Of a stretch of 64,000 bases of DNA, positions 1 to 64,000 are shown in pieces; within the stretch, counting starts at the first letter, position 1; every line of letters starts with the position of its first letter. Source of the DNA: Ancrocorticia populi (lineage in GTDB: Bacteria; Actinomycetota; Actinomycetes; Actinomycetales; Actinomycetaceae); the NCBI RefSeq assembly GCF_003123745.1, contig NZ_QETB01000001.1:868001-932000 (forward strand). The letters are read 5' to 3'. A model generated the notes under the pieces. That model saw only the letters and a list, made by a program, of their open reading frames with translations, did not search any database and was not told where the DNA came from. Made by a program: the position numbers and the translations under genes.

Positions 1-87
1 CAAGCCCAGCATCCTCTGGTCAGCGTGATCGCCACCATGGATGAAGCTGCCGCTGAAGCTGCACGGCTTGCGGGTAAGGGAGCATAA
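1..87 (+). CDS. sucC: Succinate-CoA ligase beta subunit, C-terminal end (partial)
   Basis: Only the last 28 codons are inside the window, in the frame that stops at TAA 85-87. The visible tail ([20 protein letters not shown] then AGKGA) resembles the C-terminus of SucC, where an HPLV-ATMD stretch precedes a short alanine-rich helix. The stop lies 2 nt before the sucD start, so the two subunits are translationally adjacent, as is usual for sucCD. The assignment rests on this short tail plus the neighbour. Confidence 0.85.
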
Positions 88-89
88 GT

Positions 90-1013
90 ATGTCGATCTT
101 TCTCAACGCTCGGTCACGAGTGATCGTTCAGGGTATGACTGGCTCAGAAGGCCAAAAGCACACTCGTAGGATGCTTGGTTCTGGCACCACAATCGTTGGC
201 GGCGTGAATCCCCGCAAGGCTGGCACGTCGGTTGATTTTGACGTGGAGCCCATCGGACCGGGAGCGAAGGAGCGCTCCGCCGGCACTGTGTCCGTTCCGG
301 TTTTCGGGACCGTTGCCGAGGCCAAGGACGCAACTGGAGCGAATGTTTCAGTAATCTTCGTACCGCCGGCTCACGCTAAGGGTGCCGTCATTGAAGCTGT
401 GGACGCCGCACTTGACCTCGTGGTGATCATTACCGAGGGAATTCCAGTAGCTGATTCCTCAGAGTTCTATGCTTACGCAGCTTCCAAGGGAGTTCGCCTC
501 ATCGGCCCGAACTGCCCCGGGATCATCACTCCGGGGGAATCGAACGTGGGTATTACCCCCGCTGACATTACGGGAACGGGCAGACTCGGTCTGGTGTCTA
601 AGTCCGGCACGCTCACCTATCAGATGATGCACGAACTCTCCGATATTGGCTTTACCACCTGCATCGGTATCGGCGGTGATCCGGTTATTGGAACCACGCA
701 TATCGATGCGCTTGAGGCATTCGAAGCTGATCCAGACACCGAGCTCATTGTCATGATCGGGGAGATCGGGGGCGATGCCGAAGAGCGCGCGGCCGCCTAC
801 ATCACCGATCACGTGACGAAGCCCGTTGTGGCCTACGTGGCTGGTTTCACCGCACCGGAAGGCAAGACAATGGGTCACGCCGGTGCCATCGTTTCCGGCT
901 CGGCCGGTACGGCTGCCGCGAAGCAAGAGGCACTTGAGGCGGTGGGTGTGAAAGTGGGACGTACCCCTTCCCAGACCGCGCAGATTGCTAGAGAACTACT
1001 CCTTCGCGGATAA
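90..1013 (+). CDS. sucD: Succinate-CoA ligase (ADP/GDP-forming) alpha subunit
   Basis: Cytosolic TCA-cycle enzyme making succinate and NTP from succinyl-CoA with SucC. The 307 residues start with a CoA-binding Rossmann domain ([16 protein letters not shown] near residue 10) followed by the ligase domain. The phosphorylated histidine is H263 in the GHAGAIVSG motif. It is a little longer than the E. coli subunit (289 residues) because of an insertion around residues 48-70 ([12 protein letters not shown] region), which is common in actinobacterial versions as far as I recall. A GGGAG Shine-Dalgarno lies inside the sucC end. Its 3' end overlaps the convergent nagA by 26 bp. Confidence 0.96.
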
Positions 1014-2265
1014 CCTGAATGACTCGATAATCGGCGTCAAGCACCACAAAGTTGGGCTTGGCGCCGATTTCGTAATCGATCGTGATTCCGCGTGCTTCGC
1101 GTCCTTCCCTCAGAAGTGAAGCGGCACGCGCGGGCCCAGCTACGCACGCCTCAACGGTTTGACCGAGGCTCAGCAGCCCCCGCCCGGCCATCAGCTCAAC
1201 CTGATCCGCCAGCATGGTGCAGCCACCAGCGATAGTATCCGAACCCGAGAGCCGGGCTGCGCCGTCCCGAACTTGCACGGATAGCCCGCCAAGCTGATAC
1301 GAGCCTTCGGGCATTCCGGCCGCAGCCATCGCATCCGTTACAAACACTGCCGTGCCAGCCGAACCTACATAACTAACCACGTCCTCCACGAGTTCAGGCG
1401 CTAGATGCACCCCATCGGCGATGAGCTCTACGGCGATCTCACCCCGCCGGGCGGCTTGAATGTACTCCCGCACGGGGCCCGGAGCTCGGTGTCCAAGGGC
1501 AGGCATGGCATTGAAGAGGTGAGTGGCAGTTTGGCGGATACCTTGAAGGCGAACAGGTCCAGACGAAAGACCAGCCTGCAGTGCGCTTGCGGTGGGCTTC
1601 GCTGTGTGGGACTCCGCGGAGTTGTAGCTTGGGGAGTCGGAGCCTGCGGAGACCGGCTCCGCAAGGCCCAGAACGAACTCGATTGCCGCGGCCGCCTCAG
1701 GGCCGGTGGCGTTCGTATGCCCCCAGGAGGGCTTGGCGCCGTGGGCCAGAAGCATGGCCGCGACCTCGTGAGCCCGGGGGATCTCCGGGGCAATTGTCAT
1801 GGTCCGGATCCAGCCCCGTCCAGCCCGTAACCATGCAGCGAGTTCCTCTAAATCGCCGGCTCGGATGGCCGCGGGGTTCTGTGCCCCCGCCTTGTGAGGT
1901 GAGACGAAGGGCCCCTCCATGTGGATCCCGGCAAGCTCACCGTTCTCGCAAAAGGGAACGAGCGCCTCAATCGCGGGCAGTGGATCAGCCATGGAGACGA
2001 GGGAGGCAATAACTGCGGTGGTTCCGCGCGCACGGTGGGCGCCAATGGCTAGCTCAATCGATTCGGGTTCCAGATCATCTGGGAAGGAGGCGCCTCCTCC
2101 TCCATGACAGTGGATGTCTACAAATCCAGGAACGATGTAAGGCGGACCGGCGCTTCCGGCCCCGCCCACTCCAATCCGCTCCAGTTGCCCTTCATCGTCC
2201 AGTGTGATGCCGCTGCCCACATACATGCCGTGTCCGTCTAGCACGCGGCCTTCGAAGTGCTTCAT
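988..2265 (-). CDS. nagA: N-acetylglucosamine-6-phosphate deacetylase
   Basis: Removes acetate from GlcNAc-6-P, feeding NagB. Amidohydrolase-fold features are visible: a metal-site HCHGGGG (H52, H54), HMEGPF with the metal-ligand E117, [19 protein letters not shown], and the [11 protein letters not shown] segment carrying the catalytic aspartate. I chose the ATG at 2265 (425 residues). A TTG at 2274 would give three more residues and overlap the nagB stop by 3 nt, so either start is possible; neither has a strong ribosome-binding site, which suggests translational coupling to nagB. It is the second gene of a nagB-nagA operon and converges on sucD. Confidence 0.94.
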
Positions 2266-2270
2266 GCTTG

Positions 2271-3035
2271 TCAAGCCCGGCGTTCACTATGTAGAGCTGA
2301 CCAGCGTTCGCGGTACAGATCGGCGTGCTCGAGTCCGACTGCGGCCTCCTCATCGGTGAGCACATATACCTCCGGGTGCATCTGCATGATAGTGCAGGGC
2401 CATGCGGCACTAACTGCGCCTTCCACCAGATGTGTCACCGCTTCTGCCTTGCCGGCTCCGAAGGCGAGAAGTAGAAGGACCTTGGCCTCCATGATTGTCC
2501 CAAGCCCTTGCGTGATACAGGTGGCGGGCACGGCCTCCGGATCATTCCCGAAGAAGCGCGCGTTATCGTGACGAGTGGTCGAAGCCAAGACCTCAACGTG
2601 CGTCCGCGAGACGAGCGAACCGCCCGGTTCATTAAACCCAATATGGCCGTCGGAACCAAGGCCCAGAATCTGCAAGTCAACGCCGGCCGCCCCGATTGCA
2701 AAATCGTAGGCCGCCGCAGCAGCAACGGGATCTTCGGCATTCCCGTCAGGTGTGTGCAGCGTTTCCCCGGTTAGCCCGGTTTGCCCCAAGAGCTCGCGCC
2801 GCAGAACGTTGCGATAGCCTTCCGGATGATCGGCATCAATGCCCACATACTCATCGAGCGCATAAGCCGAAGAGGCACTGAATCGGCCATCCTGCCACGC
2901 TTTGCGAAGTTCTGCGTATAACCCAAGGGGCGTTGACCCTGTTGCTACGCCAAGTGTGCTGTGTGGCTTCTCAATGACGATCTGTGCCGCGGCCCTCGCA
3001 GCCTCGTCACTGGTATGGAAGATGCCGATATCCAT
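2271..3035 (-). CDS. nagB: Glucosamine-6-phosphate deaminase
   Basis: Converts GlcN-6-P to fructose-6-P and ammonia, linking amino-sugar breakdown to glycolysis. The 254 residues carry the family's active-site set: D61 in YALDEYVG, and D129, H131 and E136 in GLGSDGHIGFNEPGG; the phosphate loop ATGSTPLG is at 31-38. The length fits the short Gram-positive and actinobacterial NagB form. The ATG at 3035 follows a GAGAAGG ribosome-binding site. It is the first gene of the nagBA operon, with its promoter expected in the 3036-3289 gap shared with the divergent gene. No GntR-type regulator is present in the window. Confidence 0.95.
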   Translation of the reverse strand: MDIGIFHTSDEAARAAAQIVIEKPHSTLGVATGSTPLGLYAELRKAWQDGRFSASSAYALDEYVGIDADHPEGYRNVLRRELLGQTGLTGETLHTPDGNAEDPVAAAAAYDFAIGAAGVDLQILGLGSDGHIGFNEPGGSLVSRTHVEVLASTTRHDNARFFGNDPEAVPATCITQGLGTIMEAKVLLLLAFGAGKAEAVTHLVEGAVSAAWPCTIMQMHPEVYVLTDEEAAVGLEHADLYRERWSALHSERRA

Positions 3036-3289
3036 GCTTTACCTTCTCTTCGCTGAGTAGTGAACGCCCTCAACTATACGGGAAATACGCAGTATTCTGC
3101 GGACTGACGGGGTATGTGGCGTCGCTCGCCAGCGCGGGAACAGAGATTTGACGCAATCCCGATTTTCTAAGGAACCGGACCCTGCTGTATACGTCCAAAG
3201 GCGGCAAGGTAACACCAACAAGCCGAGTGGGCGACACGCCGCCGCCACATAGGCGGCCGCTACCCAGATGCAGGGAACCATTAGAAGCG
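3036..3289. other. Divergent nagB / perM-like intergenic region
   Basis: This 254-bp gap separates divergent genes and must hold both promoters. The only recognisable element is one copy of the dispersed TTTGACGCAA repeat core at 3147-3162. The open frames that cross it look like shadows with no family resemblance. I see no clear operator. Confidence 0.6.
3145..3170 (+). repeat. Dispersed TTGACGCAAA repeat, diverged copy
   Basis: AGATTTGACGCAATCCCGA matches the core shared with copies at 34089, 34150, 34180, 52306 and 57161. The part after the core is diverged (ATCCCG instead of AATTCGGG), and the GACGACGACG tract is absent here. Confidence 0.5.
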
Positions 3290-4390
3290 ATGGAAAATGA
3301 GTATGTGCGCCGAGCCGGTATGAGCGTCATCGCGGTAATCCAGCCGATCGTCTTCAGCTGGGTCATAGCCGTTATCCTTGCTGTGTTCTGCTTTACGATC
3401 ACGGCATCGGCCCCCGTACTCAGCGAAGTTCATTGGCAGGATGCGGCCCGGGTAGGTACTTCGATCTGGATTCTTGCGTTCGGTGGCCCACTGAGTATTG
3501 CTGGCTCAACGATCGGCCTCATGCCGTTGTGCGTCACTGCGCTCCTGATCTGGTTCATTCACCGCTCGATGCGCAGGTATATGGTGACCGGGTGGGTGGC
3601 AATTGCTGCCGGTGCACTCGCCGCCTTCGCCGTCACGTCGCTGATCGGGATGCTTGCGCTCCCGGGGTCTATCCAGTGGCTGGGCGGCCTCGGTGCCGCG
3701 GTGATTGTGGTGTTCTGCGGGCTGCTCACCTTCGAACGTCCCGCATGGCTTCGTCAAGGTTGGCGCATAGCCTGGCCGGCGCTCGCGGCGCTCGCGATCC
3801 TTGCCGCCGTACTTCTTGTAGTCGGCTTAGTCACTGGCTGGAGCCGCGTCCAGGAGATTCAGAACTATTACCTCCTGAACGGCTTCTCCACGGTGATCTT
3901 CGCGCTAGCTCAACTGCTGTATCTCCCGAACGTCCTCATATGGGCTCTTGCCTACGTCTCGGGCATAGGGTTCGCGATCGGTGAGGGCACAGCGTTTTCT
4001 CCGTTTGGCATCGAATCGGCGCCGCTCCCAGCGGTCCCGATCTTGGGTACGCTTCCCGATCCAAACGTAAGCATGCCGTGGATTATCGCCGTCCCGATCG
4101 TCCTTGGTATCGCGGTGGGCCTTTGGCGTTCGGCCCCAACGCCCAAGGATATCGCCCTCCACGGTCTGCCTGCCTTCGGTATCATCCTGATCGCGGCGGC
4201 GCTCGCGGGTGCGCTAGCAAGCGGCGGTATCGGAACTGGGCGCATGAGTACGGTAGGCATTAATCCGCCGCTCTTCGCGATTGCCCTTGCGGGTGAAGTG
4301 GGCGGCGGCCTCCTCATTGGCCTTGGCGTCCCACATTTGATTGAGAAGATCCGCGCCTCACGCCGAAGCGATGATACTCTGCCGGAGTGA
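3290..4390 (+). CDS. DUF6350 / PerM-like polytopic membrane protein
   Basis: A 366-residue integral membrane protein with about nine to ten hydrophobic segments rich in Ala, Ile, Leu and Gly, and no catalytic motif. Position directly before purN and the overall pattern match the actinobacterial DUF6350 family; mycobacterial PerM, a proposed cell-division membrane protein, sits in a comparable place, so a role at the septum or envelope is possible but not shown. I start at the ATG at 3290; an upstream in-frame ATG at 3227 would add a proline/arginine-rich leader unlike a membrane protein. The stop overlaps the purN start by 4 nt (GTGA), so the two are co-translated. Confidence 0.75.
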   Translation: MENEYVRRAGMSVIAVIQPIVFSWVIAVILAVFCFTITASAPVLSEVHWQDAARVGTSIWILAFGGPLSIAGSTIGLMPLCVTALLIWFIHRSMRRYMVTGWVAIAAGALAAFAVTSLIGMLALPGSIQWLGGLGAAVIVVFCGLLTFERPAWLRQGWRIAWPALAALAILAAVLLVVGLVTGWSRVQEIQNYYLLNGFSTVIFALAQLLYLPNVLIWALAYVSGIGFAIGEGTAFSPFGIESAPLPAVPILGTLPDPNVSMPWIIAVPIVLGIAVGLWRSAPTPKDIALHGLPAFGIILIAAALAGALASGGIGTGRMSTVGINPPLFAIALAGEVGGGLLIGLGVPHLIEKIRASRRSDDTLPE

Positions 4391-5016
4391 AGCAGCTCTT
4401 CTCCTCCTCGGATCCCGCCCGCATCGTCGTGATGGTTTCGGGCGCTGGCTCGAATATGCAGGCACTGCTTGATGCCTCGCGCGATCCCGCCTTCGGCGCC
4501 CAAATCGTGGCCGTTGGAGCGGACCGGGACGGCACCCGCGGCCTAGAGATCGCTCGCGAGGCGGGAATCCCCACCTTCGTGGAGAAATTGGGTGATTACC
4601 CGACCCGAGAGGTTTGGGACCGGGCGCTGACCACCGCCGTCACCACCTTCTCTCCGGATCTGGTTGTCTTGGCTGGCTTTCTCAAGTTGGTGGGCCCAGA
4701 GTTCCTTGGCGCGTTCCCCGGTCGCGTCATTAACACCCATAACGCCCTTCTCCCTTCCTTCCCCGGCATCCATGGCCCCGCGGACGCCCTCGCTTACGGC
4801 GTGAAGATCACCGGCGCCTCCCTGTTTATCGTGGATCCGGGAGTAGATACAGGTGCGATTCTTGCGCAGGTTACGTGCCCAGTTTTGGACGACGACGACG
4901 AAGCCTGCCTTCTCGACCGCATCAAATCTGTGGAACGCGATCAATTGGTTGATGTGGTGGGTGCCATGGCCCGTCAGGGCTGGTGGATGGATGGCCGCAG
5001 GGCTGGACTTTGCTAG
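4387..5016 (+). CDS. purN: Phosphoribosylglycinamide formyltransferase
   Basis: Transfers a formyl group from 10-formyl-THF to GAR in purine synthesis. The 209 residues hold the GSN loop (VSGAGSNMQAL), the catalytic N116 and H118 in INTHNALLPSFPG, and D153 in PGVDTGAIL. It starts with GTG overlapping the preceding stop. Near the C-terminus, LDDDDEACLL is encoded by a GAC run plus GAAGCC that matches the second half of the dispersed intergenic repeat; the aspartates also fit the usual acidic spot before the RIK-VER helix, so this may be coincidence. The C1 donor is made by the glyA-folD pair at 37774-39948. Confidence 0.94.
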   Translation: MKQLFSSSDPARIVVMVSGAGSNMQALLDASRDPAFGAQIVAVGADRDGTRGLEIAREAGIPTFVEKLGDYPTREVWDRALTTAVTTFSPDLVVLAGFLKLVGPEFLGAFPGRVINTHNALLPSFPGIHGPADALAYGVKITGASLFIVDPGVDTGAILAQVTCPVLDDDDEACLLDRIKSVERDQLVDVVGAMARQGWWMDGRRAGLC

Positions 5017-5107
5017 ACTGACTCTGGCCGCAACTGGCGTAGAAGATGGATACCATCGGGGAGCGGCATAACGAGCAAGCCGCGCGCCTGGGCATGAAAG
5101 GTAGATC

Positions 5108-6565
5108 ATGCCAAAGGCACTCGTTTCCGTATATGACAAGACCGGCCTAGAAGAACTTGCTGTTGGCCTGAACTCCGCCGGATGGGACATCATCTCCACC
5201 GGCTCCACGGCAAAGACGATCTCCACCGCGGGCGTACCTGTGACCCCAGTTGAGGATGTTACCGGCTTCCCTGAGTGTTTCGAGGGCCGCGTTAAGACCC
5301 TTCACCCCAAGATTCACGGCGGTATCCTCGCTAAGCGGGCCGAGCACGCGGATCAGATGGCAGAACTCGGGATTGAACCCATCGATCTTGTGATCGTGAA
5401 CCTCTATCCTTTCGAAGAAACGGTGGCTTCGGGGGCATCGCGAGCCGAGTGCATTGAGCAGATCGATATTGGCGGCCCGGCGATGGTTCGTGCGGCGGCG
5501 AAAAATCATGCGAGTGTTGCCGTCGTCGTTAATCCAAATCAGTACCCTGAGATTCTGGAAGCGGTAGCGGGGTCTGGATTCACGGACGAACTCCGAAGCG
5601 AGCTGGCCGCGAAGGCGTTCGCGCACACCGCGGCGTATGACATGGTGGTGGCCGGTTGGATGAGCGAACCGCTGCGATACGGCGAGAATCCCCACCAGGG
5701 TGCCGGTGTGTACTCCACGGGGAGCGCGGGCTTGGCCAACGCCACGCAGTTCGGCGGCAAGGAAATGAGCTTTAACAATTATCAAGACACGGATGCGGCG
5801 ATTCGCGCGGCGTGGGATCACGAGGATCCTTGCGTGGCCGTGATTAAACACGCCAATCCGTGCGGCGTGGCGATCGGGAGCGATATTGCCGAAGCCCACC
5901 GCAAGGCTCACGCGTGCGATCCCGTGTCCGCATATGGCGGTGTTATCGCCACGAACCGTGAGGTGAGCCTTGAGCTTGCCCAGCAGGTTAAGCCGATCTT
6001 CACCGAGGTGATCGCGGCACCGTCTTTCGATCCGGAGGCGCTCGCCCTCCTTCAGACCAAGAAGAATCTGCGTATCCTACAGGTGGAGAATCAGCAGGCG
6101 GCCTTTGACTACAAGCCGATTTCTGGCGGCATGCTGGTCCAAGAACGCGATACGTTGCAGGCCGCGGGCGATGACCCGGCAAACTGGACGCTCGCGGTTG
6201 GGGAGCCGGCCGATGAGGCCACCCTCGCAGATCTTGAGTTTGCGTGGCGGACCGTGCGCGCCGTGAAGTCCAACGCCATCCTGCTGGCCCACGACGGGGC
6301 AACCGTTGGCGTTGGTATGGGGCAAGTGAACCGGGTGGATTCGTGCCACTTGGCCGTGGACAGGGCAGGGGACCGGGCGCCGGGGAGTGTGGCCGCATCA
6401 GACGCGTTCTTCCCGTTTGCTGATGGATTCGAGGTGCTGGCGCAGGCCGGGATCCGCGCTGTAGTGCAACCCGGTGGGTCAATCCGCGACTCCGAGGTTA
6501 TTCAGGCCGCGCAGGCGGCTGGCATCACGATGTACCTGACGGGTTCGCGCCACTTCTTCCACTGA
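5108..6565 (+). CDS. purH: Bifunctional AICAR transformylase / IMP cyclohydrolase
   Basis: Catalyses the last two steps of IMP synthesis. The N-terminal cyclohydrolase domain (from about residue 1, [15 protein letters not shown], with STGSTAKTI) precedes the transformylase domain with [16 protein letters not shown] and [20 protein letters not shown]. At 485 residues it is about 40 shorter than the E. coli enzyme but has all the motifs and the family's C-terminal end ([10 protein letters not shown]). The ATG follows a GAAAGGTAG ribosome-binding site. The 91-bp gap from purN contains no gene. Together with purN this is a short purine cluster. Confidence 0.95.
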
Positions 6566-6645
6566 GATTTCGGGGACTTTTTTCGGCATTGTTGGTGGTG
6601 GTTCTCCGCTAGGGTAGGTGTAGCGAAAACAGAGAGGATCACCCA

Positions 6646-9600
6646 ATGACGTCACCCTTGATCGACCGCTCCATTGAGCAGGCAAATGCTTGGATCGAAG
6701 CCTCACAGGCGTATCCCAATTCCCGTGCCGCAATCCTTCTTGCCGATGTGTTGCATCACGAGGATGGCTTGGACTACACGGTCTCCTTTGTGGATGGGGT
6801 GATCCGGCCTGAGGATCCGGGGGTGGCTTCTCACAACCTGAAGAAACTGGCCACGCGCGACGTCTCGTTCCTTCCCGGGTGGCTTGCTGCGCCCGCGAAG
6901 CTTGGCGGATCAATCGCGCCGGGCGCGCCCAAGCTTGCCGCTAACGCTGCCCAGAAAGTGTTCTCCGCGCTTGTGGGGGACCTCGTGGTGGACGCGACCC
7001 CGGAGAAGTTGGGGAGCGCGATCAGTAATCTGCGAGAGGACGGCTCGCGGCTCAACATCAATCTGTTGGGTGAGGCCGTAATGGGGGATCGCGAGGCAGA
7101 TCGCCGCATGGCGGCCACTCGTGAGCTCATCGAGCGCGACGATGTCGATTACGTTTCGCTCAAGGTCTCTGCGGTGATCGGGCCGCACGCCGCGTACGGC
7201 CATCGGGAAGCCGTGGCGAATGCGGTGGAAAAGCTTGTGCCGGTGTTCCGGCTGGGGGCGGAGACTGGGACCTTCATCAACCTGGATATGGAGGAGTATA
7301 AGGATCTCGATCTCACCATCGATGTGTTCACCGCGATCTTGGATCGAGATGAATTCCTTACCTACCGCGCTGGTATCGTGCTCCAGGCATATCTGCCGGA
7401 CGCGCGGGGCCGCCTCGCGGACCTGACAGAGTGGGCGCAGGAACGCAGGGAGCGCGGCGGAGCGCCCATTAAGGTGCGTCTGGTTAAGGGAGCTAACCTT
7501 GCCATGGAGCTCGTGGACGCCGCGATCCACGGGTGGGAGCTGACCGTTGAGCCGTCTAAGGTGGCAACAGACGCGAACTATATGGCAGTGCTGTCCGATG
7601 CACTTACTCCCGAACGGCTGGATTCGGTGAACATTGGCGTTGCCGGAATGAACCTGTATTCGCTGGCCTACGCGCTTACCCTCATGGAGGATCGCGGCAT
7701 CGGGTTGGACGGGCGCGTGGACGTGGAGATGCTGGCCGGGATGGCTACGCCGCAATCTCGCGCCGTACGCGATTCGATTGGCCCGCTTCTGTACTACGTC
7801 CCCGTGGTGCGGCCCACCGAATACGATGTGGCTGTTGCCTATCTTGTACGCCGCCTCGAAGAGAATTCGGCTCCGGCGAACTTCATGTCCAACGTTTTCG
7901 ATCTGGACAAGAGCGAGGTGCGGCGCCACGAGGCCGAATGCTTCAAGGCCGCCGCCGAGCTTATGGAATCGGGCGAACTACACTTCGGTCCGAATCGTCT
8001 TCAGGACCGCCACACTCCGGCCACGATCGCCGAGGGTTTCGCCAATGCCCCAGATACCGATCCCGCCCTCATGGCCAACATCGCGTGGGCTGAGGAGATC
8101 GCTGGGCGGATGAAGGAAAGCACGCTCGGCACGAACGTAGTGGACGTGATCTCCACACCCGAAGAGATCGAGGACGTGCTAGATCGCGTGAAGAAGGCCC
8201 AGGTCAAGTGGGCCAAGAAGTCCGGTAAGGAACGCGCCGCCGTTCTGCGCGCCATTGGTCAGGGCTTTGAGAACCACCGGGGCGAACTCATCGAGGTGGC
8301 CGGCTCGGAGGCAGGCAAGCTGTTCGATCAAGGAGACGTCGAGGTTTCTGAGGCAACCGATTTCGCGCTTTACTACGCGAGCTTGGCCGAGGAGCTCGAC
8401 GATCTTGACGGGGCAACGTACAAGCCCGTCCAAACAACGCTCGTGACTCCGCCATGGAACTTCCCGATGGCAATTCCAGCGGGTGGTGCGCTGGCGGCGC
8501 TCGCGGCTGGCTCCGGTGTTCTATTCAAGCCCGCCTACCTGACCCGGCGCACTGGTGCGCTTTTGGCCAAGATCATGTGGGAAGCAGGAGTGCCTAAGGA
8601 TCTTCTCGCGCTGATCGATCTTGATCGCGTTCACTCCAGCTCGCTTGGTGAGCAGCTAGTCCGTGAGGCTGATCAGGTGATCCTCACGGGAAGCATTGAG
8701 ACGGCCGAGCGTTTCCGCTCGTGGCGGCCCGATCTCCGGCTCTTCGCCGAGACCTCGGGTAAGAATGCCATCATCGTGACTCCTCAGGCAGACATGGATC
8801 TGGCTGTGCGTGACGTAGTGACCAGCGCTTTTGGGCACGCGGGGCAGAAGTGTTCGGCATCTTCACTGGTGATCCTTGTAGGATCGGCGGGATTCTCCAA
8901 GCGTTTCCAGCGTCAGCTCGTTGATGCCGTCCGCTCGATGAAACCGGGATACCCGTGGGATCTTTCTACCCAGATGGGGCCGTGTGTTGAGGAGCCGCGC
9001 GGGAAGCTGCTGTCCGGCCTCACCCAGCTTGGGGCAGGGGAACGCTGGATCATCAAGCCGGAGCGTTTGGGCGATCGGCTCTGGAGCCCCGGTGTTCGCA
9101 CCGGTGTGAAGCCCGGCAGCGAGTATCACCTCACCGAGTACTTCGGGCCGATCCTCGGCATCATGCGGGCAGACACTCTGGAAGAGGCCGTTGAATGGCA
9201 GAACGCCGTTGAATTCGGCCTAACCGCTGGAATTCACTCGCTCGACACTGATGAAATCGGATACTGGCTGGAGAACGTTCACGCCGGAAACGTCTACATC
9301 AATCGCACGATCACCGGCGCGATCGTTCGCCGCCAGCCGTTCGGCGGCTGGAAGCGTTCCAGCGTGGGTGCGGGAACCAAGGCGGGCGGCCCGAACTACC
9401 TCATCGGTCTGGGGCACGTTGAGCCGGACTTCAGTGGTGAACTGCCCAAGCAGGTCCATATCGCCAGCGATGTGCTCTGCAAGTCCCGCTCCGTTGCCTC
9501 GACGATGTCCTTCATCGATCAGGACCGCTACGTCCGGGTGATTCGCGGGATGGATGCGGCGCGCGAGGCTGAATTCTCTCAGGTGCACGATCCCTCCCAG

Positions 9601-10053
9601 CTGGGCGTGGAGAAGAACTGCTTCCGCTATCTGCCCGCCACGGGCGTCATCATTCGCTTGAGCGAAAATGGGAACCTTGGCGATCTGTTGGCCGTTGCCG
9701 CCGGGGCGCTCTCGGTTGGATGCCAGCCCCAGATCTCCAGCGCTGTGTCCCTTTCGCGCCAAGTTGCGGAGTTCTTGGGAAGCGTTCCCGTGACGATCGA
9801 ATCGGATGCGGCCTTTGAGCAGTACATGAGCGGGCATCGCACCACAGCCGATGGCCTGCGAGTTCGCCTGCTTGGCGGCGACGCCGCGAGCTTGGCGAAC
9901 GCCGTCCAGGGAAGCGTGGACGTGGCCATCTACAGTGAGCCGCTCACGGCCTCCGGCCGCGTGGAACTCCTTCCATTCGTGTTCGAGCAGGCGGTTTCGG
10001 CTACCAACCACCGGTTTGGAAACCCCACCAAGCTCCTTGAAGGAGTGCTCTAG
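6646..10053 (+). CDS. putA: Bifunctional proline dehydrogenase / L-glutamate-gamma-semialdehyde dehydrogenase
   Basis: Oxidises proline to glutamate in two steps in one 1135-residue chain. The FAD-dependent proline dehydrogenase barrel spans about residues 70-410 (VSLKVSAV, INLDMEEYKDLDLT, RLVKGANLAMELVDA, YYVPVVRPTEYDVAVAYLVR). The aldehyde dehydrogenase domain runs about 480-930, with catalytic C736 in GHAGQKCSAS and the C-terminal end PFGGWKRSSVG. A further 200 residues of unassigned C-terminal domain follow. There is no obvious N-terminal DNA-binding domain, so it is unlikely to repress its own gene. The ATG is preceded by GAGAGGA. The 3' end overlaps the convergent FAD reductase by 4 bp. 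Confidence 0.95.
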   Translation: MTSPLIDRSIEQANAWIEASQAYPNSRAAILLADVLHHEDGLDYTVSFVDGVIRPEDPGVASHNLKKLATRDVSFLPGWLAAPAKLGGSIAPGAPKLAANAAQKVFSALVGDLVVDATPEKLGSAISNLREDGSRLNINLLGEAVMGDREADRRMAATRELIERDDVDYVSLKVSAVIGPHAAYGHREAVANAVEKLVPVFRLGAETGTFINLDMEEYKDLDLTIDVFTAILDRDEFLTYRAGIVLQAYLPDARGRLADLTEWAQERRERGGAPIKVRLVKGANLAMELVDAAIHGWELTVEPSKVATDANYMAVLSDALTPERLDSVNIGVAGMNLYSLAYALTLMEDRGIGLDGRVDVEMLAGMATPQSRAVRDSIGPLLYYVPVVRPTEYDVAVAYLVRRLEENSAPANFMSNVFDLDKSEVRRHEAECFKAAAELMESGELHFGPNRLQDRHTPATIAEGFANAPDTDPALMANIAWAEEIAGRMKESTLGTNVVDVISTPEEIEDVLDRVKKAQVKWAKKSGKERAAVLRAIGQGFENHRGELIEVAGSEAGKLFDQGDVEVSEATDFALYYASLAEELDDLDGATYKPVQTTLVTPPWNFPMAIPAGGALAALAAGSGVLFKPAYLTRRTGALLAKIMWEAGVPKDLLALIDLDRVHSSSLGEQLVREADQVILTGSIETAERFRSWRPDLRLFAETSGKNAIIVTPQADMDLAVRDVVTSAFGHAGQKCSASSLVILVGSAGFSKRFQRQLVDAVRSMKPGYPWDLSTQMGPCVEEPRGKLLSGLTQLGAGERWIIKPERLGDRLWSPGVRTGVKPGSEYHLTEYFGPILGIMRADTLEEAVEWQNAVEFGLTAGIHSLDTDEIGYWLENVHAGNVYINRTITGAIVRRQPFGGWKRSSVGAGTKAGGPNYLIGLGHVEPDFSGELPKQVHIASDVLCKSRSVASTMSFIDQDRYVRVIRGMDAAREAEFSQVHDPSQLGVEKNCFRYLPATGVIIRLSENGNLGDLLAVAAGALSVGCQPQISSAVSLSRQVAEFLGSVPVTIESDAAFEQYMSGHRTTADGLRVRLLGGDAASLANAVQGSVDVAIYSEPLTASGRVELLPFVFEQAVSATNHRFGNPTKLLEGVL

Positions 10054-11090
10054 GCGTTCAGCGCCTTACGGAGTGCCTTTCTGGCGCGTGACGTTTCGCG
10101 AGGAGCGTCGATGCCCAGGAAGGCACCCGTATCCCAACGGATGCTCAGGCCTTCGCGCACGCCCGGATCACCGGCCGGGACCTCGCCGATCAGCGTGATC
10201 TCATGGCCGAACTGGGTGGAAAACACCTCGGAGGGCTCCACCCTCGGGGCGTCCAAGCCAAGGATCGCCGCGGTAACCCACTTGGCATCACTGAGCGCCT
10301 GAGTCCAGTGCCCGCCCGGGCGCCCGTCCAACTCCCCGCAGTCTCCGGCCGCGTATAGGCCCTCGATGACCTCGCCGGACACGTTCAAGGCCCGCCCGAA
10401 CTGGTCCGCCACGATGGCGCCCCTGCGCGAACGGGTGCCCCACTCCAAGAAATCCACATCGGGAAGCGCGCCGGTAGCCTGGACCACTGCATCCGCGGGC
10501 CCGCCCGGATACGGCTCGCCCAAATGAACGCGAACGCCGGCCTCTTCGCACCACTGGTTCCAGATATCGTCTACAGTCCCGTGGAACGTCCGGTTTAAGA
10601 AGTGCTCGCTTGCCTCCCACACGTCAACGCTGGCACCAATGGAACTGGCCGCGGAAGCCACCTCCATCCCGATCCAGCCAGCGCCAACAACGTGCACCGT
10701 GCTTCCGGGAGTGATGGACGTACGGAGGGCTTCGGCATCGTCGGCAAAATATAACGTCAGTGCCCCGGGAATGGAGCGAACGGGACGCGCCCCAGTAGCC
10801 ACGATCACGGCATCGACCGGCACATCGTCCACAAACCACGAACCGTCCCGGCGAACCTGCCCGGCGGTCCCACGCAGATCGACCCCAAGTTCGTCGAGAT
10901 CGCCGAGGCCGTCATCGGCGAGAGGATGGAGGTAGTCTCCGAAAAGTTCCTTGGAGAGCGGAGGACGATCGTAGGGGATGCCGGATTCGGCGCTCCACCC
11001 AATGATTTGGCCGGTAAATCCGCCGGCTCGCAGTTCGGCCGCGCAGCGCAGCCCGGCCAGTCCGATCCCAATGATTCCGATGGTTTGCAC
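10050..11090 (-). CDS. FAD/NAD(P)-dependent oxidoreductase, ferredoxin-reductase-like
   Basis: A 346-residue two-dinucleotide-binding flavoprotein. The N-terminal FAD fingerprint is GIGLAGLRCAAEL; PPLSKE around residue 46 is typical of putidaredoxin/rhodocoxin-type reductases; ATGARP and the second Rossmann motif VGAGWIGMEVAS follow; the FAD-ribityl motif is GLYAAGDCGE. It is shorter than the usual roughly 400 residues. No ferredoxin, rubredoxin or oxygenase gene is adjacent, so its electron partner is unknown. It starts with GTG and has no Shine-Dalgarno, but a TAGCAT hexamer lies 6 nt upstream, which suggests leaderless translation. Confidence 0.85.
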   Translation of the reverse strand: MQTIGIIGIGLAGLRCAAELRAGGFTGQIIGWSAESGIPYDRPPLSKELFGDYLHPLADDGLGDLDELGVDLRGTAGQVRRDGSWFVDDVPVDAVIVATGARPVRSIPGALTLYFADDAEALRTSITPGSTVHVVGAGWIGMEVASAASSIGASVDVWEASEHFLNRTFHGTVDDIWNQWCEEAGVRVHLGEPYPGGPADAVVQATGALPDVDFLEWGTRSRRGAIVADQFGRALNVSGEVIEGLYAAGDCGELDGRPGGHWTQALSDAKWVTAAILGLDAPRVEPSEVFSTQFGHEITLIGEVPAGDPGVREGLSIRWDTGAFLGIDAPRETSRARKALRKALNA

Positions 11091-11096
11091 TCCTAC

Positions 11097-11102
11097 ATGC
11101 TA
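11097..11102 (-). promoter_or_regulatory. -10 hexamer of the FAD reductase gene (leaderless)
   Basis: TAGCAT on the minus strand, followed by 6 nt and the GTG at 11090. This spacing would put the transcription start on or next to the start codon. The divergent gene's -10 overlaps it. Confidence 0.5.
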
Positions 11103-11106
11103 GCTT
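11101..11106 (+). promoter_or_regulatory. -10 hexamer of the DUF3017 gene (leaderless)
   Basis: TAGCTT, then 7 nt, then ATG at 11114. It overlaps the minus-strand -10 at 11097-11102 by two bases, so polymerase could probably occupy only one side at a time. Confidence 0.4.
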
Positions 11107-11113
11107 GGTGGTT

Positions 11114-11380
11114 ATGGAACGAGTACCCCGCGACGGAATCTATGTTGGCCTAGCAGTCTGGGTCCTCTTCATCACCGGCCTGACGTTCGCGATGTCCGCG
11201 GTGGTTTCGATGCGTGTGTTGGCCGGCTCCCTCGTGGTGTTCGGTTTGCTACGGGCGTTCCTGCCCTCGGGTGAGGTACCAGTGATTCGCTCGAAGGCGT
11301 TCGATGTTTCCACCTACCTGATTCTCGCACTAGCGTTGGCCTACTTTTCCAATTGGGCGGACGTTGCGCTGCGGGTGTGA
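11114..11380 (+). CDS. DUF3017 family small membrane protein
   Basis: An 88-residue protein with three hydrophobic segments (YVGLAVWVLFITGLTFAM, RVLAGSLVVFGLLRAFL, TYLILALALAYFS) and the central RAFLPSGEVPVIRSKAFDV that I associate with actinobacterial DUF3017. Its function is unknown. In other actinobacteria, as I recall, the family sits after folD; here folD is 28 kb away. The ATG at 11114 is preferred over the TTG and GTG codons at 11105-11110 because of the -10 hexamer 7 nt before it. Confidence 0.7.
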   Translation: MERVPRDGIYVGLAVWVLFITGLTFAMSAVVSMRVLAGSLVVFGLLRAFLPSGEVPVIRSKAFDVSTYLILALALAYFSNWADVALRV

Positions 11381-11412
11381 GCTGGGCTAAATCGCCCTAG
11401 GTTCTGCTCTAG

Positions 11413-11418
11413 TACAAT
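11413..11418 (+). promoter_or_regulatory. -10 hexamer of the CorC-type gene (leaderless)
   Basis: TACAAT followed by 6 nt and the GTG at 11425, with no Shine-Dalgarno in between. A -35 match is not obvious. Confidence 0.5.
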
Positions 11419-11424
11419 ATCGGC

Positions 11425-12735
11425 GTGGACCCGATCAACATCCTCTTTGTCCTCCTCTTTACGCTAATCGGCGGGATATTCGCCGCATCCGAAATGGCGT
11501 TTGTTTCCCTGCGTGAATCCCAGATCGATGAGATGGCCAAGAAGAGCAGGGCAGGGGAGGCAGTGGGGCGGCTCACCGCGGATTCCAATCGCTTCCTTTC
11601 CGCGGTGCAGATTGGCGTGACCGTTGCTGGATTCTTCTCCGCGTCCTTCGGAGCCGCCCAGATCGCGCCGGGCGTGGCGCCGGTGTTTGAGGAGCTGGGG
11701 ATGGCGGCATCGGCGGCCTCCACCACGGCCTTTGTGTTGGTAACCGTTGTGATCGCCTACATCTCCATCGTTTTCGGAGAGCTCGTGCCCAAACGCATCG
11801 CGATGCAGTCCGCCGAACGCCTTGCCCTCCTTGTTGTGTATCCACTTGCCGCCATCACGTTCCTGTTGAGACCTGTTATTTGGTTCCTCGGTGTGTCCGT
11901 GAATGTAGTTTTGCGGATTCTTGGGCGAGACCCCGCGGAGAAGCACGAGGTAATGGGGGCGGCAGAATTGCGCGCCTTCGTGGCCGGGCAAGAATCGATC
12001 GCGGCTCAAGAGCGGACCATGCTGGTGGATATTCTTTCCGCGCAAGACCGGTCCGTTCAGGAGATCATGACCCCGCGCACGGAGGTCGAATTCTTCTCCG
12101 CCGATACTCCCATTGAGGAGGCCCAGCGCGAGATTGCGAAGTTGGAACACTCCCGGTATCCGGTTCGGCAGGGTATTTCGGACGACGACGTTATTGGCTT
12201 CATCCACATCCGCGACCTTCTGGTGCCTGCCGCAGATGTGAAGCGGGTGGGCGATCTGGTGCGTCCCATCATCTTCTTTCCCACCGGTAAACCGGTGCTG
12301 GAAGCCCTCACTGAGCTTCGGAGTGCCCACGAGCATCTGGCCGTGATTGTTGACGAATACGGCGGAACCGACGGCATTATCACGCTCGAGGATGCCGTGG
12401 AGGAATTCGTTGGAGAAATCCGTGACGAATACGATCAGGAAGCCCCCAAGTTCATTAGGCGAGGGGACCACCGCGATGTGGACGGGCTAGCTGGGCGCGC
12501 CGAAGTGGTCAAGATCCTCGGGGTGGAGCTGCCGGACGGGCCCTTCGACACACTGGCTGGGTTCGTTGTTGACCTTCTTGGGAGGATGCCCGAGTTGGGC
12601 GACAGCGTGGAATGGGGCGGATTCCGGTTCACAGTGCGGTCCCTAAATGGGCGCCGGATCGAGTGGCTTGGCGTTGAGGATGTCCCGGAGGAAGGTGATG
12701 ACGTCGCGGTCGAAAAAACTGATCCGGGGAACTAA
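11425..12735 (+). CDS. CNNM / CBS / CorC-domain membrane protein (HlyC/CorC family)
   Basis: A 436-residue membrane protein, probably involved in Mg2+ or other divalent cation handling, as known for this family; the older label 'hemolysin' is not informative. Domains in order are a DUF21/CNNM transmembrane region (residues 1 to about 180, with FAASEMAFVSLRESQID and FGELVPKRIAM), two CBS domains (about 200-325, DVIGFIHIRDLL and VIVDEYGGTDGIITLEDAVEEFVGEI), and a C-terminal CorC_HlyC domain (about 345-420). The start is GTG with a probable leaderless promoter. The acidic tail GDDVAVEKTDPGN is variable in the family. Confidence 0.9.
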   Translation: MDPINILFVLLFTLIGGIFAASEMAFVSLRESQIDEMAKKSRAGEAVGRLTADSNRFLSAVQIGVTVAGFFSASFGAAQIAPGVAPVFEELGMAASAASTTAFVLVTVVIAYISIVFGELVPKRIAMQSAERLALLVVYPLAAITFLLRPVIWFLGVSVNVVLRILGRDPAEKHEVMGAAELRAFVAGQESIAAQERTMLVDILSAQDRSVQEIMTPRTEVEFFSADTPIEEAQREIAKLEHSRYPVRQGISDDDVIGFIHIRDLLVPAADVKRVGDLVRPIIFFPTGKPVLEALTELRSAHEHLAVIVDEYGGTDGIITLEDAVEEFVGEIRDEYDQEAPKFIRRGDHRDVDGLAGRAEVVKILGVELPDGPFDTLAGFVVDLLGRMPELGDSVEWGGFRFTVRSLNGRRIEWLGVEDVPEEGDDVAVEKTDPGN

Positions 12736-12825
12736 ATTCGCGGAAGTGCGCGCAAAATATCTTCACGTCGAGTAATCTTTCCTCTGTAGCTTGAGTCAAC
12801 GTACGTAAGTAGCAAGGAGATCGCG

Positions 12826-14043
12826 ATGGCGAAAATCAAGGTGAACGGCCCCGTTGTGGAGATCGACGGCGATGAGATGACCCGTATCATCTGGCAGGAC
12901 ATTCGGGAGAGGCTCATCCTTCCCTATCTGGACGTGGACCTGCGCTACTACGATCTATCCATTCAGAACCGTGATGCGACCGATGATCAGGTAACGATCG
13001 ACGCTGCGAACGCGATCAACGAACACAACGTGGGTGTGAAGTGTGCAACGATTACGCCGGACGAGGCTCGGGTGCAAGAGTTCGGGCTGAAGAAGATGTG
13101 GCGTTCGCCGAACGGGACCATCCGCAACATTCTGGGTGGTGTGGTGTTCCGCGAGCCCATCATCATGAACAACATTCCGCGCTTGGTGCCGGGCTGGACC
13201 AAGCCGATCGTCATCGGGCGTCACGCGCACGGCGATCAGTACAAGGCCACTGACTTCAAGGCGCCCGGCGCGGGTACCGTCACCATCACGTACACGCCGG
13301 AGGACGGCTCCGAGCCGATCGAAATGGAAGTGTGTCAGATTCCCGAGGCCGGCGGCGTTGTTATGGGTATGTACAACTTCAACGAGTCCATTCGTGACTT
13401 CGCGCGGGCTTCCTTTAACTACGGGCTGATGCGCCACTACCCGGTGTACCTTTCCACTAAGAACACGATTCTTAAGGCATACGACGGTGCGTTCAAGGAT
13501 CTGTTCCAAGAGGTATTTGATAACGAGTACAAGGAGAGGTTCGAGGAGGCCGGACTTACCTACGAGCACCGGCTCATTGACGATATGGTTGCGGCTTCCC
13601 TGAAGTGGGAGGGCGGATACGTGTGGGCCTGCAAGAACTATGACGGTGACGTTCAGTCCGATACGGTGGCTCAGGGATACGGTTCGCTCGGGCTCATGAA
13701 GTCCGTACTTATGTCACCCGACGGCAAGACCGTTGAGGCCGAGGCCGCGCACGGGACCGTGACACGCCACTACCGCCAGCACCAGCTTGGGAACCCGACC
13801 TCCACGAACCCGATCGCATCGATCTTTGCGTGGACTGGCGGCCTGCGCCACCGCGGCACTCTGGATAACACCCCGGAGGTTGTTGGCTTCGCAGATGCGC
13901 TTGAGGAAACCATCATCGATACCGTTCAGGGCGGCAAGATGACGAAGGATCTCGCACTGCTGGTTGGTCCCGATCAGGGATGGCAGACCACCGAAGAGTT
14001 CATGAACACGCTGGATGAATCCTTGAGTGCTCGGCTCAAGTAA
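12826..14043 (+). CDS. icd: NADP-dependent isocitrate dehydrogenase, homodimeric type
   Basis: Oxidises isocitrate to 2-oxoglutarate in the TCA cycle. The 405-residue length and motifs ([12 protein letters not shown] at the N-terminus, [12 protein letters not shown] for substrate binding, DDMVA with metal-binding aspartate, [12 protein letters not shown] for NADP binding) mark the eukaryotic-like homodimeric class, not the monomeric enzyme found in many other actinobacteria such as Corynebacterium. It has a strong AAGGAGA ribosome-binding site. Together with sucD and mdh in this window it covers several steps of the TCA cycle. Confidence 0.96.
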
Positions 14044-14141
14044 GTCCGTTCGTCTCAAATAGTCCCAAAAGCCCACGAGGATCCCAGTTCGTCCCGTAGC
14101 CTTGCCGTGCAGAGTCTTTCACCACCTTTGAGAGGGCACAA

Positions 14142-15428
14142 ATGTCGTGGCTTAAACGAGCTGGGATCCTACCGTGGGTACTCCTAGCGATTGTTCTTGG
14201 TATCCTGTGCGGACAGTTCTTCAACGATCCCATCGCGAAAATCTTCGTCACCTTTAATTCAGTTTTCTCGCAGCTACTCAACTTCTCAATCCCACTGATC
14301 ATCGTGGGTCTGGTTATTCCCGCGATCGCTGATCTAGGGCGCGGCGCGGGCAAGTGGCTGGGCATCACGGCTGGGATTGCTTACACCTCGACGGTTATCG
14401 GCGCGTTCCTGACGTACTTTACGTGCAAGGCCCTCTATCCTCACATCCTCAACGCTGGCGCTTTTGACAACGTTGAAGAAGCATCGGACGGGTTGGAACC
14501 GTACTTCACCATAGAGATTCCGGCCGTTTTCGATGTGATGACGGCCTTAATTCTTTCCTTTGTTGTGGGGATCGGGATCGCCTTGGTTCCCAAGGGTGTC
14601 ATGCGGAAGGGCTTCATCGAGTTCCGGGAAATTATCACCGGCTTGATCGAGAAGGTCATCATCCCGCTGCTGCCGCTGCACATCTTCGGAATCTTCCTGA
14701 ATCTCACGATGACGGGCGAAGTAGTTGAGATCATCTCCGTTCTGCTCAAGGTTGTTGTCCTTGTGATCGCCCTAGAAGTTGTCATTCTGCTTCTGCAGTT
14801 CGGCGCTGCAGGAGCGGTTGCTGGCCGCAATCCTTTCAAGGCACTGTGGACAATGCTGCCCGCCTACATGACGGCACTGGGAACTTCATCCTCCGCGGCC
14901 ACAATTCCGGTGACGCTGCGTCAAACCCTGAAGAATGGTGTATCGCATCCCGTTGCGAGTTTTGTTGTGCCGCTGTGTGCCACCATCCACCTTTCGGGTT
15001 CGGCCTCGAAGATCACCGCGTTCTCTTTGGCCATCATCACGGTGAACAGCCTGCCCGTGAGCACCGCGCAGCTCATCGGCTTCATGTTTATGCTGGGCAT
15101 CATCATGATTGCGGCGCCGGGTGTTCCAGGCGGTGCCATTATGGCGGCCGTGGGCCTCCTCCAAAGCATGCTCGGCTTTGGGGACGCGGATGTGGCCCTG
15201 ATGATTGCTACTTATATTGCTCTGGATTCCTTCGGCACCGCCACCAATGTGACCGGTGATGGCGCTATCGCTTTGGCCGTTGATCGCTTTGCGAAGAAGG
15301 AACTCGAGGAGAATCACCGGCAAGACGCCGAGGAGTTTGAACCGGAGTCATACCTCGAAGAGGTCAGGGCTGGAGGTTCGCCAGCTAAGGCTGGGAATGC
15401 TGAGGCCGAGTCCGGGAGCCAAAGCTAG
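14142..15428 (+). CDS. Dicarboxylate/amino acid:cation symporter (DAACS family)
   Basis: A 428-residue secondary transporter for glutamate, aspartate, serine or C4-dicarboxylates driven by Na+ or H+. Visible features are the early transmembrane segments, the serine-rich re-entrant loop TALGTSSSAATIPVTL, the helix that follows with VVPLCATIHLSG, and the second hairpin AAPGVPGGAIMAA. The substrate cannot be read with confidence; the sequence resembles SstT/GltP relatives. The hydrophilic tail from about residue 385 is poorly conserved. SD is GAGAGGG. The neighbouring icd suggests, but does not show, a TCA-intermediate link. Confidence 0.88.
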   Translation: MSWLKRAGILPWVLLAIVLGILCGQFFNDPIAKIFVTFNSVFSQLLNFSIPLIIVGLVIPAIADLGRGAGKWLGITAGIAYTSTVIGAFLTYFTCKALYPHILNAGAFDNVEEASDGLEPYFTIEIPAVFDVMTALILSFVVGIGIALVPKGVMRKGFIEFREIITGLIEKVIIPLLPLHIFGIFLNLTMTGEVVEIISVLLKVVVLVIALEVVILLLQFGAAGAVAGRNPFKALWTMLPAYMTALGTSSSAATIPVTLRQTLKNGVSHPVASFVVPLCATIHLSGSASKITAFSLAIITVNSLPVSTAQLIGFMFMLGIIMIAAPGVPGGAIMAAVGLLQSMLGFGDADVALMIATYIALDSFGTATNVTGDGAIALAVDRFAKKELEENHRQDAEEFEPESYLEEVRAGGSPAKAGNAEAESGSQS

Positions 15429-15465
15429 GTCTGGCAGTGCGGGCAGTCGCGCCGAATGTGGCTAG

Positions 15466-17748
15466 CTAGCTTTCGAGAGTGAAGTCCGTGAGGTGCTTGG
15501 CGTAGCCGGGGTCTGCCACGGTGTAGAGGACCTCGGTGAGCTGGGCCCACCACGGATCGTAGGGAAGGCGAGTATCCATATCAATCTGCTCATCCATATG
15601 GGTGATGGGATAGATACGGGTCTCGCCTTCTTCCATACCCACATAGGAACTCTTCACCTTGCCCGTGCTGAATTGGCGGGCAAGCTCATCGATGGCCGCC
15701 GCTGTGAGCTGGAGAGCGAGGGTGCGATCGAATGGTGACGGATTCCCGCCCTGCTGCATGTGGCCAAGGATCGCGGGGCGGACGTCAAAGATGCCGTCCC
15801 CCTCGGCAGCGAACACTTTGGTCATGAGGTCAGTGGTGTAATACGGCGAGGCCTCTTCGTTACGCACCACAAGGTAGAGGTTGCGGCCCCCTTGGAAGCT
15901 GGAGACCATACGCTTGGCCTCCTCAGAGAGCTGCTCTAACGTGATACCGGTTTCGCTGAGGTACACCTGCTCAGCGCCACTGGAGATTCCGCCCATGAGT
16001 GCGAGATAGCCGCAGCGCCTGCCCATCGTCTCGGCCACGAAACAGCGGCGTGAGGCCGATGCAGATTGCTTGATCCGATCCAGAACTTCCGTGATGTTGT
16101 TCAGTGCCGTGTCCGCGCCTATCGAGAGCTCGGAGCCCGGCAGGTTATTGTCTATCGACGCAGGTACGCAGATAAACGGGATGTTGAACGCGGGGTAGCG
16201 GCCGCGTTCCTTGACGATGTTCCACGCTGCTTCGTACCCTGCAAATCCGCCAAGGATTAGGACGGCATCGATCTCATTGGTTTCTAGCACCTTGCTGAGG
16301 GTGTAGTACTGATCGATCGAAGGGGCAGTGCGGCGGGTGCCCAGTTCGGCGCCGCCAGATCCTGCCCAATCGTCAACGTCTGCCCATGTGAGAGTCCGGA
16401 TGTTTCCTTCGATCAACCCGGGGAAGCCACCTTCCACGCCCAGCATTGTGAAACCCCGGTCCTCCCCAAGGCGAACCGCCGCGCGAGCTGCAGTGTTCAT
16501 GCCCGGAGCGAGGCCGCCGGCGTGGAGTATGGCAACGCGGGGTGCACGGCCGAGCGCGGGGCTTGGCGTTTGCGGTAGGTGCACAGGGGAGGAAAGCGTT
16601 GCGAAGGAATTGATCATGGAGCTATAGCTGGCCCCGCGCGATGCCACGGCCCGTTCGTAATTCCCGTCCGCCAGATGGGAGGCGATGGCTCGCGTGTTTG
16701 CCACAGCCTCCATCATGGGGATGGCCGTGACGCGGTTGTGCTTAGTGGCGAGGATATGGGATTCGTGTGTCTCATCGGCGCGCAGCACGTCTAGGGCGGC
16801 CGAATAGCCGAGGAGTGTAGACATCCACCTGTCGTAAGCCGATGGTGTGCCGCCTCGTTGAACGTGCCCAAGGGCCGTCACCCGGACGTCTTCTCCCAGG
16901 GTATCGGCTAGAACATCGCGAATATCTGTGGCGTGGATCGCCTGGCCGTGGCGATCCTTGGCGCCTTCGGCCACCACGATAATGGAGTCACGCCGCCCGG
17001 CCGCCCGGCCCGCACGCACCTTCTGGCACAGTGCATCCTGCCATCCATCGTCAGGCGGCATCTCAGGGATAAAGACCTCATCGCAGCCACCGGCCATGGC
17101 GCTCATTAACGCGAGGTAGCCGCAGTTCCGCCCCATCACTTCCATGACGAACGTGCGTTGATGAGATGCGGCCGTGGAGGAGATGGCATCGATGGCTTCG
17201 AGGATCCGGTGGAGCGCGCTGTCGGCGCCCACCGTCATATCGGATCCCACCAGATCGTTATCGATCGATCCCACAACGCCAGCTAGGTGAGCAGTGTGGT
17301 GGGTGGCAGCCGTTTCGGAATCGATCTCCCCGGCTTCTAGCAGCTCATCTACCAGCGTGGGCCACTCGGCGCGAAGGGCGTCTGCCCCCGTGAGAGTGCC
17401 GTCCCCGCCGATGGCGATGATCCGATCGATCCCAAGCTGGACAAGATTCTTGACTGCCTGACGGCGCCCCGAGCGCTCGCGGAACTCCGCGCATCTGGCC
17501 GTGCCAATCGTAGTTCCACCCAGATTGAGGATTCCCGATACGTCGGACCAGTGCATCTCGCGGATGAGATCGCCGCCCTCAACGGCGCCTCGCCATCCCT
17601 CGTGAACTCCGTAGGGAACGGCCCCTTCGTGGATCGCAGTGCGAACAACAGCGCGCACCACGGCGTTCATTCCCTGAGCGTCACCGCCGGACGTTAGTAC
17701 TGCAATCTTGGGGTGCTTGGAGCCATTGGTGAGGCCGGAGTTGTCCAT
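15466..17748 (-). CDS. pfk: 6-phosphofructokinase, tandem-duplicated eukaryotic-type
   Basis: A 760-residue protein made of two PFK-A folds, about twice the bacterial length. The N-terminal half has an intact active site: GGDAQGMN (21-28), GGDGT (114-118), SIDND with D163 and D165, and MGR (205-207). The C-terminal half keeps the fold but the equivalents are changed: GGLAPGMN (411-418), GGFAG (500-504), SIDNN (531-535), so it is probably an allosteric half, as in fungal and animal PFK. The N-terminal half reads closer to animal PFK than to E. coli PfkA (GGDAQGMNA, VHEGW-G-V-GGD, the IG-ARC--FRER-GR pattern). It is divergent from pgi, its pathway neighbour. The start is ATG with a -10 six nt upstream. 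Confidence 0.9.
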   Translation of the reverse strand: MDNSGLTNGSKHPKIAVLTSGGDAQGMNAVVRAVVRTAIHEGAVPYGVHEGWRGAVEGGDLIREMHWSDVSGILNLGGTTIGTARCAEFRERSGRRQAVKNLVQLGIDRIIAIGGDGTLTGADALRAEWPTLVDELLEAGEIDSETAATHHTAHLAGVVGSIDNDLVGSDMTVGADSALHRILEAIDAISSTAASHQRTFVMEVMGRNCGYLALMSAMAGGCDEVFIPEMPPDDGWQDALCQKVRAGRAAGRRDSIIVVAEGAKDRHGQAIHATDIRDVLADTLGEDVRVTALGHVQRGGTPSAYDRWMSTLLGYSAALDVLRADETHESHILATKHNRVTAIPMMEAVANTRAIASHLADGNYERAVASRGASYSSMINSFATLSSPVHLPQTPSPALGRAPRVAILHAGGLAPGMNTAARAAVRLGEDRGFTMLGVEGGFPGLIEGNIRTLTWADVDDWAGSGGAELGTRRTAPSIDQYYTLSKVLETNEIDAVLILGGFAGYEAAWNIVKERGRYPAFNIPFICVPASIDNNLPGSELSIGADTALNNITEVLDRIKQSASASRRCFVAETMGRRCGYLALMGGISSGAEQVYLSETGITLEQLSEEAKRMVSSFQGGRNLYLVVRNEEASPYYTTDLMTKVFAAEGDGIFDVRPAILGHMQQGGNPSPFDRTLALQLTAAAIDELARQFSTGKVKSSYVGMEEGETRIYPITHMDEQIDMDTRLPYDPWWAQLTEVLYTVADPGYAKHLTDFTLES

Positions 17749-17754
17749 GGGTTC

Positions 17755-17760
17755 ATCTTA
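17755..17760 (-). promoter_or_regulatory. -10 hexamer of pfk (leaderless)
   Basis: TAAGAT on the minus strand, 6 nt before the ATG at 17748, with no Shine-Dalgarno. The divergent pgi promoter has the same hexamer at 17794-17799. Confidence 0.45.
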
Positions 17761-17793
17761 GCGGGCGCGGCGGTCACGATAGGTGGGAGAGTG

Positions 17794-17799
17794 TAAGAT
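17794..17799 (+). promoter_or_regulatory. -10 hexamer of pgi
   Basis: TAAGAT with CGGTCA 17 bp upstream as a weak -35. This promoter gives a leader of about 28 nt that carries a GGAGGA ribosome-binding site. Confidence 0.4.
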
Positions 17800-17832
17800 G
17801 GTGCACAGATTGTTCGCTGACATGGAGGAATC

Positions 17833-19476
17833 ATGACAACTGATCCCACAAGCACCTCCGCTTGGAGCAAGCTGCAGGGTCTTACAGAGAATTTCGAGCC
17901 GGATTTTCGGAAGCGTTTTGCGGAGGATCCGCAGCGGGCCGATCGCTATACGCTATCCGCGGGGGATCTGTACGTGGACCTCTCGAAGAACTTCGTGGAT
18001 GAGGACATCTTGGACTGGCTCGTCCAGCTTTCCGAAGAAGTGGGGCTGGCAGAGCGCCGCGCAGCGATGTTCGCGGGCGAGCACATCAACGTGACCGAGG
18101 ATCGGGCGGTCCTGCACACGGCCCTGCGGCGTCCAGCCACTGACACGCTGGTTGTGGACGGCCAAGATGTCATCAAAGACGTCCACGAGGTTTTAGATCG
18201 CATCTACGCTTTTGCGAACAAGGTCCGCTCGGGTGAGTGGACCGGTGTCACTGGCAAGAAGATCGAAACTGTTGTGAACATTGGCATTGGCGGTTCGGAC
18301 CTAGGGCCCGTCATGGCATATGAGGCGCTGAAGCCTTACGTGGATCTTGAGGCCCGATTCATCTCGAACATCGATCCCACGGATGTGGGGGAAACCCTCA
18401 AGGGAGTGGATCCCGAAACCGTCCTGTTTATCGTGGCGTCCAAGACTTTCACCACGCTGGAAACCCTGACGAATGCGAAAGCATGCCGCAGTTGGCTCCT
18501 GAACGGCCTCGAGGATCGCGGCATTTCTGCCGACGGCGCGGTGTCCAAGCACTTCATCGCCGTCTCCACAAACCTAGAGAAAGTGGCCGAATTCGGTATC
18601 GATCCGGACAACGCCTTCGGTTTCTGGAATTGGGTTGGTGGACGTTACTCGGTGGATTCCGCCGTAGGGACGGCCCTCGTCTTGGCAATCGGGCCGGAAC
18701 GTTTCACGGAGTTCCTCGAAGGATTCCACGCGATGGATCAGCACTTCCTTGATGCTCCAGCGCGCGAGAACGTGCCGCTCCTCATGGGGCTGCTCAACGT
18801 TCTATACGTGAACTTCTTCGGGGCTGGCTCGCACGCAGTGCTGCCGTACTCTCAGTACCTCCACCGGTTCCCCGCCTACCTTCAGCAGCTCACCATGGAA
18901 TCCAACGGCAAGTCTGTGCGCTGGGACGGTAGCCCCGTCACTACGAAGACGGGCGAAGTATTCTGGGGCGAACCAGGCACCAACGGCCAGCACGCCTTCT
19001 ATCAGCTCATTCATCAGGGCACTCAGCTGATCCCCGCGGATTTCGTAGCATTCGCTAACCCGGAGTTTCCTCTGACTGATGGCGATACGGACCAGCACGA
19101 GCTCTTCCTCGGTAACTTTTTCGCGCAGACCAAGGCGCTAGCACTGGGCAAGACCGCGGAAGAGGTTCGGGCCGAAGGTACGCCTGAGGCCATCGTATCC
19201 GCGCGCGTATTCGCAGGTAACAAGCCCACCACATCGATCATGGCACCCGATCTGACTCCATCGGTGCTGGGTCAGCTCATCGCCCTCTATGAACACATTA
19301 CTTTCGTTCAGGGCATTGTGTGGGGTATCGATTCGTTCGATCAGTGGGGCGTGGAACTCGGCAAGCAGATGGCTAATGATCTCGGGCCGGCGATCGCGGG
19401 CGATCCCGCCGCGTTGGCGGCTCAGGACCCCTCCACAAAGGGCCTTATTGCCTACTACAGGGCTAATAGGCGCTAG
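17833..19476 (+). CDS. pgi: Glucose-6-phosphate isomerase
   Basis: Interconverts glucose-6-P and fructose-6-P. The 547-residue length is that of the long bacterial/eukaryotic form. Conserved blocks are [52 protein letters not shown] (PGI signature 1 region), [11 protein letters not shown] and [15 protein letters not shown] (signature 2 with catalytic Lys). It follows a GGAGGA ribosome-binding site and is transcribed away from pfk across an 84-bp shared promoter region, so the two glycolytic steps can be co-regulated. Confidence 0.97.
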
Positions 19477-19482
19477 ACAATT

Positions 19483-19497
19483 AGGCCCTATGGGCCT
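19483..19497 (+). terminator. Possible weak terminator after pgi
   Basis: AGGCCC-TAT-GGGCCT forms a 6-bp hairpin 6 nt after the pgi stop. No T-run follows, so it may only attenuate. Confidence 0.3.
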
Positions 19498-19572
19498 GCT
19501 CAGGTGCGCTCTGCACCACTAAGCTGTAACCCGTGGGCACAACGTTGCTCAACCTCGACTCGAAGGAGCTAA

Positions 19573-20568
<996 letters not shown>

Positions 20569-20580
20569 TTCTGTAGTTGA

Positions 20581-20625
20581 GAGAACCGGGTGTGCCACTT
20601 GGGTGGTGCGCCCGGTTCTTCTATT
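20581..20625 (+). terminator. Rho-independent terminator after mdh
   Basis: GAACCGGG at 20583-20590 pairs with CCCGGTTC at 20611-20618, with extra inner pairs, and is followed by TTCTATTTTT. This is the clearest classical terminator in the first half of the window. Confidence 0.85.
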
Positions 20626-20640
20626 TTTGCCGACGACGAC

Positions 20641-20712
20641 GTTCAACATTCACCTTGTCGTTCCGCTCGAGGGATATAACCAACATGCTGAGCTACAAGG
20701 TGAATGTTGAAC
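20641..20712. repeat. Perfect 18-bp inverted repeat with 36-bp spacer
   Basis: GTTCAACATTCACCTTGT at 20641-20658 is exactly complementary to 20695-20712. The left arm directly abuts a GACGACGAC tract that also appears in the dispersed repeat family. It lies after the mdh terminator and 155 bp before birA, in no gene. It could be a large RNA hairpin, a paired operator or the ends of a decayed small element. It shares the string TTCACC-TTG with the inverted repeat after deoC (50882-50942). Confidence 0.85.
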
Positions 20713-20809
20713 AGCTGATGCAAAGCACACCCGGGGTGAGAGGGGAGCGGTCGAGGGAGAGAAGGGACGTTCGTCGCTGAGGGGAGCAACACACCTCCTG
20801 CAAGTTACT

Positions 20810-20828
20810 TTACGGTAGGGTAACCTAC
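20810..20828 (+). promoter_or_regulatory. Candidate DtxR/IdeR-type iron box upstream of birA
   Basis: TTACGGTAGGGTAACCTAC agrees with 15 of 19 positions of the textbook box TTAGGTTAGGCTAACCTAA by eye. It lies 38 bp before the birA ATG. Outward-facing AAGTTACT (20802-20809) and AGTAACTT (20849-20856) flank it and make a wider dyad, so another regulator is also possible. BirA here lacks a DNA-binding domain and cannot be that regulator. Confidence 0.4.
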
Positions 20829-20866
20829 TGAGCAGTAAGGTACGCGAGAGTAACTTAGAGGTGGTT

Positions 20867-21619
20867 ATGGACTGGTCTCTCACCAGCGCGCAGGCGGCGG
20901 TGTTCCTCCACACGGAGTCCACCGGCTCCACACAGGACGATCTGGCTGCACTGTGGCAGCAGACGCCAACCTTCACCGTACTCGTTGCAGATGATCAAAC
21001 GGCGGGCCGGGGCCGCGTTGGCCGCCTCTGGCACTCGGAGCCTGACAACTCGCTCCTCGTCTCCGTGCTGGTGTCGCTTCCGGCAGCTCTGCGCGATCAC
21101 CTGCATTGGCTCACGCTGATCGGTGGGGCCGCCGCCCGTGCCGCCATCGGCAGCGAGCGGGTGGGTTTGAAGTGGCCAAATGACGTCGTCGTCGATAATA
21201 AAAAACTCGGTGGAGTTATCGGCGAATACTGCGGCGAAGCGGACGCACTTCTCACCGCAGTACTCGGGCTGGGACTCAACCTTTCAATCACGGATTTTCC
21301 AACTCCGACCGCGGCGTCCCTTGCCTCGGCCGGGCTGCCCGTCCCAAGCCGGGACGAACTTGCCGCCGCGTGGATCGCGGGCCTACGGGAGCGAATCGCC
21401 GCATTCGAAGCGGCAAACGGCGATCCGGAAGCATCAGGCGTACTGGCCGAAATCAACAGACATTGTGACACGCTGCGCCCCGGAATCATGGTGGGACGTC
21501 CCGACAATTCTCCCGTGTACGGGACCGGGCGCGCAGTTCTTGCGGACGGATCTCTGGAGGTGGCCACGGATAGCGGCCTCGTCACGGTGACCGCCGGCGA
21601 AGTCTCACTCTTCAACTAA
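20867..21619 (+). CDS. birA: Biotin-[acetyl-CoA carboxylase] ligase, group I (no HTH)
   Basis: Attaches biotin to the carboxylase carrier domain encoded next door. The 250 residues contain GRGRVGR (biotinyl-AMP loop) and KWPNDVVVDNKKLGGVI, followed by a small C-terminal domain. The catalytic domain begins at residue 10 or so, with no N-terminal helix-turn-helix, so it is an enzyme and not a biotin repressor. I use the ATG at 20867 with AGAGGTGG just upstream; a GTG at 20861 is in frame but sits inside that ribosome-binding site. It leads the birA-accBC-accD-fas run. Confidence 0.92.
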   Translation: MDWSLTSAQAAVFLHTESTGSTQDDLAALWQQTPTFTVLVADDQTAGRGRVGRLWHSEPDNSLLVSVLVSLPAALRDHLHWLTLIGGAAARAAIGSERVGLKWPNDVVVDNKKLGGVIGEYCGEADALLTAVLGLGLNLSITDFPTPTAASLASAGLPVPSRDELAAAWIAGLRERIAAFEAANGDPEASGVLAEINRHCDTLRPGIMVGRPDNSPVYGTGRAVLADGSLEVATDSGLVTVTAGEVSLFN

Positions 21620-21630
21620 GGAAGGCACCT

Positions 21631-23403
21631 ATGATCTCACGAATCCTCGTGGCGAACCGCTCCGAGATTGCGCTCCGCGTGATCCGCACGGCTCGCGATA
21701 TGGGCATTGAATCCGTGGCTATCTACACGGATTCCGATATCAACGCACAGTTCGTGGCGCAGGCGGATGAAGCTTACGCACTCGGCAGTGACTACATGGA
21801 TATCGATCGGATTGTTACCATCGCGAAAGAAGCGGGCGTGGACGCGGTTCATCCCGGATACGGCTTCCTCTCGGAGATCGAAGAGTTCGCGGCGGCAATC
21901 ATCGATGCGGGGATCGCGTGGATTGGCCCGGATCCGACCGTGCTTGCACGGCTGGGAGACAAGATCCAGGCGCGGCGTTTGGCTGAATCCGTTGGGGTAT
22001 CGCCGGTTCCAGGCATTTCTGATCCGGTTTCTGGCCGTGAGGTTGTTGAGGACTTCGTGGCTAGCCACGGCTTCCCGATCGTGACGAAGAAGGCCGACGG
22101 CGGAGGCGGACGCGGCATCACCGTCATCGATTCGGATGCAGATATCGCCCATTTCTTCGCCGCGCATGGCGGTGAGGCTGACAAGTTCTTCGTGGAGCGG
22201 TTTATTCGGACCGCGCGCCACGTTGAGACGCAGTGTGAGAGGGATTCTGCCGGGAACTTCGCCGTTGTGTCCACGCGCGATTGCTCCGTCCAGCGCAGGA
22301 ACCAGAAGCTGATCGAAGAGGCGCCGGCGCCTCAGCTTCCGGGTGATTCGGATGCCACGATTCGCGATTGGTCCAAGCGGCTGTTTGACGCCGTAGGCTA
22401 CGTTGGCCTTGGCACGTGTGAGTTCCTCGTGGAGCCCGATGGGCGTGTCAACTTCCTCGAGGTGAACCCACGTCTCCAGGTGGAGCACACTGTCTCCGAA
22501 GAGGTGACGGGGCTGGACCTAGTTCGGGAGCAGATCACGATTGCCGGGGGCGGTGTGCTTTCGCCGGTGCCAGCCGCGCGGGCCCACTCCTTCGAGTTTC
22601 GCATCACCTGCGAGGATCCCGCCAACGGCATGATTCCTTCAACCGGGACGATTTCGCGGCTGCGCTGGCCACTGGGCCATGGCGTTCGCATCGAGTCCGG
22701 CATTGTCCAGGGCGATGTGGTGACCAACGGATTCGATCCAATGCTGGCCAAGCTGATTGTGACGGCCCCAGATCGCGAGCAGGCGATTGCGCGCTCGCGG
22801 CGGGCCCTCGAAGAGATGTTGGTGGAAGGCTTGGCCACCCCGGCAGCCCTGTACTCAGACGTGATCTCCATGGATGATTTCGCCGGGGCTCCGATTTCTA
22901 CGCGTTGGTTCGAAGATTCGGTGTTGCCGGAGAAAGTGTCCGAGGAAGGTGCTGCGGGCGCTGGAGGCACGGCCAATGGATCTCACGCCGCGATGCCAGC
23001 AACGCCGGAAGAGCGGATCTCCTTCGTGGCCGAACTCAACGGCCAACGGATGAACGTGACGATTCCACGGGATGTTCTGGTGCCAAACGGGCCACGAACA
23101 AATAGCCGCGGACACCAGCCCTTGCGTGGGGGAGTCCGCCGGGCGGCCACTGCGGCTGGTGGCGAGCAAGTGGATTCGAAGGGCATGGTGAACTCGCAGA
23201 TTCAGGCCATTGTGGTCCGTGTGTGCGTGGAAAAGGGCACCGAGGTTCAGCAGGGCGATCTTCTTGTGGTTCTCGAATCAATGAAGATGGAGAGCTACGT
23301 GTACGCCCCGTATGACGGAACTGTCACGGAAATCGCGGTTGAGGGTGGCGAAAACGTTGCTGCCTTCCAGCCGCTCGTCCGAGTAGATCGGAAGGAAGAC
23401 TGA
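21631..23403 (+). CDS. accBC: Acyl-CoA carboxylase alpha subunit (biotin carboxylase + BCCP)
   Basis: A 590-residue fusion of biotin carboxylase and biotin carrier. The biotin carboxylase part (1 to about 450) shows the ATP-grasp glycine loop KKADGGGGRGI and EVNPRLQVEHTVSEEVTG. After a basic low-complexity linker (about 475-515), the carrier domain has ESMKMES with the biotin-accepting K552; the usual residue before Met is Ala, here Ser. SD is AAGGAAGG. It overlaps accD by 1 nt (TGATG). As malonyl-CoA is the extender for the FAS I encoded 1.6 kb downstream, acetyl-CoA carboxylation is the likely main role, though propionyl-CoA use is also known in the family. Confidence 0.93.
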   Translation: MISRILVANRSEIALRVIRTARDMGIESVAIYTDSDINAQFVAQADEAYALGSDYMDIDRIVTIAKEAGVDAVHPGYGFLSEIEEFAAAIIDAGIAWIGPDPTVLARLGDKIQARRLAESVGVSPVPGISDPVSGREVVEDFVASHGFPIVTKKADGGGGRGITVIDSDADIAHFFAAHGGEADKFFVERFIRTARHVETQCERDSAGNFAVVSTRDCSVQRRNQKLIEEAPAPQLPGDSDATIRDWSKRLFDAVGYVGLGTCEFLVEPDGRVNFLEVNPRLQVEHTVSEEVTGLDLVREQITIAGGGVLSPVPAARAHSFEFRITCEDPANGMIPSTGTISRLRWPLGHGVRIESGIVQGDVVTNGFDPMLAKLIVTAPDREQAIARSRRALEEMLVEGLATPAALYSDVISMDDFAGAPISTRWFEDSVLPEKVSEEGAAGAGGTANGSHAAMPATPEERISFVAELNGQRMNVTIPRDVLVPNGPRTNSRGHQPLRGGVRRAATAAGGEQVDSKGMVNSQIQAIVVRVCVEKGTEVQQGDLLVVLESMKMESYVYAPYDGTVTEIAVEGGENVAAFQPLVRVDRKED

Positions 23404-25007
23404 TGGTGAGCAAGCGTGGCATCCGGGGACTACCGGATGAATCCCAGACTATTGATAGGACGTCGCGGGTAGTCAATCGCGCGGATTTTGCGGCCTATCA
23501 GGAGGAGCTCTCAGAGACGGCCGAATCCAAGGCCCGCTCCCGCCAGCACCCGAAGTCCAAGCAGACGGCGCGCGAACGCATCGATATGTTCGTGGATAAC
23601 TTCACGGAGATCGGCCAGTTCGTGGGCGGAAACATGGCACAGGGTTTCCTAGGTGCCGCCGTTGTCACGGGTATTGGTGAAGTGGATGGGCGTCCGGTTG
23701 CCGTGTACGCTCAGGACTTCTCCATCTCCGGTGGAACTCTTGGCCGCACCGAGGGCGATAAGATCATCGCTCTCATGGATAAGGCGCTGGAGTTGCGCAT
23801 CCCGATAGTGGCAATGCTCGATTCGGGCGGCGCACGCATCCAAGAAGGTGTGCTAGCGCTTTCCCAGTACGGGCGCATCTTCCGCAAGACCGTTGAGGCC
23901 TCCGGAGTGATCCCGCAGATTTCTGTGATCCTTGGGCCGTGTGCGGGTGGGGCGGTCTATTGCCCGGCGCTCACGGACTTCATCGTCATGACGAAAGATC
24001 ACGCGCATATGTTCGTGACGGGGCCGGACGTTGTGAAGGCTACAACGGGCGAGGAAGTATCCTTTGAGGACCTTGGCGGCGCCGCGATCCATAACTTCCA
24101 ATCCGGCGTTGCTCACTATCAGGCAGAGGACGAAGATGACGCGCTGGACTATACCCGGGCGCTCCTAACCTATCTGCCTTCGAACTGTGATGGGCCCACC
24201 CGGCGCTGGGACTACGAGGAAGGCCCGGAAGACGCGGCCAGCGCGGCCGCTATCGCTTCGTTGATCCCGGAATCATCCAAGCAGCCATACGACATGGTGG
24301 AGGTTATTCGCCACCTTGTTGATTACGGGGAGTTCGTTCAGGTCCAGGAGCTTTTTGCTCCCTCGATCGTGGTGGGGTTCGCCTGCCTGAACGGGGAATC
24401 CGTGGGGATTGTGGCGAACCAGCCACTGAACGAGGCCGGCACACTGGATGTAGACGCCTCGGAGAAATCCGGGCGATTCGTCCAGTTCTGCGATGCCTTC
24501 AATCTCCCAGTCATCACGCTCGTGGACGTGCCCGGTTATCGGCCCGGCACTGAGCAGGAGCAGGCCGGCATCATTCGCCGTGGCGCTAAACTCATTTGGT
24601 CCTACGCCAACGCTACGGTTCCGCTCGTGACGGTGGTGCTGCGCAAAGCTTATGGCGGTGCGTACATCGTGATGGGCTCCAAGGCGCTCGGTGGCGATAT
24701 GAACTTTGCTTGGCCAGGTGCCGAGATCGCCGTGCTGGGAGCCGATGGAGCGGTGGCGATCACCGGGCGCCGCGAGCTGAAGGCGGCAGAAGCTGAAGGC
24801 CGCGACGTTGCCGCGATCAAACAAGAACTTATTGAGGATTACACGCGAGAGAACGTGAATCCCTACCTCGCGGTGGCTTCCGGTGAACTGGACGCCATCA
24901 TCACCCCCGAATCAACCCGAACACACATTGTTTCTGCACTGCGCATTCTGCGCACGAAAGATAGGTCCCATACCGGCACGCGCCGGCACGGCAACATGCC
25001 GATGTAG
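23403..25007 (+). CDS. accD: Acyl-CoA carboxylase beta subunit (carboxyltransferase)
   Basis: A 534-residue carboxyltransferase with two crotonase-like halves. Seen are the N-terminal half motifs FSISGGTLGRTEGDKI, LDSGGARIQEGV and the CoA-side glycine pair GPCAGGAVYCPALTDFI, and the C-terminal half with VDVPGYRPGTEQE and KAYGGAYIVMGSK. The overall form is that of actinobacterial AccD4/5/6 and PccB proteins; acyl chain preference cannot be read. It overlaps accBC by one base and is 15 nt from fas, so one transcript is likely for carboxylase and synthase. Confidence 0.93.
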   Translation: MVSKRGIRGLPDESQTIDRTSRVVNRADFAAYQEELSETAESKARSRQHPKSKQTARERIDMFVDNFTEIGQFVGGNMAQGFLGAAVVTGIGEVDGRPVAVYAQDFSISGGTLGRTEGDKIIALMDKALELRIPIVAMLDSGGARIQEGVLALSQYGRIFRKTVEASGVIPQISVILGPCAGGAVYCPALTDFIVMTKDHAHMFVTGPDVVKATTGEEVSFEDLGGAAIHNFQSGVAHYQAEDEDDALDYTRALLTYLPSNCDGPTRRWDYEEGPEDAASAAAIASLIPESSKQPYDMVEVIRHLVDYGEFVQVQELFAPSIVVGFACLNGESVGIVANQPLNEAGTLDVDASEKSGRFVQFCDAFNLPVITLVDVPGYRPGTEQEQAGIIRRGAKLIWSYANATVPLVTVVLRKAYGGAYIVMGSKALGGDMNFAWPGAEIAVLGADGAVAITGRRELKAAEAEGRDVAAIKQELIEDYTRENVNPYLAVASGELDAIITPESTRTHIVSALRILRTKDRSHTGTRRHGNMPM

Positions 25008-25022
25008 GGAGAAAGACGAGAA

Positions 25023-28000
25023 ATGATTACGCACGAAATTAACTCTGGGACTCCCTGGATCGTACAATTTGCGGGCCAGTCTTCACCTTGGCGCCGCGAG
25101 CTCGGCGAATTGACCGGTGCAGCCGGAGAAATCCGCCAGCAGCTGGTACAGATTGATGGTCAGGCTGAGGAGCTTCTTGCCCCCGTCCTGCCCGAACTGA
25201 CTGTTATCAGCGCGGGCCGCCTCGGATTGACAGATAACCCGGCCACCGCAGAGGGCCCCGCCAGCGAAGCCTCCGCAACTGGTGCAACCACCGCGACGGG
25301 CGCTTTTGCCTCCGTTCCCGGTATTCTCTTGGCCCAGTATGGGGCTTGGCTGGACGTTTCGCGAGTAGTGACGGCAACCCCGCACGCCGTGATCGGTCAC
25401 TCCCAAGGAGTGCTCGCCGCGGCCATGATCGAGTCCGATCAGCCAGCCTCGGTGCTGGCCCTTGCCCGCCTCATCGGTGCGGCCGCTACCAAGGCCACCC
25501 GAGCCTCCGGCGCCGAGCGCGGTGAAAACTCCGCCATGCTCTCCGTACGTGGCGTCCCGCGCGATATTTTGGCAGAGCTCGCTCAGTCAGTAGACGCGGA
25601 CCTCGCGATCGTCAACTCTTACAACTCGCTCGTGGTTTCGGGCCGGCCCGCTGATTTGGCGCGCCTGACAGGCAAACTGGATTCGGTTGCCGAAGAGTCC
25701 GCCGCAATCCGCGCCGCCAAGAAGACCGGGGGCGCCCCGATCACTCCCGTTGCTGAGTTCCTTGACGTGGACGCCCCGTTCCATTCCCACCTGCTGGAGC
25801 CCGCTGTGGCTATGGTGGACGATTGGGCAGAGCGCTGCGGCATCTCTGTGGAGAATGCCGATAAGCTGGCACGCGCCGTCCTGACCGATTCGCTCGATTG
25901 GGCAGGCGAAGTTGCCGAAACAGTAGAGGACTTCGGCCGCGGCTACGTGGTGGATCTTGGTCCGGGTAACCTCCAGCGTCTGACCACCGAAAACCTTGCT
26001 GGCACCGGCATCACCTACGTGGACGCAGGAATCGCCGCAGCACGTGACGAGTTCATCTCCGGCGGGCCGCGCATGGTGCGCGCCGAAGACTGGTCGGTTT
26101 ACGCTCCCGAGCTCGCCACAGTGGCGGGCCACCGGGTGCTTCAAACTGCGTTCTCCCGCCTCACGGGCCGTTCGCCCATCATCCTGGGTGGCATGACCCC
26201 CACAACCGTGGACCCGGAGATCGTGGCCGCCGCGGCCAACGCCGGGCACTGGGTGGAGCTTGCCGGTGGCGGTCAGGTAACCGAAGAGGTCCTGTCCATG
26301 CACCTCGTTGACCTACGAAAGATGCTGGAGCCGGGACGCACTGCCCAGTTCAACGCGATGTTCTTGGATCGCTACCTGTGGGATCTGCAGTTCGGTGCCC
26401 GCCGCCTGGTTTCGCGCGAGCGCGCTGCTGGAGCCCCTCTTGACGGCGTGACCATCTCCGCCGGTATCCCGGACCTCGAGGAGGCTGTTGAGCTCATTGA
26501 GCGCCTGCGCGGCGAAGGCTTCCCTTATCTGGGCTTCAAGCCGGGCACGGTGGATCAAATCCGCCAGGTCCTCGCGATCGCCCGTGTAACTGAGGGGATG
26601 CCCCTCATTATTCAGGTGGAGGACGGCCACGCCGGAGGCCACCACTCGTGGGTGGATCTCAACGATATGCTTCTGGCCACCTACCGCGAGATCCGCGAGG
26701 CTGGCGTGATCCTCACCGTCGGTGGCGGCATGGGCGTTCCCGAGCGCGCGGCCGCTTACCTGACGGGTGAATGGTCTCGTCAGTGGGGCCGCCCGCCCAT
26801 GCCCGTGGATGCCGTGTTCATCGGGACCGTTGGCATGACGGCTTTGGAGGCCAAGACCAACCGCGACGTCAAGGAGCTTCTTGTTGCCACGCCGGGCGTT
26901 GCTGCCGAGGACAAGGGCGGCTGGATCGCCAGCGGTGCCGTTCGCGGTGGAGTCACTTCCGGTTTGTCCCAGCTTCGCGCCGATATTTACCAGGTGGAGA
27001 ACTCCTCCTCGGCCGCCGGACGTTTGTTGGTTGAGGTTGATGGCGATGAAGAAGCTATCGCCGCCCGCCGGGATGAAATCATCGAGGCGATCAACAAAAC
27101 CAGTAAGCCCTACTTTGGCGATCTCGAGGCCATGACGTACGCGCAGGTTGTGCGCCGCTACACCGAGTTGTCCTATCCGTGGACCGACGACGGTCTGGTC
27201 ACCCGCCTCTTTGAGATGCTCCAGAGGTTTGAGGCTCGCCTCAGCCCGGCCGATCACGGGGAGATCGCGACGATCTTCGCCGATCAGGAGGCCGTGCGTG
27301 ATCCTCACGCAGCCATCGATGCTCTTGTTGCTTCCTACCCGAACGCAGAGACCACTCTCGTGACCGCGGTGGATGCAGCTTGGTTCCTCTCGCTGTGCCT
27401 GAAGTTCCCGAAGCCCGTTCCGTTTGTCTCGAACATTGGTAAGGATGTACTGCAGCGCTGGGGTAGCGATTCACTATGGCAGTCCCATGATTCGCGCTAC
27501 AGCGCCGATGAGGTCAGCATTATTCCCGGCCCCACTTCGGTTGCAGGCATTACGTCTGTGGACGAGCCGATTGCGGACATTCTGGCGCGCTACGAGGATT
27601 ACACCGTCGGGCTGCTCGACGGACCGGCGCCCGAGCTGTTCTCGAGGCAGGCGGCCGAACGCGACGAGTACCTGCGGACCGTTCCCTACGTCATGTGGCA
27701 CGGACAGCTGGCCGAGAACCCGGCCGCTCTCGTGGAAGAAGTGGAAATCCGCGAGTTGGAGGCCGGCCTTGAGCTGCGCGTTCCGCTCGATACCTTCTGG
27801 GACGGAACCAATGCCGTCCAGCACGCGGTGCGCGAGTTGATTATCCCGATCACCCTGCCCGAATCCGTACACAACGGTGGGCTTCCGGTGGTGGACGATG
27901 CCCGCTTGGCAGATGACATGCGCAAGATGCTTGCAGTCACCGCCGGTGTAGGCACCACGACGATCGGTGGAACTCCCATCGAATCCCTCCCCGAGTTCGT

Positions 28001-31000
28001 GGATGGGGAAGCACACTTTACCTTCGCCGTTTCTCCCGAGATCGGGTCCCTGCACGCAGGTGTAACGGCACCGGGTTCTACCAAAGTGGCGCCCTCCTCG
28101 ATCCTCGGATCGTGCTGGCCAACCATCTACGCCGCTATCGGCTCTGGCTGGGCGAACGATTACCCCGTCATTGAGGGCCTGCTCTCGGCAGTCCACCTTG
28201 ATCACTCGGAGAACCTTCACGAGTCCATCGAAGAGATTCTGCGCGAGGGCGAACTGACCTCGCACTCGCACTGCGCGAGCATCGAGGAGTCTTCGGCCGG
28301 CCGCGTGGTGACTATCAAGACCCGTGTGACCAGTGCCGATTCGGTGGTTATCGAATTCGTGGACCGTTTCGCTATGCGTGGCCGCGTCACCACCACCGAT
28401 TTGCCGGCCGATCCGGCCGCCCGTGGTGGGCACGTGGGAGAGGTTGTTGATACGCCTCGCTCTACCCTCAATAAGATCACGGTGACCGCACCGGAGAACA
28501 TGACGGCATTCGCCATTGTCTCGGGAGATTTCAACCCGATCCATACCTCCACTCGCGCCGCGAAGATGTCCGGTATGGACGCAGCCCTTGTACACGGCAT
28601 GTGGCTGTGCGCCGCCGCCCAGCACGCGGTTCCGGATCTGGAGCTTACGGGCTGGACCTACCGTATGTTCGGCATGGTCAACCTGTCCGATGACGTGGAG
28701 ATCACGGTGGAGCGTGTTGGACGCATCCGCGGTGGCGGGCTGGCACTCGAGGTCACCTGCCGCATCGAGGGCGAGGTTGTGGCGCAGGCCAGTGCCTCTG
28801 CCGCTGCGTCCTCAACCGCGTACGTGTACCCCGGTCAGGGCATTCAGGCGGCTGGCATGGCGCTGGACGAGCGGGCCGATTCGCCCGCCGCCCGCGATGT
28901 GTGGGAGCGCGCGGACAGCCACACCCGTGAGAACCTTGGTTTCTCCATCCTCGCGGTGGTACGGGATAACCCGAAGTCTGTTACGGCAAAGGGTGTCACG
29001 TACTTCCATCCAGAGGGCATTTTGAACCTCACCCAGTTCACTCAGGTAGCACTTGCTACCGTTGCGATCGCTCAGACTGAGCGCTTGCGGGAACAGGGCG
29101 CGCTGGTTGATGGTGCTGCGTTTGCTGGCCATTCGCTCGGCGAATACACGGCGCTCTCTGCCTACGGCCAGATCTTCACACTGGAGAACGTGCTGGAGAT
29201 CGTGTTCCAGCGCGGTTCCACTATGCACCATCTGGTTCCCCGCGATAGCGAGGGCCGCTCCAACTACCAGCTCGGAGCCTTGCGCCCGAACCAGTTTGGA
29301 GTGGACGATTCCGGCGTGCTCGATTACATCGCCGAGGTCTCCAAGACGTCTGGCGAGTTCCTTGAGGTTGTGAACCTCAACCTTGCGGGTCAGCAGTACG
29401 CTGTTGCTGGAACCATCGCCGGGCTCAAGGCGCTCGGGGCCGATTCGGCTCGCCGCGCCGCAGCCTACGGCGGCAAGCGTCCGTTCATGCTCATCCCTGG
29501 TATCGATGTTCCTTTCCACTCTTCGGTTCTACGCGATGGCGTGCCGGACTTCCGCCAGCTCCTTAAGGGCCTGCTGCCCGAAGATGTCCGGCTGGACACC
29601 CTCGTGGGTCACTACGTCCCGAACCTCGTGGCGCGCCCGTTCGAGCTCACAACCGATTTTATGGATGCGATCCTCGAGGTTGTGCCCTCGGATTCAGTTG
29701 CACACCTGCGTGATCACTTCGATGAGGTTATGGCCAACCCTGGTGTGGTAGCCCGCGAGCTCCTCGTGGAGTTGCTCGCTTGGCAGTTCGCTTCACCGGT
29801 CCGCTGGATCGAGACACAGAAGGCGATCCTCGATGCCGGTATCCAAGAGATTGTGGAGATCGGCTTGGCGGCATCGCCAACCCTCGCGAACCTCGCGACG
29901 AAGACTCTGGCTCTCCCGGAGAACGCCGGCGCCGACGTGACGGTGTTCAACGTCCAGCGCGATGCCAAGCGCGTCCTGCACGAAGATGTTGCCAAGGTGG
30001 CCGCGCCTGAAGTGGCAGCTCCTGAGACTGCTGCCCCTGAGGCGGCACCGGCACCGGTTGAAGAGTCCGCTCCTGCGGAATCGATGACATCCCCGGCACG
30101 CCCACCGGCACAGTCCGCTGTTCCGGCCGGCAATTCGGGGCCCGTTGCCGATCTTCCGTTCCGTGCTGGCGACGCCCTTCGGATGCTGCTTGCTCAACAG
30201 ACGAAGGTTCGCGTGGATCAGATCGTGGACGGCGATACGGTGGAGACACTGACCAACGGCGTGTCCTCCAAGCGGAACCAAATCCTCATGGACATGACGG
30301 CCGAGTTCGAGCTGTCCGCACTGGACGGTGCGGCTGAGGCAACGCTCTCCACGCTGGTTCCCACGATCAACTCGCAGGCTCACGGCTACACGCCGTTCGG
30401 TCCAGTGCTGTCCGAGGTGTTCAATGAACGCCTTCGCGCCATCACGGGTGCGGCTGGCGCTAAGCCCGCCCGCATCAACGATCGAGTCTCCACGGTGTGG
30501 CAGCTCGGTGAGGGTTGGGGAGCCTACGTACGCGCCACCGTCGTGTTGGGAACCCGCGAGGGCAAGTCTCTGCGCGGCGGTGAGCTCGCAACGCTCGCCA
30601 CCCCGAAGAACGGCGCCGAACTCGATTCGGTTATCGATGCGGCCGTTGCAGAGGTAGCTGCGGCCTTCGGTGTGTCCGTCTCCATCCCGAGCGCCGGAGG
30701 CGCCGGCGGGGCAGTGGTTGATTCGGCCGCGCTTGACGCGTTCTCCGAGGAGATCACGGACGTATTAGCCGATACGGCCTACGAGCTCCTTGCCAAGCTG
30801 GGCAAGAAGCCAGAAGCCGCCGAATCAGAGGACAATTCTGCTGAGCTCGCACTTCGCGAGGCCATGACAGCCGAACTCGGTAATGGCTGGGAGAAGTTCG
30901 TGACACCCGGCTTCGATGCTCGCCGCACGGTTCGCCTGTGCGATCGCTGGGCAACTGCCCGCGAGGACGTTGCGCGCATCGCCGCCGGTTACCCGGTAGA

Positions 31001-33962
31001 GGCAAACTTCCGCGGTGTGGGTGAAGAGGTGGCGCGTCAGGCCGAATGGCAGAACGCGCGCCAGAACAACCCGCGCTTTGCGGAGATCGCTGCCGCGGCT
31101 CGTGATACCACCCCGGGCGAATTTGAGGGCCAGGTTGCCGTCATCACCGGAGTGACCCCGAATTCGATCGCTGGTGCCGCGGCCGGGCAGTTCCTTGCGG
31201 GCGGAGCAACCGTCATCATGACGGCCTCCCACATCAACACGGCGCGGCTCTCCTTCGCAAAGGAGCTGTACCGCACCAACGCCACCGGATCGGCCGAGCT
31301 GTGGCTGGTTCCCGCCAACCTCGCGAGCTTCCGCGATATCGATTCGCTCATCGAGTGGATCGGAAACGAGCAGCGCGAAACCGTTGGAGCAACGTCCAAG
31401 CTGATCAAGCCTGCGCTGACCCCCGATATCCTCCTGCCGTTCGCCGCACCCGGCGTGCGCGGATCGCTCGTGGATTCTGGCTACGAAACCGAGAATCAGG
31501 CCCGCGTGCTCCTATGGGGCGTTGAGCGCTTGCTCGGCGGACTTTCCGCCGTGGGCGGCGAAACGAACGTTGATCACCGCCTCCACACCATCCTCCCGGG
31601 CTCCCCGAATCGTGGAACCTTCGGTGGGGACGGCGCATACGGCGAGGTCAAGGCCGCATTCGATGCGATCTGCAACAAGTGGAGCTCCGAGCCGTGGGGG
31701 GCCAACACCTCCATTGCGCACGCGAAGATCGGCTGGGTCCGGGGCACGGGCCTCATGGGCCACAACGATCCTCTCGTCTCAGCCGTCGAGGCCGCTGGCG
31801 TTCACACCTGGTCCACCGCGGAAATGGGAGAGCAGCTTGCTCGCCTCGCGTCCGCGCAAACCCGTGCCGAAGCTGCGAACGGCCCCGTAGAAGCCGATCT
31901 CACAGGCGGCTTGGACAAGGTGGATTTGAAGGCGCTGGAGGCCTCGCTTCCGTCGTCGTCGGTAGAAAATGAATCCGAGCCCGCCATCAAGGCACTGCCC
32001 ACCCCAGAAACTGTTTCTCAGGTTGGTGCGGATAGTGCCGACTGGAGTGGCGTGACCGCCCGGCCTGAGGATCTCGTAGTCATGGTGGGCGTGGGCGAGG
32101 TTGGCCCGTGGGGCTCCTCGCGTACCCGCCTACAGGCCGAACTGGGCATCACGGATGACGGCGATGTGGAGCTAACCGCCGCCGGCGTCCTTGAGCTTGC
32201 CTGGATGATGGGCCTGCTGCAGTGGCACGAGACCCCGCAGCCCGGTTGGTATGACCAGGACGAGAAGTTCGTGGACGAGGCCGAGATCTGGGAGCGTTTC
32301 CGCGATCAGGTTGTGGCACGTTCGGGTGTTCGCGCCTTCGTGGACGACGGCGTGCTTGCCGATCTTGGCACTGTTGACGTGGCTCCGGTTCGGCTCGAGT
32401 CCGATGTGACCTTCGCGGTTGCGGACGAGGCTGCCGCCAAGGCGCACGTTGAGGCCGATCCTGAAGGAACCTCCGCCGCGTTTGTGGACGAGGAGTGGCA
32501 GGTGACCCGCAAAGCGGGATCGCTCACCTACGTGCCGCGGCGCACCACTCTTTCGCGTACCGTTGGCGGCCAGTTCCCCACCGATTTCGATCCGTCGCAC
32601 TGGGGCATCCCGGCGTCCATGACCGAATCGATGGACCGCATGGCCATTTGGAACCTGCTCACTGCGGTGGACGCGTTCGTGGCCTCCGGCTTCACGCCGG
32701 GCGAGCTTCTGGCGAACCTGCATCCGGCCGAGGTGGCCTCCACGCAGGGCACCGGTTTTGGTGGCATGACCTCCATGCACCGCCTGTACGTGGACCGCTT
32801 CAAGGGCGACGATTACCCGCAGGACATCCTGCAGGAGACCCTGCCCAACGTGGTGGCGGCACACACGATGCAGAGCTACATCGGCGGCTATGGTTCCATG
32901 ATTCACCCGGTAGGGGCCTGCGCCACCGCCGCGGTGTCCGTGGAAGAGGGCGTTGATAAGATCACCGCTGGCAAGGCGACCTTCGTGGTGGCCGGCGCCA
33001 TCGACGATCTCCAGATCGAATCCCTCATCGGATTTGGGGACATGAACGCCACCGCTAATTCGCAGGCGATGCGCGACAAGGGGATCTCCGAGCGTTTCTT
33101 CTCGCGGGCCGGCGACATTCGCCGTGGAGGCTTCGTGGAGAGCCAGGGCGGCGGAACTATCCTGCTGGCGCGCGGCGATCTGGCTCAAGAGCTGGGGCTG
33201 CCCGTGCTTGGCGTAGTTGGATTCGTGCAGTCCTTCGCGGACGGCATCCACACCTCGATTCCGGCTCCCGGGCTTGGGGCGTTGGCCGCTGGACGCGGCG
33301 GGAAGAACTCGCGGTTGGCGCGCAACCTTCAGGCGATGGGTGTCGAGGCGGACGATATCAAGGTGCTGTCCAAACACGATACGTCCACCAACGCGAACGA
33401 TCCGAACGAGGCCGAGCTGCACATGCGGCTGGCAAACGCCCTCGGGCGCTCCGAGGGTAACCCGCTGTATGTCATCTCCCAGAAGACCCTGACCGGGCAC
33501 TCGAAGGGTGGCGCGGCTCTGTTCCAGATGTCCGGGCTCACCCAAGTGTTTGCCAACTCCACGGTTCCCGGCAACAAGTCGCTTGACTGCCTGGATCCCG
33601 AGTTCGCCAGCGATTCCTTCCTCGTGTGGCCGCGCAAGCCAATCGAGGTGGGCACCGTCAAGGCGGCGTTGTTGACCTCGCTCGGCTTCGGGCACGTCTC
33701 CGCCATCGTGGCGCTGGTTCACCCAGGTGCTTTCGAACAAGCCGTAGCGAATGCCTCCGGGCAGGAAGCGGCCGGTGAGTGGCGCTCACGGGCCAGTGAA
33801 CGGTTGGCCAGCGGTCACCGCCAGTTGGCCAAGGGAATGATCGGGCACGCGCCTCTATTCGAAGAGGCCGGTGGGCGCCGGTTCGATGGCGACGCCCACG
33901 AGCAAGAGGCCGCCATGCTTCTTGATCTGGATTCTCGTCTAGGAGAGAGCGGCGTGTACTAA
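25023..33962 (+). CDS. fas: Type I fatty-acid synthase, multifunctional
   Basis: A 2979-residue de novo fatty-acid synthase. Domains, with active-site residues read from the sequence, are: acetyltransferase (GHSQG, S127); FMN enoyl reductase (about 380-820, LGGMTPTTVDP); a central part ending in a MaoC-like dehydratase (GDFNPIH, H1174); malonyl/palmitoyl transferase (GHSLG, S1371); an Ala/Pro/Glu linker (about 1659-1690); acyl carrier (NGVSSKRNQ, probable phosphopantetheine site S1748); ketoreductase (VITGVTPNSIAG near 2040, Y2206 and K2210); ketosynthase (C2633, H2785, H2826). The order is that of mycobacterial/corynebacterial FAS I. No phosphopantetheinyl transferase is fused at the C-terminus or encoded next door. 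Confidence 0.97.
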   Translation: MITHEINSGTPWIVQFAGQSSPWRRELGELTGAAGEIRQQLVQIDGQAEELLAPVLPELTVISAGRLGLTDNPATAEGPASEASATGATTATGAFASVPGILLAQYGAWLDVSRVVTATPHAVIGHSQGVLAAAMIESDQPASVLALARLIGAAATKATRASGAERGENSAMLSVRGVPRDILAELAQSVDADLAIVNSYNSLVVSGRPADLARLTGKLDSVAEESAAIRAAKKTGGAPITPVAEFLDVDAPFHSHLLEPAVAMVDDWAERCGISVENADKLARAVLTDSLDWAGEVAETVEDFGRGYVVDLGPGNLQRLTTENLAGTGITYVDAGIAAARDEFISGGPRMVRAEDWSVYAPELATVAGHRVLQTAFSRLTGRSPIILGGMTPTTVDPEIVAAAANAGHWVELAGGGQVTEEVLSMHLVDLRKMLEPGRTAQFNAMFLDRYLWDLQFGARRLVSRERAAGAPLDGVTISAGIPDLEEAVELIERLRGEGFPYLGFKPGTVDQIRQVLAIARVTEGMPLIIQVEDGHAGGHHSWVDLNDMLLATYREIREAGVILTVGGGMGVPERAAAYLTGEWSRQWGRPPMPVDAVFIGTVGMTALEAKTNRDVKELLVATPGVAAEDKGGWIASGAVRGGVTSGLSQLRADIYQVENSSSAAGRLLVEVDGDEEAIAARRDEIIEAINKTSKPYFGDLEAMTYAQVVRRYTELSYPWTDDGLVTRLFEMLQRFEARLSPADHGEIATIFADQEAVRDPHAAIDALVASYPNAETTLVTAVDAAWFLSLCLKFPKPVPFVSNIGKDVLQRWGSDSLWQSHDSRYSADEVSIIPGPTSVAGITSVDEPIADILARYEDYTVGLLDGPAPELFSRQAAERDEYLRTVPYVMWHGQLAENPAALVEEVEIRELEAGLELRVPLDTFWDGTNAVQHAVRELIIPITLPESVHNGGLPVVDDARLADDMRKMLAVTAGVGTTTIGGTPIESLPEFVDGEAHFTFAVSPEIGSLHAGVTAPGSTKVAPSSILGSCWPTIYAAIGSGWANDYPVIEGLLSAVHLDHSENLHESIEEILREGELTSHSHCASIEESSAGRVVTIKTRVTSADSVVIEFVDRFAMRGRVTTTDLPADPAARGGHVGEVVDTPRSTLNKITVTAPENMTAFAIVSGDFNPIHTSTRAAKMSGMDAALVHGMWLCAAAQHAVPDLELTGWTYRMFGMVNLSDDVEITVERVGRIRGGGLALEVTCRIEGEVVAQASASAAASSTAYVYPGQGIQAAGMALDERADSPAARDVWERADSHTRENLGFSILAVVRDNPKSVTAKGVTYFHPEGILNLTQFTQVALATVAIAQTERLREQGALVDGAAFAGHSLGEYTALSAYGQIFTLENVLEIVFQRGSTMHHLVPRDSEGRSNYQLGALRPNQFGVDDSGVLDYIAEVSKTSGEFLEVVNLNLAGQQYAVAGTIAGLKALGADSARRAAAYGGKRPFMLIPGIDVPFHSSVLRDGVPDFRQLLKGLLPEDVRLDTLVGHYVPNLVARPFELTTDFMDAILEVVPSDSVAHLRDHFDEVMANPGVVARELLVELLAWQFASPVRWIETQKAILDAGIQEIVEIGLAASPTLANLATKTLALPENAGADVTVFNVQRDAKRVLHEDVAKVAAPEVAAPETAAPEAAPAPVEESAPAESMTSPARPPAQSAVPAGNSGPVADLPFRAGDALRMLLAQQTKVRVDQIVDGDTVETLTNGVSSKRNQILMDMTAEFELSALDGAAEATLSTLVPTINSQAHGYTPFGPVLSEVFNERLRAITGAAGAKPARINDRVSTVWQLGEGWGAYVRATVVLGTREGKSLRGGELATLATPKNGAELDSVIDAAVAEVAAAFGVSVSIPSAGGAGGAVVDSAALDAFSEEITDVLADTAYELLAKLGKKPEAAESEDNSAELALREAMTAELGNGWEKFVTPGFDARRTVRLCDRWATAREDVARIAAGYPVEANFRGVGEEVARQAEWQNARQNNPRFAEIAAAARDTTPGEFEGQVAVITGVTPNSIAGAAAGQFLAGGATVIMTASHINTARLSFAKELYRTNATGSAELWLVPANLASFRDIDSLIEWIGNEQRETVGATSKLIKPALTPDILLPFAAPGVRGSLVDSGYETENQARVLLWGVERLLGGLSAVGGETNVDHRLHTILPGSPNRGTFGGDGAYGEVKAAFDAICNKWSSEPWGANTSIAHAKIGWVRGTGLMGHNDPLVSAVEAAGVHTWSTAEMGEQLARLASAQTRAEAANGPVEADLTGGLDKVDLKALEASLPSSSVENESEPAIKALPTPETVSQVGADSADWSGVTARPEDLVVMVGVGEVGPWGSSRTRLQAELGITDDGDVELTAAGVLELAWMMGLLQWHETPQPGWYDQDEKFVDEAEIWERFRDQVVARSGVRAFVDDGVLADLGTVDVAPVRLESDVTFAVADEAAAKAHVEADPEGTSAAFVDEEWQVTRKAGSLTYVPRRTTLSRTVGGQFPTDFDPSHWGIPASMTESMDRMAIWNLLTAVDAFVASGFTPGELLANLHPAEVASTQGTGFGGMTSMHRLYVDRFKGDDYPQDILQETLPNVVAAHTMQSYIGGYGSMIHPVGACATAAVSVEEGVDKITAGKATFVVAGAIDDLQIESLIGFGDMNATANSQAMRDKGISERFFSRAGDIRRGGFVESQGGGTILLARGDLAQELGLPVLGVVGFVQSFADGIHTSIPAPGLGALAAGRGGKNSRLARNLQAMGVEADDIKVLSKHDTSTNANDPNEAELHMRLANALGRSEGNPLYVISQKTLTGHSKGGAALFQMSGLTQVFANSTVPGNKSLDCLDPEFASDSFLVWPRKPIEVGTVKAALLTSLGFGHVSAIVALVHPGAFEQAVANASGQEAAGEWRSRASERLASGHRQLAKGMIGHAPLFEEAGGRRFDGDAHEQEAAMLLDLDSRLGESGVY

Positions 33963-33972
33963 GTAGCGATCG

Positions 33973-34002
33973 CGCTAGGCAGTGCGTATGTGCTGCCTAG
34001 CG
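33973..34002 (+). terminator. Hairpin after fas
   Basis: CGCTAGGCAG and CTGCCTAGCG form a perfect 10-bp stem with a 10-nt loop, 11 nt after the fas stop. There is no T-run, so it may stop or stabilise the transcript jointly with the next hairpin. Confidence 0.6.
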
Positions 34003-34012
34003 GGTGCGTTGC

Positions 34013-34055
34013 GGCCCGGGTCGGGTGAGACTTATTGTCTTGTCTGGCCCGGGCC
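34013..34055 (+). terminator. Second GC-rich hairpin after fas
   Basis: GGCCCGGG (34013-34020) pairs with CCCGGGCC (34048-34055), with an inner AGAC-TTATT-GTCT stem. Two consecutive hairpins suggest a firm transcript end between these convergent genes. Confidence 0.55.
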
Positions 34056-34088
34056 ACATTCATGTTTTGGAGGAGCGCTCCCGCGTTC

Positions 34089-34137
34089 GCAGGCTTGACG
34101 CAAAATTCGGGAAGGACGACGACGAAGCCGCGCCTCC
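34089..34137 (+). repeat. Dispersed repeat, full copy
   Basis: GCAGGCTTGACGCAAAATTC, then GGGAAG, then GACGACGACGAAGCC. It is the most complete copy of the family, with both the TTGACGCAAA core and the GAC tract. Its closest match is the inverted copy at 57161-57197. Confidence 0.75.
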
Positions 34138-34149
34138 GCATTCAGTTAC

Positions 34150-34168
34150 GCAGGCTTGACGCAAACTG
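34150..34168 (+). repeat. Dispersed repeat, short copy
   Basis: GCAGGCTTGACGCAAACTG. The first 16 bases match the other two copies in this gap; it then diverges. Confidence 0.65.
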
Positions 34169-34179
34169 GCTGTTGCTTC

Positions 34180-34206
34180 TGCAGGTTTGACGCAAAATTC
34201 GGGAGG
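34180..34206 (+). repeat. Dispersed repeat, copy without GAC tract
   Basis: GCAGGTTTGACGCAAAATTC followed by GGGAGG. It ends 8 nt before the stop codon of the ArsR-like gene. Confidence 0.7.
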
Positions 34207-34213
34207 GCGAACG

Positions 34214-34780
34214 TTAGATTTGATCGTCCGCGGCCACGATATCGATCTGCCAGAGCCGGCTATCGGGATCAGACTTATCGGCAGTCTCGCGTGCCTGATC
34301 GACTCGGTCACTAAAGTCTTTCAAGATCTCCTCGAACTGTGCGGGCGTCAGGCGAACAGACATGCGCGTGAAGGTTCCGTGAACCTCGGCGTCACGGCCC
34401 GCGACATATTCGGGGGCCCACGCAACTAGGCGGCTGAGCACCTGCTGATGATCCTCGGCGAGGCTTTGTAGAACAGACAGGCCCAGAGCTTCGTCGGCAA
34501 CGGGGGCCGTTGGGCTGCCAATGGACTGCGATCCACGCGTGGCTGCCCACACCCTATCCCTACGATCTCGAGCGTATTCGGGAGCCTCGTGAATGAGGCC
34601 GGCGTCGGCCAAAACGCGAAGGTGAAAGCTGAGCTTATTGGCGGGAATCTCTAAATCTTTGGAGAGGTCAGCGGCTCGTGCGTACTCATACCGGTTCAGG
34701 GCCGTGAGGATTTCGCGGCGCAGTGGATTAGCCATTGCTTTCAGCATCGCCGTTGTCATCGTGGAATCTTCGAGAGCCAT
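34214..34780 (-). CDS. ArsR-like winged-helix transcriptional regulator
   Basis: A 188-residue regulator. The N-terminal winged helix runs about residues 8-75 (MLKAMANPLRREILTAL, then ADLSKDLEIPANKLSFHLRV as the recognition region), typical of ArsR-type repressors. The C-terminal half contains a helical segment with RLTPAQFEEILKDFSDRVDQ, a probable dimerisation or ligand domain. I see no cysteine cluster for metal sensing, so the ligand is more likely organic. It is divergent from an MFS exporter, and the shared 145-bp gap carries three phased TTGCGCAA boxes, one over its own -35 region, which points to autoregulation and control of the pump. The start is probably leaderless. Confidence 0.85.
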   Translation of the reverse strand: MALEDSTMTTAMLKAMANPLRREILTALNRYEYARAADLSKDLEIPANKLSFHLRVLADAGLIHEAPEYARDRRDRVWAATRGSQSIGSPTAPVADEALGLSVLQSLAEDHQQVLSRLVAWAPEYVAGRDAEVHGTFTRMSVRLTPAQFEEILKDFSDRVDQARETADKSDPDSRLWQIDIVAADDQI

Positions 34781-34786
34781 ACCCGC

Positions 34787-34792
34787 ATGCTA
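34787..34792 (-). promoter_or_regulatory. -10 hexamer of the ArsR-like gene (leaderless)
   Basis: TAGCAT on the minus strand, then 6 nt to the ATG at 34780. The expected -35 position (about 34810-34815) lies in the first TTGCGCAA box. Confidence 0.5.
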
Positions 34793-34809
34793 CCAACTAA
34801 ACAATAAAC

Positions 34810-34846
34810 ATTGCGCAATAATAGTTGCGCAAAATAAGTTGCGGAA
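34810..34846. promoter_or_regulatory. Triple TTGCGCAA operator, 14-bp phasing
   Basis: TTGCGCAA at 34811-34818 and 34825-34832, and TTGCGGAA at 34839-34846. The starts are exactly 14 bp apart. The first box extends to the palindrome ATTGCGCAAT. The boxes overlap the probable -35 of both divergent promoters, so this is the likely binding site of the ArsR-like protein. Confidence 0.7.
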
Positions 34847-34853
34847 GTATTGT
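34825..34853 (+). promoter_or_regulatory. Promoter of the MFS gene
   Basis: TTGCGC (34825-34830), 17 bp, TATTGT (34848-34853). The -35 is the second operator box and the third box sits in the spacer, so regulator binding would block it. The leader is about 65 nt and has a TTGGAGTGA ribosome-binding site. Confidence 0.5.
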
Positions 34854-34925
34854 GAAGTCATCGCATTCAGCCAGTGCTCGTGGAAACCGTCCTGAGCCGG
34901 CGGGCGTGAGTGATTGGAGTGACTG

Positions 34926-36371
34926 ATGTCTGAGACAACTGAAACCGCACAACGCGGCGAACCCACGGGGACTCAAGTTTCGGACGCCACGCCAGAGCTT
35001 CCTTCACCGAAGGAGCGCTTGTGGGCTAACAAGCGCTATGTGACATGGCTGGTCTCGGACACAAGCAAGGGCCTTGCTGGCACGCTCCTCAACTTTGCAA
35101 TTCCGCTACTGACGCTCATGGTGACGAACGATCCGGCACAGGCGGGAATTATTGGTGGAGTGGGGCTGGCGGTCCAGATTGTGTGCACGCTCTCGGGCGG
35201 CGTTCTGGCAGACCGGCACTCGCGAATCCGTCTTATGGTGTTAGGTGGGTTGAGCGGCGCGATTATCTCTGCTGGATTCGCTGCGATCGCGTGGTTGGGG
35301 AACCTGACCTTTACGACGCTGCTAGTGATCGAGGTTCTCCTCGCCATCCGCGGCGGCATATTCAATTCAGCGGGGGAGGCCAAGCTTAAGAGCATCGTTC
35401 CGGCTGAAGCCCTCGGAAGGGCGCAGGCCGCGAATCAGGGGCGCGACGCGGCACTTATGATCGCGGGCAACCCGATTGGCGGCTTTCTGCTAGCAATCGG
35501 CGGGTGGATGGTTGGTGTTGCCATGTGTGTTGCCCACCTTATTGCCGCGTCCACCGCATGGGTACTCGGCCGAATGGGCGATTTGGTGGCCAGCTCAAAG
35601 CTCCAGCACAATACTGAATCGCCTACGGCAAAGAGCAGTGAGCATATTGTAGGCTGCACGGCGCAGGATCCAGACGATGCTTCGGCTAGTTCTAATGCTC
35701 ATGCTAGCGACTCGCTTCCCACGCCTGCCAAGACGGGCGCATTTGGCGAAATGAAAGAGGCCTTTGCGTGGCTCTTTTCCCGTCCTGACCTCCGCAACGC
35801 CATGCTCATCGCCACGATTATTAACCTGGGGCAAAATGCCGCTATCACTACGGCTATCTATGTGCTACAGCAGTCTGGGCATACGCCTGTGCAGATCGGT
35901 ACGGTGTCCTCGACGATGGGTATCGTCATGCTCATTGGAGCGTTGATTGCGCCTTTCCTCGTCCAGCGGGTTGGAGCTGGCATCCTCGTTGCTGGTGGCC
36001 TGGTACTGCTCACTGTGGGAGTCGGTGGCTTGACTGTCGCCCACTCCATCGCGGGCATCGCGGTGCTATTGGCGGCCTCGACCGTGCTTACCCCAGCCCT
36101 GAACTCCGGGTTGCTTGGCTACTTCATGGTGGCCGTCCCGACCGAAATGCTTGGGCGGGCAACCAGTGCCATCGGGGTCCTCGCCATGGGCGCGATGCCT
36201 ATCGCCCCCTTAGTTGCGGGATTCGGGCTAGCTTGGATAGGCCGCACGGGCACGATCCTCCTGTGTGCGGCTCTCTGCGCGACGTCCGCAGCGATTGCGC
36301 TCTTCAGCCCCAGTGTGCGTAAGATCCCGAAGGAATCTGGGTGGACAGAACATGCGGAGCGTTACGAGTAG
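34926..36371 (+). CDS. MFS transporter, drug-efflux type
   Basis: A 481-residue permease with about twelve transmembrane segments and a long hydrophilic loop in the middle (about residues 220-275, low complexity with many Ser and Ala). The loop 2-3 motif is GGVLADRHSRIRLMVLGG, a form of the MFS motif A. The overall form resembles macrolide/multidrug efflux MFS proteins; the substrate is unknown. It is paired with the divergent ArsR-like repressor, an arrangement typical of substrate-induced efflux. Confidence 0.82.
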   Translation: MSETTETAQRGEPTGTQVSDATPELPSPKERLWANKRYVTWLVSDTSKGLAGTLLNFAIPLLTLMVTNDPAQAGIIGGVGLAVQIVCTLSGGVLADRHSRIRLMVLGGLSGAIISAGFAAIAWLGNLTFTTLLVIEVLLAIRGGIFNSAGEAKLKSIVPAEALGRAQAANQGRDAALMIAGNPIGGFLLAIGGWMVGVAMCVAHLIAASTAWVLGRMGDLVASSKLQHNTESPTAKSSEHIVGCTAQDPDDASASSNAHASDSLPTPAKTGAFGEMKEAFAWLFSRPDLRNAMLIATIINLGQNAAITTAIYVLQQSGHTPVQIGTVSSTMGIVMLIGALIAPFLVQRVGAGILVAGGLVLLTVGVGGLTVAHSIAGIAVLLAASTVLTPALNSGLLGYFMVAVPTEMLGRATSAIGVLAMGAMPIAPLVAGFGLAWIGRTGTILLCAALCATSAAIALFSPSVRKIPKESGWTEHAERYE

Positions 36372-36439
36372 GCGAAGTCCCGCCGCTGTCCCTTTATGAA
36401 GTACCGGAAGTTCGGCAGGATCTTGGGGTGGAGCGAGTC

Positions 36440-36796
36440 TCACGGTTCGATTGGTGGTTTTGGCCCGTCCGCGTGAGCCGCAGGTCTGTGCAGCATCCCG
36501 GATTTTGGAACGACGACGATTTTCCCTTCCTCAGTGAGGCTGGCGTGGCCATCCACGATGAGGGTCCAGCCGTGGCGCTCGCGAGGCTGCCAGACCAAGG
36601 TGGCGTGGGAGTTTGCTGCGAGGTTCGCGGTGGTTGACTTAGACGGATTCGCGATGGTGATGGTGCCTTCCGGTGCGATGTCAGGGTCCACGGTGAGGAC
36701 CTTCGCAAATCCGCTGGCGGGCAGGGTGATTAGGGTTGCCGAGCCGTAACCCGCGGCAACACGGGCGAGGTCTTGGGGTGGGACGGGGATGCTCAT
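36440..36796 (-). CDS. Small pyridoxamine-phosphate-oxidase-like protein
   Basis: A 118-residue protein with a split-barrel pattern: YGSATLITLPASGFAKVLTVD, a TANLAANSHATLVWQP strand region and GWTLIVDGHASL. This is consistent with a short PNPOx-like flavin or haem-binding fold, but I see no diagnostic motif, so function is open. It is the downstream partner of a DUF4213/DUF364 gene, overlapping it by 4 nt (ATGA). The C-terminal tail HRPAAHADGPKPPIEP is unstructured. Confidence 0.6.
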   Translation of the reverse strand: MSIPVPPQDLARVAAGYGSATLITLPASGFAKVLTVDPDIAPEGTITIANPSKSTTANLAANSHATLVWQPRERHGWTLIVDGHASLTEEGKIVVVPKSGMLHRPAAHADGPKPPIEP

Positions 36797-37590
36797 AGCT
36801 GCGGGCTTTCGGGGAGAACGGCGGTGAAGCGGTGGGTTGCACTGCGCATCTTGGGCATGTGTTGGTCCGATGCGATAAGCTCGCGGGCCGCCTCTGCATC
36901 AGATATATAGGCGGTGGCCAGCTCGGTGACGCCGCGGTTGGCGAAGACTTCCGGCGCGAATGGGACGGAGGCGCCCGTCAGGATGATGCGCGCCCCAGCA
37001 GCCAGCTCGAGGAGCCGAGGTAACGTCTTGTTAGCAACGGTCATGCCAGTGATGAACACGGCGTCAGATCCGGGAAGGGCATATTCGCAGGCGGAATCGG
37101 GTAGATCGCCGGGGTGTGGGTCGCGTTCAAGAATGGTTAGTTCGGCCGCGTCCAGTGCGGTGATTCCACGGGAGAAGTGTCCAATCATCGCCACCTTCTT
37201 GCCCGCCAGCTCGGGAGCCCGGGTGGTGAAGACGTCCGTGTCGAATGTATCGATCCGCAGGCCTGAGGATTCGAGGCGTTCGGCAGAATTGAGCCAGGAG
37301 TTGAGGGCAGCGACGCCCACACTTGCTTTGGAAAAGTCCCACGATTTGACGAGTGCTGCGGCGTCGCGCAGTGGCCACCCTCTGATCTGGTCCCAAGGTT
37401 CTGACGGGGCATTCAAGTAATCGTCGCGCTGCCCGCCACGGTCATGCGAGGCGATCCCAGCGCCACCGGCGCTGTTGCACACGAGGGCAACGTGACCCAA
37501 TGACGTTGAAGTTACCGTAGTGTCGCGGGGGATGAGATCGATGAGCTCGTCATAGAGCTGCCACTTGTTGCTCGGGACTCTGCCGTTCAC
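36793..37590 (-). CDS. DUF4213/DUF364 protein (putative heavy-metal chelation family)
   Basis: A 265-residue protein. The N-terminal part (about 1-90) fits DUF4213, with WQLYDELIDLIP and TSTSLGHVALV. The C-terminal part (about 100-250) fits the Rossmann-like DUF364, with KKVAMIGHFSRGI, DAVFITGMTVANKTLPRLLEL and ILTGASVPFAPEVF. Family members are annotated as putative heavy-metal chelators and often occur near metal or corrinoid uptake genes; that is family knowledge, not shown here. It starts at GTG with a GAGGAGA ribosome-binding site. It heads a two-gene operon with the PNPOx-like gene. Confidence 0.75.
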   Translation of the reverse strand: MNGRVPSNKWQLYDELIDLIPRDTTVTSTSLGHVALVCNSAGGAGIASHDRGGQRDDYLNAPSEPWDQIRGWPLRDAAALVKSWDFSKASVGVAALNSWLNSAERLESSGLRIDTFDTDVFTTRAPELAGKKVAMIGHFSRGITALDAAELTILERDPHPGDLPDSACEYALPGSDAVFITGMTVANKTLPRLLELAAGARIILTGASVPFAPEVFANRGVTELATAYISDAEAARELIASDQHMPKMRSATHRFTAVLPESPQL

Positions 37591-37684
37591 GTGTTCTCCT
37601 CGTCGAAATCTCGACGGACGCTAGTCGGGAATGTTGGTGGGCTCCCATCTCGCAACTCGATTCAACGGGCGTGGGACCTAGGCA

Positions 37685-37698
37685 CTAGGCTAGCCTAG
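37685..37698. promoter_or_regulatory. 14-bp perfect palindrome between DUF364 and glyA
   Basis: CTAGGCTAGCCTAG is self-complementary over its full length and lies 95 bp before the DUF364 start and 76 bp before glyA. Part of it resembles a DtxR/IdeR half-site (TAGGCTAGCCTA), but the spacing is not the standard one. It is a candidate operator for either gene. Confidence 0.4.
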
Positions 37699-37700
37699 AA

Positions 37701-37757
37701 AGGCCGCTACAAGCGGCGTGGCCTACTTGAGCCATGAATTTCAGCGAAAAGTTTCGC
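37701..37757 (+). promoter_or_regulatory. Structured glyA leader
   Basis: Two hairpins precede the glyA ribosome-binding site: GCCGCT-aca-AGCGGC (37703-37717), with an alternative AGGCC/GGCCT pairing around it, and GCGAAA-ag-TTTCGC (37744-37757). It does not match glycine, SAM or THF riboswitch cores that I know. It could be an attenuator or chance structure. Confidence 0.3.
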
Positions 37758-37773
37758 CCTTGCAGGAGGATGC

Positions 37774-39063
37774 ATGTCCGAGCTGAACGAGCATATTGCC
37801 AGCCTTGACCCCGACGTTGCGGCAGTTCTTGACGGAGAGCTGGAACGCCAACGCGATTACCTTGAGATGATCGCCTCGGAGAATTTCGTGCCCCGCGCGG
37901 TCTTGGAGGCGCAAGGTTCGGTTCTCACCAATAAGTACGCCGAGGGTTACCCGGGCCGCCGCTACTACGGCGGCTGCGAGGAAGTGGACAAGGTGGAGGC
38001 TTTGGCCATCGAGCGCGCGAAGTCCCTCTTTGATGCAGATTACGCCAATGTCCAGCCCCATTCCGGCGCGCAGGCCAACGCAGCCGTGTACCACGCCCTC
38101 GTCAAGCCGGGCGATACCGTGATGGGTCTTGAGTTGGCCCATGGTGGCCACCTCACCCACGGCATGAAGATCAACTTTTCGGGTAAGAACTACAACATGG
38201 TGGCTTACGGGCTGGACCCGGAGACCTACCGAATCAACATGGACCTCGTCCGTGAAAAGGCCCTAGAAACCCGCCCCAAGATGATCATCGCCGGCTGGTC
38301 CGCCTACCCGCGTCACCTTGACTTCCAAGCATTCCGCGACATCGCGGACGAGGTGGGTGCCTACCTCTGGACGGACATGGCACACTTCGCCGGGCTGGCC
38401 GCAGCGGGCCTGCACCCCAACCCGGTCCCTTATGCGGACGTCGTGTCTACCACGATCCACAAGACTCTTGGAGGCCCCCGTTCGGGCATGCTGCTTTCTC
38501 GGGACGCGGCAACCTTCGGGCGCAAGCTCAACTCGGCCGTGTTCCCCGGCCAGCAGGGTGGCCCGCTCATGCACGTGGTGGCGGCGAAGGCAGTGGCCCT
38601 CAAGCTGGCCGCAGGTGAAGGTTTCAAGGATCGTCAGCGCCGCACGGTCGAGGGTGCGAACATCCTCGCCGAGCGCTTGACGAATCAGGACGTCCGCGAT
38701 GCGGGCGTCTCACTCGTGACGGGTGGAACCGACGTTCATCTAGTCCTCGTGGATCTTCGTGATTCGCCGATGGACGGACAGCAGGCCGAGGATCTCCTGC
38801 ATGATGTGGGAATCACCGTGAACCGCAACGCTGTTCCGTGGGATCCGCGCCCAGCCGCAGTCACCTCCGGCCTGCGCATCGGCACTCCGGCACTGGCCAC
38901 CCGAGGCTTCGGCGCGGCCGAATTCACCGAGGTAGCCGATGTGATTGCTACGGCGCTGGTGGACGGCAAGAACGCGAACGTGGATGCGCTCGCCGCCCGA
39001 ATCCACAAACTCACTGAGAAGTTCCCACTCTACGAGGGGCTGAATCAGACGGGAGCGGCCTAA
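37774..39063 (+). CDS. glyA: Serine hydroxymethyltransferase
   Basis: PLP enzyme converting serine and THF to glycine and methylene-THF, the main source of C1 units. The 429 residues include [32 protein letters not shown] and the PLP lysine K230 in [14 protein letters not shown] is GCAGGAGG. It runs directly into folD (stop and start adjacent), so the C1 pathway from serine to formyl-THF is one operon, which serves PurN and PurH encoded 33 kb upstream. Confidence 0.97.
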
Positions 39064-39948
39064 ATGGCACAGATTCTTGATGGGAAGGCAACGGCTGGCG
39101 CGATTAGGACGGAGCTGACCGAACGTGTTTCTGCGCTCGCGGCGCGCGGGGTTACCCCCGGGCTTGGCACGATCCTTGTGGGGGAGGATCCCGGATCTGT
39201 CTCCTACGTTGCTGGAAAGCACAGGGACTGTGCGCAGGTGGGCATCGCCTCCATCCGCGTGGACCTGCCGGAAACGGCTAGCGAAGCGGACGTTCGCGCT
39301 GCCATCGAGCAGCTCAACGCAGATTCAGCTTGCACAGGTTACATCGTCCAGCTTCCGCTGCCTAAGGGAATGCCAACGAACGATCTGCTAGAACTGATCG
39401 ATCCGGCCAAGGATGCGGACGGCCTGCATCCTACGAACCTCGGCCGGCTGGTCCTGCGCGTGAACGAGGAGATCACCTCCCCGCTTCCGTGCACTCCGGC
39501 CGGGATTATCGAGCTGATCGATCGCCACGGGCTGGACCTGCACGGCAAGGACATCTGCGTGCTTGGCCGAGGGGTCACCGTGGGCCGTTCGATTGGGCTG
39601 CTCCTGACCCGCCGCGCGATCAATGCAACCGTGACCCTCTGCCACACCGGCACGAAGGACGTAGCGGAGAAGGTCCGGACGGCGGACGTGGTGATTGCCG
39701 CGACCGGTCAGACTCATATGGTTAAGGCCCATTGGGTTAAGCCGGGCGCCATTGTCCTAGACGTGGGCGTGTCCCGTGTATATGACGAGGCCGCTGGCAA
39801 GTACCGCATCGCCGGAGATATTGATCCGGCCGTGGGCGAAGTGGCCTCGTGGGTTTCCCCCAACCCGGGAGGAGTGGGGCCGATGACTCGCGCGATGCTG
39901 CTCGCCAACGTGGTTAAGGCCGCCGAACAGGCCGCAACGCCTAGCTAA
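39064..39948 (+). CDS. folD: Methylenetetrahydrofolate dehydrogenase / methenyl-THF cyclohydrolase
   Basis: Bifunctional folate enzyme, 294 residues. The catalytic lysine lies in [12 protein letters not shown], the QLPLPKG motif follows, and the NADP-binding loop reads [14 protein letters not shown], the GRG-VGR variant known from mycobacterial FolD, in place of GRS-VG-P. The C-terminal [10 protein letters not shown] motif is intact (in [13 protein letters not shown]). No intergenic gap from glyA. Confidence 0.96.
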
Positions 39949-40050
39949 CAGCGCGAGGCAGGCAACTAGCAGTGCTCTTCACCTGGCTAGCCGAGCAAGC
40001 ATTGCATCCAACGAAGCGCAACCCCAGCGCAACAAGCAAGGAGAGATGGT

Positions 40051-40842
40051 TTGAGAATCGCCACCTGCAACGTCAACGGTATCCGGGCTGCGGCCCGCAA
40101 GGGTATGGGGGAATGGATCGCCGCCACCTCACCGGATGTACTTCTCCTACAGGAGGTCCGCGCCCCTGAGGATATCGCCGAATCACTGATTGGCTCGGAC
40201 TATCAGGTCTTTACTCGCGCGTGCGATATCAAGGGCCGTGCGGGAGTGACCGTGGCGGTACGCCACGGCATCGACGTGGGCGAGGTCCGCGATGGCGTTG
40301 CTGTTCATACCGTAGATGAGCCACCCGTGGATACGGGCAGGTGGCTGGAGGTGGACCTGCCGGAGCTGACAGTGGTATCCGCCTACCTCCACTCTGGCGA
40401 CGCCAAGAACGAGGAAAAGATGGCGGCCAAGTATGCCCATCTTGAGCTAGTTTCGAAACGTCTTGAAGAGTTCGCTTCCTCGAACGTCCTGGTAGCTGGC
40501 GATTTCAACATCGTCCATACCCCGCTAGACATCACCAACTGGAAGTCCAATCACAACCGCACCTCGGGTGTGCTGGATTCCGAGATCGCCTACGTGGATC
40601 GGTGGCTATCACTGGGGTACGTTGACGTTCAGCGCTCCCTGACGGGTGAGGAACAGGGCCCCTACACGTGGTGGTCCCAGCGTGGGAAGGCCTTCGATAA
40701 CAACGTGGGATGGAGAATCGATTATCAAATGGCTAGCGAAGCCGTTGCTTCTAAGGCCCGAAGCTTCAAGATCGATCGCGCTGCCGCATACGATGCGCGA
40801 TGGTCCGATCACGCCCCGCTCATAGTAGATTACGAAGACTAG
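40051..40842 (+). CDS. exoA: Exodeoxyribonuclease III
   Basis: AP endonuclease / 3'-5' exonuclease of base-excision repair, 263 residues. Motifs in order are TCNVNGIRAA (metal Asn), LLQEVRAP (metal Glu), AGDFNIVHTPLDITNWKSNHN, and the C-terminal SDHAPLIVDYE with catalytic Asp-His. The start is TTG at 40051: it is the only start that keeps the RIATCNVNG strand, and AAGGAGAG precedes it by 6 nt. It is followed 34 bp later by the YihY gene. Confidence 0.94.
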   Translation: MRIATCNVNGIRAAARKGMGEWIAATSPDVLLLQEVRAPEDIAESLIGSDYQVFTRACDIKGRAGVTVAVRHGIDVGEVRDGVAVHTVDEPPVDTGRWLEVDLPELTVVSAYLHSGDAKNEEKMAAKYAHLELVSKRLEEFASSNVLVAGDFNIVHTPLDITNWKSNHNRTSGVLDSEIAYVDRWLSLGYVDVQRSLTGEEQGPYTWWSQRGKAFDNNVGWRIDYQMASEAVASKARSFKIDRAAAYDARWSDHAPLIVDYED

Positions 40843-40876
40843 GGCGTCCGTACGCCCTCAATAGAGAGGACAACTC

Positions 40877-41959
40877 GTGGAAACGGAATCTGCTGTAGCA
40901 AAGGCCAAGACATTCGCTGAGCGCGTCCAGGATCTGCGGATAGTCCGATCGCTCTCGCGCTATGGTGCCGCCAGAGGCGGCCTGCTCTCGGGCGGAATCG
41001 CCTACTCGGCGCTGTTTTCGATCGCCGCTGGCCTGACAATTGCTTGGACCGTCTTTATGTCGGTGTTGGGCAACAATCAAGAGCTTAAGGATCAGGTTCT
41101 CGATTCGATTGATAGTGCGCTGCCCGGGATCATCGATACAGGTGATGGATCGGGTGGCATCATCGATCCGGACGCTCTCGTGCTTGATTCGGCGGTGAAC
41201 CTAGCCTCTATTATTGCTGCGGTTGTGCTCTTGTGGACGGCCATGTCCACGATGGGTGCTTTCGCGAATTCGATCCGCGCGATGTTCGGCATCCGTAAGG
41301 TCAAGGAAAATCCAGTCTTGCTCAACCTGCGCAATCTCGGCGGTTTCGTCGTCTTGGCGGTGGGGATCGCCTCCTCCTCGGTCATCTCAACTGGCGCCGG
41401 GAGCCTGAATTCCACAGTGCTGGACTGGATTGGTATCGAGGGAGCAGCCTCCCGGTTCCTCATCCGTGTCGGAACGCTGTTGATCTCGGTTGCCGTGGAT
41501 GCTCTGATTCTGGCATTCCTGGTGCGCATCATGTCCGGAGTGCGCGTCCCACGCCGTGATCTGTGGGTGGGCAGCGCGATTGGCGGCGTGGCCATGTCTG
41601 TGATCCGGCTGCTGGGAACATCGGCCGTTGGCTCGGTGGCAGACAACGCTCTGTTGGCCTCGGTGGCCGCTATCGCCACCTTGCTCCTTTGGCTCAACCT
41701 CTGCGCTCGCGTGGTGCTCATGGCGTCAGCCTTCATGGCGAATCCGCCCCGTCCTGAGAAGATCGAGTCTCCCGAGGAGCTTCACTTCAAGGAGACGCCC
41801 AACTACATCACCCTGACCGAGCCGCAGACTTTGAACTGGAACTTCAACCCGGTCACGGGAGACATGATGGTTCAGCCCGTTGAACACACTGAACCAAACG
41901 ATCACGGAGTCAGCGTGTCAAAGATCGATTATTCCGACCGCACGAGTGAAGGAGAGTAG
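40877..41959 (+). CDS. YihY/BrkB-like inner-membrane protein
   Basis: A 360-residue membrane protein with about six hydrophobic segments (LSGGIAYSALFSIAAGLTIA, NLASIIAAVVLLWTAMSTMG, and others) and a hydrophilic C-terminal tail of about 80 residues. The pattern AYSALFSIAAG with the following long loop fits the YihY family; the 'ribonuclease BN' name is outdated and function is unknown. It has a GTG start with GAGAGGA. The C-terminal segment with TEPQTLNWNFNPVTGDMMVQP looks like a conserved tail in actinobacterial members, by inference. Overlaps manC by 1 nt. Confidence 0.82.
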   Translation: METESAVAKAKTFAERVQDLRIVRSLSRYGAARGGLLSGGIAYSALFSIAAGLTIAWTVFMSVLGNNQELKDQVLDSIDSALPGIIDTGDGSGGIIDPDALVLDSAVNLASIIAAVVLLWTAMSTMGAFANSIRAMFGIRKVKENPVLLNLRNLGGFVVLAVGIASSSVISTGAGSLNSTVLDWIGIEGAASRFLIRVGTLLISVAVDALILAFLVRIMSGVRVPRRDLWVGSAIGGVAMSVIRLLGTSAVGSVADNALLASVAAIATLLLWLNLCARVVLMASAFMANPPRPEKIESPEELHFKETPNYITLTEPQTLNWNFNPVTGDMMVQPVEHTEPNDHGVSVSKIDYSDRTSEGE

Positions 41960-43041
41960 TGGATTTTTACCCGATTATTCCCGCCGGTGGTGCCGGCTCG
42001 CGCCTGTGGCCGCTATCCCGCAAGGCAAGGCCTAAGTTCCTCACGGATCTCACCGGGAGTGGGAAGAGCCTGCTCCAACTCACCTTAGATCGTCTGGCAC
42101 CGCTCTCTTCCCGCCCGGTGATCGTCACTGGCGCCTCACATGCAGATGATGTGAGGGAGCAGGCTGGGGAGGCTGACGTCGTCGTCGAACCTAAAATGCG
42201 CGGAACTATGGCCGCAATCGGACTTGCGGCGGCGATAATCGAGCATCGGCACGGGGACGCAATCGTGGGTTCGTTCGCTGCCGATCACGTCATTACGGAT
42301 GAGGGTGCTTTCAGGGAGGCGGTGCGCGGTGCCATCGAGGCCGCGGAGGCCGGTTATGTGGTGACCATCGGGATTTCTCCGGATGGTCCGTCCACCGCGT
42401 ACGGCTACATACACGGAGGGGCTGATTTACCGACGACGACTCGAGCCGCGGCCCTTTCCGTCTCCGAATTCGTGGAAAAGCCTCAGGCGGAGGTAGCCGC
42501 GCGCTATCTGGCAACCGGTGAGTATTTCTGGAACGCGGGAATGTTCATCGCCAAGGCCTCAGTTTTGCTAGACGCGCTGCAACGCTTTCATCCAGAGATC
42601 GCCGAACCCTTACGGCAACTTGGCCGAAGCTGGGACGGTCCAGATCGGGAGAGAACCATCGAACAGTGTTGGGAACCTCTTCCAGTAGAAGTGATTGATA
42701 GGGCCGTTGCTGAGCCGCTGGCTGCCGAGGGTGGCGTGGCCGTGGTTCCGTGCGAAATGGGTTGGTCTGATGTGGGCGATTATGCCTCGTTGGGGGACGT
42801 CGTTCCCGAGGCGGGCGGTGCTCATGCGGCACCCGGCGGTGTAAGTCAGCCGACAGTGATCTTAGACTCACCTGATTCACTAGTTTATACGTCAACTAAG
42901 CCTGTTGTAGTGGTGGGCGTTCCAGATGCTGTTGTGGTTGAGATGGACGATGTCATCTTAGTGACGCAGAAATCTGCATCACAGCAGGTAAAAGGGGCTG
43001 TTGATACTCTCGAGGAATCGGGCTTGGGTTACCTACAATAG
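41959..43041 (+). CDS. manC: Mannose-1-phosphate guanylyltransferase
   Basis: Makes GDP-mannose for cell-envelope mannosides. The 360 residues carry the nucleotidyltransferase signature PAGGAGSRLWPLSRKARPKF, AADHVI with metal-binding Asp, STAYGYI, FVEKP and FWNAGMFI. It is the short form with no fused mannose-6-phosphate isomerase domain. GTG start, with AAGGAGAG upstream inside the previous gene. No other GDP-mannose gene is adjacent; the phosphomutase at 52416 could in principle supply mannose-1-P, but its neighbours suggest another role. Confidence 0.92.
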   Translation: MDFYPIIPAGGAGSRLWPLSRKARPKFLTDLTGSGKSLLQLTLDRLAPLSSRPVIVTGASHADDVREQAGEADVVVEPKMRGTMAAIGLAAAIIEHRHGDAIVGSFAADHVITDEGAFREAVRGAIEAAEAGYVVTIGISPDGPSTAYGYIHGGADLPTTTRAAALSVSEFVEKPQAEVAARYLATGEYFWNAGMFIAKASVLLDALQRFHPEIAEPLRQLGRSWDGPDRERTIEQCWEPLPVEVIDRAVAEPLAAEGGVAVVPCEMGWSDVGDYASLGDVVPEAGGAHAAPGGVSQPTVILDSPDSLVYTSTKPVVVVGVPDAVVVEMDDVILVTQKSASQQVKGAVDTLEESGLGYLQ

Positions 43042-43056
43042 GTTAGGCTTATAGCC
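43038..43056 (+). promoter_or_regulatory. DtxR-like half-box upstream of the BMP gene
   Basis: TAGGTTAGGCT (43039-43049) matches eleven consecutive positions of the DtxR/IdeR consensus, but the right half does not. It overlaps the manC stop codon and lies 160 bp before the BMP gene, so a regulatory role is uncertain. Confidence 0.2.
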
Positions 43057-43212
43057 GCGAATTCACGTTAAATACTAAAGCTATAGTGACTAGACTGTTT
43101 TTCTTAGGGCGAGATTTCCTTTTGGCTTAAAAAAGTGCTCGTGGGGCTTTAGACTTAGAGCGTCTGGTGCTGCATCAGCGGCACTGAGGGCTTACATTTA
43201 CAGGAGATACGC

Positions 43213-44301
43213 GTGAAGTACACGAAGTTCGCAGCTGCCATTGGTGTAGCAGCTCTGGCTCTCTCCGCCTGTGGCGGGAGCGACGATAGTTCCGACGGGG
43301 CGACGGATTCCACCAACCCGCCTGCCGAGCAGATCGATTACCTCGCCTGCATCGTTTCCGATGCTGGCGGCTGGGATGATAAGTCATTTAACCAATCGGC
43401 CAAGGAAGGCCTCGATCGCGCTGAGAATGATCTTGGCGTTCAGGTCAAAACAGCTGAGTCCAAGGATTCCTCGGACTTTGAGGACAATGTTCAGGCTATG
43501 GTCACAGCCGGTTGTGACCTAACCATTGGCGTTGGCTTCATGCTTACCGAATCTGTTGAGGGCGCCGCAACGGACAATGAGGATCTGAACTTCGCTCTTG
43601 TTGACGCGACGTTCGAAGAGCCCACCGGCAATGAGCGCGCACTTGTGTTCAACACCCAAGAGGCCGCTTACCTCGCAGGCTATGCCGCCGCTGCCATGAC
43701 CGAAACTGGCAAGGTTGCAACGTTCGGTGGCGTGCCGATCCCGTCCGTCACGATCTTCATGGATGGCTACGTGGATGGCGTTGCCAAGTACAACGAGGAT
43801 AATGACGGCGATGTTGAGGTTATTGGCTGGGACAAGGACAAGCAGTCCGGCCAGTTCACCAACGATTTCGATGATCAGACAAAGGGTACCCAGGTTGCTC
43901 AGCAGCTGATCCAGCAGGGTGCAGATATCATCATGCCCGTGGCCGGCCCGGTTGGCTTGGGTGCGGCAGCCGCTGCTCAGTCTGATGGCTCCACCTACAT
44001 CATCGGCGTGGATTCGGACTGGTACGAGTCCGCAGCCGATTACAAGGATATCGTGATCACGTCCGTCCAGAAGGACATCAATAACGCTGTATTCGACACC
44101 ATCCAGACCGGTGCCGAAGGCAACTGGGATGGCACGAACTACGTTGGCACTCTCGAGAATGGCGGCGTTGGTCTAGCTCCGTTCCATGACTTCGAGGATC
44201 AGCTTCCCGATGGTCTGACTGATGAGCTCGATCAGCTCGAGCAGGACATCATCGACGGCACGATCGTTGTTGAGTCTGAGGCAGCTTTCGAAGTTGAGTA
44301 A
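43213..44301 (+). CDS. BMP-family nucleoside-binding lipoprotein of ABC transporter
   Basis: Extracellular solute-binding protein, 362 residues, anchored by lipid at C20 (ALALSAC lipobox after a short signal peptide). The SDAGGWDDKSFNQSAKEGLDRA segment is the hallmark of the BMP/PnrA family, whose members bind purine and other nucleosides. The mature N-terminus is a Ser/Asp-rich linker. GTG start after CAGGAGA. It is separated from the ATPase gene by a hairpin at 44315-44350, which would let the binding protein be made in excess. Confidence 0.92.
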   Translation: MKYTKFAAAIGVAALALSACGGSDDSSDGATDSTNPPAEQIDYLACIVSDAGGWDDKSFNQSAKEGLDRAENDLGVQVKTAESKDSSDFEDNVQAMVTAGCDLTIGVGFMLTESVEGAATDNEDLNFALVDATFEEPTGNERALVFNTQEAAYLAGYAAAAMTETGKVATFGGVPIPSVTIFMDGYVDGVAKYNEDNDGDVEVIGWDKDKQSGQFTNDFDDQTKGTQVAQQLIQQGADIIMPVAGPVGLGAAAAAQSDGSTYIIGVDSDWYESAADYKDIVITSVQKDINNAVFDTIQTGAEGNWDGTNYVGTLENGGVGLAPFHDFEDQLPDGLTDELDQLEQDIIDGTIVVESEAAFEVE

Positions 44302-44314
44302 GACGCACTGAGAT

Positions 44315-44355
44315 AGTCCGGGCGGCCGCCTTGGGGAGGCTGCCCGGACTTTCTT
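44315..44355 (+). terminator. Terminator/attenuator between BMP and ABC ATPase genes
   Basis: AGTCCGGGC (44315-44323) pairs exactly with GCCCGGACT (44342-44350), followed by TTCTT. With no separate promoter obvious in the following 60 bp, partial read-through is the likely mode. Confidence 0.65.
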
Positions 44356-44417
44356 GACATTGGCAGCGTTTCCAGAGGCCTACCCGGCGGCTGGAACACG
44401 ACGAAAGGCAGGCTGTA

Positions 44418-45974
44418 GTGCAGCTGGAGCTACAGGGAATCACCAAGAGATTTGGTTCCCTCGTTGCCAACGATCATATTGATCTCGTGGTAGAACCCGG
44501 GGAAATCCGGGCGCTACTCGGTGAGAATGGCGCTGGTAAATCAACACTAATGAACGTCTTATACGGCATTTACGATGCCGATGAAGGCGAGATCCTGCTT
44601 GACGGCAAACCCGTCAAGTTCTCTTCCGCCGGAGACGCCGTGGCCGCGGGAATTGGCATGGTGCATCAGCACTTCATGCTGGTGCCGGTCTTCACGGTGG
44701 CGGAATCCGTTGCGCTCGGCTATGAGCCAACCAAGAAACTTGGGCTGATCGACGTTAAGCGGGCACGTCAGCACGTGATCGAGGTGTCCGAGCGATTCGG
44801 CTTTGATATCGATCCCGATGCCCTCATCGAAGATCTGCCGGTCGGTACTCAACAGAAGGTGGAGATCGTTAAGGCGCTCTCACGCGACGCCTCTGTTCTG
44901 GTGCTCGATGAGCCCACCGCTGTGCTCACCCCACAAGAGACTGACGAACTGATGACCATCATGCGGCAATTGGCCGAAGAGGGTACATCCATCATCTTCA
45001 TCACGCATAAGCTTCGCGAGGTACGCGCGGTGGCCGATAAGATCACCGTGATTCGCCGCGGAAAGGTTGTGGGAGAGGCATCCCCGCAGTCTTCTCCGGA
45101 AGAGTTGGCCACGATGATGGTGGGCCGTCCCGTGTTGTTGCGTGTGGATAAGGGAGCGGCTAATCCGCAGGGTGCAGGCCTTGAGATGAACAATCTCTCG
45201 CTGCTGGCACCCAATGGGACGATGGTGCTCGACCACCTTGACCTGACAGTGGAAAAGGGCGAGATCGTTGCCATCGCCGGTGTTCAGGGCAACGGCCAGT
45301 CCGAGCTAGCCGATGTTATTTTGGGCATTACGCGGCCCAATTCCGGTAGCGTCATTCTGGACGGCGAGGACCTCACGCACGAGAACGTCCGCCGTAGGTT
45401 GGATTCGGGGATCGGGTTTATTCCTGAGGACCGCTCCACCGAGGGCATGATTGCCAAGTTCACTATCGCCGAGAATCTGGTGCTGGACCAATACAAGAAG
45501 GCCCCCTTCGCCAAGGGTCCGGCAATGAGTCCGGATGCCGTGGCTAAGAATGCCGATGAGCGTGTCAAGGAATTCGATATCCGAATCGGCAAGGCTAGCG
45601 ATCCTATCTCCACGCTTTCCGGCGGAAACCAGCAGAAGGTAGTTGTTGCCCGCGAGCTGTCGCAAGATCTGAGCCTGCTCATGGCCAACCAGCCCACCCG
45701 TGGTGTTGACGTTGGATCGGTGGAATTCATTCATCAGCGCATTGTCGAGGCGCGCGATTCCGGTGCGCCCGTGATCGTGGTGTCCTCGGAACTCGATGAA
45801 GTTGTGGGATTGGCCGATCGGATCGCCGTGATGTATCGCGGAGGAATTATTGGCATTGTTCCCGCGGATACTGATCGTGCGGTGCTCGGCCTCATGATGG
45901 CCGGCGTCCCCTACGAAGAAGCTGTGGCTAGTGATAAGTCTATGGAGCACGAGGAGGTTTTGAAGGATGAGTGA
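44418..45974 (+). CDS. Nucleoside ABC transporter, dual ATP-binding protein
   Basis: A 518-residue ATPase of two tandem nucleotide-binding domains, as in RbsA/NupO-type importers. Domain 1 has Walker A GENGAGKST (35-43) and Walker B VLVLDEPTAVL. Its signature region is changed (LPVGTQQKVEIVKAL). Domain 2 has a degenerate Walker A (GVQGNGQSE) but a good signature LSGGNQQKVVVAREL and NQPTRGVDVG in the Walker B place. This asymmetry is normal in the family. GTG start. Overlaps the first permease by 8 nt. Confidence 0.92.
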   Translation: MQLELQGITKRFGSLVANDHIDLVVEPGEIRALLGENGAGKSTLMNVLYGIYDADEGEILLDGKPVKFSSAGDAVAAGIGMVHQHFMLVPVFTVAESVALGYEPTKKLGLIDVKRARQHVIEVSERFGFDIDPDALIEDLPVGTQQKVEIVKALSRDASVLVLDEPTAVLTPQETDELMTIMRQLAEEGTSIIFITHKLREVRAVADKITVIRRGKVVGEASPQSSPEELATMMVGRPVLLRVDKGAANPQGAGLEMNNLSLLAPNGTMVLDHLDLTVEKGEIVAIAGVQGNGQSELADVILGITRPNSGSVILDGEDLTHENVRRRLDSGIGFIPEDRSTEGMIAKFTIAENLVLDQYKKAPFAKGPAMSPDAVAKNADERVKEFDIRIGKASDPISTLSGGNQQKVVVARELSQDLSLLMANQPTRGVDVGSVEFIHQRIVEARDSGAPVIVVSSELDEVVGLADRIAVMYRGGIIGIVPADTDRAVLGLMMAGVPYEEAVASDKSMEHEEVLKDE

Positions 45975-47148
45975 GGATACCTCTCAGAAGCCGTCGCGTG
46001 CGTCCTTCGGCCAGTGGGTTAAGGCCGCTTGGCACGTTGGGGTGCGTTCGAACTGGCTAGTTTATGTTCTAGCTGTTGTTGTGGCGCTCATTATCGGGGC
46101 CATCCTGATTCTGATTGCCGGGGCAAGTGTGGGCGATGCCTACGCCGCCATGTTCCGTGGAGCAATCTTCAACTATGAGGCCGATAGCTTGGCCGGGATG
46201 CTGGCGCCGCTGACTTCGTCAATCCACGCCGCATCTCCGCTGATTATTGCCGGTCTTGGGCTGGCGCTCGGATTCCGGGCTGGGCTCTTTAACATTGGTG
46301 GTAATGGCCAGGTCATGATGGGGGCGATCGCCGCCGCTTACTTCGGTTTCGCCTTCTCGATGCCGCCCGTGATCCACATGCTGGTGTGCATTGTGGCTGC
46401 GATCCTCGCAGGGTCTATCTACGCCGGAATCGTCGGCGTGCTCAAGGCGCGTACGGGAGCTAACGAGGTCATCTTGACCATCATGCTTAACTCCATCGCG
46501 TTGCTGTTCCTGCGTCACATTCTGACCCTGCCTACCTTCCAGCAGGCCGGGTCCGCCAATCCGCGTACCAAGACAATCGACGCTAATGCCCAGCTCCCCG
46601 AGCTTCTTCCGCGTCCCTTCCAGCTGAACCTTGGCATCGTCATCGCCATCTTGGCTGCCATTTTCGTCTGGTGGTATCTGGAGCGTTCCACGTGGGGCTT
46701 CGAGCTTCGTGCGGTGGGAGCCAACCCGGATGCTGCGCGCACTGCCGGTATGAATATCGGGAAGGTCACCGCTCTGACGATGGCTCTGTCCGGAGCCCTA
46801 ACTGGCCTTGCCGGTGGCGTTCAGCTCACGGGAACCATGAAGTACTTGGATGCCGGCGTGGCCGGATCTTTGGGCTTCGATGCGATTACTGTGGCGCTGC
46901 TCGGGCGCAATTCGCCCATTGGGACCGTCTTTGCTGGTTTGCTGTTCGGCGGCTTCAAGGCTGGCGGGCGCATTATGCAGGTTCAGGCGGGCGTTCCGAT
47001 CGATATGGTGCTGATTCTGCAGTCTGTGATTGTGCTCCTCATCGCGGCACCGCCTTTCGTCAGGTGGCTGTTCCGATTGCCCAAGCGCGATCGTGTGTCA
47101 ATGCGTAAGTACCTAACTCTTCAAGCGGAGAAGGAGGTGGCGGCATGA
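45967..47148 (+). CDS. Nucleoside ABC transporter permease 1
   Basis: A 393-residue permease of the BPD_transp_2 type, with about nine to ten transmembrane segments. Family-typical parts are GLGLALGFRAGLFNIGGNGQ and ELRAVGANPDAARTAGMNIGK, the latter a cytoplasmic coupling loop to the ATPase. It follows a GAGGAGG ribosome-binding site in the end of the ATPase gene and overlaps the next permease by 4 nt (ATGA). Confidence 0.9.
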   Translation: MSEDTSQKPSRASFGQWVKAAWHVGVRSNWLVYVLAVVVALIIGAILILIAGASVGDAYAAMFRGAIFNYEADSLAGMLAPLTSSIHAASPLIIAGLGLALGFRAGLFNIGGNGQVMMGAIAAAYFGFAFSMPPVIHMLVCIVAAILAGSIYAGIVGVLKARTGANEVILTIMLNSIALLFLRHILTLPTFQQAGSANPRTKTIDANAQLPELLPRPFQLNLGIVIAILAAIFVWWYLERSTWGFELRAVGANPDAARTAGMNIGKVTALTMALSGALTGLAGGVQLTGTMKYLDAGVAGSLGFDAITVALLGRNSPIGTVFAGLLFGGFKAGGRIMQVQAGVPIDMVLILQSVIVLLIAAPPFVRWLFRLPKRDRVSMRKYLTLQAEKEVAA

Positions 47149-48440
47149 GCGTCAAGACTCCAGCAATGGGTGTGACTCTCTCCGAGCACAGCGATGTGAC
47201 CGCCAAGATGAGCTGGAAGATGCCCATCACATATTTGGTTGCCACGCTGATTTCTCTCTTCTTCGCGCTCCGTGCCGAGGGTGAAGCGGTCTTCCGTTGG
47301 AACCTCAACCGCAAAGATCGGTTCCAGCTTCCGGATTGGACCGTGGATTCAAACATGCTGTGCTGGGTGGCCACCGCCATCTGCGCACTGATCTTCGTGT
47401 ACTCACTGGTTCGGGCTCTTTCACGCAAGAAGTCCGGCGTGATTCCAGCCGTCGTAGCCGGCCTTGCCGTTGTGTTCGCACTGCTTGCTTGGCAGGGCGG
47501 CGGATCCGCTGGTTTCATTACCGTGACCGCCACGCTGGCATCGGCTCTGGCGTTGTCCACCCCGCTGATCTTCGGATCGCTTTCGGGCGTGGTGGCCGAA
47601 CGCGTAGGAATCGTCAACATCTCGATTGAAGGTCAGCTCCTGACCGGTGCGTTTGCCGGCGTTGTGGTGGCTTCGGCTTCCGGCTCAGTGTGGGCTGGTC
47701 TCATCGCTGCGCCGATCGCTGGCGCCCTCATGGGCGCACTACTTGCTCTATTCGCTGTTCAATACAACGTGGATCAGATCATCGTCGGTGTTGTGCTCAA
47801 CGTGTTCGCACTGGGCCTGACAACCTTCTTCTTCTCATCGGTGCTCTCCGATAAGCCAGAACTGAATTCCTCAAGCATGAATCTTCAGAACATCAAGATC
47901 CCGCTGCTTGCGGATATACCGATCATTGGGCCGGTTTTCTTCAATCAGACCGTGCTGACGTATTTCATGTACCTCGTGATCATTGTTCTGACGATCTTCC
48001 TATTCCGCTCGCGCTGGGGCCTGCGCATGCGTGCGTGCGGCGAGCATCCTCATGCCGCCGCATCCGTGGGCATCAATGTTCGGCGGACCCGGGTGCTCAA
48101 CACGCTGCTCTCCGGCGCGCTTGCGGGCCTGGGTGGCGCCTACTTCACCATCGGTGCAAGTATCGGCCACTCGTTCAACAACAATATGTCCGCCGGTAAC
48201 GGGTACATCGCATTGGCCGCCATGATCCTCGGAAAGTGGCATCCGCTCGGTGCCGTTGGTGCCGCGCTCATGTTCAGCTTCGCAAACTCGGTGGCAATCC
48301 TGCTGCCCAGCCTGAACCTCAACGCACCGTCCAACCTCATCAACATGATCCCGTACGTGGTGACCGTGTTCGCCGTGGCTGGATTCGTGGGTAGGTCGCG
48401 GCCGCCGGCCTCGGAGAACACCCCCTACGTGAAGGCGTGA
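47145..48440 (+). CDS. Nucleoside ABC transporter permease 2
   Basis: A 431-residue second permease. It has an N-terminal extension with three hydrophobic segments (to about residue 120) before the core, in which VGIVNISIEGQLLTGAF and LRMRACGEHPHAAASVGINVRR correspond to the GLFNIG and EA(A)-loop parts of permease 1. SD is GAAGGAGG. It is followed after 1 nt by cdd, tying uptake to catabolism. Confidence 0.9.
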   Translation: MSVKTPAMGVTLSEHSDVTAKMSWKMPITYLVATLISLFFALRAEGEAVFRWNLNRKDRFQLPDWTVDSNMLCWVATAICALIFVYSLVRALSRKKSGVIPAVVAGLAVVFALLAWQGGGSAGFITVTATLASALALSTPLIFGSLSGVVAERVGIVNISIEGQLLTGAFAGVVVASASGSVWAGLIAAPIAGALMGALLALFAVQYNVDQIIVGVVLNVFALGLTTFFFSSVLSDKPELNSSSMNLQNIKIPLLADIPIIGPVFFNQTVLTYFMYLVIIVLTIFLFRSRWGLRMRACGEHPHAAASVGINVRRTRVLNTLLSGALAGLGGAYFTIGASIGHSFNNNMSAGNGYIALAAMILGKWHPLGAVGAALMFSFANSVAILLPSLNLNAPSNLINMIPYVVTVFAVAGFVGRSRPPASENTPYVKA

Positions 48441-48441
48441 T

Positions 48442-48867
48442 ATGGAGATCCAGTGGGAAAAGCTTCATGCCGAAGCCGTAGCCGTGATGAAGCACGCCTA
48501 CGTGCCCTACTCCGGTTATCCCGTTGGGGCCGCTGGCTTGGCCGCTGATGGAACCATCTACACCGGCTGCAACGTAGAAAACTCCAGCTATGGAGTTGGG
48601 CTGTGTGCGGAGTGCGGGATGATTAGTGATTTCGTGAGGGGAGGCGGCGAGCGTCTGGTGGCATTCGCCGCCGTGAACGGAAACGAAGAGCCGGTTGTCC
48701 CGTGTGGGCGCTGCCGTCAGCTACTTTTCGAACATGGAGGAAACGCGCTTGAAGTGGCGATGCCTCGGGGCATCATGCCAATGAGCGAAGTTCTTCCCGA
48801 TGGTTTCGGCCCGGCGGACCTCACCGAGGTACCAACGGCCACATTCAAGGAAGTGGACAATGGTTGA
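48442..48867 (+). CDS. cdd: Cytidine deaminase
   Basis: Deaminates cytidine and deoxycytidine to uridines. The 141 residues match the tetrameric class: YSGYPVGAAG, GCNVENSSYG for substrate binding, the zinc and catalytic Glu site CAEC, and the second zinc motif PCGRCRQLL. Its C-terminal end overlaps deoA by 8 nt. It acts on nucleosides brought in by the transporter encoded just upstream. Confidence 0.95.
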   Translation: MEIQWEKLHAEAVAVMKHAYVPYSGYPVGAAGLAADGTIYTGCNVENSSYGVGLCAECGMISDFVRGGGERLVAFAAVNGNEEPVVPCGRCRQLLFEHGGNALEVAMPRGIMPMSEVLPDGFGPADLTEVPTATFKEVDNG

Positions 48868-50152
48868 ACGATTTGACGCCGTAGATGTCATCCGGACCAA
48901 GCGTGATCGCGGCGTTCTCGCCGATGATCAGATCGATTGGGTGATAGATGCCTACACAAGGGGCGTCGTGGCGGATGAACAGATGGCTGCACTTGCCATG
49001 GCGATTTTCCTCAACGGGATGAATCGTCACGAGATAGCCCGATGGGCGAACGCGATGATTGAATCGGGCGAGCGCATGGACTTCAGTTCGCTTCCGCGCC
49101 CCACAGCCGATAAGCACTCGACCGGGGGAGTGGGGGACAAGATCACGCTGCCACTGGCCCCGTTGGTTGCCGCATTCGGCGTGGCAGTCCCGCAGCTTTC
49201 TGGCCGCGGACTCGGGCACACCGGCGGAACGCTGGACAAGATGGAGTCTATCCCCGGCTGGCAGGCGAATATCTCTAACGAGCAGATGTATCGTCAACTC
49301 GGTAGCGGATCTGGTGCCATTATCTGCGCCGCCGGATCGGGTTTGGCGCCCGCGGATAAGAAGCTCTACGCGCTGCGCGACATCACGTCCACGGTTGAGT
49401 GCATTCCCCTCATCGCCACCTCGATCATGTCCAAGAAGATCGCCGAAGGCACGGGATCACTTGTGTTGGACGTCAAGGTTGGTTCGGGTGCTTTCATGAA
49501 GGACATTGACAATGCCAGGGAGCTCGCGCACACGATGGTTGATCTGGGAACGGATGCCGGCGTGAAGACAGTGGCTCTGTTGTCTGACATGTCGGTTCCA
49601 CTCGGTCTGACAATCGGCAATGCGTTGGAGGTCCGCGAATCCGTGGAGGTACTGGCCGGCGGAGGCCCTGCAGACGTTGTAGAGCTGACTGTTGCACTCG
49701 CGCGTGAGATGCTCGCGGCGGCTGGCCAGCCCGACGCGGATCCCGAGGCGGCCCTGAAGGACGGCCGCGCCATGGATAAGTGGCGTGAGATGGTTCGCGA
49801 ACAGGGCGGCGATCCCGATGCTCCGCTACCCGTGGCAGACCACCAGAAGGACGTCGTGGCTGAGGCCAGCGGCGTTTTGACTGATATGGATGCGCTCAAG
49901 CTGGGCGTGGCCTCGTGGCGACTGGGAGCCGGCCGCGCACGCAAGGAGGACCCGGTTCAGGCTGGAGCGGGTATCGAGTTGTTCGCTCGGCCCGGGGACA
50001 GGGTGGAGAAGGGGCAAAAGCTGCTCACTCTGCACACCGAAACCCCGGAGCGCTTCGAGCGCGCGGAAGAATCGCTTGAGGGAACTCTCACGATCGATCC
50101 AAACGCTCAGCCCTCCACACCCGGGTCCGTAGTACTCGAACGTATCGGATGA
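48860..50152 (+). CDS. deoA: Thymidine (pyrimidine-nucleoside) phosphorylase
   Basis: Splits thymidine, deoxyuridine and possibly uridine into base and (deoxy)ribose-1-P. The 430 residues contain the phosphate loop [10 protein letters not shown], the family signature region [14 protein letters not shown], and a C-terminal domain with [20 protein letters not shown] start at the ATG 48860 (AAGGAAG upstream); an earlier in-frame start at 48800 would add residues unrelated to the family. It lies between cdd and deoC in one run. Confidence 0.95.
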
Positions 50153-50193
50153 CGGATCGAGGAGCGAGGCTCCTCAGCAAAGAAAGGAAACTC

Positions 50194-50853
50194 ATGGCAT
50201 ACACGAAGGATCAGGTGGCTCACCTGATCGATCACACGTTGCTCAAGCCAGAGGCCACCGAGCAGCAGATCCGCGACCTCGTTGATGAGGCCAAGCGTGT
50301 CGGGACATATTCGATCTGCATTTCGCCGAACCAGTTGCCGCTTCCTGACGGCGTGGAACTTGGCGAGGTCAAGCTCGCCGTTGTGTGCGGCTTCCCGTCT
50401 GGGGCCCACCACAGCGAGATCAAGGCTCGCGAGGCTGCTCTGTCTGTTGAACAGGGTGCGGACGAAGTAGACATGGTTATTAACATCTCGGACGCAGTAC
50501 AGAACCGCTTCGATGCCGTTCAGACGGATATCAAGGCAGTTCGCGACGCGATCCCCGGTGCAGTTCTCAAGGTCATCATCGAGTCCGCGGCGCTCACGGA
50601 CGAACAGATCGTTGCGGTTTGCGAGGCGGCCAAGGCAGCGGGAGCCGATTTCGTTAAGACGTCAACGGGCTTCCATCCAGCAGGCGGTGCCTCGGTACAC
50701 GCGGTTGCTCTCATGAAGCAGACCGTTGGAGATGCCCTCGAGGTCAAGGCCTCGGGTGGTATTCGCGATGGCAAGTTCGCTTCCGAGCTGCTGGATGCTG
50801 GCGCGACTCGTCTCGGGCTCTCCTCCTCGCAGGCGGTGCTAGACACTCTATAA
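50194..50853 (+). CDS. deoC: Deoxyribose-phosphate aldolase
   Basis: Cleaves deoxyribose-5-P to glyceraldehyde-3-P and acetaldehyde. The 219 residues include [10 protein letters not shown] at the N-terminus, the EVDMVINI strand and the Schiff-base K155 in DFVKTSTGF. The start is the ATG at 50194 after AAAGGAAA; an upstream in-frame start at 50149 overlaps deoA and lacks support. Last gene of the nucleoside run; hairpins follow the stop. Confidence 0.96.
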
Positions 50854-50860
50854 CCTGCAC

Positions 50861-50876
50861 GGGTGAGTGATTCACT
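50861..50876 (+). terminator. Small hairpin after deoC
   Basis: TGAGTGA-T-TCACTC style dyad soon after the deoC stop, next to the larger inverted repeat. The loop is minimal, so DNA-level recognition is also possible. Confidence 0.3.
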
Positions 50877-50881
50877 CGTTT

Positions 50882-50942
50882 GTTTCACCCTTGGATACGG
50901 GCTTTGCTTCATGGAGGCAAGCGCATCGTCCAAGGGTGAAAC
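50882..50942. repeat. Perfect 14-bp inverted repeat with 33-bp spacer
   Basis: GTTTCACCCTTGGA (50882-50895) is exactly complementary to 50929-50942. The spacer has a partial inner stem (GCTTTGCTTC / GAGGCAAGC). It lies after deoC and before the cupin promoter. Its size and the string TTCACC-TTG resemble the inverted repeat at 20641-20712. It may serve as a terminator, but no T-run follows. Confidence 0.8.
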
Positions 50943-50980
50943 CCTTTCTGGGGTAGGATCCCGTGGGACAAAGGTGCGCT

Positions 50981-51009
50981 TTGACCCACACATCATTCAA
51001 GGATATTCA
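50981..51009 (+). promoter_or_regulatory. Promoter of the cupin-methyltransferase operon
   Basis: TTGACC (50981-50986), 17 bp, TATTCA (51004-51009). A leader of roughly 85 nt follows, with AAGGAGG ahead of the ATG at 51100. Confidence 0.5.
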
Positions 51010-51099
51010 GATTTAACACGTAGAACACCGTGATTAAATTGCTCTACGGACGCCGCAGCCCGTAGCCTTCCTGTAAGGGATACCTAACAAGGAGGCATT

Positions 51100-51459
51100 A
51101 TGGCGGCGACGCCCGCAACACCATCAACGCAGTCACAGGTGCACACAGATCTGATCTCGGACCTTCCCATCATCAAGGAGGCAACCACCAGCCGGGTGGT
51201 TGTGAACAACGATGTTTTGAGGTTTGTCCTCTTCTCCTTTGATGCCGGCCAGCTTCTGACGGAGCACGCCAGCCCGAAAGCCGTGATTGTGCAGCTGTTG
51301 ACGGGCAAGCTCGAGTTTACGGTCGCGGGTGAAACGGCGGTTCTGGAGGCCGGAGATATCGTATATTTGGCGCCTGGTGATCGCCACGCTTTGGTGGCGA
51401 TTGAGCCCTCTCATTTGGCCCTCACGATGGTCAATGTGGATGGGGAGGGCGATCAGTGA
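51100..51459 (+). CDS. Small cupin-domain protein
   Basis: A 119-residue single cupin barrel. The first cupin motif region contains H56 (LLTEHASPKAVIVQLLTGKL) and the second has GDIVYLAPGDRHAL with H96. Only these two histidines are clear, so metal binding is plausible but not certain. It overlaps the downstream methyltransferase by 4 nt (GTGA), which suggests that both act on the same process. The biological role is unknown. Confidence 0.82.
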   Translation: MAATPATPSTQSQVHTDLISDLPIIKEATTSRVVVNNDVLRFVLFSFDAGQLLTEHASPKAVIVQLLTGKLEFTVAGETAVLEAGDIVYLAPGDRHALVAIEPSHLALTMVNVDGEGDQ

Positions 51460-52295
51460 CGGCTCACGAGAATCCTGCCCCCGCCGCGAACGTCGTGCCG
51501 CCCGTCCGCGGGCAGCGTTCAGGCCCGGAAGAGCAGAGGCTACAGGGCCACTGGCTGCTGGCAAAGATGGGCAAGCGCGTCCTGCGCCCCGGTGGGATGG
51601 AGATGACTCGCAGAATCCTTGACGCCGCCAAGCCCGGAGCCGGTGATCGTATCGTCGAATTTGGGCCGGGAGTGGGAAAAACGGCGGAAATCTTGCTAGC
51701 GTCGCAGCCAGAGCGTTACTGGGGAGTGGATGTCCGGGACAACGCGGATAGTCCCATGGAGCGAGTGATCGTTGGCCGTGATGGGGCAGAGCTGGTGCAA
51801 GCAGACGCACGGGACACGGGCCTACCCGATGGCGCTGCCACCCTCGTTGTTGGTGAGGCCATGCTGACGATGCAGACGGATCAAGGCAAGCGCGCCATTA
51901 TGGCCGAGGCCTACCGCGTCCTCGCACCCGGCGGCCGATACGCTATCCACGAGATGGGCTTCAAACCGCAGGTAGCCGAGGAGTCTGGAACGGGTGCGCA
52001 AAAGGATCTCTCACAGACGATCAAGGTGGGTGCCAAGCCACTGAAGATCGCGAATTGGGCGGCCATGTTGGAGAGCGTGGGTTTCCGGGTGGAGTACACC
52101 TCGAGCAACAAGATGGCGCTCCTCGAAGTCCGCCGAGTCATTGCCGATGAGGGCATCCTAGGCTTCCTCAGGATTATCACCAATGTTGCTCGCAACCCCG
52201 CGGCTCGCAAAAGGATTCTCGCGATGCGAGCAACCTTCAAGGCCAATCAGGAGTACCTGTGCGCGGTAGGGCTGGTTGCGGTCAAGCCCGAGTAG
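51456..52295 (+). CDS. Class I SAM-dependent methyltransferase
   Basis: A 279-residue methyltransferase. SAM-binding motif I is VEFGPGVGKT (about 67-76) and post-I is YWGVDVRDN; motif III/IV region reads LPDGAATLVVGEAMLT and ALAPGG-type RVLAPGGRYAIHEMG. The N-terminal HWLLAKMGKRVLRPGG stretch looks specific to its subgroup. The substrate is unknown. GTG start overlapping the cupin gene. It converges on the mutase gene; the gap between holds a repeat copy. Confidence 0.82.
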   Translation: MTAHENPAPAANVVPPVRGQRSGPEEQRLQGHWLLAKMGKRVLRPGGMEMTRRILDAAKPGAGDRIVEFGPGVGKTAEILLASQPERYWGVDVRDNADSPMERVIVGRDGAELVQADARDTGLPDGAATLVVGEAMLTMQTDQGKRAIMAEAYRVLAPGGRYAIHEMGFKPQVAEESGTGAQKDLSQTIKVGAKPLKIANWAAMLESVGFRVEYTSSNKMALLEVRRVIADEGILGFLRIITNVARNPAARKRILAMRATFKANQEYLCAVGLVAVKPE

Positions 52296-52305
52296 ACCCA
52301 CCTTC

Positions 52306-52389
52306 CCGGGTTTGCGTCAGATCTCTAGTTTTGAGTGGTTGGCAGGTGGGGAGGTTTCGTCGTCGTCGGAAGAATAACTGCGACGAAAC
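52306..52389 (-). repeat. Dispersed repeat, split inverted copy
   Basis: Read on the minus strand it has GACGACGACGAAACC (around 52354-52369), then about 30 bp, then TCTGACGCAAACCCGGGAAG (52303-52322). Both parts of the family are present in swapped order. GTTTCGTCG (52355-52363) also pairs with CGACGAAAC (52381-52389) as a hairpin. It lies between convergent genes. Confidence 0.65.
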
Positions 52390-52415
52390 GATCCAACTCG
52401 CCCTAAAAACCATTC

Positions 52416-54092
52416 CTAGAGAACCAGCGCGGCTGAAACGTCCTCCTTGAACTGCTCCAAACGCGCGGCGGCCTCGGCCTTGGTGGCCTGCAGATCGCTG
52501 CCCGCGGGTAGGTAGACCTCCAAGTAGCACTTGACCTTGGGTTCGGTGCCGGAGGGGCGGATGATTACGCGGTCGTGCGCATCGGTGAACCAAGCGATAC
52601 CGTCAGTGGCGGGCAGTGCGTCTGAGCCCTCGCTGAGATCCCATACACGCGCCACCGGCGAACCGGCAAGGGTAGTGGGCGGCGTGGTGCGGACCTTTGC
52701 CATGGTAGCGGGAATGATCGAGAGATCGTCCACGCGCACGGTCACGGGACCGGACAGATACACTCCGTGCTTGGTGTAGAGCCGGTCCAGCTCTCCCAGA
52801 AGATCCGACCCTTGATCGCGCAGCTTCGAGGCCAGCACGGCCAAAAGAATTCCAGCGGAAAGGCCATCCTTATCGCGAACGGCGCCGGGATTAACGCAGA
52901 AGCCGATGGCCTCTTCGTACCCGTAGGCGATGTGTGGCGTGCGAGCGATCCACTTAAAGCCGGTGAGTGTGGCCTGATAGGCGAGCCCGTGGCTTGTGGC
53001 GATTTGCTCGAGCATCCGAGAGGAGACGATTGAGGAAGCGAAAGTAGGGGTGCCCGGCTCCAAGACTGCGCCCCCGGCCAGATACTCTCCCAGAAGCGAG
53101 CCAATCTCATCTCCGGAAAGCTGGCGCCACGTCCCGTGCTCGGGCACGGCAGCAGAGCAGCGATCGGCGTCTGGATCGGAGGCAATCACAATATCCGCAT
53201 CGACGGAGGCGGCGAGTTCCTTCGCCAAATCCAACGCTCCCAACTCCTCAGGGTTAGGGAATGGCACGGTGGGGAAGTCGGGATCTGGGGTGCACTGTTC
53301 GGCCACTTCGATGACGTTTTCGAACCCTGCTTCGCTGAAGATTCGGCGCATGATCGGCGTACCAACCCCGTGCATGGCCGTGTAGACGATCTTCAGGTCG
53401 CGTGAATACATGGCCGGGACCAGAGCGGCAGTTTCGCTGACGTAGGAGTCAATGACATCCTCGCCGATGGCGCCGTACGTGTCCGCCAGCGGGATGTCTC
53501 CGGCCGCAGGGGCGGCGGCAATCAGCGCCGCGATATCCGCATCGGCGGGTGGCACAAGCTGAACGCCTTGACCGAACTGATCGGCGCAGCGCCCGCCCAG
53601 ATACACTTTGTAGCCGTTGTCGCGTGCGGGGTTATGGGAGGCGGTCACCATAACACCAGCGTCCGCGCCCAAGTGCTGCACGGCGTAGGCGAGCAGCGGG
53701 GTGGGGAGCTCACGCGGCATGATGAGGGCACGGATACCGGCGGCGGCTGCGATCGCGGCGGTGTCCTCAGCGAACTCGCGGGAGTGATAGCGCGCATCGT
53801 TGCCAATCACGAGCAGGGCATCGTCCCCCACCTTTTCCAGCAGGTACCTCACCAGCCCGGCGGCGGCCCGGCGCACCACGGCGCGGTTCATGCGGTTCGG
53901 CCCTGCGGCCATCGCCCCGCGCAACCCAGCGGTACCGAACTGGAGCGTACCCGCGAAGCGATCTGACAGTTCGGCGGCGGCGTCCGGATCGCCGTTCTCT
54001 GCGCGCTCCAACAGTGCCGTGAGTTCACCGCGATCGGCTTCTGACGGATCGTTTGCGATCCAGTCCTGGACCTCAGTTAGGTTGTAACTCAT
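52416..54092 (-). CDS. Phosphohexomutase / phosphopentomutase (alpha-D-phosphohexomutase family)
   Basis: A 558-residue four-domain mutase. The phosphorylated serine is S152 in TASHNP, the Mg2+ loop is DPDADR, the sugar loop is EEAIGFCV, and the C-terminal phosphate loop is RPSGTEPK. Length and the N-terminal FGTAGLRG match the group of bacterial PGM/PMM proteins that includes PGM2-like phosphopentomutases. It overlaps punA by 4 nt, so conversion of ribose-1-P (from PunA) and deoxyribose-1-P (from DeoA) to the 5-phosphates is the likely role; glucose- or mannose-phosphate activity is not excluded. Confidence 0.88.
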   Translation of the reverse strand: MSYNLTEVQDWIANDPSEADRGELTALLERAENGDPDAAAELSDRFAGTLQFGTAGLRGAMAAGPNRMNRAVVRRAAAGLVRYLLEKVGDDALLVIGNDARYHSREFAEDTAAIAAAAGIRALIMPRELPTPLLAYAVQHLGADAGVMVTASHNPARDNGYKVYLGGRCADQFGQGVQLVPPADADIAALIAAAPAAGDIPLADTYGAIGEDVIDSYVSETAALVPAMYSRDLKIVYTAMHGVGTPIMRRIFSEAGFENVIEVAEQCTPDPDFPTVPFPNPEELGALDLAKELAASVDADIVIASDPDADRCSAAVPEHGTWRQLSGDEIGSLLGEYLAGGAVLEPGTPTFASSIVSSRMLEQIATSHGLAYQATLTGFKWIARTPHIAYGYEEAIGFCVNPGAVRDKDGLSAGILLAVLASKLRDQGSDLLGELDRLYTKHGVYLSGPVTVRVDDLSIIPATMAKVRTTPPTTLAGSPVARVWDLSEGSDALPATDGIAWFTDAHDRVIIRPSGTEPKVKCYLEVYLPAGSDLQATKAEAAARLEQFKEDVSAALVL

Positions 54093-54907
54093 GCGTTCTC
54101 CTGATCGATTCGTGAAATGACGTCCGCAAGTAGGCGGGAAATTCGCGGGCCCGCAGCCCGCCCGGCCTCAAGCACTTCGGCGTGATTGAGCTCCCCGGGG
54201 GCGAACCCGGCGGCGTGGTTGGTGACCAACGAAATCCCGAGAACCTCCATGCCAGCCTCGCGGGCGGCGATGGTCTCTAGCGCCGTGGACATGCCCACGA
54301 GGTCCGCTCCGAGAGTCCGTGCCATCTGGACCTCGGCGGGTGTTTCATAGTGCGGGCCGGGGAACTGTGCGTACACGCCCTCAGGTAGATCGGGATCTAC
54401 CTCTAGGGCGATGCTGCGCAGGCGCGGGGAGTAGGCATCCGTGAGATCCACGAAGTGTGCGCCTTGGATCGGTGAGGTGAAGGTGAGGTTGAGGTGATCG
54501 CGAATTAGCACGGCCGTACCCGGGCCCCATTCGCCCACGGTGCTGCCGCATCCGTTGGTGAGCACGGCGATCTTGGCACCCGCGGCGGCGGCCGTGCGGA
54601 TGCCGTGGGCTACGGCGGCCACGCCCTTGCCTTCGTAGTAGTGGGTCCGCGCGCCCAGCACGAGCGCGTGATGGCCGCTCGCCAGGTTGATGGACGTGAG
54701 CGAACCAGAATGCCCGGCAACGCCCGAGACAGAGAATCCGGGGATTTCAGGTGCGGGAATTGTAGCAACGGGTTCTCCAATGAGCTCCGCGGCCCCACCC
54801 CAGCCAGAACCAAGAACAAGGGCAATGTCGTGGTGTTCAACCCCTGTTCGTTGAGCGATTACCTGAGCTGCCTCGTGAGCGAGCTGTTCAGAATCTGTTG
54901 TTGTCAT
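54089..54907 (-). CDS. punA: Purine-nucleoside phosphorylase
   Basis: Phosphorolyses inosine, guanosine and deoxy forms. The 272 residues match the trimeric class: GSGWGG phosphate loop, GARTHYYEGK, VLTNGCGS, the purine-site region GPHYETPAEVQM, GMSTALETIAAREAGMEVLGIS and TNHAAG. It is the first gene of a punA-mutase operon and supplies ribose-1-P to the overlapping mutase. The start has no Shine-Dalgarno but a TACCAT hexamer 6 nt upstream. Confidence 0.95.
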   Translation of the reverse strand: MTTTDSEQLAHEAAQVIAQRTGVEHHDIALVLGSGWGGAAELIGEPVATIPAPEIPGFSVSGVAGHSGSLTSINLASGHHALVLGARTHYYEGKGVAAVAHGIRTAAAAGAKIAVLTNGCGSTVGEWGPGTAVLIRDHLNLTFTSPIQGAHFVDLTDAYSPRLRSIALEVDPDLPEGVYAQFPGPHYETPAEVQMARTLGADLVGMSTALETIAAREAGMEVLGISLVTNHAAGFAPGELNHAEVLEAGRAAGPRISRLLADVISRIDQENA

Positions 54908-54913
54908 AGAGCA

Positions 54914-54919
54914 ATGGTA
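54914..54919 (-). promoter_or_regulatory. -10 hexamer of punA (leaderless)
   Basis: TACCAT on the minus strand, then 6 nt to the ATG at 54907. The whole divergent gap to dapE is only 34 bp. Confidence 0.5.
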
Positions 54920-54929
54920 GCTTGCTTAG

Positions 54930-54935
54930 TAGCAT
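54930..54935 (+). promoter_or_regulatory. -10 hexamer of dapE (leaderless)
   Basis: TAGCAT, then GGTTCC, then ATG at 54942. The mrp start has nearly the same arrangement (TAGCAT-GGAACC-ATG). The -35 for each direction must lie in or near the opposite gene. Confidence 0.5.
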
Positions 54936-54941
54936 GGTTCC

Positions 54942-56033
54942 ATGACGATTTCTGAGTTGGCTGCGCGCCTCGTAGATATTCCTTCCGTTTCGGGCAACGA
55001 GCGCGAAATCGCGGACTTTGTTGAGGCGCGCCTGCGCGCGAATCCGGCGCTGGACGTGACTCGAGATGGGGACGCGGTTGTTGCGCGCACCCACCTCGGG
55101 GCCGCCTCGCGCGTGATTCTGGCCGGTCACCTTGACACCGTTCCGATCGCTGGAAACGTCCCCAGTAGCTTTTTTGACAGCGACGAATCACATCCCCACC
55201 TCTTCGGCCGCGGATCTGTAGACATGAAGTCAGGGTGTGCCGTGTTCCTTGCACTGGCCGAGGAGCTGACACATCCGCGTCTCGATGTCACGTGGGTGTT
55301 TTACGACCACGAGGAGGTTGCAGCCGAGCTGTCAGGGTTGGGGCGCCTGGCAGCGGACCACCCGGAGTGGCTTACCGGCGATCTTGCTGTGCTGGGCGAG
55401 CCAACCAACGCCCGGATCGAAGGCGGATGCAACGGCACGATGCGATTGAACCTTACCGCTACGGGTCAGGCCGCACATTCGGCCCGCCCGTGGATGGGGA
55501 CGAACGCGGTGCACGCGCTCGCCGAACCGCTGAGGAGGCTTGCCGAGTGGGAACCGCAAGTTCATAGGGTTGGAGGGCTCGACTTCACTGAATCATTGCT
55601 GGCAGTAGGTATCTCAGGTGGAGGAGCGCGTAACTCAGTTCCTGACGAGGCCACCCTCATCGTTAATTTTCGATTCGCCCCCGATCGTAGCGAAGCTGCC
55701 GCCGAAGCATACGTGCGCGATCTGTTCGCGGATCTGCCGCTTGCCATCGAGGTGACCGATTCAGCGGCGGCCGCAGCTCCGGGTATGGATCACCCCGAGT
55801 TTGCCCGGCTTGCGGGGCTGCTGTCTGAGCGCGGTGCGGGCGATCCGGTGGCCAAGCTGGGGTGGACGGACGTTGCACGGTTTTCCGCGCTGGGCGTCCC
55901 CTCGATCAATTGCGGGCCGGGCGATCCGCTTCTCGCGCACCGGGCCGATGAGGCTTGTCCGGTGGAGCAGATGGACGCTATGCACGAAATATTTACCCAA
56001 TGGCTACAAGCCAGTGAGAAGATGGCATCATGA
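54942..56033 (+). CDS. dapE: Succinyl-diaminopimelate desuccinylase
   Basis: M20 metallopeptidase-family enzyme of lysine and meso-DAP synthesis, 363 residues. Visible parts are the first zinc site LAGHLDTVPIAGN with catalytic Asp, the bridging Asp in GRGSVDMKSG, the EE-type site in DHEEVAAELSG, EPTNARIEGGCNGTMR, and the dimerisation domain (about 175-285). This is the actinobacterial DapE form. Stop overlaps the LOG-family gene (ATGA). Divergent from punA. Confidence 0.9.
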   Translation: MTISELAARLVDIPSVSGNEREIADFVEARLRANPALDVTRDGDAVVARTHLGAASRVILAGHLDTVPIAGNVPSSFFDSDESHPHLFGRGSVDMKSGCAVFLALAEELTHPRLDVTWVFYDHEEVAAELSGLGRLAADHPEWLTGDLAVLGEPTNARIEGGCNGTMRLNLTATGQAAHSARPWMGTNAVHALAEPLRRLAEWEPQVHRVGGLDFTESLLAVGISGGGARNSVPDEATLIVNFRFAPDRSEAAAEAYVRDLFADLPLAIEVTDSAAAAAPGMDHPEFARLAGLLSERGAGDPVAKLGWTDVARFSALGVPSINCGPGDPLLAHRADEACPVEQMDAMHEIFTQWLQASEKMAS

Positions 56034-56848
56034 GTTCACATTCCGATTCCTACCGCCGCGGTCCTATGCTCTTTAGAGGCGATAAGATCCCCTCGGTCAC
56101 GGCCGATGCCTCGCTGTTGGCTCCGGATCAGGGATCCGCTTGGTCACGGGAGGATCCTTGGCGCGTGATGAGAATCCAAGCAGAGTTCGTGGAGGGTTTC
56201 GGTTCGCTTGCCGATCTTGGCCCGGCGATTTCGGTGTTTGGATCGGCCCGCGAAAAGCCTGATTCGCCATGGTACTCGAAGGGCGTAGAGGTGGGTAAGC
56301 TCCTGTGCGATGCCGGTTTTGGCGTGATCACCGGCGGCGGGCCGGGAATTATGGAGGCCGCGAATAAAGGTGCGCATGAAGCGGGCGGCACCTCCGTCGG
56401 GTTGGGCATCGAGCTGCCGTTCGAGCAGGGGATGAACGAATACGTCAATCAAGGCATCAGCTTCCGCTACTTCTTCGTTCGCAAGATGATGTTCGTGAAG
56501 TATTCTTTGGGCTTTATCGTGATGCCTGGAGGATTCGGAACACTCGATGAGCTTTTTGAGGCTATCACTCTAGTGCAAACCGGTAAGGTTAAGTCCTTCC
56601 CAATCGTGCTTGTTGGCACGTCCTTCTGGGGTGGAATGATGGATTGGGTCCACGAAAGTCTCATAGGACAGGGCATGGCGTCTCCCGCCGATGAGCTACT
56701 CATTACCCTTGTTGATACGCCGGAAGAAGCTGTCAATGCCGTAGCTAAGGGGATCCATGAACTCGCGGCGAATACTCGCAACCACGCGTCAAAGGACGGT
56801 GCCGCAGGGAAGCCTTCTGCCGGTGGATTCGGGAAGAGAACCAAATAG
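56030..56848 (+). CDS. LOG-family Rossmann protein (TIGR00730 type)
   Basis: A 272-residue protein of the 'lysine decarboxylase-like' LOG family, whose studied members hydrolyse cytokinin-type nucleoside 5'-monophosphates to base and ribose-5-P. Motifs are VFGSAREKPDSPWY, ITGGGPGIMEAANKGA and the catalytic PGGFGTLDELFE. The C-terminal tail is Ala/Lys-rich. Located directly after dapE, as in mycobacteria, but no role in lysine synthesis is implied. Confidence 0.88.
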   Translation: MSSHSDSYRRGPMLFRGDKIPSVTADASLLAPDQGSAWSREDPWRVMRIQAEFVEGFGSLADLGPAISVFGSAREKPDSPWYSKGVEVGKLLCDAGFGVITGGGPGIMEAANKGAHEAGGTSVGLGIELPFEQGMNEYVNQGISFRYFFVRKMMFVKYSLGFIVMPGGFGTLDELFEAITLVQTGKVKSFPIVLVGTSFWGGMMDWVHESLIGQGMASPADELLITLVDTPEEAVNAVAKGIHELAANTRNHASKDGAAGKPSAGGFGKRTK

Positions 56849-56934
56849 GGACTCCAGCATTGCGGGCAATTGATCGGCGATCTCGGTATGATAGATGTGT
56901 TGTCGGTTCAACACCGCGACGGGAAGGATGAGAC

Positions 56935-57102
56935 ATGGCAGCCATGAAGCCTCGTACAGGAGACGGTCCCCTCGAAGTAGAGCGTGAAGGACGCGGCATC
57001 GTTGTTCGTATCCCGGTGGATGGCGGTGGCAGGTTAGTTCTTGAACTAAATGATGCCGAAGCGACGGGACTCAGAGAGGCTCTTGCATCGATCGAGAAGT
57101 AA
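56935..57102 (+). CDS. DUF3117 family small protein
   Basis: A 55-residue protein below the usual length cut-off. Reading from the ATG at 56935 it begins MAAMKPRTGDGPLEVEREGR and continues GIVVRIPVDGGGRLVLEL, which is the highly conserved actinobacterial DUF3117 pattern. SD is GGAAGG. Function is unknown. A strong terminator follows 14 nt after the stop. Confidence 0.92.
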   Translation: MAAMKPRTGDGPLEVEREGRGIVVRIPVDGGGRLVLELNDAEATGLREALASIEK

Positions 57103-57116
57103 GATATCTTGATGCT

Positions 57117-57148
57117 GAGGGAGGGAAGCCAGGTAGCTTCCCTCCCTC
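57117..57148 (+). terminator. Terminator after DUF3117 gene
   Basis: GAGGGAGGGAAGC (57117-57129) and GCTTCCCTCCCTC (57136-57148) form a perfect 13-bp stem with a 6-nt loop. Confidence 0.8.
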
Positions 57149-57160
57149 GCTTATGTCTCG

Positions 57161-57197
57161 GCTCCGTCGTCGTCCTCAATTTTGCGTCAAACCTCGG
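57161..57197 (-). repeat. Dispersed repeat, full inverted copy
   Basis: On the minus strand: AGGTTTGACGCAAAATTGAG, then GACGACGACGGAGCC. It matches the copy at 34089-34137 over both parts with few changes and sits between two convergent genes. Confidence 0.75.
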
Positions 57198-57221
57198 GTT
57201 AAAGGTGACCTCACCATCCAC

Positions 57222-57240
57222 ATCTCGCGTCAAATCTATA
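57222..57240 (-). repeat. Dispersed repeat, diverged inverted copy
   Basis: On the minus strand: ATAGATTTGACGCGAGATG. It shares AGATTTGACGC with the copy at 3145 and is 25 bp from the full copy. Confidence 0.45.
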
Positions 57241-57277
57241 AGGTTGGTGTGACAGCCATCGCTGGCGGAGTGCTTTG

Positions 57278-57907
57278 TTAACGCAAGGATGCGAGGAGGA
57301 GCCCGTCTCCCACGGGGATAAGTGAGGTCCGAAGATCGGCGGACTCCATGAGTTCACGCCCCAGATCGCGAATCGCTACAACCTCGTCTTCACGGCGAGC
57401 GGGATCGGCTACACGCCCGTGCATGAGCGCGTGGGCGATGATGAGCACGCCGCCGGGGCGGAGCATGCGCAAGGCTTCGTTGACGTCACCGCTCATTTCG
57501 AGAGGGTCTCCGTCAAGAAACACGATGTCATACGAGTTATCGGCGAGGCGGGGAAGGATATCCGCGCTCTTCCCGTTGATGATGCGCGCCCGACCGGGCC
57601 GCACGCCTGCCTTTGTGAAGTAGGCTTTGGCGCTGTGCTGAGCCTCGGACTCCACGTCAATGGTGGTGAGCATGAGATCGGAAGACGCCCGAAGCAGATA
57701 TAGGCCGGATACTCCCGTGCCGGTTCCTACCTCTACGACTGAGCGGGCCTTCGTTGCGGCGCCTATGAGGCTAAGAAAAGACCCTGTTGCAGCGGAGATT
57801 GAGGCGATGTCATACTCGCGGGCTTCGTCCCTAGCGTGAGCGGTGACGGAGTCTTCCTCACACATGTCCTCGGCATACGCCCACGATTGAGTCTGCTCGC
57901 CCGCCAT
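57278..57907 (-). CDS. O-methyltransferase (Rv1220c-like)
   Basis: A 209-residue class I methyltransferase of the catechol/caffeoyl-CoA O-methyltransferase type. SAM motif I is VVEVGTGTGVSGLYLL, and YDIVFLDGDPLEMSGDV carries the metal-binding acidic residues; LRPGGVLIIAHALMHG follows. It resembles the O-methyltransferase encoded next to sigE in mycobacteria. Substrate unknown. SD is AAGGGAGA. The mrp terminator lies just upstream. Confidence 0.85.
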   Translation of the reverse strand: MAGEQTQSWAYAEDMCEEDSVTAHARDEAREYDIASISAATGSFLSLIGAATKARSVVEVGTGTGVSGLYLLRASSDLMLTTIDVESEAQHSAKAYFTKAGVRPGRARIINGKSADILPRLADNSYDIVFLDGDPLEMSGDVNEALRMLRPGGVLIIAHALMHGRVADPARREDEVVAIRDLGRELMESADLRTSLIPVGDGLLLASLR

Positions 57908-57944
57908 GGCTCTCCCTTCAAATGGCCCCCAGCTAATAATACAA

Positions 57945-57972
57945 GGAGGGCGCCGGTTTTCCAGCGCCCTCC
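57945..57972 (-). terminator. Terminator after mrp
   Basis: GGAGGGCGC (57945-57953) pairs with GCGCCCTCC (57964-57972); on the minus strand it is followed by TTGTATTATT. It lies between the mrp stop and the O-methyltransferase start. Confidence 0.75.
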
Positions 57973-57989
57973 AAGCAGATTCTCAGTAC

Positions 57990-59111
57990 CTAGACCGGTG
58001 TAACCCCGAGTCCGCGGCCCGCTAGGTTGCGGGAACGGTGAGCAAGGGTCTGAGCGATCTTGCGGAGCTCATTCTGGGCGGGAGAAGATCCTTCGTCGAT
58101 AGCCCACGGCATACCGGAATCGCCGCCTTCACGGAGCTCTGTCTCCAACGGGACTTCGCCCAACACGGGAACCTCGTAGCCGAGCAAGCTCGAGAGCTGC
58201 GCGGCAACCGTGTGCCCGCCACCGCTACCGAAGATGGCGTTCTTGGAGCCATCCGGCATGGTCATGTAGGACATGTTCTCGATAACGCCTACCACGTTCT
58301 GCTCGGTGGCCTTGGCGATCTGTCCGGCGCGCTCAGCAACCTCGGCCGCAGCGGCCTGAGGTGTGGTCACAACCAGAACCTCTGAGTTCGGGATGAGCTG
58401 GGCAACGGACAGGGCAATATCGCCGGTGCCTGGCGGCAGATCCAAGAGGAGCACGTCTAGATCGCCCCAGTACACGTCGGCAAAGAACTGCTCGAGTGCA
58501 CGGTGAAGCATTGGGCCGCGCCACACCACGGGGGAGTTGTTCTCCACGAACATGCCGATGGAGATGACCTTCACGCCGTGAGCAACGGGAGGGATGATCA
58601 TATCATTGATTCCCTGAGGCGGAGTCTCGACTCCGAGCATGCGGGGGATAGAGAAGCCATAAATATCGGCGTCAACAAGGCCCACCTTGAGCCCCTCGGC
58701 GGCCAGTGCCGCAGCAAGGTTGGCTGAGACGGAGGACTTGCCTACGCCGCCCTTGCCGGAGGCGATCGCGTAGACCTTCGTTAGCGAATCCTTCGCAGCG
58801 AAGGGGACCTTTCGCTCAGGTTCGCCGCCACGGAGCTTGGATTGAAGCGCGGAGCGTTGTTCTTGGTTCATCGAGCCCATCGTGACATTCACGGCGGTGA
58901 TGCCCTCGAGCTTGCTCACAACGTCCTTGACATCGGACTCAATCGTTTCGCGAAGCGGGCACCCTGCGGTTGTCAGCAGAATGTGGACCGATGCCACGCC
59001 CTTATCACTCACATGAACATCTTCGACCATGTCCAGTTCGGTGATGGGGCGTCGGAGCTCGGGATCGATAACGTTCTCGAGACTCTTTCGGATCTCATCG
59101 GTTGTAATCAT
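57990..59111 (-). CDS. mrp: Mrp/ApbC-family iron-sulfur cluster carrier ATPase
   Basis: A 373-residue protein: N-terminal DUF59/MIP18 domain (about 1-85, with C51 in TTAGCPLRE) and a P-loop ATPase domain (GKGGVGKSS, 119-127), followed by DADIYGFS and DLPPGTGDIALS. Family members carry or transfer Fe-S clusters. The usual C-terminal CXXC pair is not obvious here: the segment after NVVGVIENMSYM lacks it, which is common in actinobacterial Mrp as far as I recall. The ATG has no Shine-Dalgarno but a TAGCAT hexamer 6 nt upstream. A DtxR-like box overlaps the -35 region. Confidence 0.92.
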   Translation of the reverse strand: MITTDEIRKSLENVIDPELRRPITELDMVEDVHVSDKGVASVHILLTTAGCPLRETIESDVKDVVSKLEGITAVNVTMGSMNQEQRSALQSKLRGGEPERKVPFAAKDSLTKVYAIASGKGGVGKSSVSANLAAALAAEGLKVGLVDADIYGFSIPRMLGVETPPQGINDMIIPPVAHGVKVISIGMFVENNSPVVWRGPMLHRALEQFFADVYWGDLDVLLLDLPPGTGDIALSVAQLIPNSEVLVVTTPQAAAAEVAERAGQIAKATEQNVVGVIENMSYMTMPDGSKNAIFGSGGGHTVAAQLSSLLGYEVPVLGEVPLETELREGGDSGMPWAIDEGSSPAQNELRKIAQTLAHRSRNLAGRGLGVTPV

Positions 59112-59117
59112 GGTTCC

Positions 59118-59123
59118 ATGCTA
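59118..59123 (-). promoter_or_regulatory. -10 hexamer of mrp (leaderless)
   Basis: TAGCAT on the minus strand, GGAACC, then ATG at 59111. Fifteen of 17 bases around it match the dapE start region. Confidence 0.5.
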
Positions 59124-59133
59124 CCCGCCTCGG

Positions 59134-59152
59134 GTTAGGCTAGGCGAACGTC
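59134..59152 (+). promoter_or_regulatory. Candidate DtxR/IdeR-type iron box at mrp
   Basis: TTAGGCTAGGCGAACGTCG matches about 14 of 19 positions of the DtxR/IdeR consensus and covers the expected -35 of the mrp promoter. Iron control of an Fe-S carrier would make sense, but this is by eye only. Confidence 0.35.
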
Positions 59153-59173
59153 GCGTGATGCCTCACAGGGCCT

Positions 59174-59746
59174 TTAGTCACCCTTGCTGGAATGGAGTGA
59201 GTCAAGTTCATCCTGCAACTGCGCGATTCTCTCGTCCCTCTCCCGAATTCGTTCCTCGCTGTCCCGCTCAAGGTCTTGAAGTGCATCGCGAAGCTCAGAG
59301 CGGACAAAGTCACGGGTGGCCACTTCTCCGAGGGACTGCCGCAGGCCGGCGATCTCGCGCAGCAAGTATTCGGTATCCGCCAGATTGCGTTCTACGTTCT
59401 GGCGATCCTGTTCGGCGATCACGCGGTCGCGATCGTCTTGGCGGTTCTGCGCAAGGAGGATGAGCGGGGCGGAATAGGATGCCTGCGTGGAAAACGCGAG
59501 GTTCAACAGGATGAAGGGATAGGGATCCCACGCATACTTCTGAGCGAAGGCTACGAGCGTCACGTTCGCCGTAATCCACACCACCACGAACACGGTCATG
59601 TACAAGATGAACCGTGGGCTGCCCATAAACCGCGCGGTGGATTCCGCGAACCGTCCGAAAGCATCTGGATCTGAGGGCTTCCTGCGGCGCCGCTTGCGCG
59701 TGTCCAGCGGCGTATCAAATGAACCGGCTACGTACCGCTCAGCCAT
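59174..59746 (-). CDS. DUF1003 membrane protein
   Basis: A 190-residue protein. After a basic N-terminal stretch (KRRRRKPS) come two transmembrane segments (MTVFVVVWITANVTLVAF and YPFILLNLAFSTQASYSAPLILLAQNRQ), then a long charged coiled-coil (about 105-190, Glu/Arg-rich heptads). The NRQDDRDR and FILLN-FS-QA pattern is that of DUF1003. I use the ATG at 59746 with GGAGGTG upstream, giving an 8-nt overlap with the preceding gene; the longer start at 59818 lies deep inside that gene. Function unknown, probably linked to the MgtE-like partner. Confidence 0.88.
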   Translation of the reverse strand: MAERYVAGSFDTPLDTRKRRRRKPSDPDAFGRFAESTARFMGSPRFILYMTVFVVVWITANVTLVAFAQKYAWDPYPFILLNLAFSTQASYSAPLILLAQNRQDDRDRVIAEQDRQNVERNLADTEYLLREIAGLRQSLGEVATRDFVRSELRDALQDLERDSEERIRERDERIAQLQDELDSLHSSKGD

Positions 59747-61022
59747 GGTGCACCTCCAACGCTTCGTCAGTCGTGTCCTCGTCAGCCTCTCTCCAATCCT
59801 CGGGCAGGAGGTGATCAAGAACGTCGTCTACAGAGACGGCTCCCACGAGTAAATCATCGTCAACCACGGGGACCGCGGTCAGATTGTACGTTGCGAGCAG
59901 CCTCGTGATGGTGCCGATCCCGTCCCCGGGAGAGACTGCATCCACATCGGTATCGAGGATGGATCCGATCATGGTTGAAGGTGGCTCGCGCAGGGCCCGC
60001 TGCAGGTGAATCACGCCGAGGAATCGTCCGGTGGGGGTTTCCAGCGGGGGCCGGCACACGAACATGATGGCGGCCAGCGCCGGGGGCGTATCGGCCCGGC
60101 GCGCCATGGCAAGTGCCTGGGCGATCGTGGCGTCTGGCGGCAGAATGATCGGGTCGGACGTCATAAGCCCGCCCGCGGCACGTTCATCGTAGGTCAGGAG
60201 CCGGCGCACATCGCGCGCCTCCTCCGGCTCCATCTCCTCGAGCAGCTTGGCGGCCTGCTCGGTGGGCAGCTCGGCCACGAGGTCCGCGGCATCGTCTGGC
60301 TGCATTGCGTCTAGAACGTCGGCGGCACGATCAATATCGAGGGCCGAGAGAATGAAGGCCTGATCTTCCGAGCCAAGTTCCTCCATCACGTCGGCGAGGC
60401 GTTCATCGGGAAGCTCGTGCGCCACTGCCTGCATGCGCTCAGGTGGCAGATCGCGCAACACATCGGCAACGTCCGCGGGCTTGAGGCCTACAAGTTGGGA
60501 GAGGATTGAGGAAGCCCCCTGATTGGCGGCGGGATGCGCAAGGCCCACTACGTCATTGACGGGAACCGTGAACGTCTCGGCGGCCTTTCGGCCCTTCTTC
60601 GAGGTCTGCACAAAGAGCGTGGTCAGTTGCCACTCCCGCCCGCGCACGTTGGACATGGCGGCGTCTAGAACAATCGCTTTCTCCCCGGTTTCTCGGAGCG
60701 TGACCGTGCGCTCTAGGAGCTGGGCCAACACAAGCGTTTCGGCCGGGCGCTGGGCGAAACGGCGCATGTTGACCAAACCGGTGGAGATGACCTGCCCCTT
60801 ATCAATCGAGGTGACCCGGGTCAGTGGCAGGAACACCCGCCGCCGCCCGGCAACCTCCACAACCAAGCCCACAGCTAGCGGATTGCCCTTGAATCTGAAC
60901 AGGACAACTACGTCATACACCGTTCCCACCTTGTCGCCTATCGGGTCAAAGACGGGGCTACCCACGAGGCGTGCGGTATAGACGATGTTCCGAGCTGCAG
61001 GCCGAGTCGCAGAGTGTGCCAT
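59739..61022 (-). CDS. Soluble MgtE-N / CBS-domain protein with PRC-barrel-like N-terminus
   Basis: A 427-residue protein without transmembrane segments. The N-terminal 100 residues look like a PRC barrel (LVGSPVFDPIGDKVGTVYDVV). The middle (about 155-275) is the MgtE N superhelical repeat (ADVADVLRDLPPERMQAV, RAADVLDAMQPDDAADLVAEL). A CBS pair follows (about 285-410, DPIILPPDATIAQALAMAR and VVDDDLLVGAVSVDDVLDHL). It corresponds to the Mg2+-sensing cytosolic part of MgtE but lacks the channel, so it is more likely a sensor or partner of another membrane protein, perhaps the overlapping DUF1003 protein. SD is GAGAGG. Confidence 0.88.
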   Translation of the reverse strand: MAHSATRPAARNIVYTARLVGSPVFDPIGDKVGTVYDVVVLFRFKGNPLAVGLVVEVAGRRRVFLPLTRVTSIDKGQVISTGLVNMRRFAQRPAETLVLAQLLERTVTLRETGEKAIVLDAAMSNVRGREWQLTTLFVQTSKKGRKAAETFTVPVNDVVGLAHPAANQGASSILSQLVGLKPADVADVLRDLPPERMQAVAHELPDERLADVMEELGSEDQAFILSALDIDRAADVLDAMQPDDAADLVAELPTEQAAKLLEEMEPEEARDVRRLLTYDERAAGGLMTSDPIILPPDATIAQALAMARRADTPPALAAIMFVCRPPLETPTGRFLGVIHLQRALREPPSTMIGSILDTDVDAVSPGDGIGTITRLLATYNLTAVPVVDDDLLVGAVSVDDVLDHLLPEDWREADEDTTDEALEVHHG

Positions 61023-61080
61023 GGGTTCCTCTCATTAAGCGCTTCTGGTGGAGCGCCCTTAGTGAATCGCAGGAAGCGGC

Positions 61081-62568
61081 TCAGCTGTTGATGGACGCGA
61101 TCCACGCCTCAACATCGGCAATAGTGCGCGGGATGTCCTCGGACAACCGTATGGCACCCGATTCGGTTACCAGAATGTCATCCTCGATGCGAACGCCGAT
61201 GCCGCGGAACTTCTCGGGAACCTTCAGATCGTCCTCACGGAAGTACAGGCCAGGTTCGATCGTGAAGCACATACCCGGCTCCAGAACGGCGTCCAAGTAC
61301 ATTTCCTTGCGGGCGAGCGCACAATCGTGAACATCGATCCCAAGATGGTGGGAGGTGCCGTGGGGCATCCAACGGCGATGCCACTGGTTATCCGGAAGCA
61401 GCGATTCTTCTGCGGTCCCGGGTAGGATTCCCCACTGCTCGAGACGCTCAGCAATCACCTCCATGGCAACTGCGTGTACATCGCGGAACTTGCAGCCGGG
61501 CTTTTGCGCCTCGGCAAGTGCACGCTCGGCGGCATCCAGAACGGCCTGATACACCTCTGCCTGAGCCTCAGAGAAGGTGCCCGAAACGGGCAGGGTACGC
61601 GTGATATCAGCGGTGTACAGCGAATCAACCTCAATGCCAGCGTCCACCAGAATCAGCTGGCCTTCCTTCAAAGGGCCGTCATTGTCAATAAAATGAAGCG
61701 TGTTCGCGTGGTTACCGGCCGCGGCAATCGTGTCGTATCCAAGCCCATTGCCCTCTTCGCGGGCCTTGGCCCCGAAGGCACCTTCCACAACGCGCTCGCC
61801 GCGATGATGGCCGAGGGCGCGCGGGAAGGACGCGATGATGTTATCGAAGCCCTCTCGCGTGCTGTTCACGGCATGCTGCATTTGGCCGGCCTCCCATGGG
61901 TCCTTCCGGAGGCGAATCTCCGCCAGCGCTTCGGAAAGCTCGGCATCGGCTTCCTCGGCTTCCTGCGCGATCTCCGCGCGCTCGCGAAGCTCCTGAACCT
62001 GAGATTCGATTCGCGCATCAGATTGGGGGACCACTCGAAGGCTGACCTGACCCTGCCCGAGATCCTTGGCCAGAGCATCGGACAGATTGTCGATCGAATC
62101 GCATCGAATACCAGTGAGTGTAGACATCTCTTCGAGCGTTGGCTGCGCGCCTACCCAGAATTCTCCGTAGCGAGAATCCGCGTAGAACTCCTCGGAGCTG
62201 CGCGGGGCGCACGGATGGAAATACAGGGTGGCCTCGTGGCCGCCTTCCACCGGGTTAAGAACCAGCACGGCATCTGGCTCCATCTCCCCTCCCAGGCCGG
62301 TGAGGTGAGCGAATGCTGAATGGGCACGGAACCGGTAATCACAATCGTTATTGCGGGTCTTGTAACCGCCCGCGGGAATCACGAGGCGTTCGCCCGGGAA
62401 CCTCTCCGAAACCAGCTTGTGCCGCGCCGGCACATAGTCCGCCGCTTCGCCTCGCTCCACATTTGAGACACGCGGACCCCAGTCCGATCCGATGAATTCT
62501 CGGAATGCGGAGCTGGTGGGCTGCTGTGACCGATTGTTTCCGCGACTTTCTAATTCTTCCTTTGTCAT
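61081..62568 (-). CDS. pepP: Xaa-Pro aminopeptidase (aminopeptidase P)
   Basis: A 495-residue M24B metallopeptidase that removes N-terminal residues before proline. The N-terminal AMP_N domain (about 35-180) precedes the pita-bread domain with metal ligands in LVDAGIEVDSLYTADITRT, GTSHHLGIDVHD, TIEPGLYF and GVRIEDDILVTE. I start at the ATG at 62568, preceded by GGGAGA at a good distance; the GTG at 62574 is too close to that site. It may supply proline for PutA, a speculative link. A 58-bp gap separates it from the downstream MgtE-like gene. Confidence 0.93.
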   Translation of the reverse strand: MTKEELESRGNNRSQQPTSSAFREFIGSDWGPRVSNVERGEAADYVPARHKLVSERFPGERLVIPAGGYKTRNNDCDYRFRAHSAFAHLTGLGGEMEPDAVLVLNPVEGGHEATLYFHPCAPRSSEEFYADSRYGEFWVGAQPTLEEMSTLTGIRCDSIDNLSDALAKDLGQGQVSLRVVPQSDARIESQVQELRERAEIAQEAEEADAELSEALAEIRLRKDPWEAGQMQHAVNSTREGFDNIIASFPRALGHHRGERVVEGAFGAKAREEGNGLGYDTIAAAGNHANTLHFIDNDGPLKEGQLILVDAGIEVDSLYTADITRTLPVSGTFSEAQAEVYQAVLDAAERALAEAQKPGCKFRDVHAVAMEVIAERLEQWGILPGTAEESLLPDNQWHRRWMPHGTSHHLGIDVHDCALARKEMYLDAVLEPGMCFTIEPGLYFREDDLKVPEKFRGIGVRIEDDILVTESGAIRLSEDIPRTIADVEAWIASINS

Positions 62569-62635
62569 AGTCACATTCTCCCACCAACTGCATAGATTCG
62601 CTCTTCCTTCGCCCGTGAAGAAATGGCGGGTGGAA

Positions 62636-62681
62636 TTCGTCGTCGTCGGAAAAACATTGGGAACGACGACGGAGCCGCACC
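62636..62681. repeat. GAC/GTC-tract hairpin, dispersed-repeat relative
   Basis: TTCGTCGTCGTCGG (62636-62649) faces GGGAACGACGACGGAGCCGC (62659-62678). The right arm matches the second half of the full repeat copies (GACGACG-AGCC), so this looks like two inverted half-copies that can fold on each other. The TTGACGCAAA core is absent. Confidence 0.6.
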
Positions 62682-62717
62682 CAGGACCAACGCCCCACTA
62701 GGTAGTCCAACCCTTTG

Positions 62718-62736
62718 TTAGGTTACCCTGACTGGC
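62718..62736 (+). promoter_or_regulatory. Candidate DtxR/IdeR-type box upstream of the siderophore-binding gene
   Basis: TTAGGTTACCCTGACTGGC. The first eight bases are a perfect DtxR left half-site, and 12 of 19 positions match overall. It lies 130 bp before the lipoprotein ATG, upstream of a likely iron-uptake gene. Confidence 0.4.
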
Positions 62737-62816
62737 TGTGACAAGTTCCTCACCTGGCCGAATTGAGATTGCGGTTAGCGAAATTAATTAAGTAACGTGA
62801 GCCGTACGTTAATCGA

Positions 62817-62834
62817 AGTAAGGTACGCCTTACT
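62817..62834. promoter_or_regulatory. Dyad operator close to the siderophore-binding gene
   Basis: AGTAAGG-TACG-CCTTACT, 7-bp arms, 32 bp before the ATG. Twelve bases (AGTAAGGTACGC) recur at 20834-20845 before birA. It is compatible with an iron- or other metal-responsive operator. Confidence 0.45.
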
Positions 62835-62865
62835 GACTTGTACGCAATACACACAGGAGACGCAC

Positions 62866-63852
62866 ATGCGCCGCTCATTCCTCGCCACCCTCGCAGGTGG
62901 CGCGCTCATTCTTTCAGCCTGCGGGTCCGATACGGACTCCGCTGACCAGAATGAGACCACTCCCGCCGGGGATTCCTCAACGATTGAGATTGAGGACAAC
63001 AATGGAACACACGAGATTTCAGTTCCGCCCGCCTCTGTTGTGGCAACGGACAATCGCACGTTCGAGACTCTCCATGATTGGGATGTGGAACTGGCCGCCG
63101 CGCCACTTGGCCTTATGCCCAGTACGGTCGATTATTCCGAAGACGATGGAATCGTGGATTTGGGCATGCACATGGAGCCTAACCTCGAGGCCGTGGTGGA
63201 GGTGAACCCGGACGTCATTATCAACGGGCAGCGGTTCACCCAGTACCATGATGATTTCGCGGAGTTGGCACCGGATGCCGCGATCGTTGAGCTTGATCCT
63301 CGCGATGGGGAGCCCTTCGATGAGGAGCTTAAGCGTCAGGTTCTGGCGCTCGGACAAGTCTTCGATAAGGAGACCGAGGCCGAGGCTCTCGGCGCCGATC
63401 TTGATACCGCGGTAGAGCGCGTCACGGGTGCCTACGATTCCGAGGAGACGGTGATGGCCGTTAATACCTCAGGTGGCGAAATTGGCTTCATCGCACCGTC
63501 AGTTGGCCGCACCCTCGGCCCCATCTACGATGTTCTTGGGCTGACGCCAGCGCTGGAAGTTGAGGGATCAACTGACGATCACCAGGGCGATGACATTAAC
63601 GTGGAGGCTATCGCTGACTCGAATCCTGATTGGATCTTGGTCATGGACCGCGATGCGGCCGTGAGCGCCGATGATCCCGAGTACACTCCCGCCAACGAGC
63701 TCCTTGAGAACTCGGACGCACTTGCCAACGTGACGGCCGTGCAGGAAGGCCAGATCGTGTACATGCCAGCGGATACCTACACCAACGAAGGGATCCAGAC
63801 CTACACCGAATTCTTGAACACCTTTGCCGATGCCCTTGAGGCAGCAAACTAA
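62866..63852 (+). CDS. Iron-siderophore-type ABC transporter binding lipoprotein
   Basis: A 328-residue periplasmic-binding-protein-like lipoprotein. The signal peptide ends in the lipobox LSAC with C19, followed by an acidic Ser/Thr linker. The single-domain-pair pattern with DNRTFETLHDWDVELAAAPLGL, VEVNPDVIINGQRF and a C-terminal AIADSNPDWILVMDRDAA fits the FepB/YclQ/FatB class that binds ferric siderophores. The true start is the ATG at 62866 after CAGGAGA. Permease and ATPase genes are not in view and may follow beyond the window. Iron-type operator candidates lie upstream. Confidence 0.88.
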   Translation: MRRSFLATLAGGALILSACGSDTDSADQNETTPAGDSSTIEIEDNNGTHEISVPPASVVATDNRTFETLHDWDVELAAAPLGLMPSTVDYSEDDGIVDLGMHMEPNLEAVVEVNPDVIINGQRFTQYHDDFAELAPDAAIVELDPRDGEPFDEELKRQVLALGQVFDKETEAEALGADLDTAVERVTGAYDSEETVMAVNTSGGEIGFIAPSVGRTLGPIYDVLGLTPALEVEGSTDDHQGDDINVEAIADSNPDWILVMDRDAAVSADDPEYTPANELLENSDALANVTAVQEGQIVYMPADTYTNEGIQTYTEFLNTFADALEAAN

Positions 63853-63866
63853 GAATTCCCCAGATC

Positions 63867-63906
63867 ACCGACGGCGAGCCTTGCCCCTTAATGGCTCGCC
63901 GTCGGT
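63867..63906 (+). terminator. Hairpin after the siderophore-binding gene
   Basis: ACCGACGGCGAGCC (63867-63880) and GGCTCGCCGTCGGT (63893-63906) form a perfect 14-bp stem with a 12-nt loop. No T-run. It could let the binding protein be made in excess over downstream permease genes. Confidence 0.7.
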
Positions 63907-63911
63907 CCGGT

Positions 63912-64000
63912 ATGTCTCTGGGGGACTTGGGGTATCCGGGGTGCCCGGGAGGCGCGGAGATTAACCGGGAAATGTTCCTCGGGCGAGGTGGCAAAGTCCG
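63912..64000 (+). CDS. Possible start of a further gene (partial, uncertain)
   Basis: A frame open from ATG 63912 to the window end (begins MSLGDLGYPGCPGGAEINRE), with a second ATG at 63972. There is no good ribosome-binding site and no family signal in so few residues. An ABC permease gene would be expected here from the neighbour, but the sequence does not show it. Confidence 0.2.
   Translation, partial: MSLGDLGYPGCPGGAEINREMFLGRGGKV

Follow-up and report, generated by a model that had tools for sequence, protein, structure and literature searches.

Motif A of Ancrocorticia populi: lineage-restricted DNA words in phased intergenic arrays as putative protein-binding sites at gene borders

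We found that the gaps between the genes of Ancrocorticia populi carry many copies of a DNA word, motif A (consensus CC.GAGATTTGACGCAAWCYCGGGg), which is one of two motif families behind the dispersed intergenic repeat described in an initial annotation. Motif A is restricted to this lineage and recurs in phased, head-to-tail arrays, and we consider the chances about even that its copies are double-stranded binding sites of an oligomerising, sequence-specific lineage protein at gene borders. The second family, motif B (TTCGTCGTCGTCGGNAAAA), is the 'GAC tract' of that annotation; a G-rich sequence precedes the core. Our analysis covered the window, that is, the whole stretch of 64,000 nucleotides (G000:C1:868001-932000, where G000 stands for its own genome), and the 2.65 Mb genome of 8 contigs to which it belongs.

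Copies and anatomy of motif A

With up to three mismatches, AGATTTGACGCAANNCCGGG (motif A) was found at 71 places genome-wide (40 and 31 on the two strands), compared with 2 for the reversed control, and a second genome-wide pattern search gave 59 places compared with 1 in the control. For motif B, TTCGTCGTCGTCGGNAAAA with up to three mismatches gave 160 places and its control 1. The genome-wide count that had been named as a check on the initial annotation therefore came out far above chance for both motifs, and a chance origin was rejected. A motif A profile built from 45 of the 71 pattern sites identified 91 copies above 13 bits in 825 kb of sampled sequence and none in the reversed sequence; the 91 include these 45 sites, and the sampled stretches, 31% of the genome, were chosen partly around motif hits. 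Because the motif A profiles were built from copies of this genome, the counts within it arise partly by construction, and the informative side of the profile results is the empty controls and the empty other genomes. Because the profile scan also returned weak copies that the genome-wide patterns do not list, the genome total of motif A is probably above 86. The 11-mer core alone stays at chance level in the window, with 11 matches at up to two mismatches compared with a shuffle mean of 11.4.

Re-reading the sequences of the window confirmed the copies at the places where they had been annotated, with one exception. An array of three motif A copies on the plus strand begins at 34091..34110 with a copy that has a variant right arm (AGGCTTGACGCAAAATTCGG; direct repeat D7), precedes copy 2 by 61 bp and, falling below the profile cut-off, is absent from the motif A counts. 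Copy 2 (34152..34171; AGGCTTGACGCAAACTGGCT; profile score 15.1) has a weak right arm and is followed after 31 bp, on the same strand, by copy 3 (34183..34202; AGGTTTGACGCAAAATTCGG; score 13.6), and a motif B copy, read directly, lies on the minus strand between copies 1 and 2 (34114..34126; TTCGTCGTCGTCC). Strong motif A copies are located at 3144..3163 on the plus strand in a divergent gap (AGATTTGACGCAATCCCGAT; G000:C1:871144, 2 mismatches; score 34.4) and at 52305..52324 on the minus strand in a convergent gap, 9 bp past a methyltransferase gene identified by Pfam (AGATCTGACGCAAACCCGGG; G000:C1:920305, 1 mismatch; score 37.1); the latter gap also contains motif B at 52356..52374 on the plus strand (TTCGTCGTCGTCGGAAGAA; G000:C1:920356, 1 mismatch). 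In the convergent gap between the DUF3117 and O-methyltransferase genes (Pfam), a minus-strand motif A copy (57175..57194; AGGTTTGACGCAAAATTGAG; score 19.7; E = 0.0096) is overlapped at its end by a motif B copy on the opposite strand (57163..57181; TCCGTCGTCGTCCTCAATT; profile 14.5). The annotated copy at 57222 is only a weak half-match (57222-57234; TTTGACGCGAG).

Across the 86 intergenic copies of the profile scan, the consensus extends to W.CC.GAGATTTGACGCAAWCYCGGGgT and conservation spans ~28 bp, beyond which the 10 bp of 3′ flank are alike between copies at chance level (0.28-0.30). Positions 5-11 (TGACGCA) are variant in 1-5 of the 86 copies and the remaining positions of the 20-mer in 7-45, and constraint this uneven fits a recognised word, not copies that decayed uniformly from one master. 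The segment with the strongest conservation is asymmetric, while the arms on either side of TGACGC make up a weak dyad with a geometry of ~11 + 6 + 11 bp and the best conservation in the centre: 62.6% of cells are paired in register compared with at most 46.1% when the arms are slid by 1-3 columns. No covariation was detected between the arm pairs (62.6% paired versus 62.3% after shuffling; score 0.114 versus 0.111), one of the eleven arm pairs that we scripted lay above most shuffles (7 of 500 reached its value), and RNAalifold predicted no structure for the motif A alignment. In the alignment columns of the 86 copies, a GTAG or CGTC tag is absent from either end.

Placement, spacing and lineage restriction of motif A

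In the 825 kb sampled, 86 of the 91 motif A copies are intergenic, and two of the five copies in called genes stop 4 and 20 bp short of the end of an opposite-strand gene. One exact copy (G000:C1:374365-374384) falls within a called gene (749 aa), in what seems to be a proline/alanine-rich part. The 58 gaps that hold the intergenic copies were classified as 21 convergent, 28 tandem and 7 divergent, with 2 left unclassified (a gap lying at a stretch edge and a very long gap), compared with 6.3, 33.8 and 15.8 expected (chi-square p ~2e-9, a value that ignores the error of its baseline of 230 sampled gaps of 40-700 bp). Motif A is over-represented in convergent gaps and sparse in divergent ones; the annotated location 'mostly between convergent gene ends' was too strong for 21 of 58 gaps but right in pointing to an excess. 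In the 28 tandem gaps, motif A lies at a median of 36.5 bp from the upstream 3′ end versus 128 bp from the next start (p = 0.0004), although all distances and gap types are approximate because gene calling relied on a simple script for codon usage rather than on a standard gene finder. Relative to transcription in these gaps, 14 copies are sense and 14 antisense.

Next to dense motif A arrays, 8 of 115 neighbours were identified, namely S9, L27, ObgE, GlmM, LipA, IspF, a LacI-type regulator and a distant xylulokinase match, and the neighbours of motif A gaps in the window are, according to Pfam, methyltransferases, a phosphohexomutase, DUF3117, DUF6350, a glucosamine-isomerase family protein and an ArsR-like regulator. 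Because these identified neighbours are functionally unrelated, no regulon is apparent so far, although one may lie hidden among the other 107 neighbour proteins. The motif A gaps are distributed unevenly over the contigs, which are unordered (Monte Carlo p = 0.011), and the 390 kb contig with a dif-like site contains 2 of them compared with 8.5 expected. This site (G000:C3:53123-53144) has 1 mismatch to what we take to be the dif pattern; GC skew changes sign near it (C3:53.1 kb), and dnaA is located at C1:31.8 kb. With the contigs unordered, a bias away from the terminus, as in macrodomain sites, is only suggestive.

Two to four motif A copies are present in 21 of the 58 gaps, giving 28 neighbour pairs within one gap, 25 on the same strand and 3 on opposite strands. 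The same-strand neighbours are mostly 30-32 bp (19 pairs) or 40-43 bp (4 pairs) apart, roughly three or four helical turns, and the other two are 139 and 216 bp apart. A scan of the flanks of 55 strong copies, in which a pair of strong copies is counted twice, placed 25 of 34 same-strand offsets scoring >6 at 30-32 bp, and the opposite-strand offsets were four and scattered. In a test of low power (23 pairs), neighbours did not significantly exceed copies from different gaps in similarity, either at the variable core positions (0.663 versus 0.622, p = 0.15) or in the 10 bp flank (0.304 versus 0.283, p = 0.53), and the spacing is therefore hard to ascribe to recent tandem duplication. The exceptions are two of the 23 close pairs with alike spacers (0.8-0.9 identity), for which the arrays resemble tandem duplications; most of the spacing seems maintained rather than freshly duplicated. 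A further three-copy array is located at C1:1056238-1056319. At G000:C1:632268-632402, four copies alternate between two sequence types, GGCTTGACGCAAAC and GGAGTTGACGCAATC, which looks like the doubling of a ~72-bp unit of two copies.

With up to two mismatches, motif A occurs at 48 places in this genome, and of 98 relatives 94 are without it and 4 have one place each. A profile of 30 positions (R1, from 73 own copies) found 61 places here and 0 in 78 other genomes at E <= 0.01; all 61 are among the copies of the earlier profile scan, and the stricter filters of this search lose weak matches. The looser exact pattern AGATYTGACGCAAWCYCGGG had 0 matches in the collections genome_contigs and viral_contigs, from which records very near the window are possibly left out. 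The relatives searched contained no second genome of the same genus.

Motif B and its relation to motif A

The annotated GAC/GTC tracts are present at 34114 on the minus strand and at 52356, 57163 and 62636 on the plus strand. The last (62636..62654; TTCGTCGTCGTCGGAAAAA; G000:C1:930636, 0 mismatches) matches the motif B consensus exactly, is followed by an inverted partner (GAACGACGACGG) and lies in the divergent gap between the aminopeptidase P and periplasmic binding protein genes. Three further copies in the window are a minus-strand copy new to the list in the gap before a biotin-ligase gene (20625..20643; AACGTCGTCGTCGGCAAAA; G000:C1:888625, 2 mismatches) and two plus-strand copies within genes. 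The first of these two, in the biotin/lipoate-ligase gene (21182..21200; GACGTCGTCGTCGATAATA; G000:C1:889182; Pfam BPL_LplA_LipB), reads DVVVDNK and comes after WPN in a stretch that we take to be conserved in biotin ligases, so the word may have pulled the residues of the ligase. The other, in the type I fatty acid synthase gene (31949..31967; TCCGTCGTCGTCGGTAGAA; G000:C1:899949, 2 mismatches), reads LPSSSVE. The reading frame of this synthase spans 25023-33962 on the plus strand (2979 residues); its C-terminus has its best named relatives in Actinotignum and Ancrocorticia (72-73% identity), two genera of the Actinomycetaceae, the family in which this match places the genome, and relatives with 50-52% identity come from two metagenome records that carry the labels Myxococcales and Deltaproteobacteria.

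The TT that precedes motif B and the AAAA that follows it are conserved. From a 541 kb spread sample, consisting of 60 hand-placed, roughly even stretches plus the window, which had been picked for the finding, we extrapolated a genome content of ~150-260 copies, using profile cut-offs of 18 and 14. Within this sample, 34 of 53 copies scoring >14 lie in genes; an equal distribution inside genes, which the initial annotation had named as refuting it, is not seen for motif A, while motif B does have many genic copies. Depending on gene and strand, the word is translated as DDD, VVV, SSSS or RRR. In 481 kb of called genes, CGTCGTCGTCG occurs 32 times compared with 1.6 (range 0-5) in 20 synonymous-codon shuffles, and the counts of seven other trinucleotide words are within their shuffle ranges. 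Inside genes, motif B is a DNA-level word.

The 19-mer of motif B, with up to two mismatches, was found at 69 places here and at 0-11 in each of 58 other genomes; CGTCGTCGTCNNNAAAA has 64 places in this genome, and among 120 further genomes of the family 87 lack it and no genome exceeds 9. Some genomes of the genera g17, g18, g24, g26 and g32 (e.g. G109, G133, G053) contain up to 9 exact B-like words, which may reflect a weak shared habit or codon bias. Motif B might, unrelated to motif A, be a trinucleotide microsatellite or a by-product of codon or amino-acid preference, and the location of about two thirds of its copies in genes, as DDD, VVV or SSSS, together with relatives that have up to 9 places, or up to 11 by another pattern, would fit such an origin. 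The excess over synonymous shuffles, the conserved flanking TT and AAAA, and the 64 places against at most 9 per family genome make us regard it as unlikely.

In gaps, motif B forms five inverted pairs, 62-66 bp apart with their A-runs outward, and some copies follow hairpins that, judged by eye, are terminator-like. Inverted pairs were seen at G000:C4:148141 and G000:C1:1060421, the second of which flanks a strong hairpin on both sides. The initial annotation had joined both motifs as two blocks of one repeat, but in the sampled stretches 38 of 55 motif A gaps are without motif B and 40 of 57 motif B gaps without motif A; we therefore rejected a two-block repeat in favour of two families with separate genome-wide distributions. 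The families do meet more often than expected, as 17 of 55 motif A gaps hold motif B compared with 40 of 326 other gaps (p = 0.0008), a test that leans conservative because gaps with motif B were over-sampled among those without motif A; in the spread sample alone, the difference (2 of 7 versus 21 of 223, p = 0.15) is not significant. In 6 close pairs on the same strand, the B-A offset is -26 to -31, and of the 10 intergenic pairs lying within 45 bp of each other, 9 have the A-run of motif B facing motif A.

Alternative explanations and comparison with known systems

Sites spaced three or four turns apart along one helix face are classically indicative of a protein on double-stranded DNA. Of the options raised in the initial annotation, a protein binding site is the best supported, by the helical-turn spacing, the lack of preference for either strand of transcription, the use of all gap types and the absence of stem covariation. 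We propose that a sequence-specific protein would bind motif A as double-stranded DNA and oligomerise along it with a three-turn pitch (~31 bp), its sites lying just beyond gene ends, where they would favour post-stop and convergent space and avoid the promoter-rich side. Motif B, present in genes as well as gaps, would then be another word at the DNA level, tending to accompany motif A at similar spacing, and may be read by a partner protein or by a second DNA-binding face of the same protein. The likeliest role would be architectural, with the bound array marking operon borders as a topological or read-through boundary and not switching particular genes. That both motifs form a two-word lineage code, with motif A at gene borders and motif B in genes and gaps, read by one chromosome-organising protein system that builds a 31-bp oligomer lattice and uses operon ends as topological boundaries, is a speculative extension that we consider doubtful. 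Lrp-family proteins have same-face sites two or three turns apart (PMC2995911; see also PMC4977709), and motif A shows such in-phase spacing in 19 of 25 same-strand pairs. Against a protein array stand the asymmetry of the conserved part, which is unlike a plain dimer operator, the weak outer-arm dyad, which a hairpin would also predict, and the location, which matches that reported for REPs (PMC3733652).

The main rival to such arrays, in our judgement somewhat unlikely, is a REP-like selfish or topological element. Bacterial intergenic repeats are usually attributed to REP-type mobile palindromes. Motif A would have been scattered by a lost or unrecognised transposase and would survive where it is harmless, after genes and off promoters, with protein binding (gyrase, IHF-like) being secondary; binding of REP and BIME by IHF and gyrase is mentioned in PMC2817692. 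The intergenic position of motif A near upstream gene ends and its enrichment in convergent gaps are as reported for REPs in PMC3733652, where CGTC-tagged REPs, too, occur without a dedicated transposase, and its lineage restriction, its dozens of copies and the gaps with two to four of them also fit. The Y1 transposase family (PF01797), the one family searched, however, had 0 matches in this genome with a positive E. coli control, and we rejected a RAYT-driven REP. Among REPs, head-head or tail-tail dimers prevail and head-tail ones are rare (PMC3733652), whereas 25 of 28 motif A pairs are on the same strand; moreover, motif A has no consensus stem, and the likeness of its copies ends with the ~28 bp. 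As for features of MITEs, motif A is without a shared 3′ flank and motif B has the five inverted intergenic pairs. In sum, the annotated REP/MITE-like character holds for the genomic location, extragenic and downstream of genes, and not for a maintained stem, a GTAG or CGTC end tag, head-head or tail-tail dimers, or the RAYT of the GTAG class.

The initial annotation had also considered a structured 3′-end signal, that is, an RNA structure or termination signal with a hairpin around a TGACGC loop. The dyad arms around the conserved hexamer and the proximity to stop codons speak for it, as does the CCCGGG strand, on which the hairpin is best, an A.C mismatch becomes G.U and two positions pair in 71 of 73 copies if G.U is allowed; several motif B copies also follow the terminator-like hairpins seen by eye. 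Three tests, the pair script, RNAalifold and covariation, did not support an RNA hairpin with compensatory changes, and the even split between sense and antisense, the 7 of 58 gaps that are divergent and the absence of a T-run after motif A among the significant logo columns argue against a signal acting on transcripts. Motif A thus has neither the stable hairpin nor the sense-strand T-run of an intrinsic terminator, and no copy in the window matched Rfam 15, whose sole match there is an unrelated ZMP-ZTP riboswitch aptamer (5020-5100, plus strand; RF01750; 53.3 bits) just ahead of the gene at 5108. We consider the annotated 3′-end signal improbable. Less probable still is a site of a tyrosine recombinase. 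Sites of the dif/pdif type have 11-bp arms and a 6-bp centre; the dyad of motif A has nearly this geometry, its centre is conserved as recombination between copies would require, and the genome has six Phage_integrase matches. No motif A copy lies within ~1.5 kb of these six domains (best score -0.3, compared with >13 for counted copies), so a linked recombinase gene is missing, the dif-like site of the genome differs in sequence, and direct copies 31 bp apart would be expected to delete each other.

Motif A thus combines the places of REPs with the traits of a protein array, namely head-to-tail copies on one face, a near-invariant core and no maintained stem. Judged from titles and abstract openings, no paper among the matches listed describes such an element. 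If a protein binds motif A, the genome would already map that protein's sites at operon ends in countable form, and the insulation of neighbouring genes in compact genomes would become testable in a small chromosome. Motif B is of a rarer kind, a DNA word of ~19 bases kept in genes beyond the needs of the protein sequence.

Among known systems, the site families of Noc, SlmA and MatP each consist of a single word repeated tens of times over both strands, with no visible tie to gene function, and motif A shares these properties; it differs in being nearly confined to gaps and forming phased arrays, with a terminus bias that is only suggestive. Operator arrays of the Lrp/AsnC type resemble motif A in their imperfect dyad sites on one helix face at three-turn spacing (PMC2995911), but the published sites are 13-17 bp long, whereas motif A has ~28 bp, lies at gene ends in 58 gaps and shows no regulon so far. 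REP and BIME elements (GTAG, CGTC) are likewise short dispersed words after genes, at tandem and convergent ORFs, clustered and lineage-specific, with some within genes; motif A differs in its head-to-tail order at 31 bp, in a central hexamer that is better conserved than its arms and in having no maintained stem, tag or RAYT. Motif B, with its ~150-260 degenerate copies, is less frequent and looser than the words of DNA uptake sequences, which it resembles in its presence on both strands in genes and gaps, sometimes as inverted pairs in the gaps.
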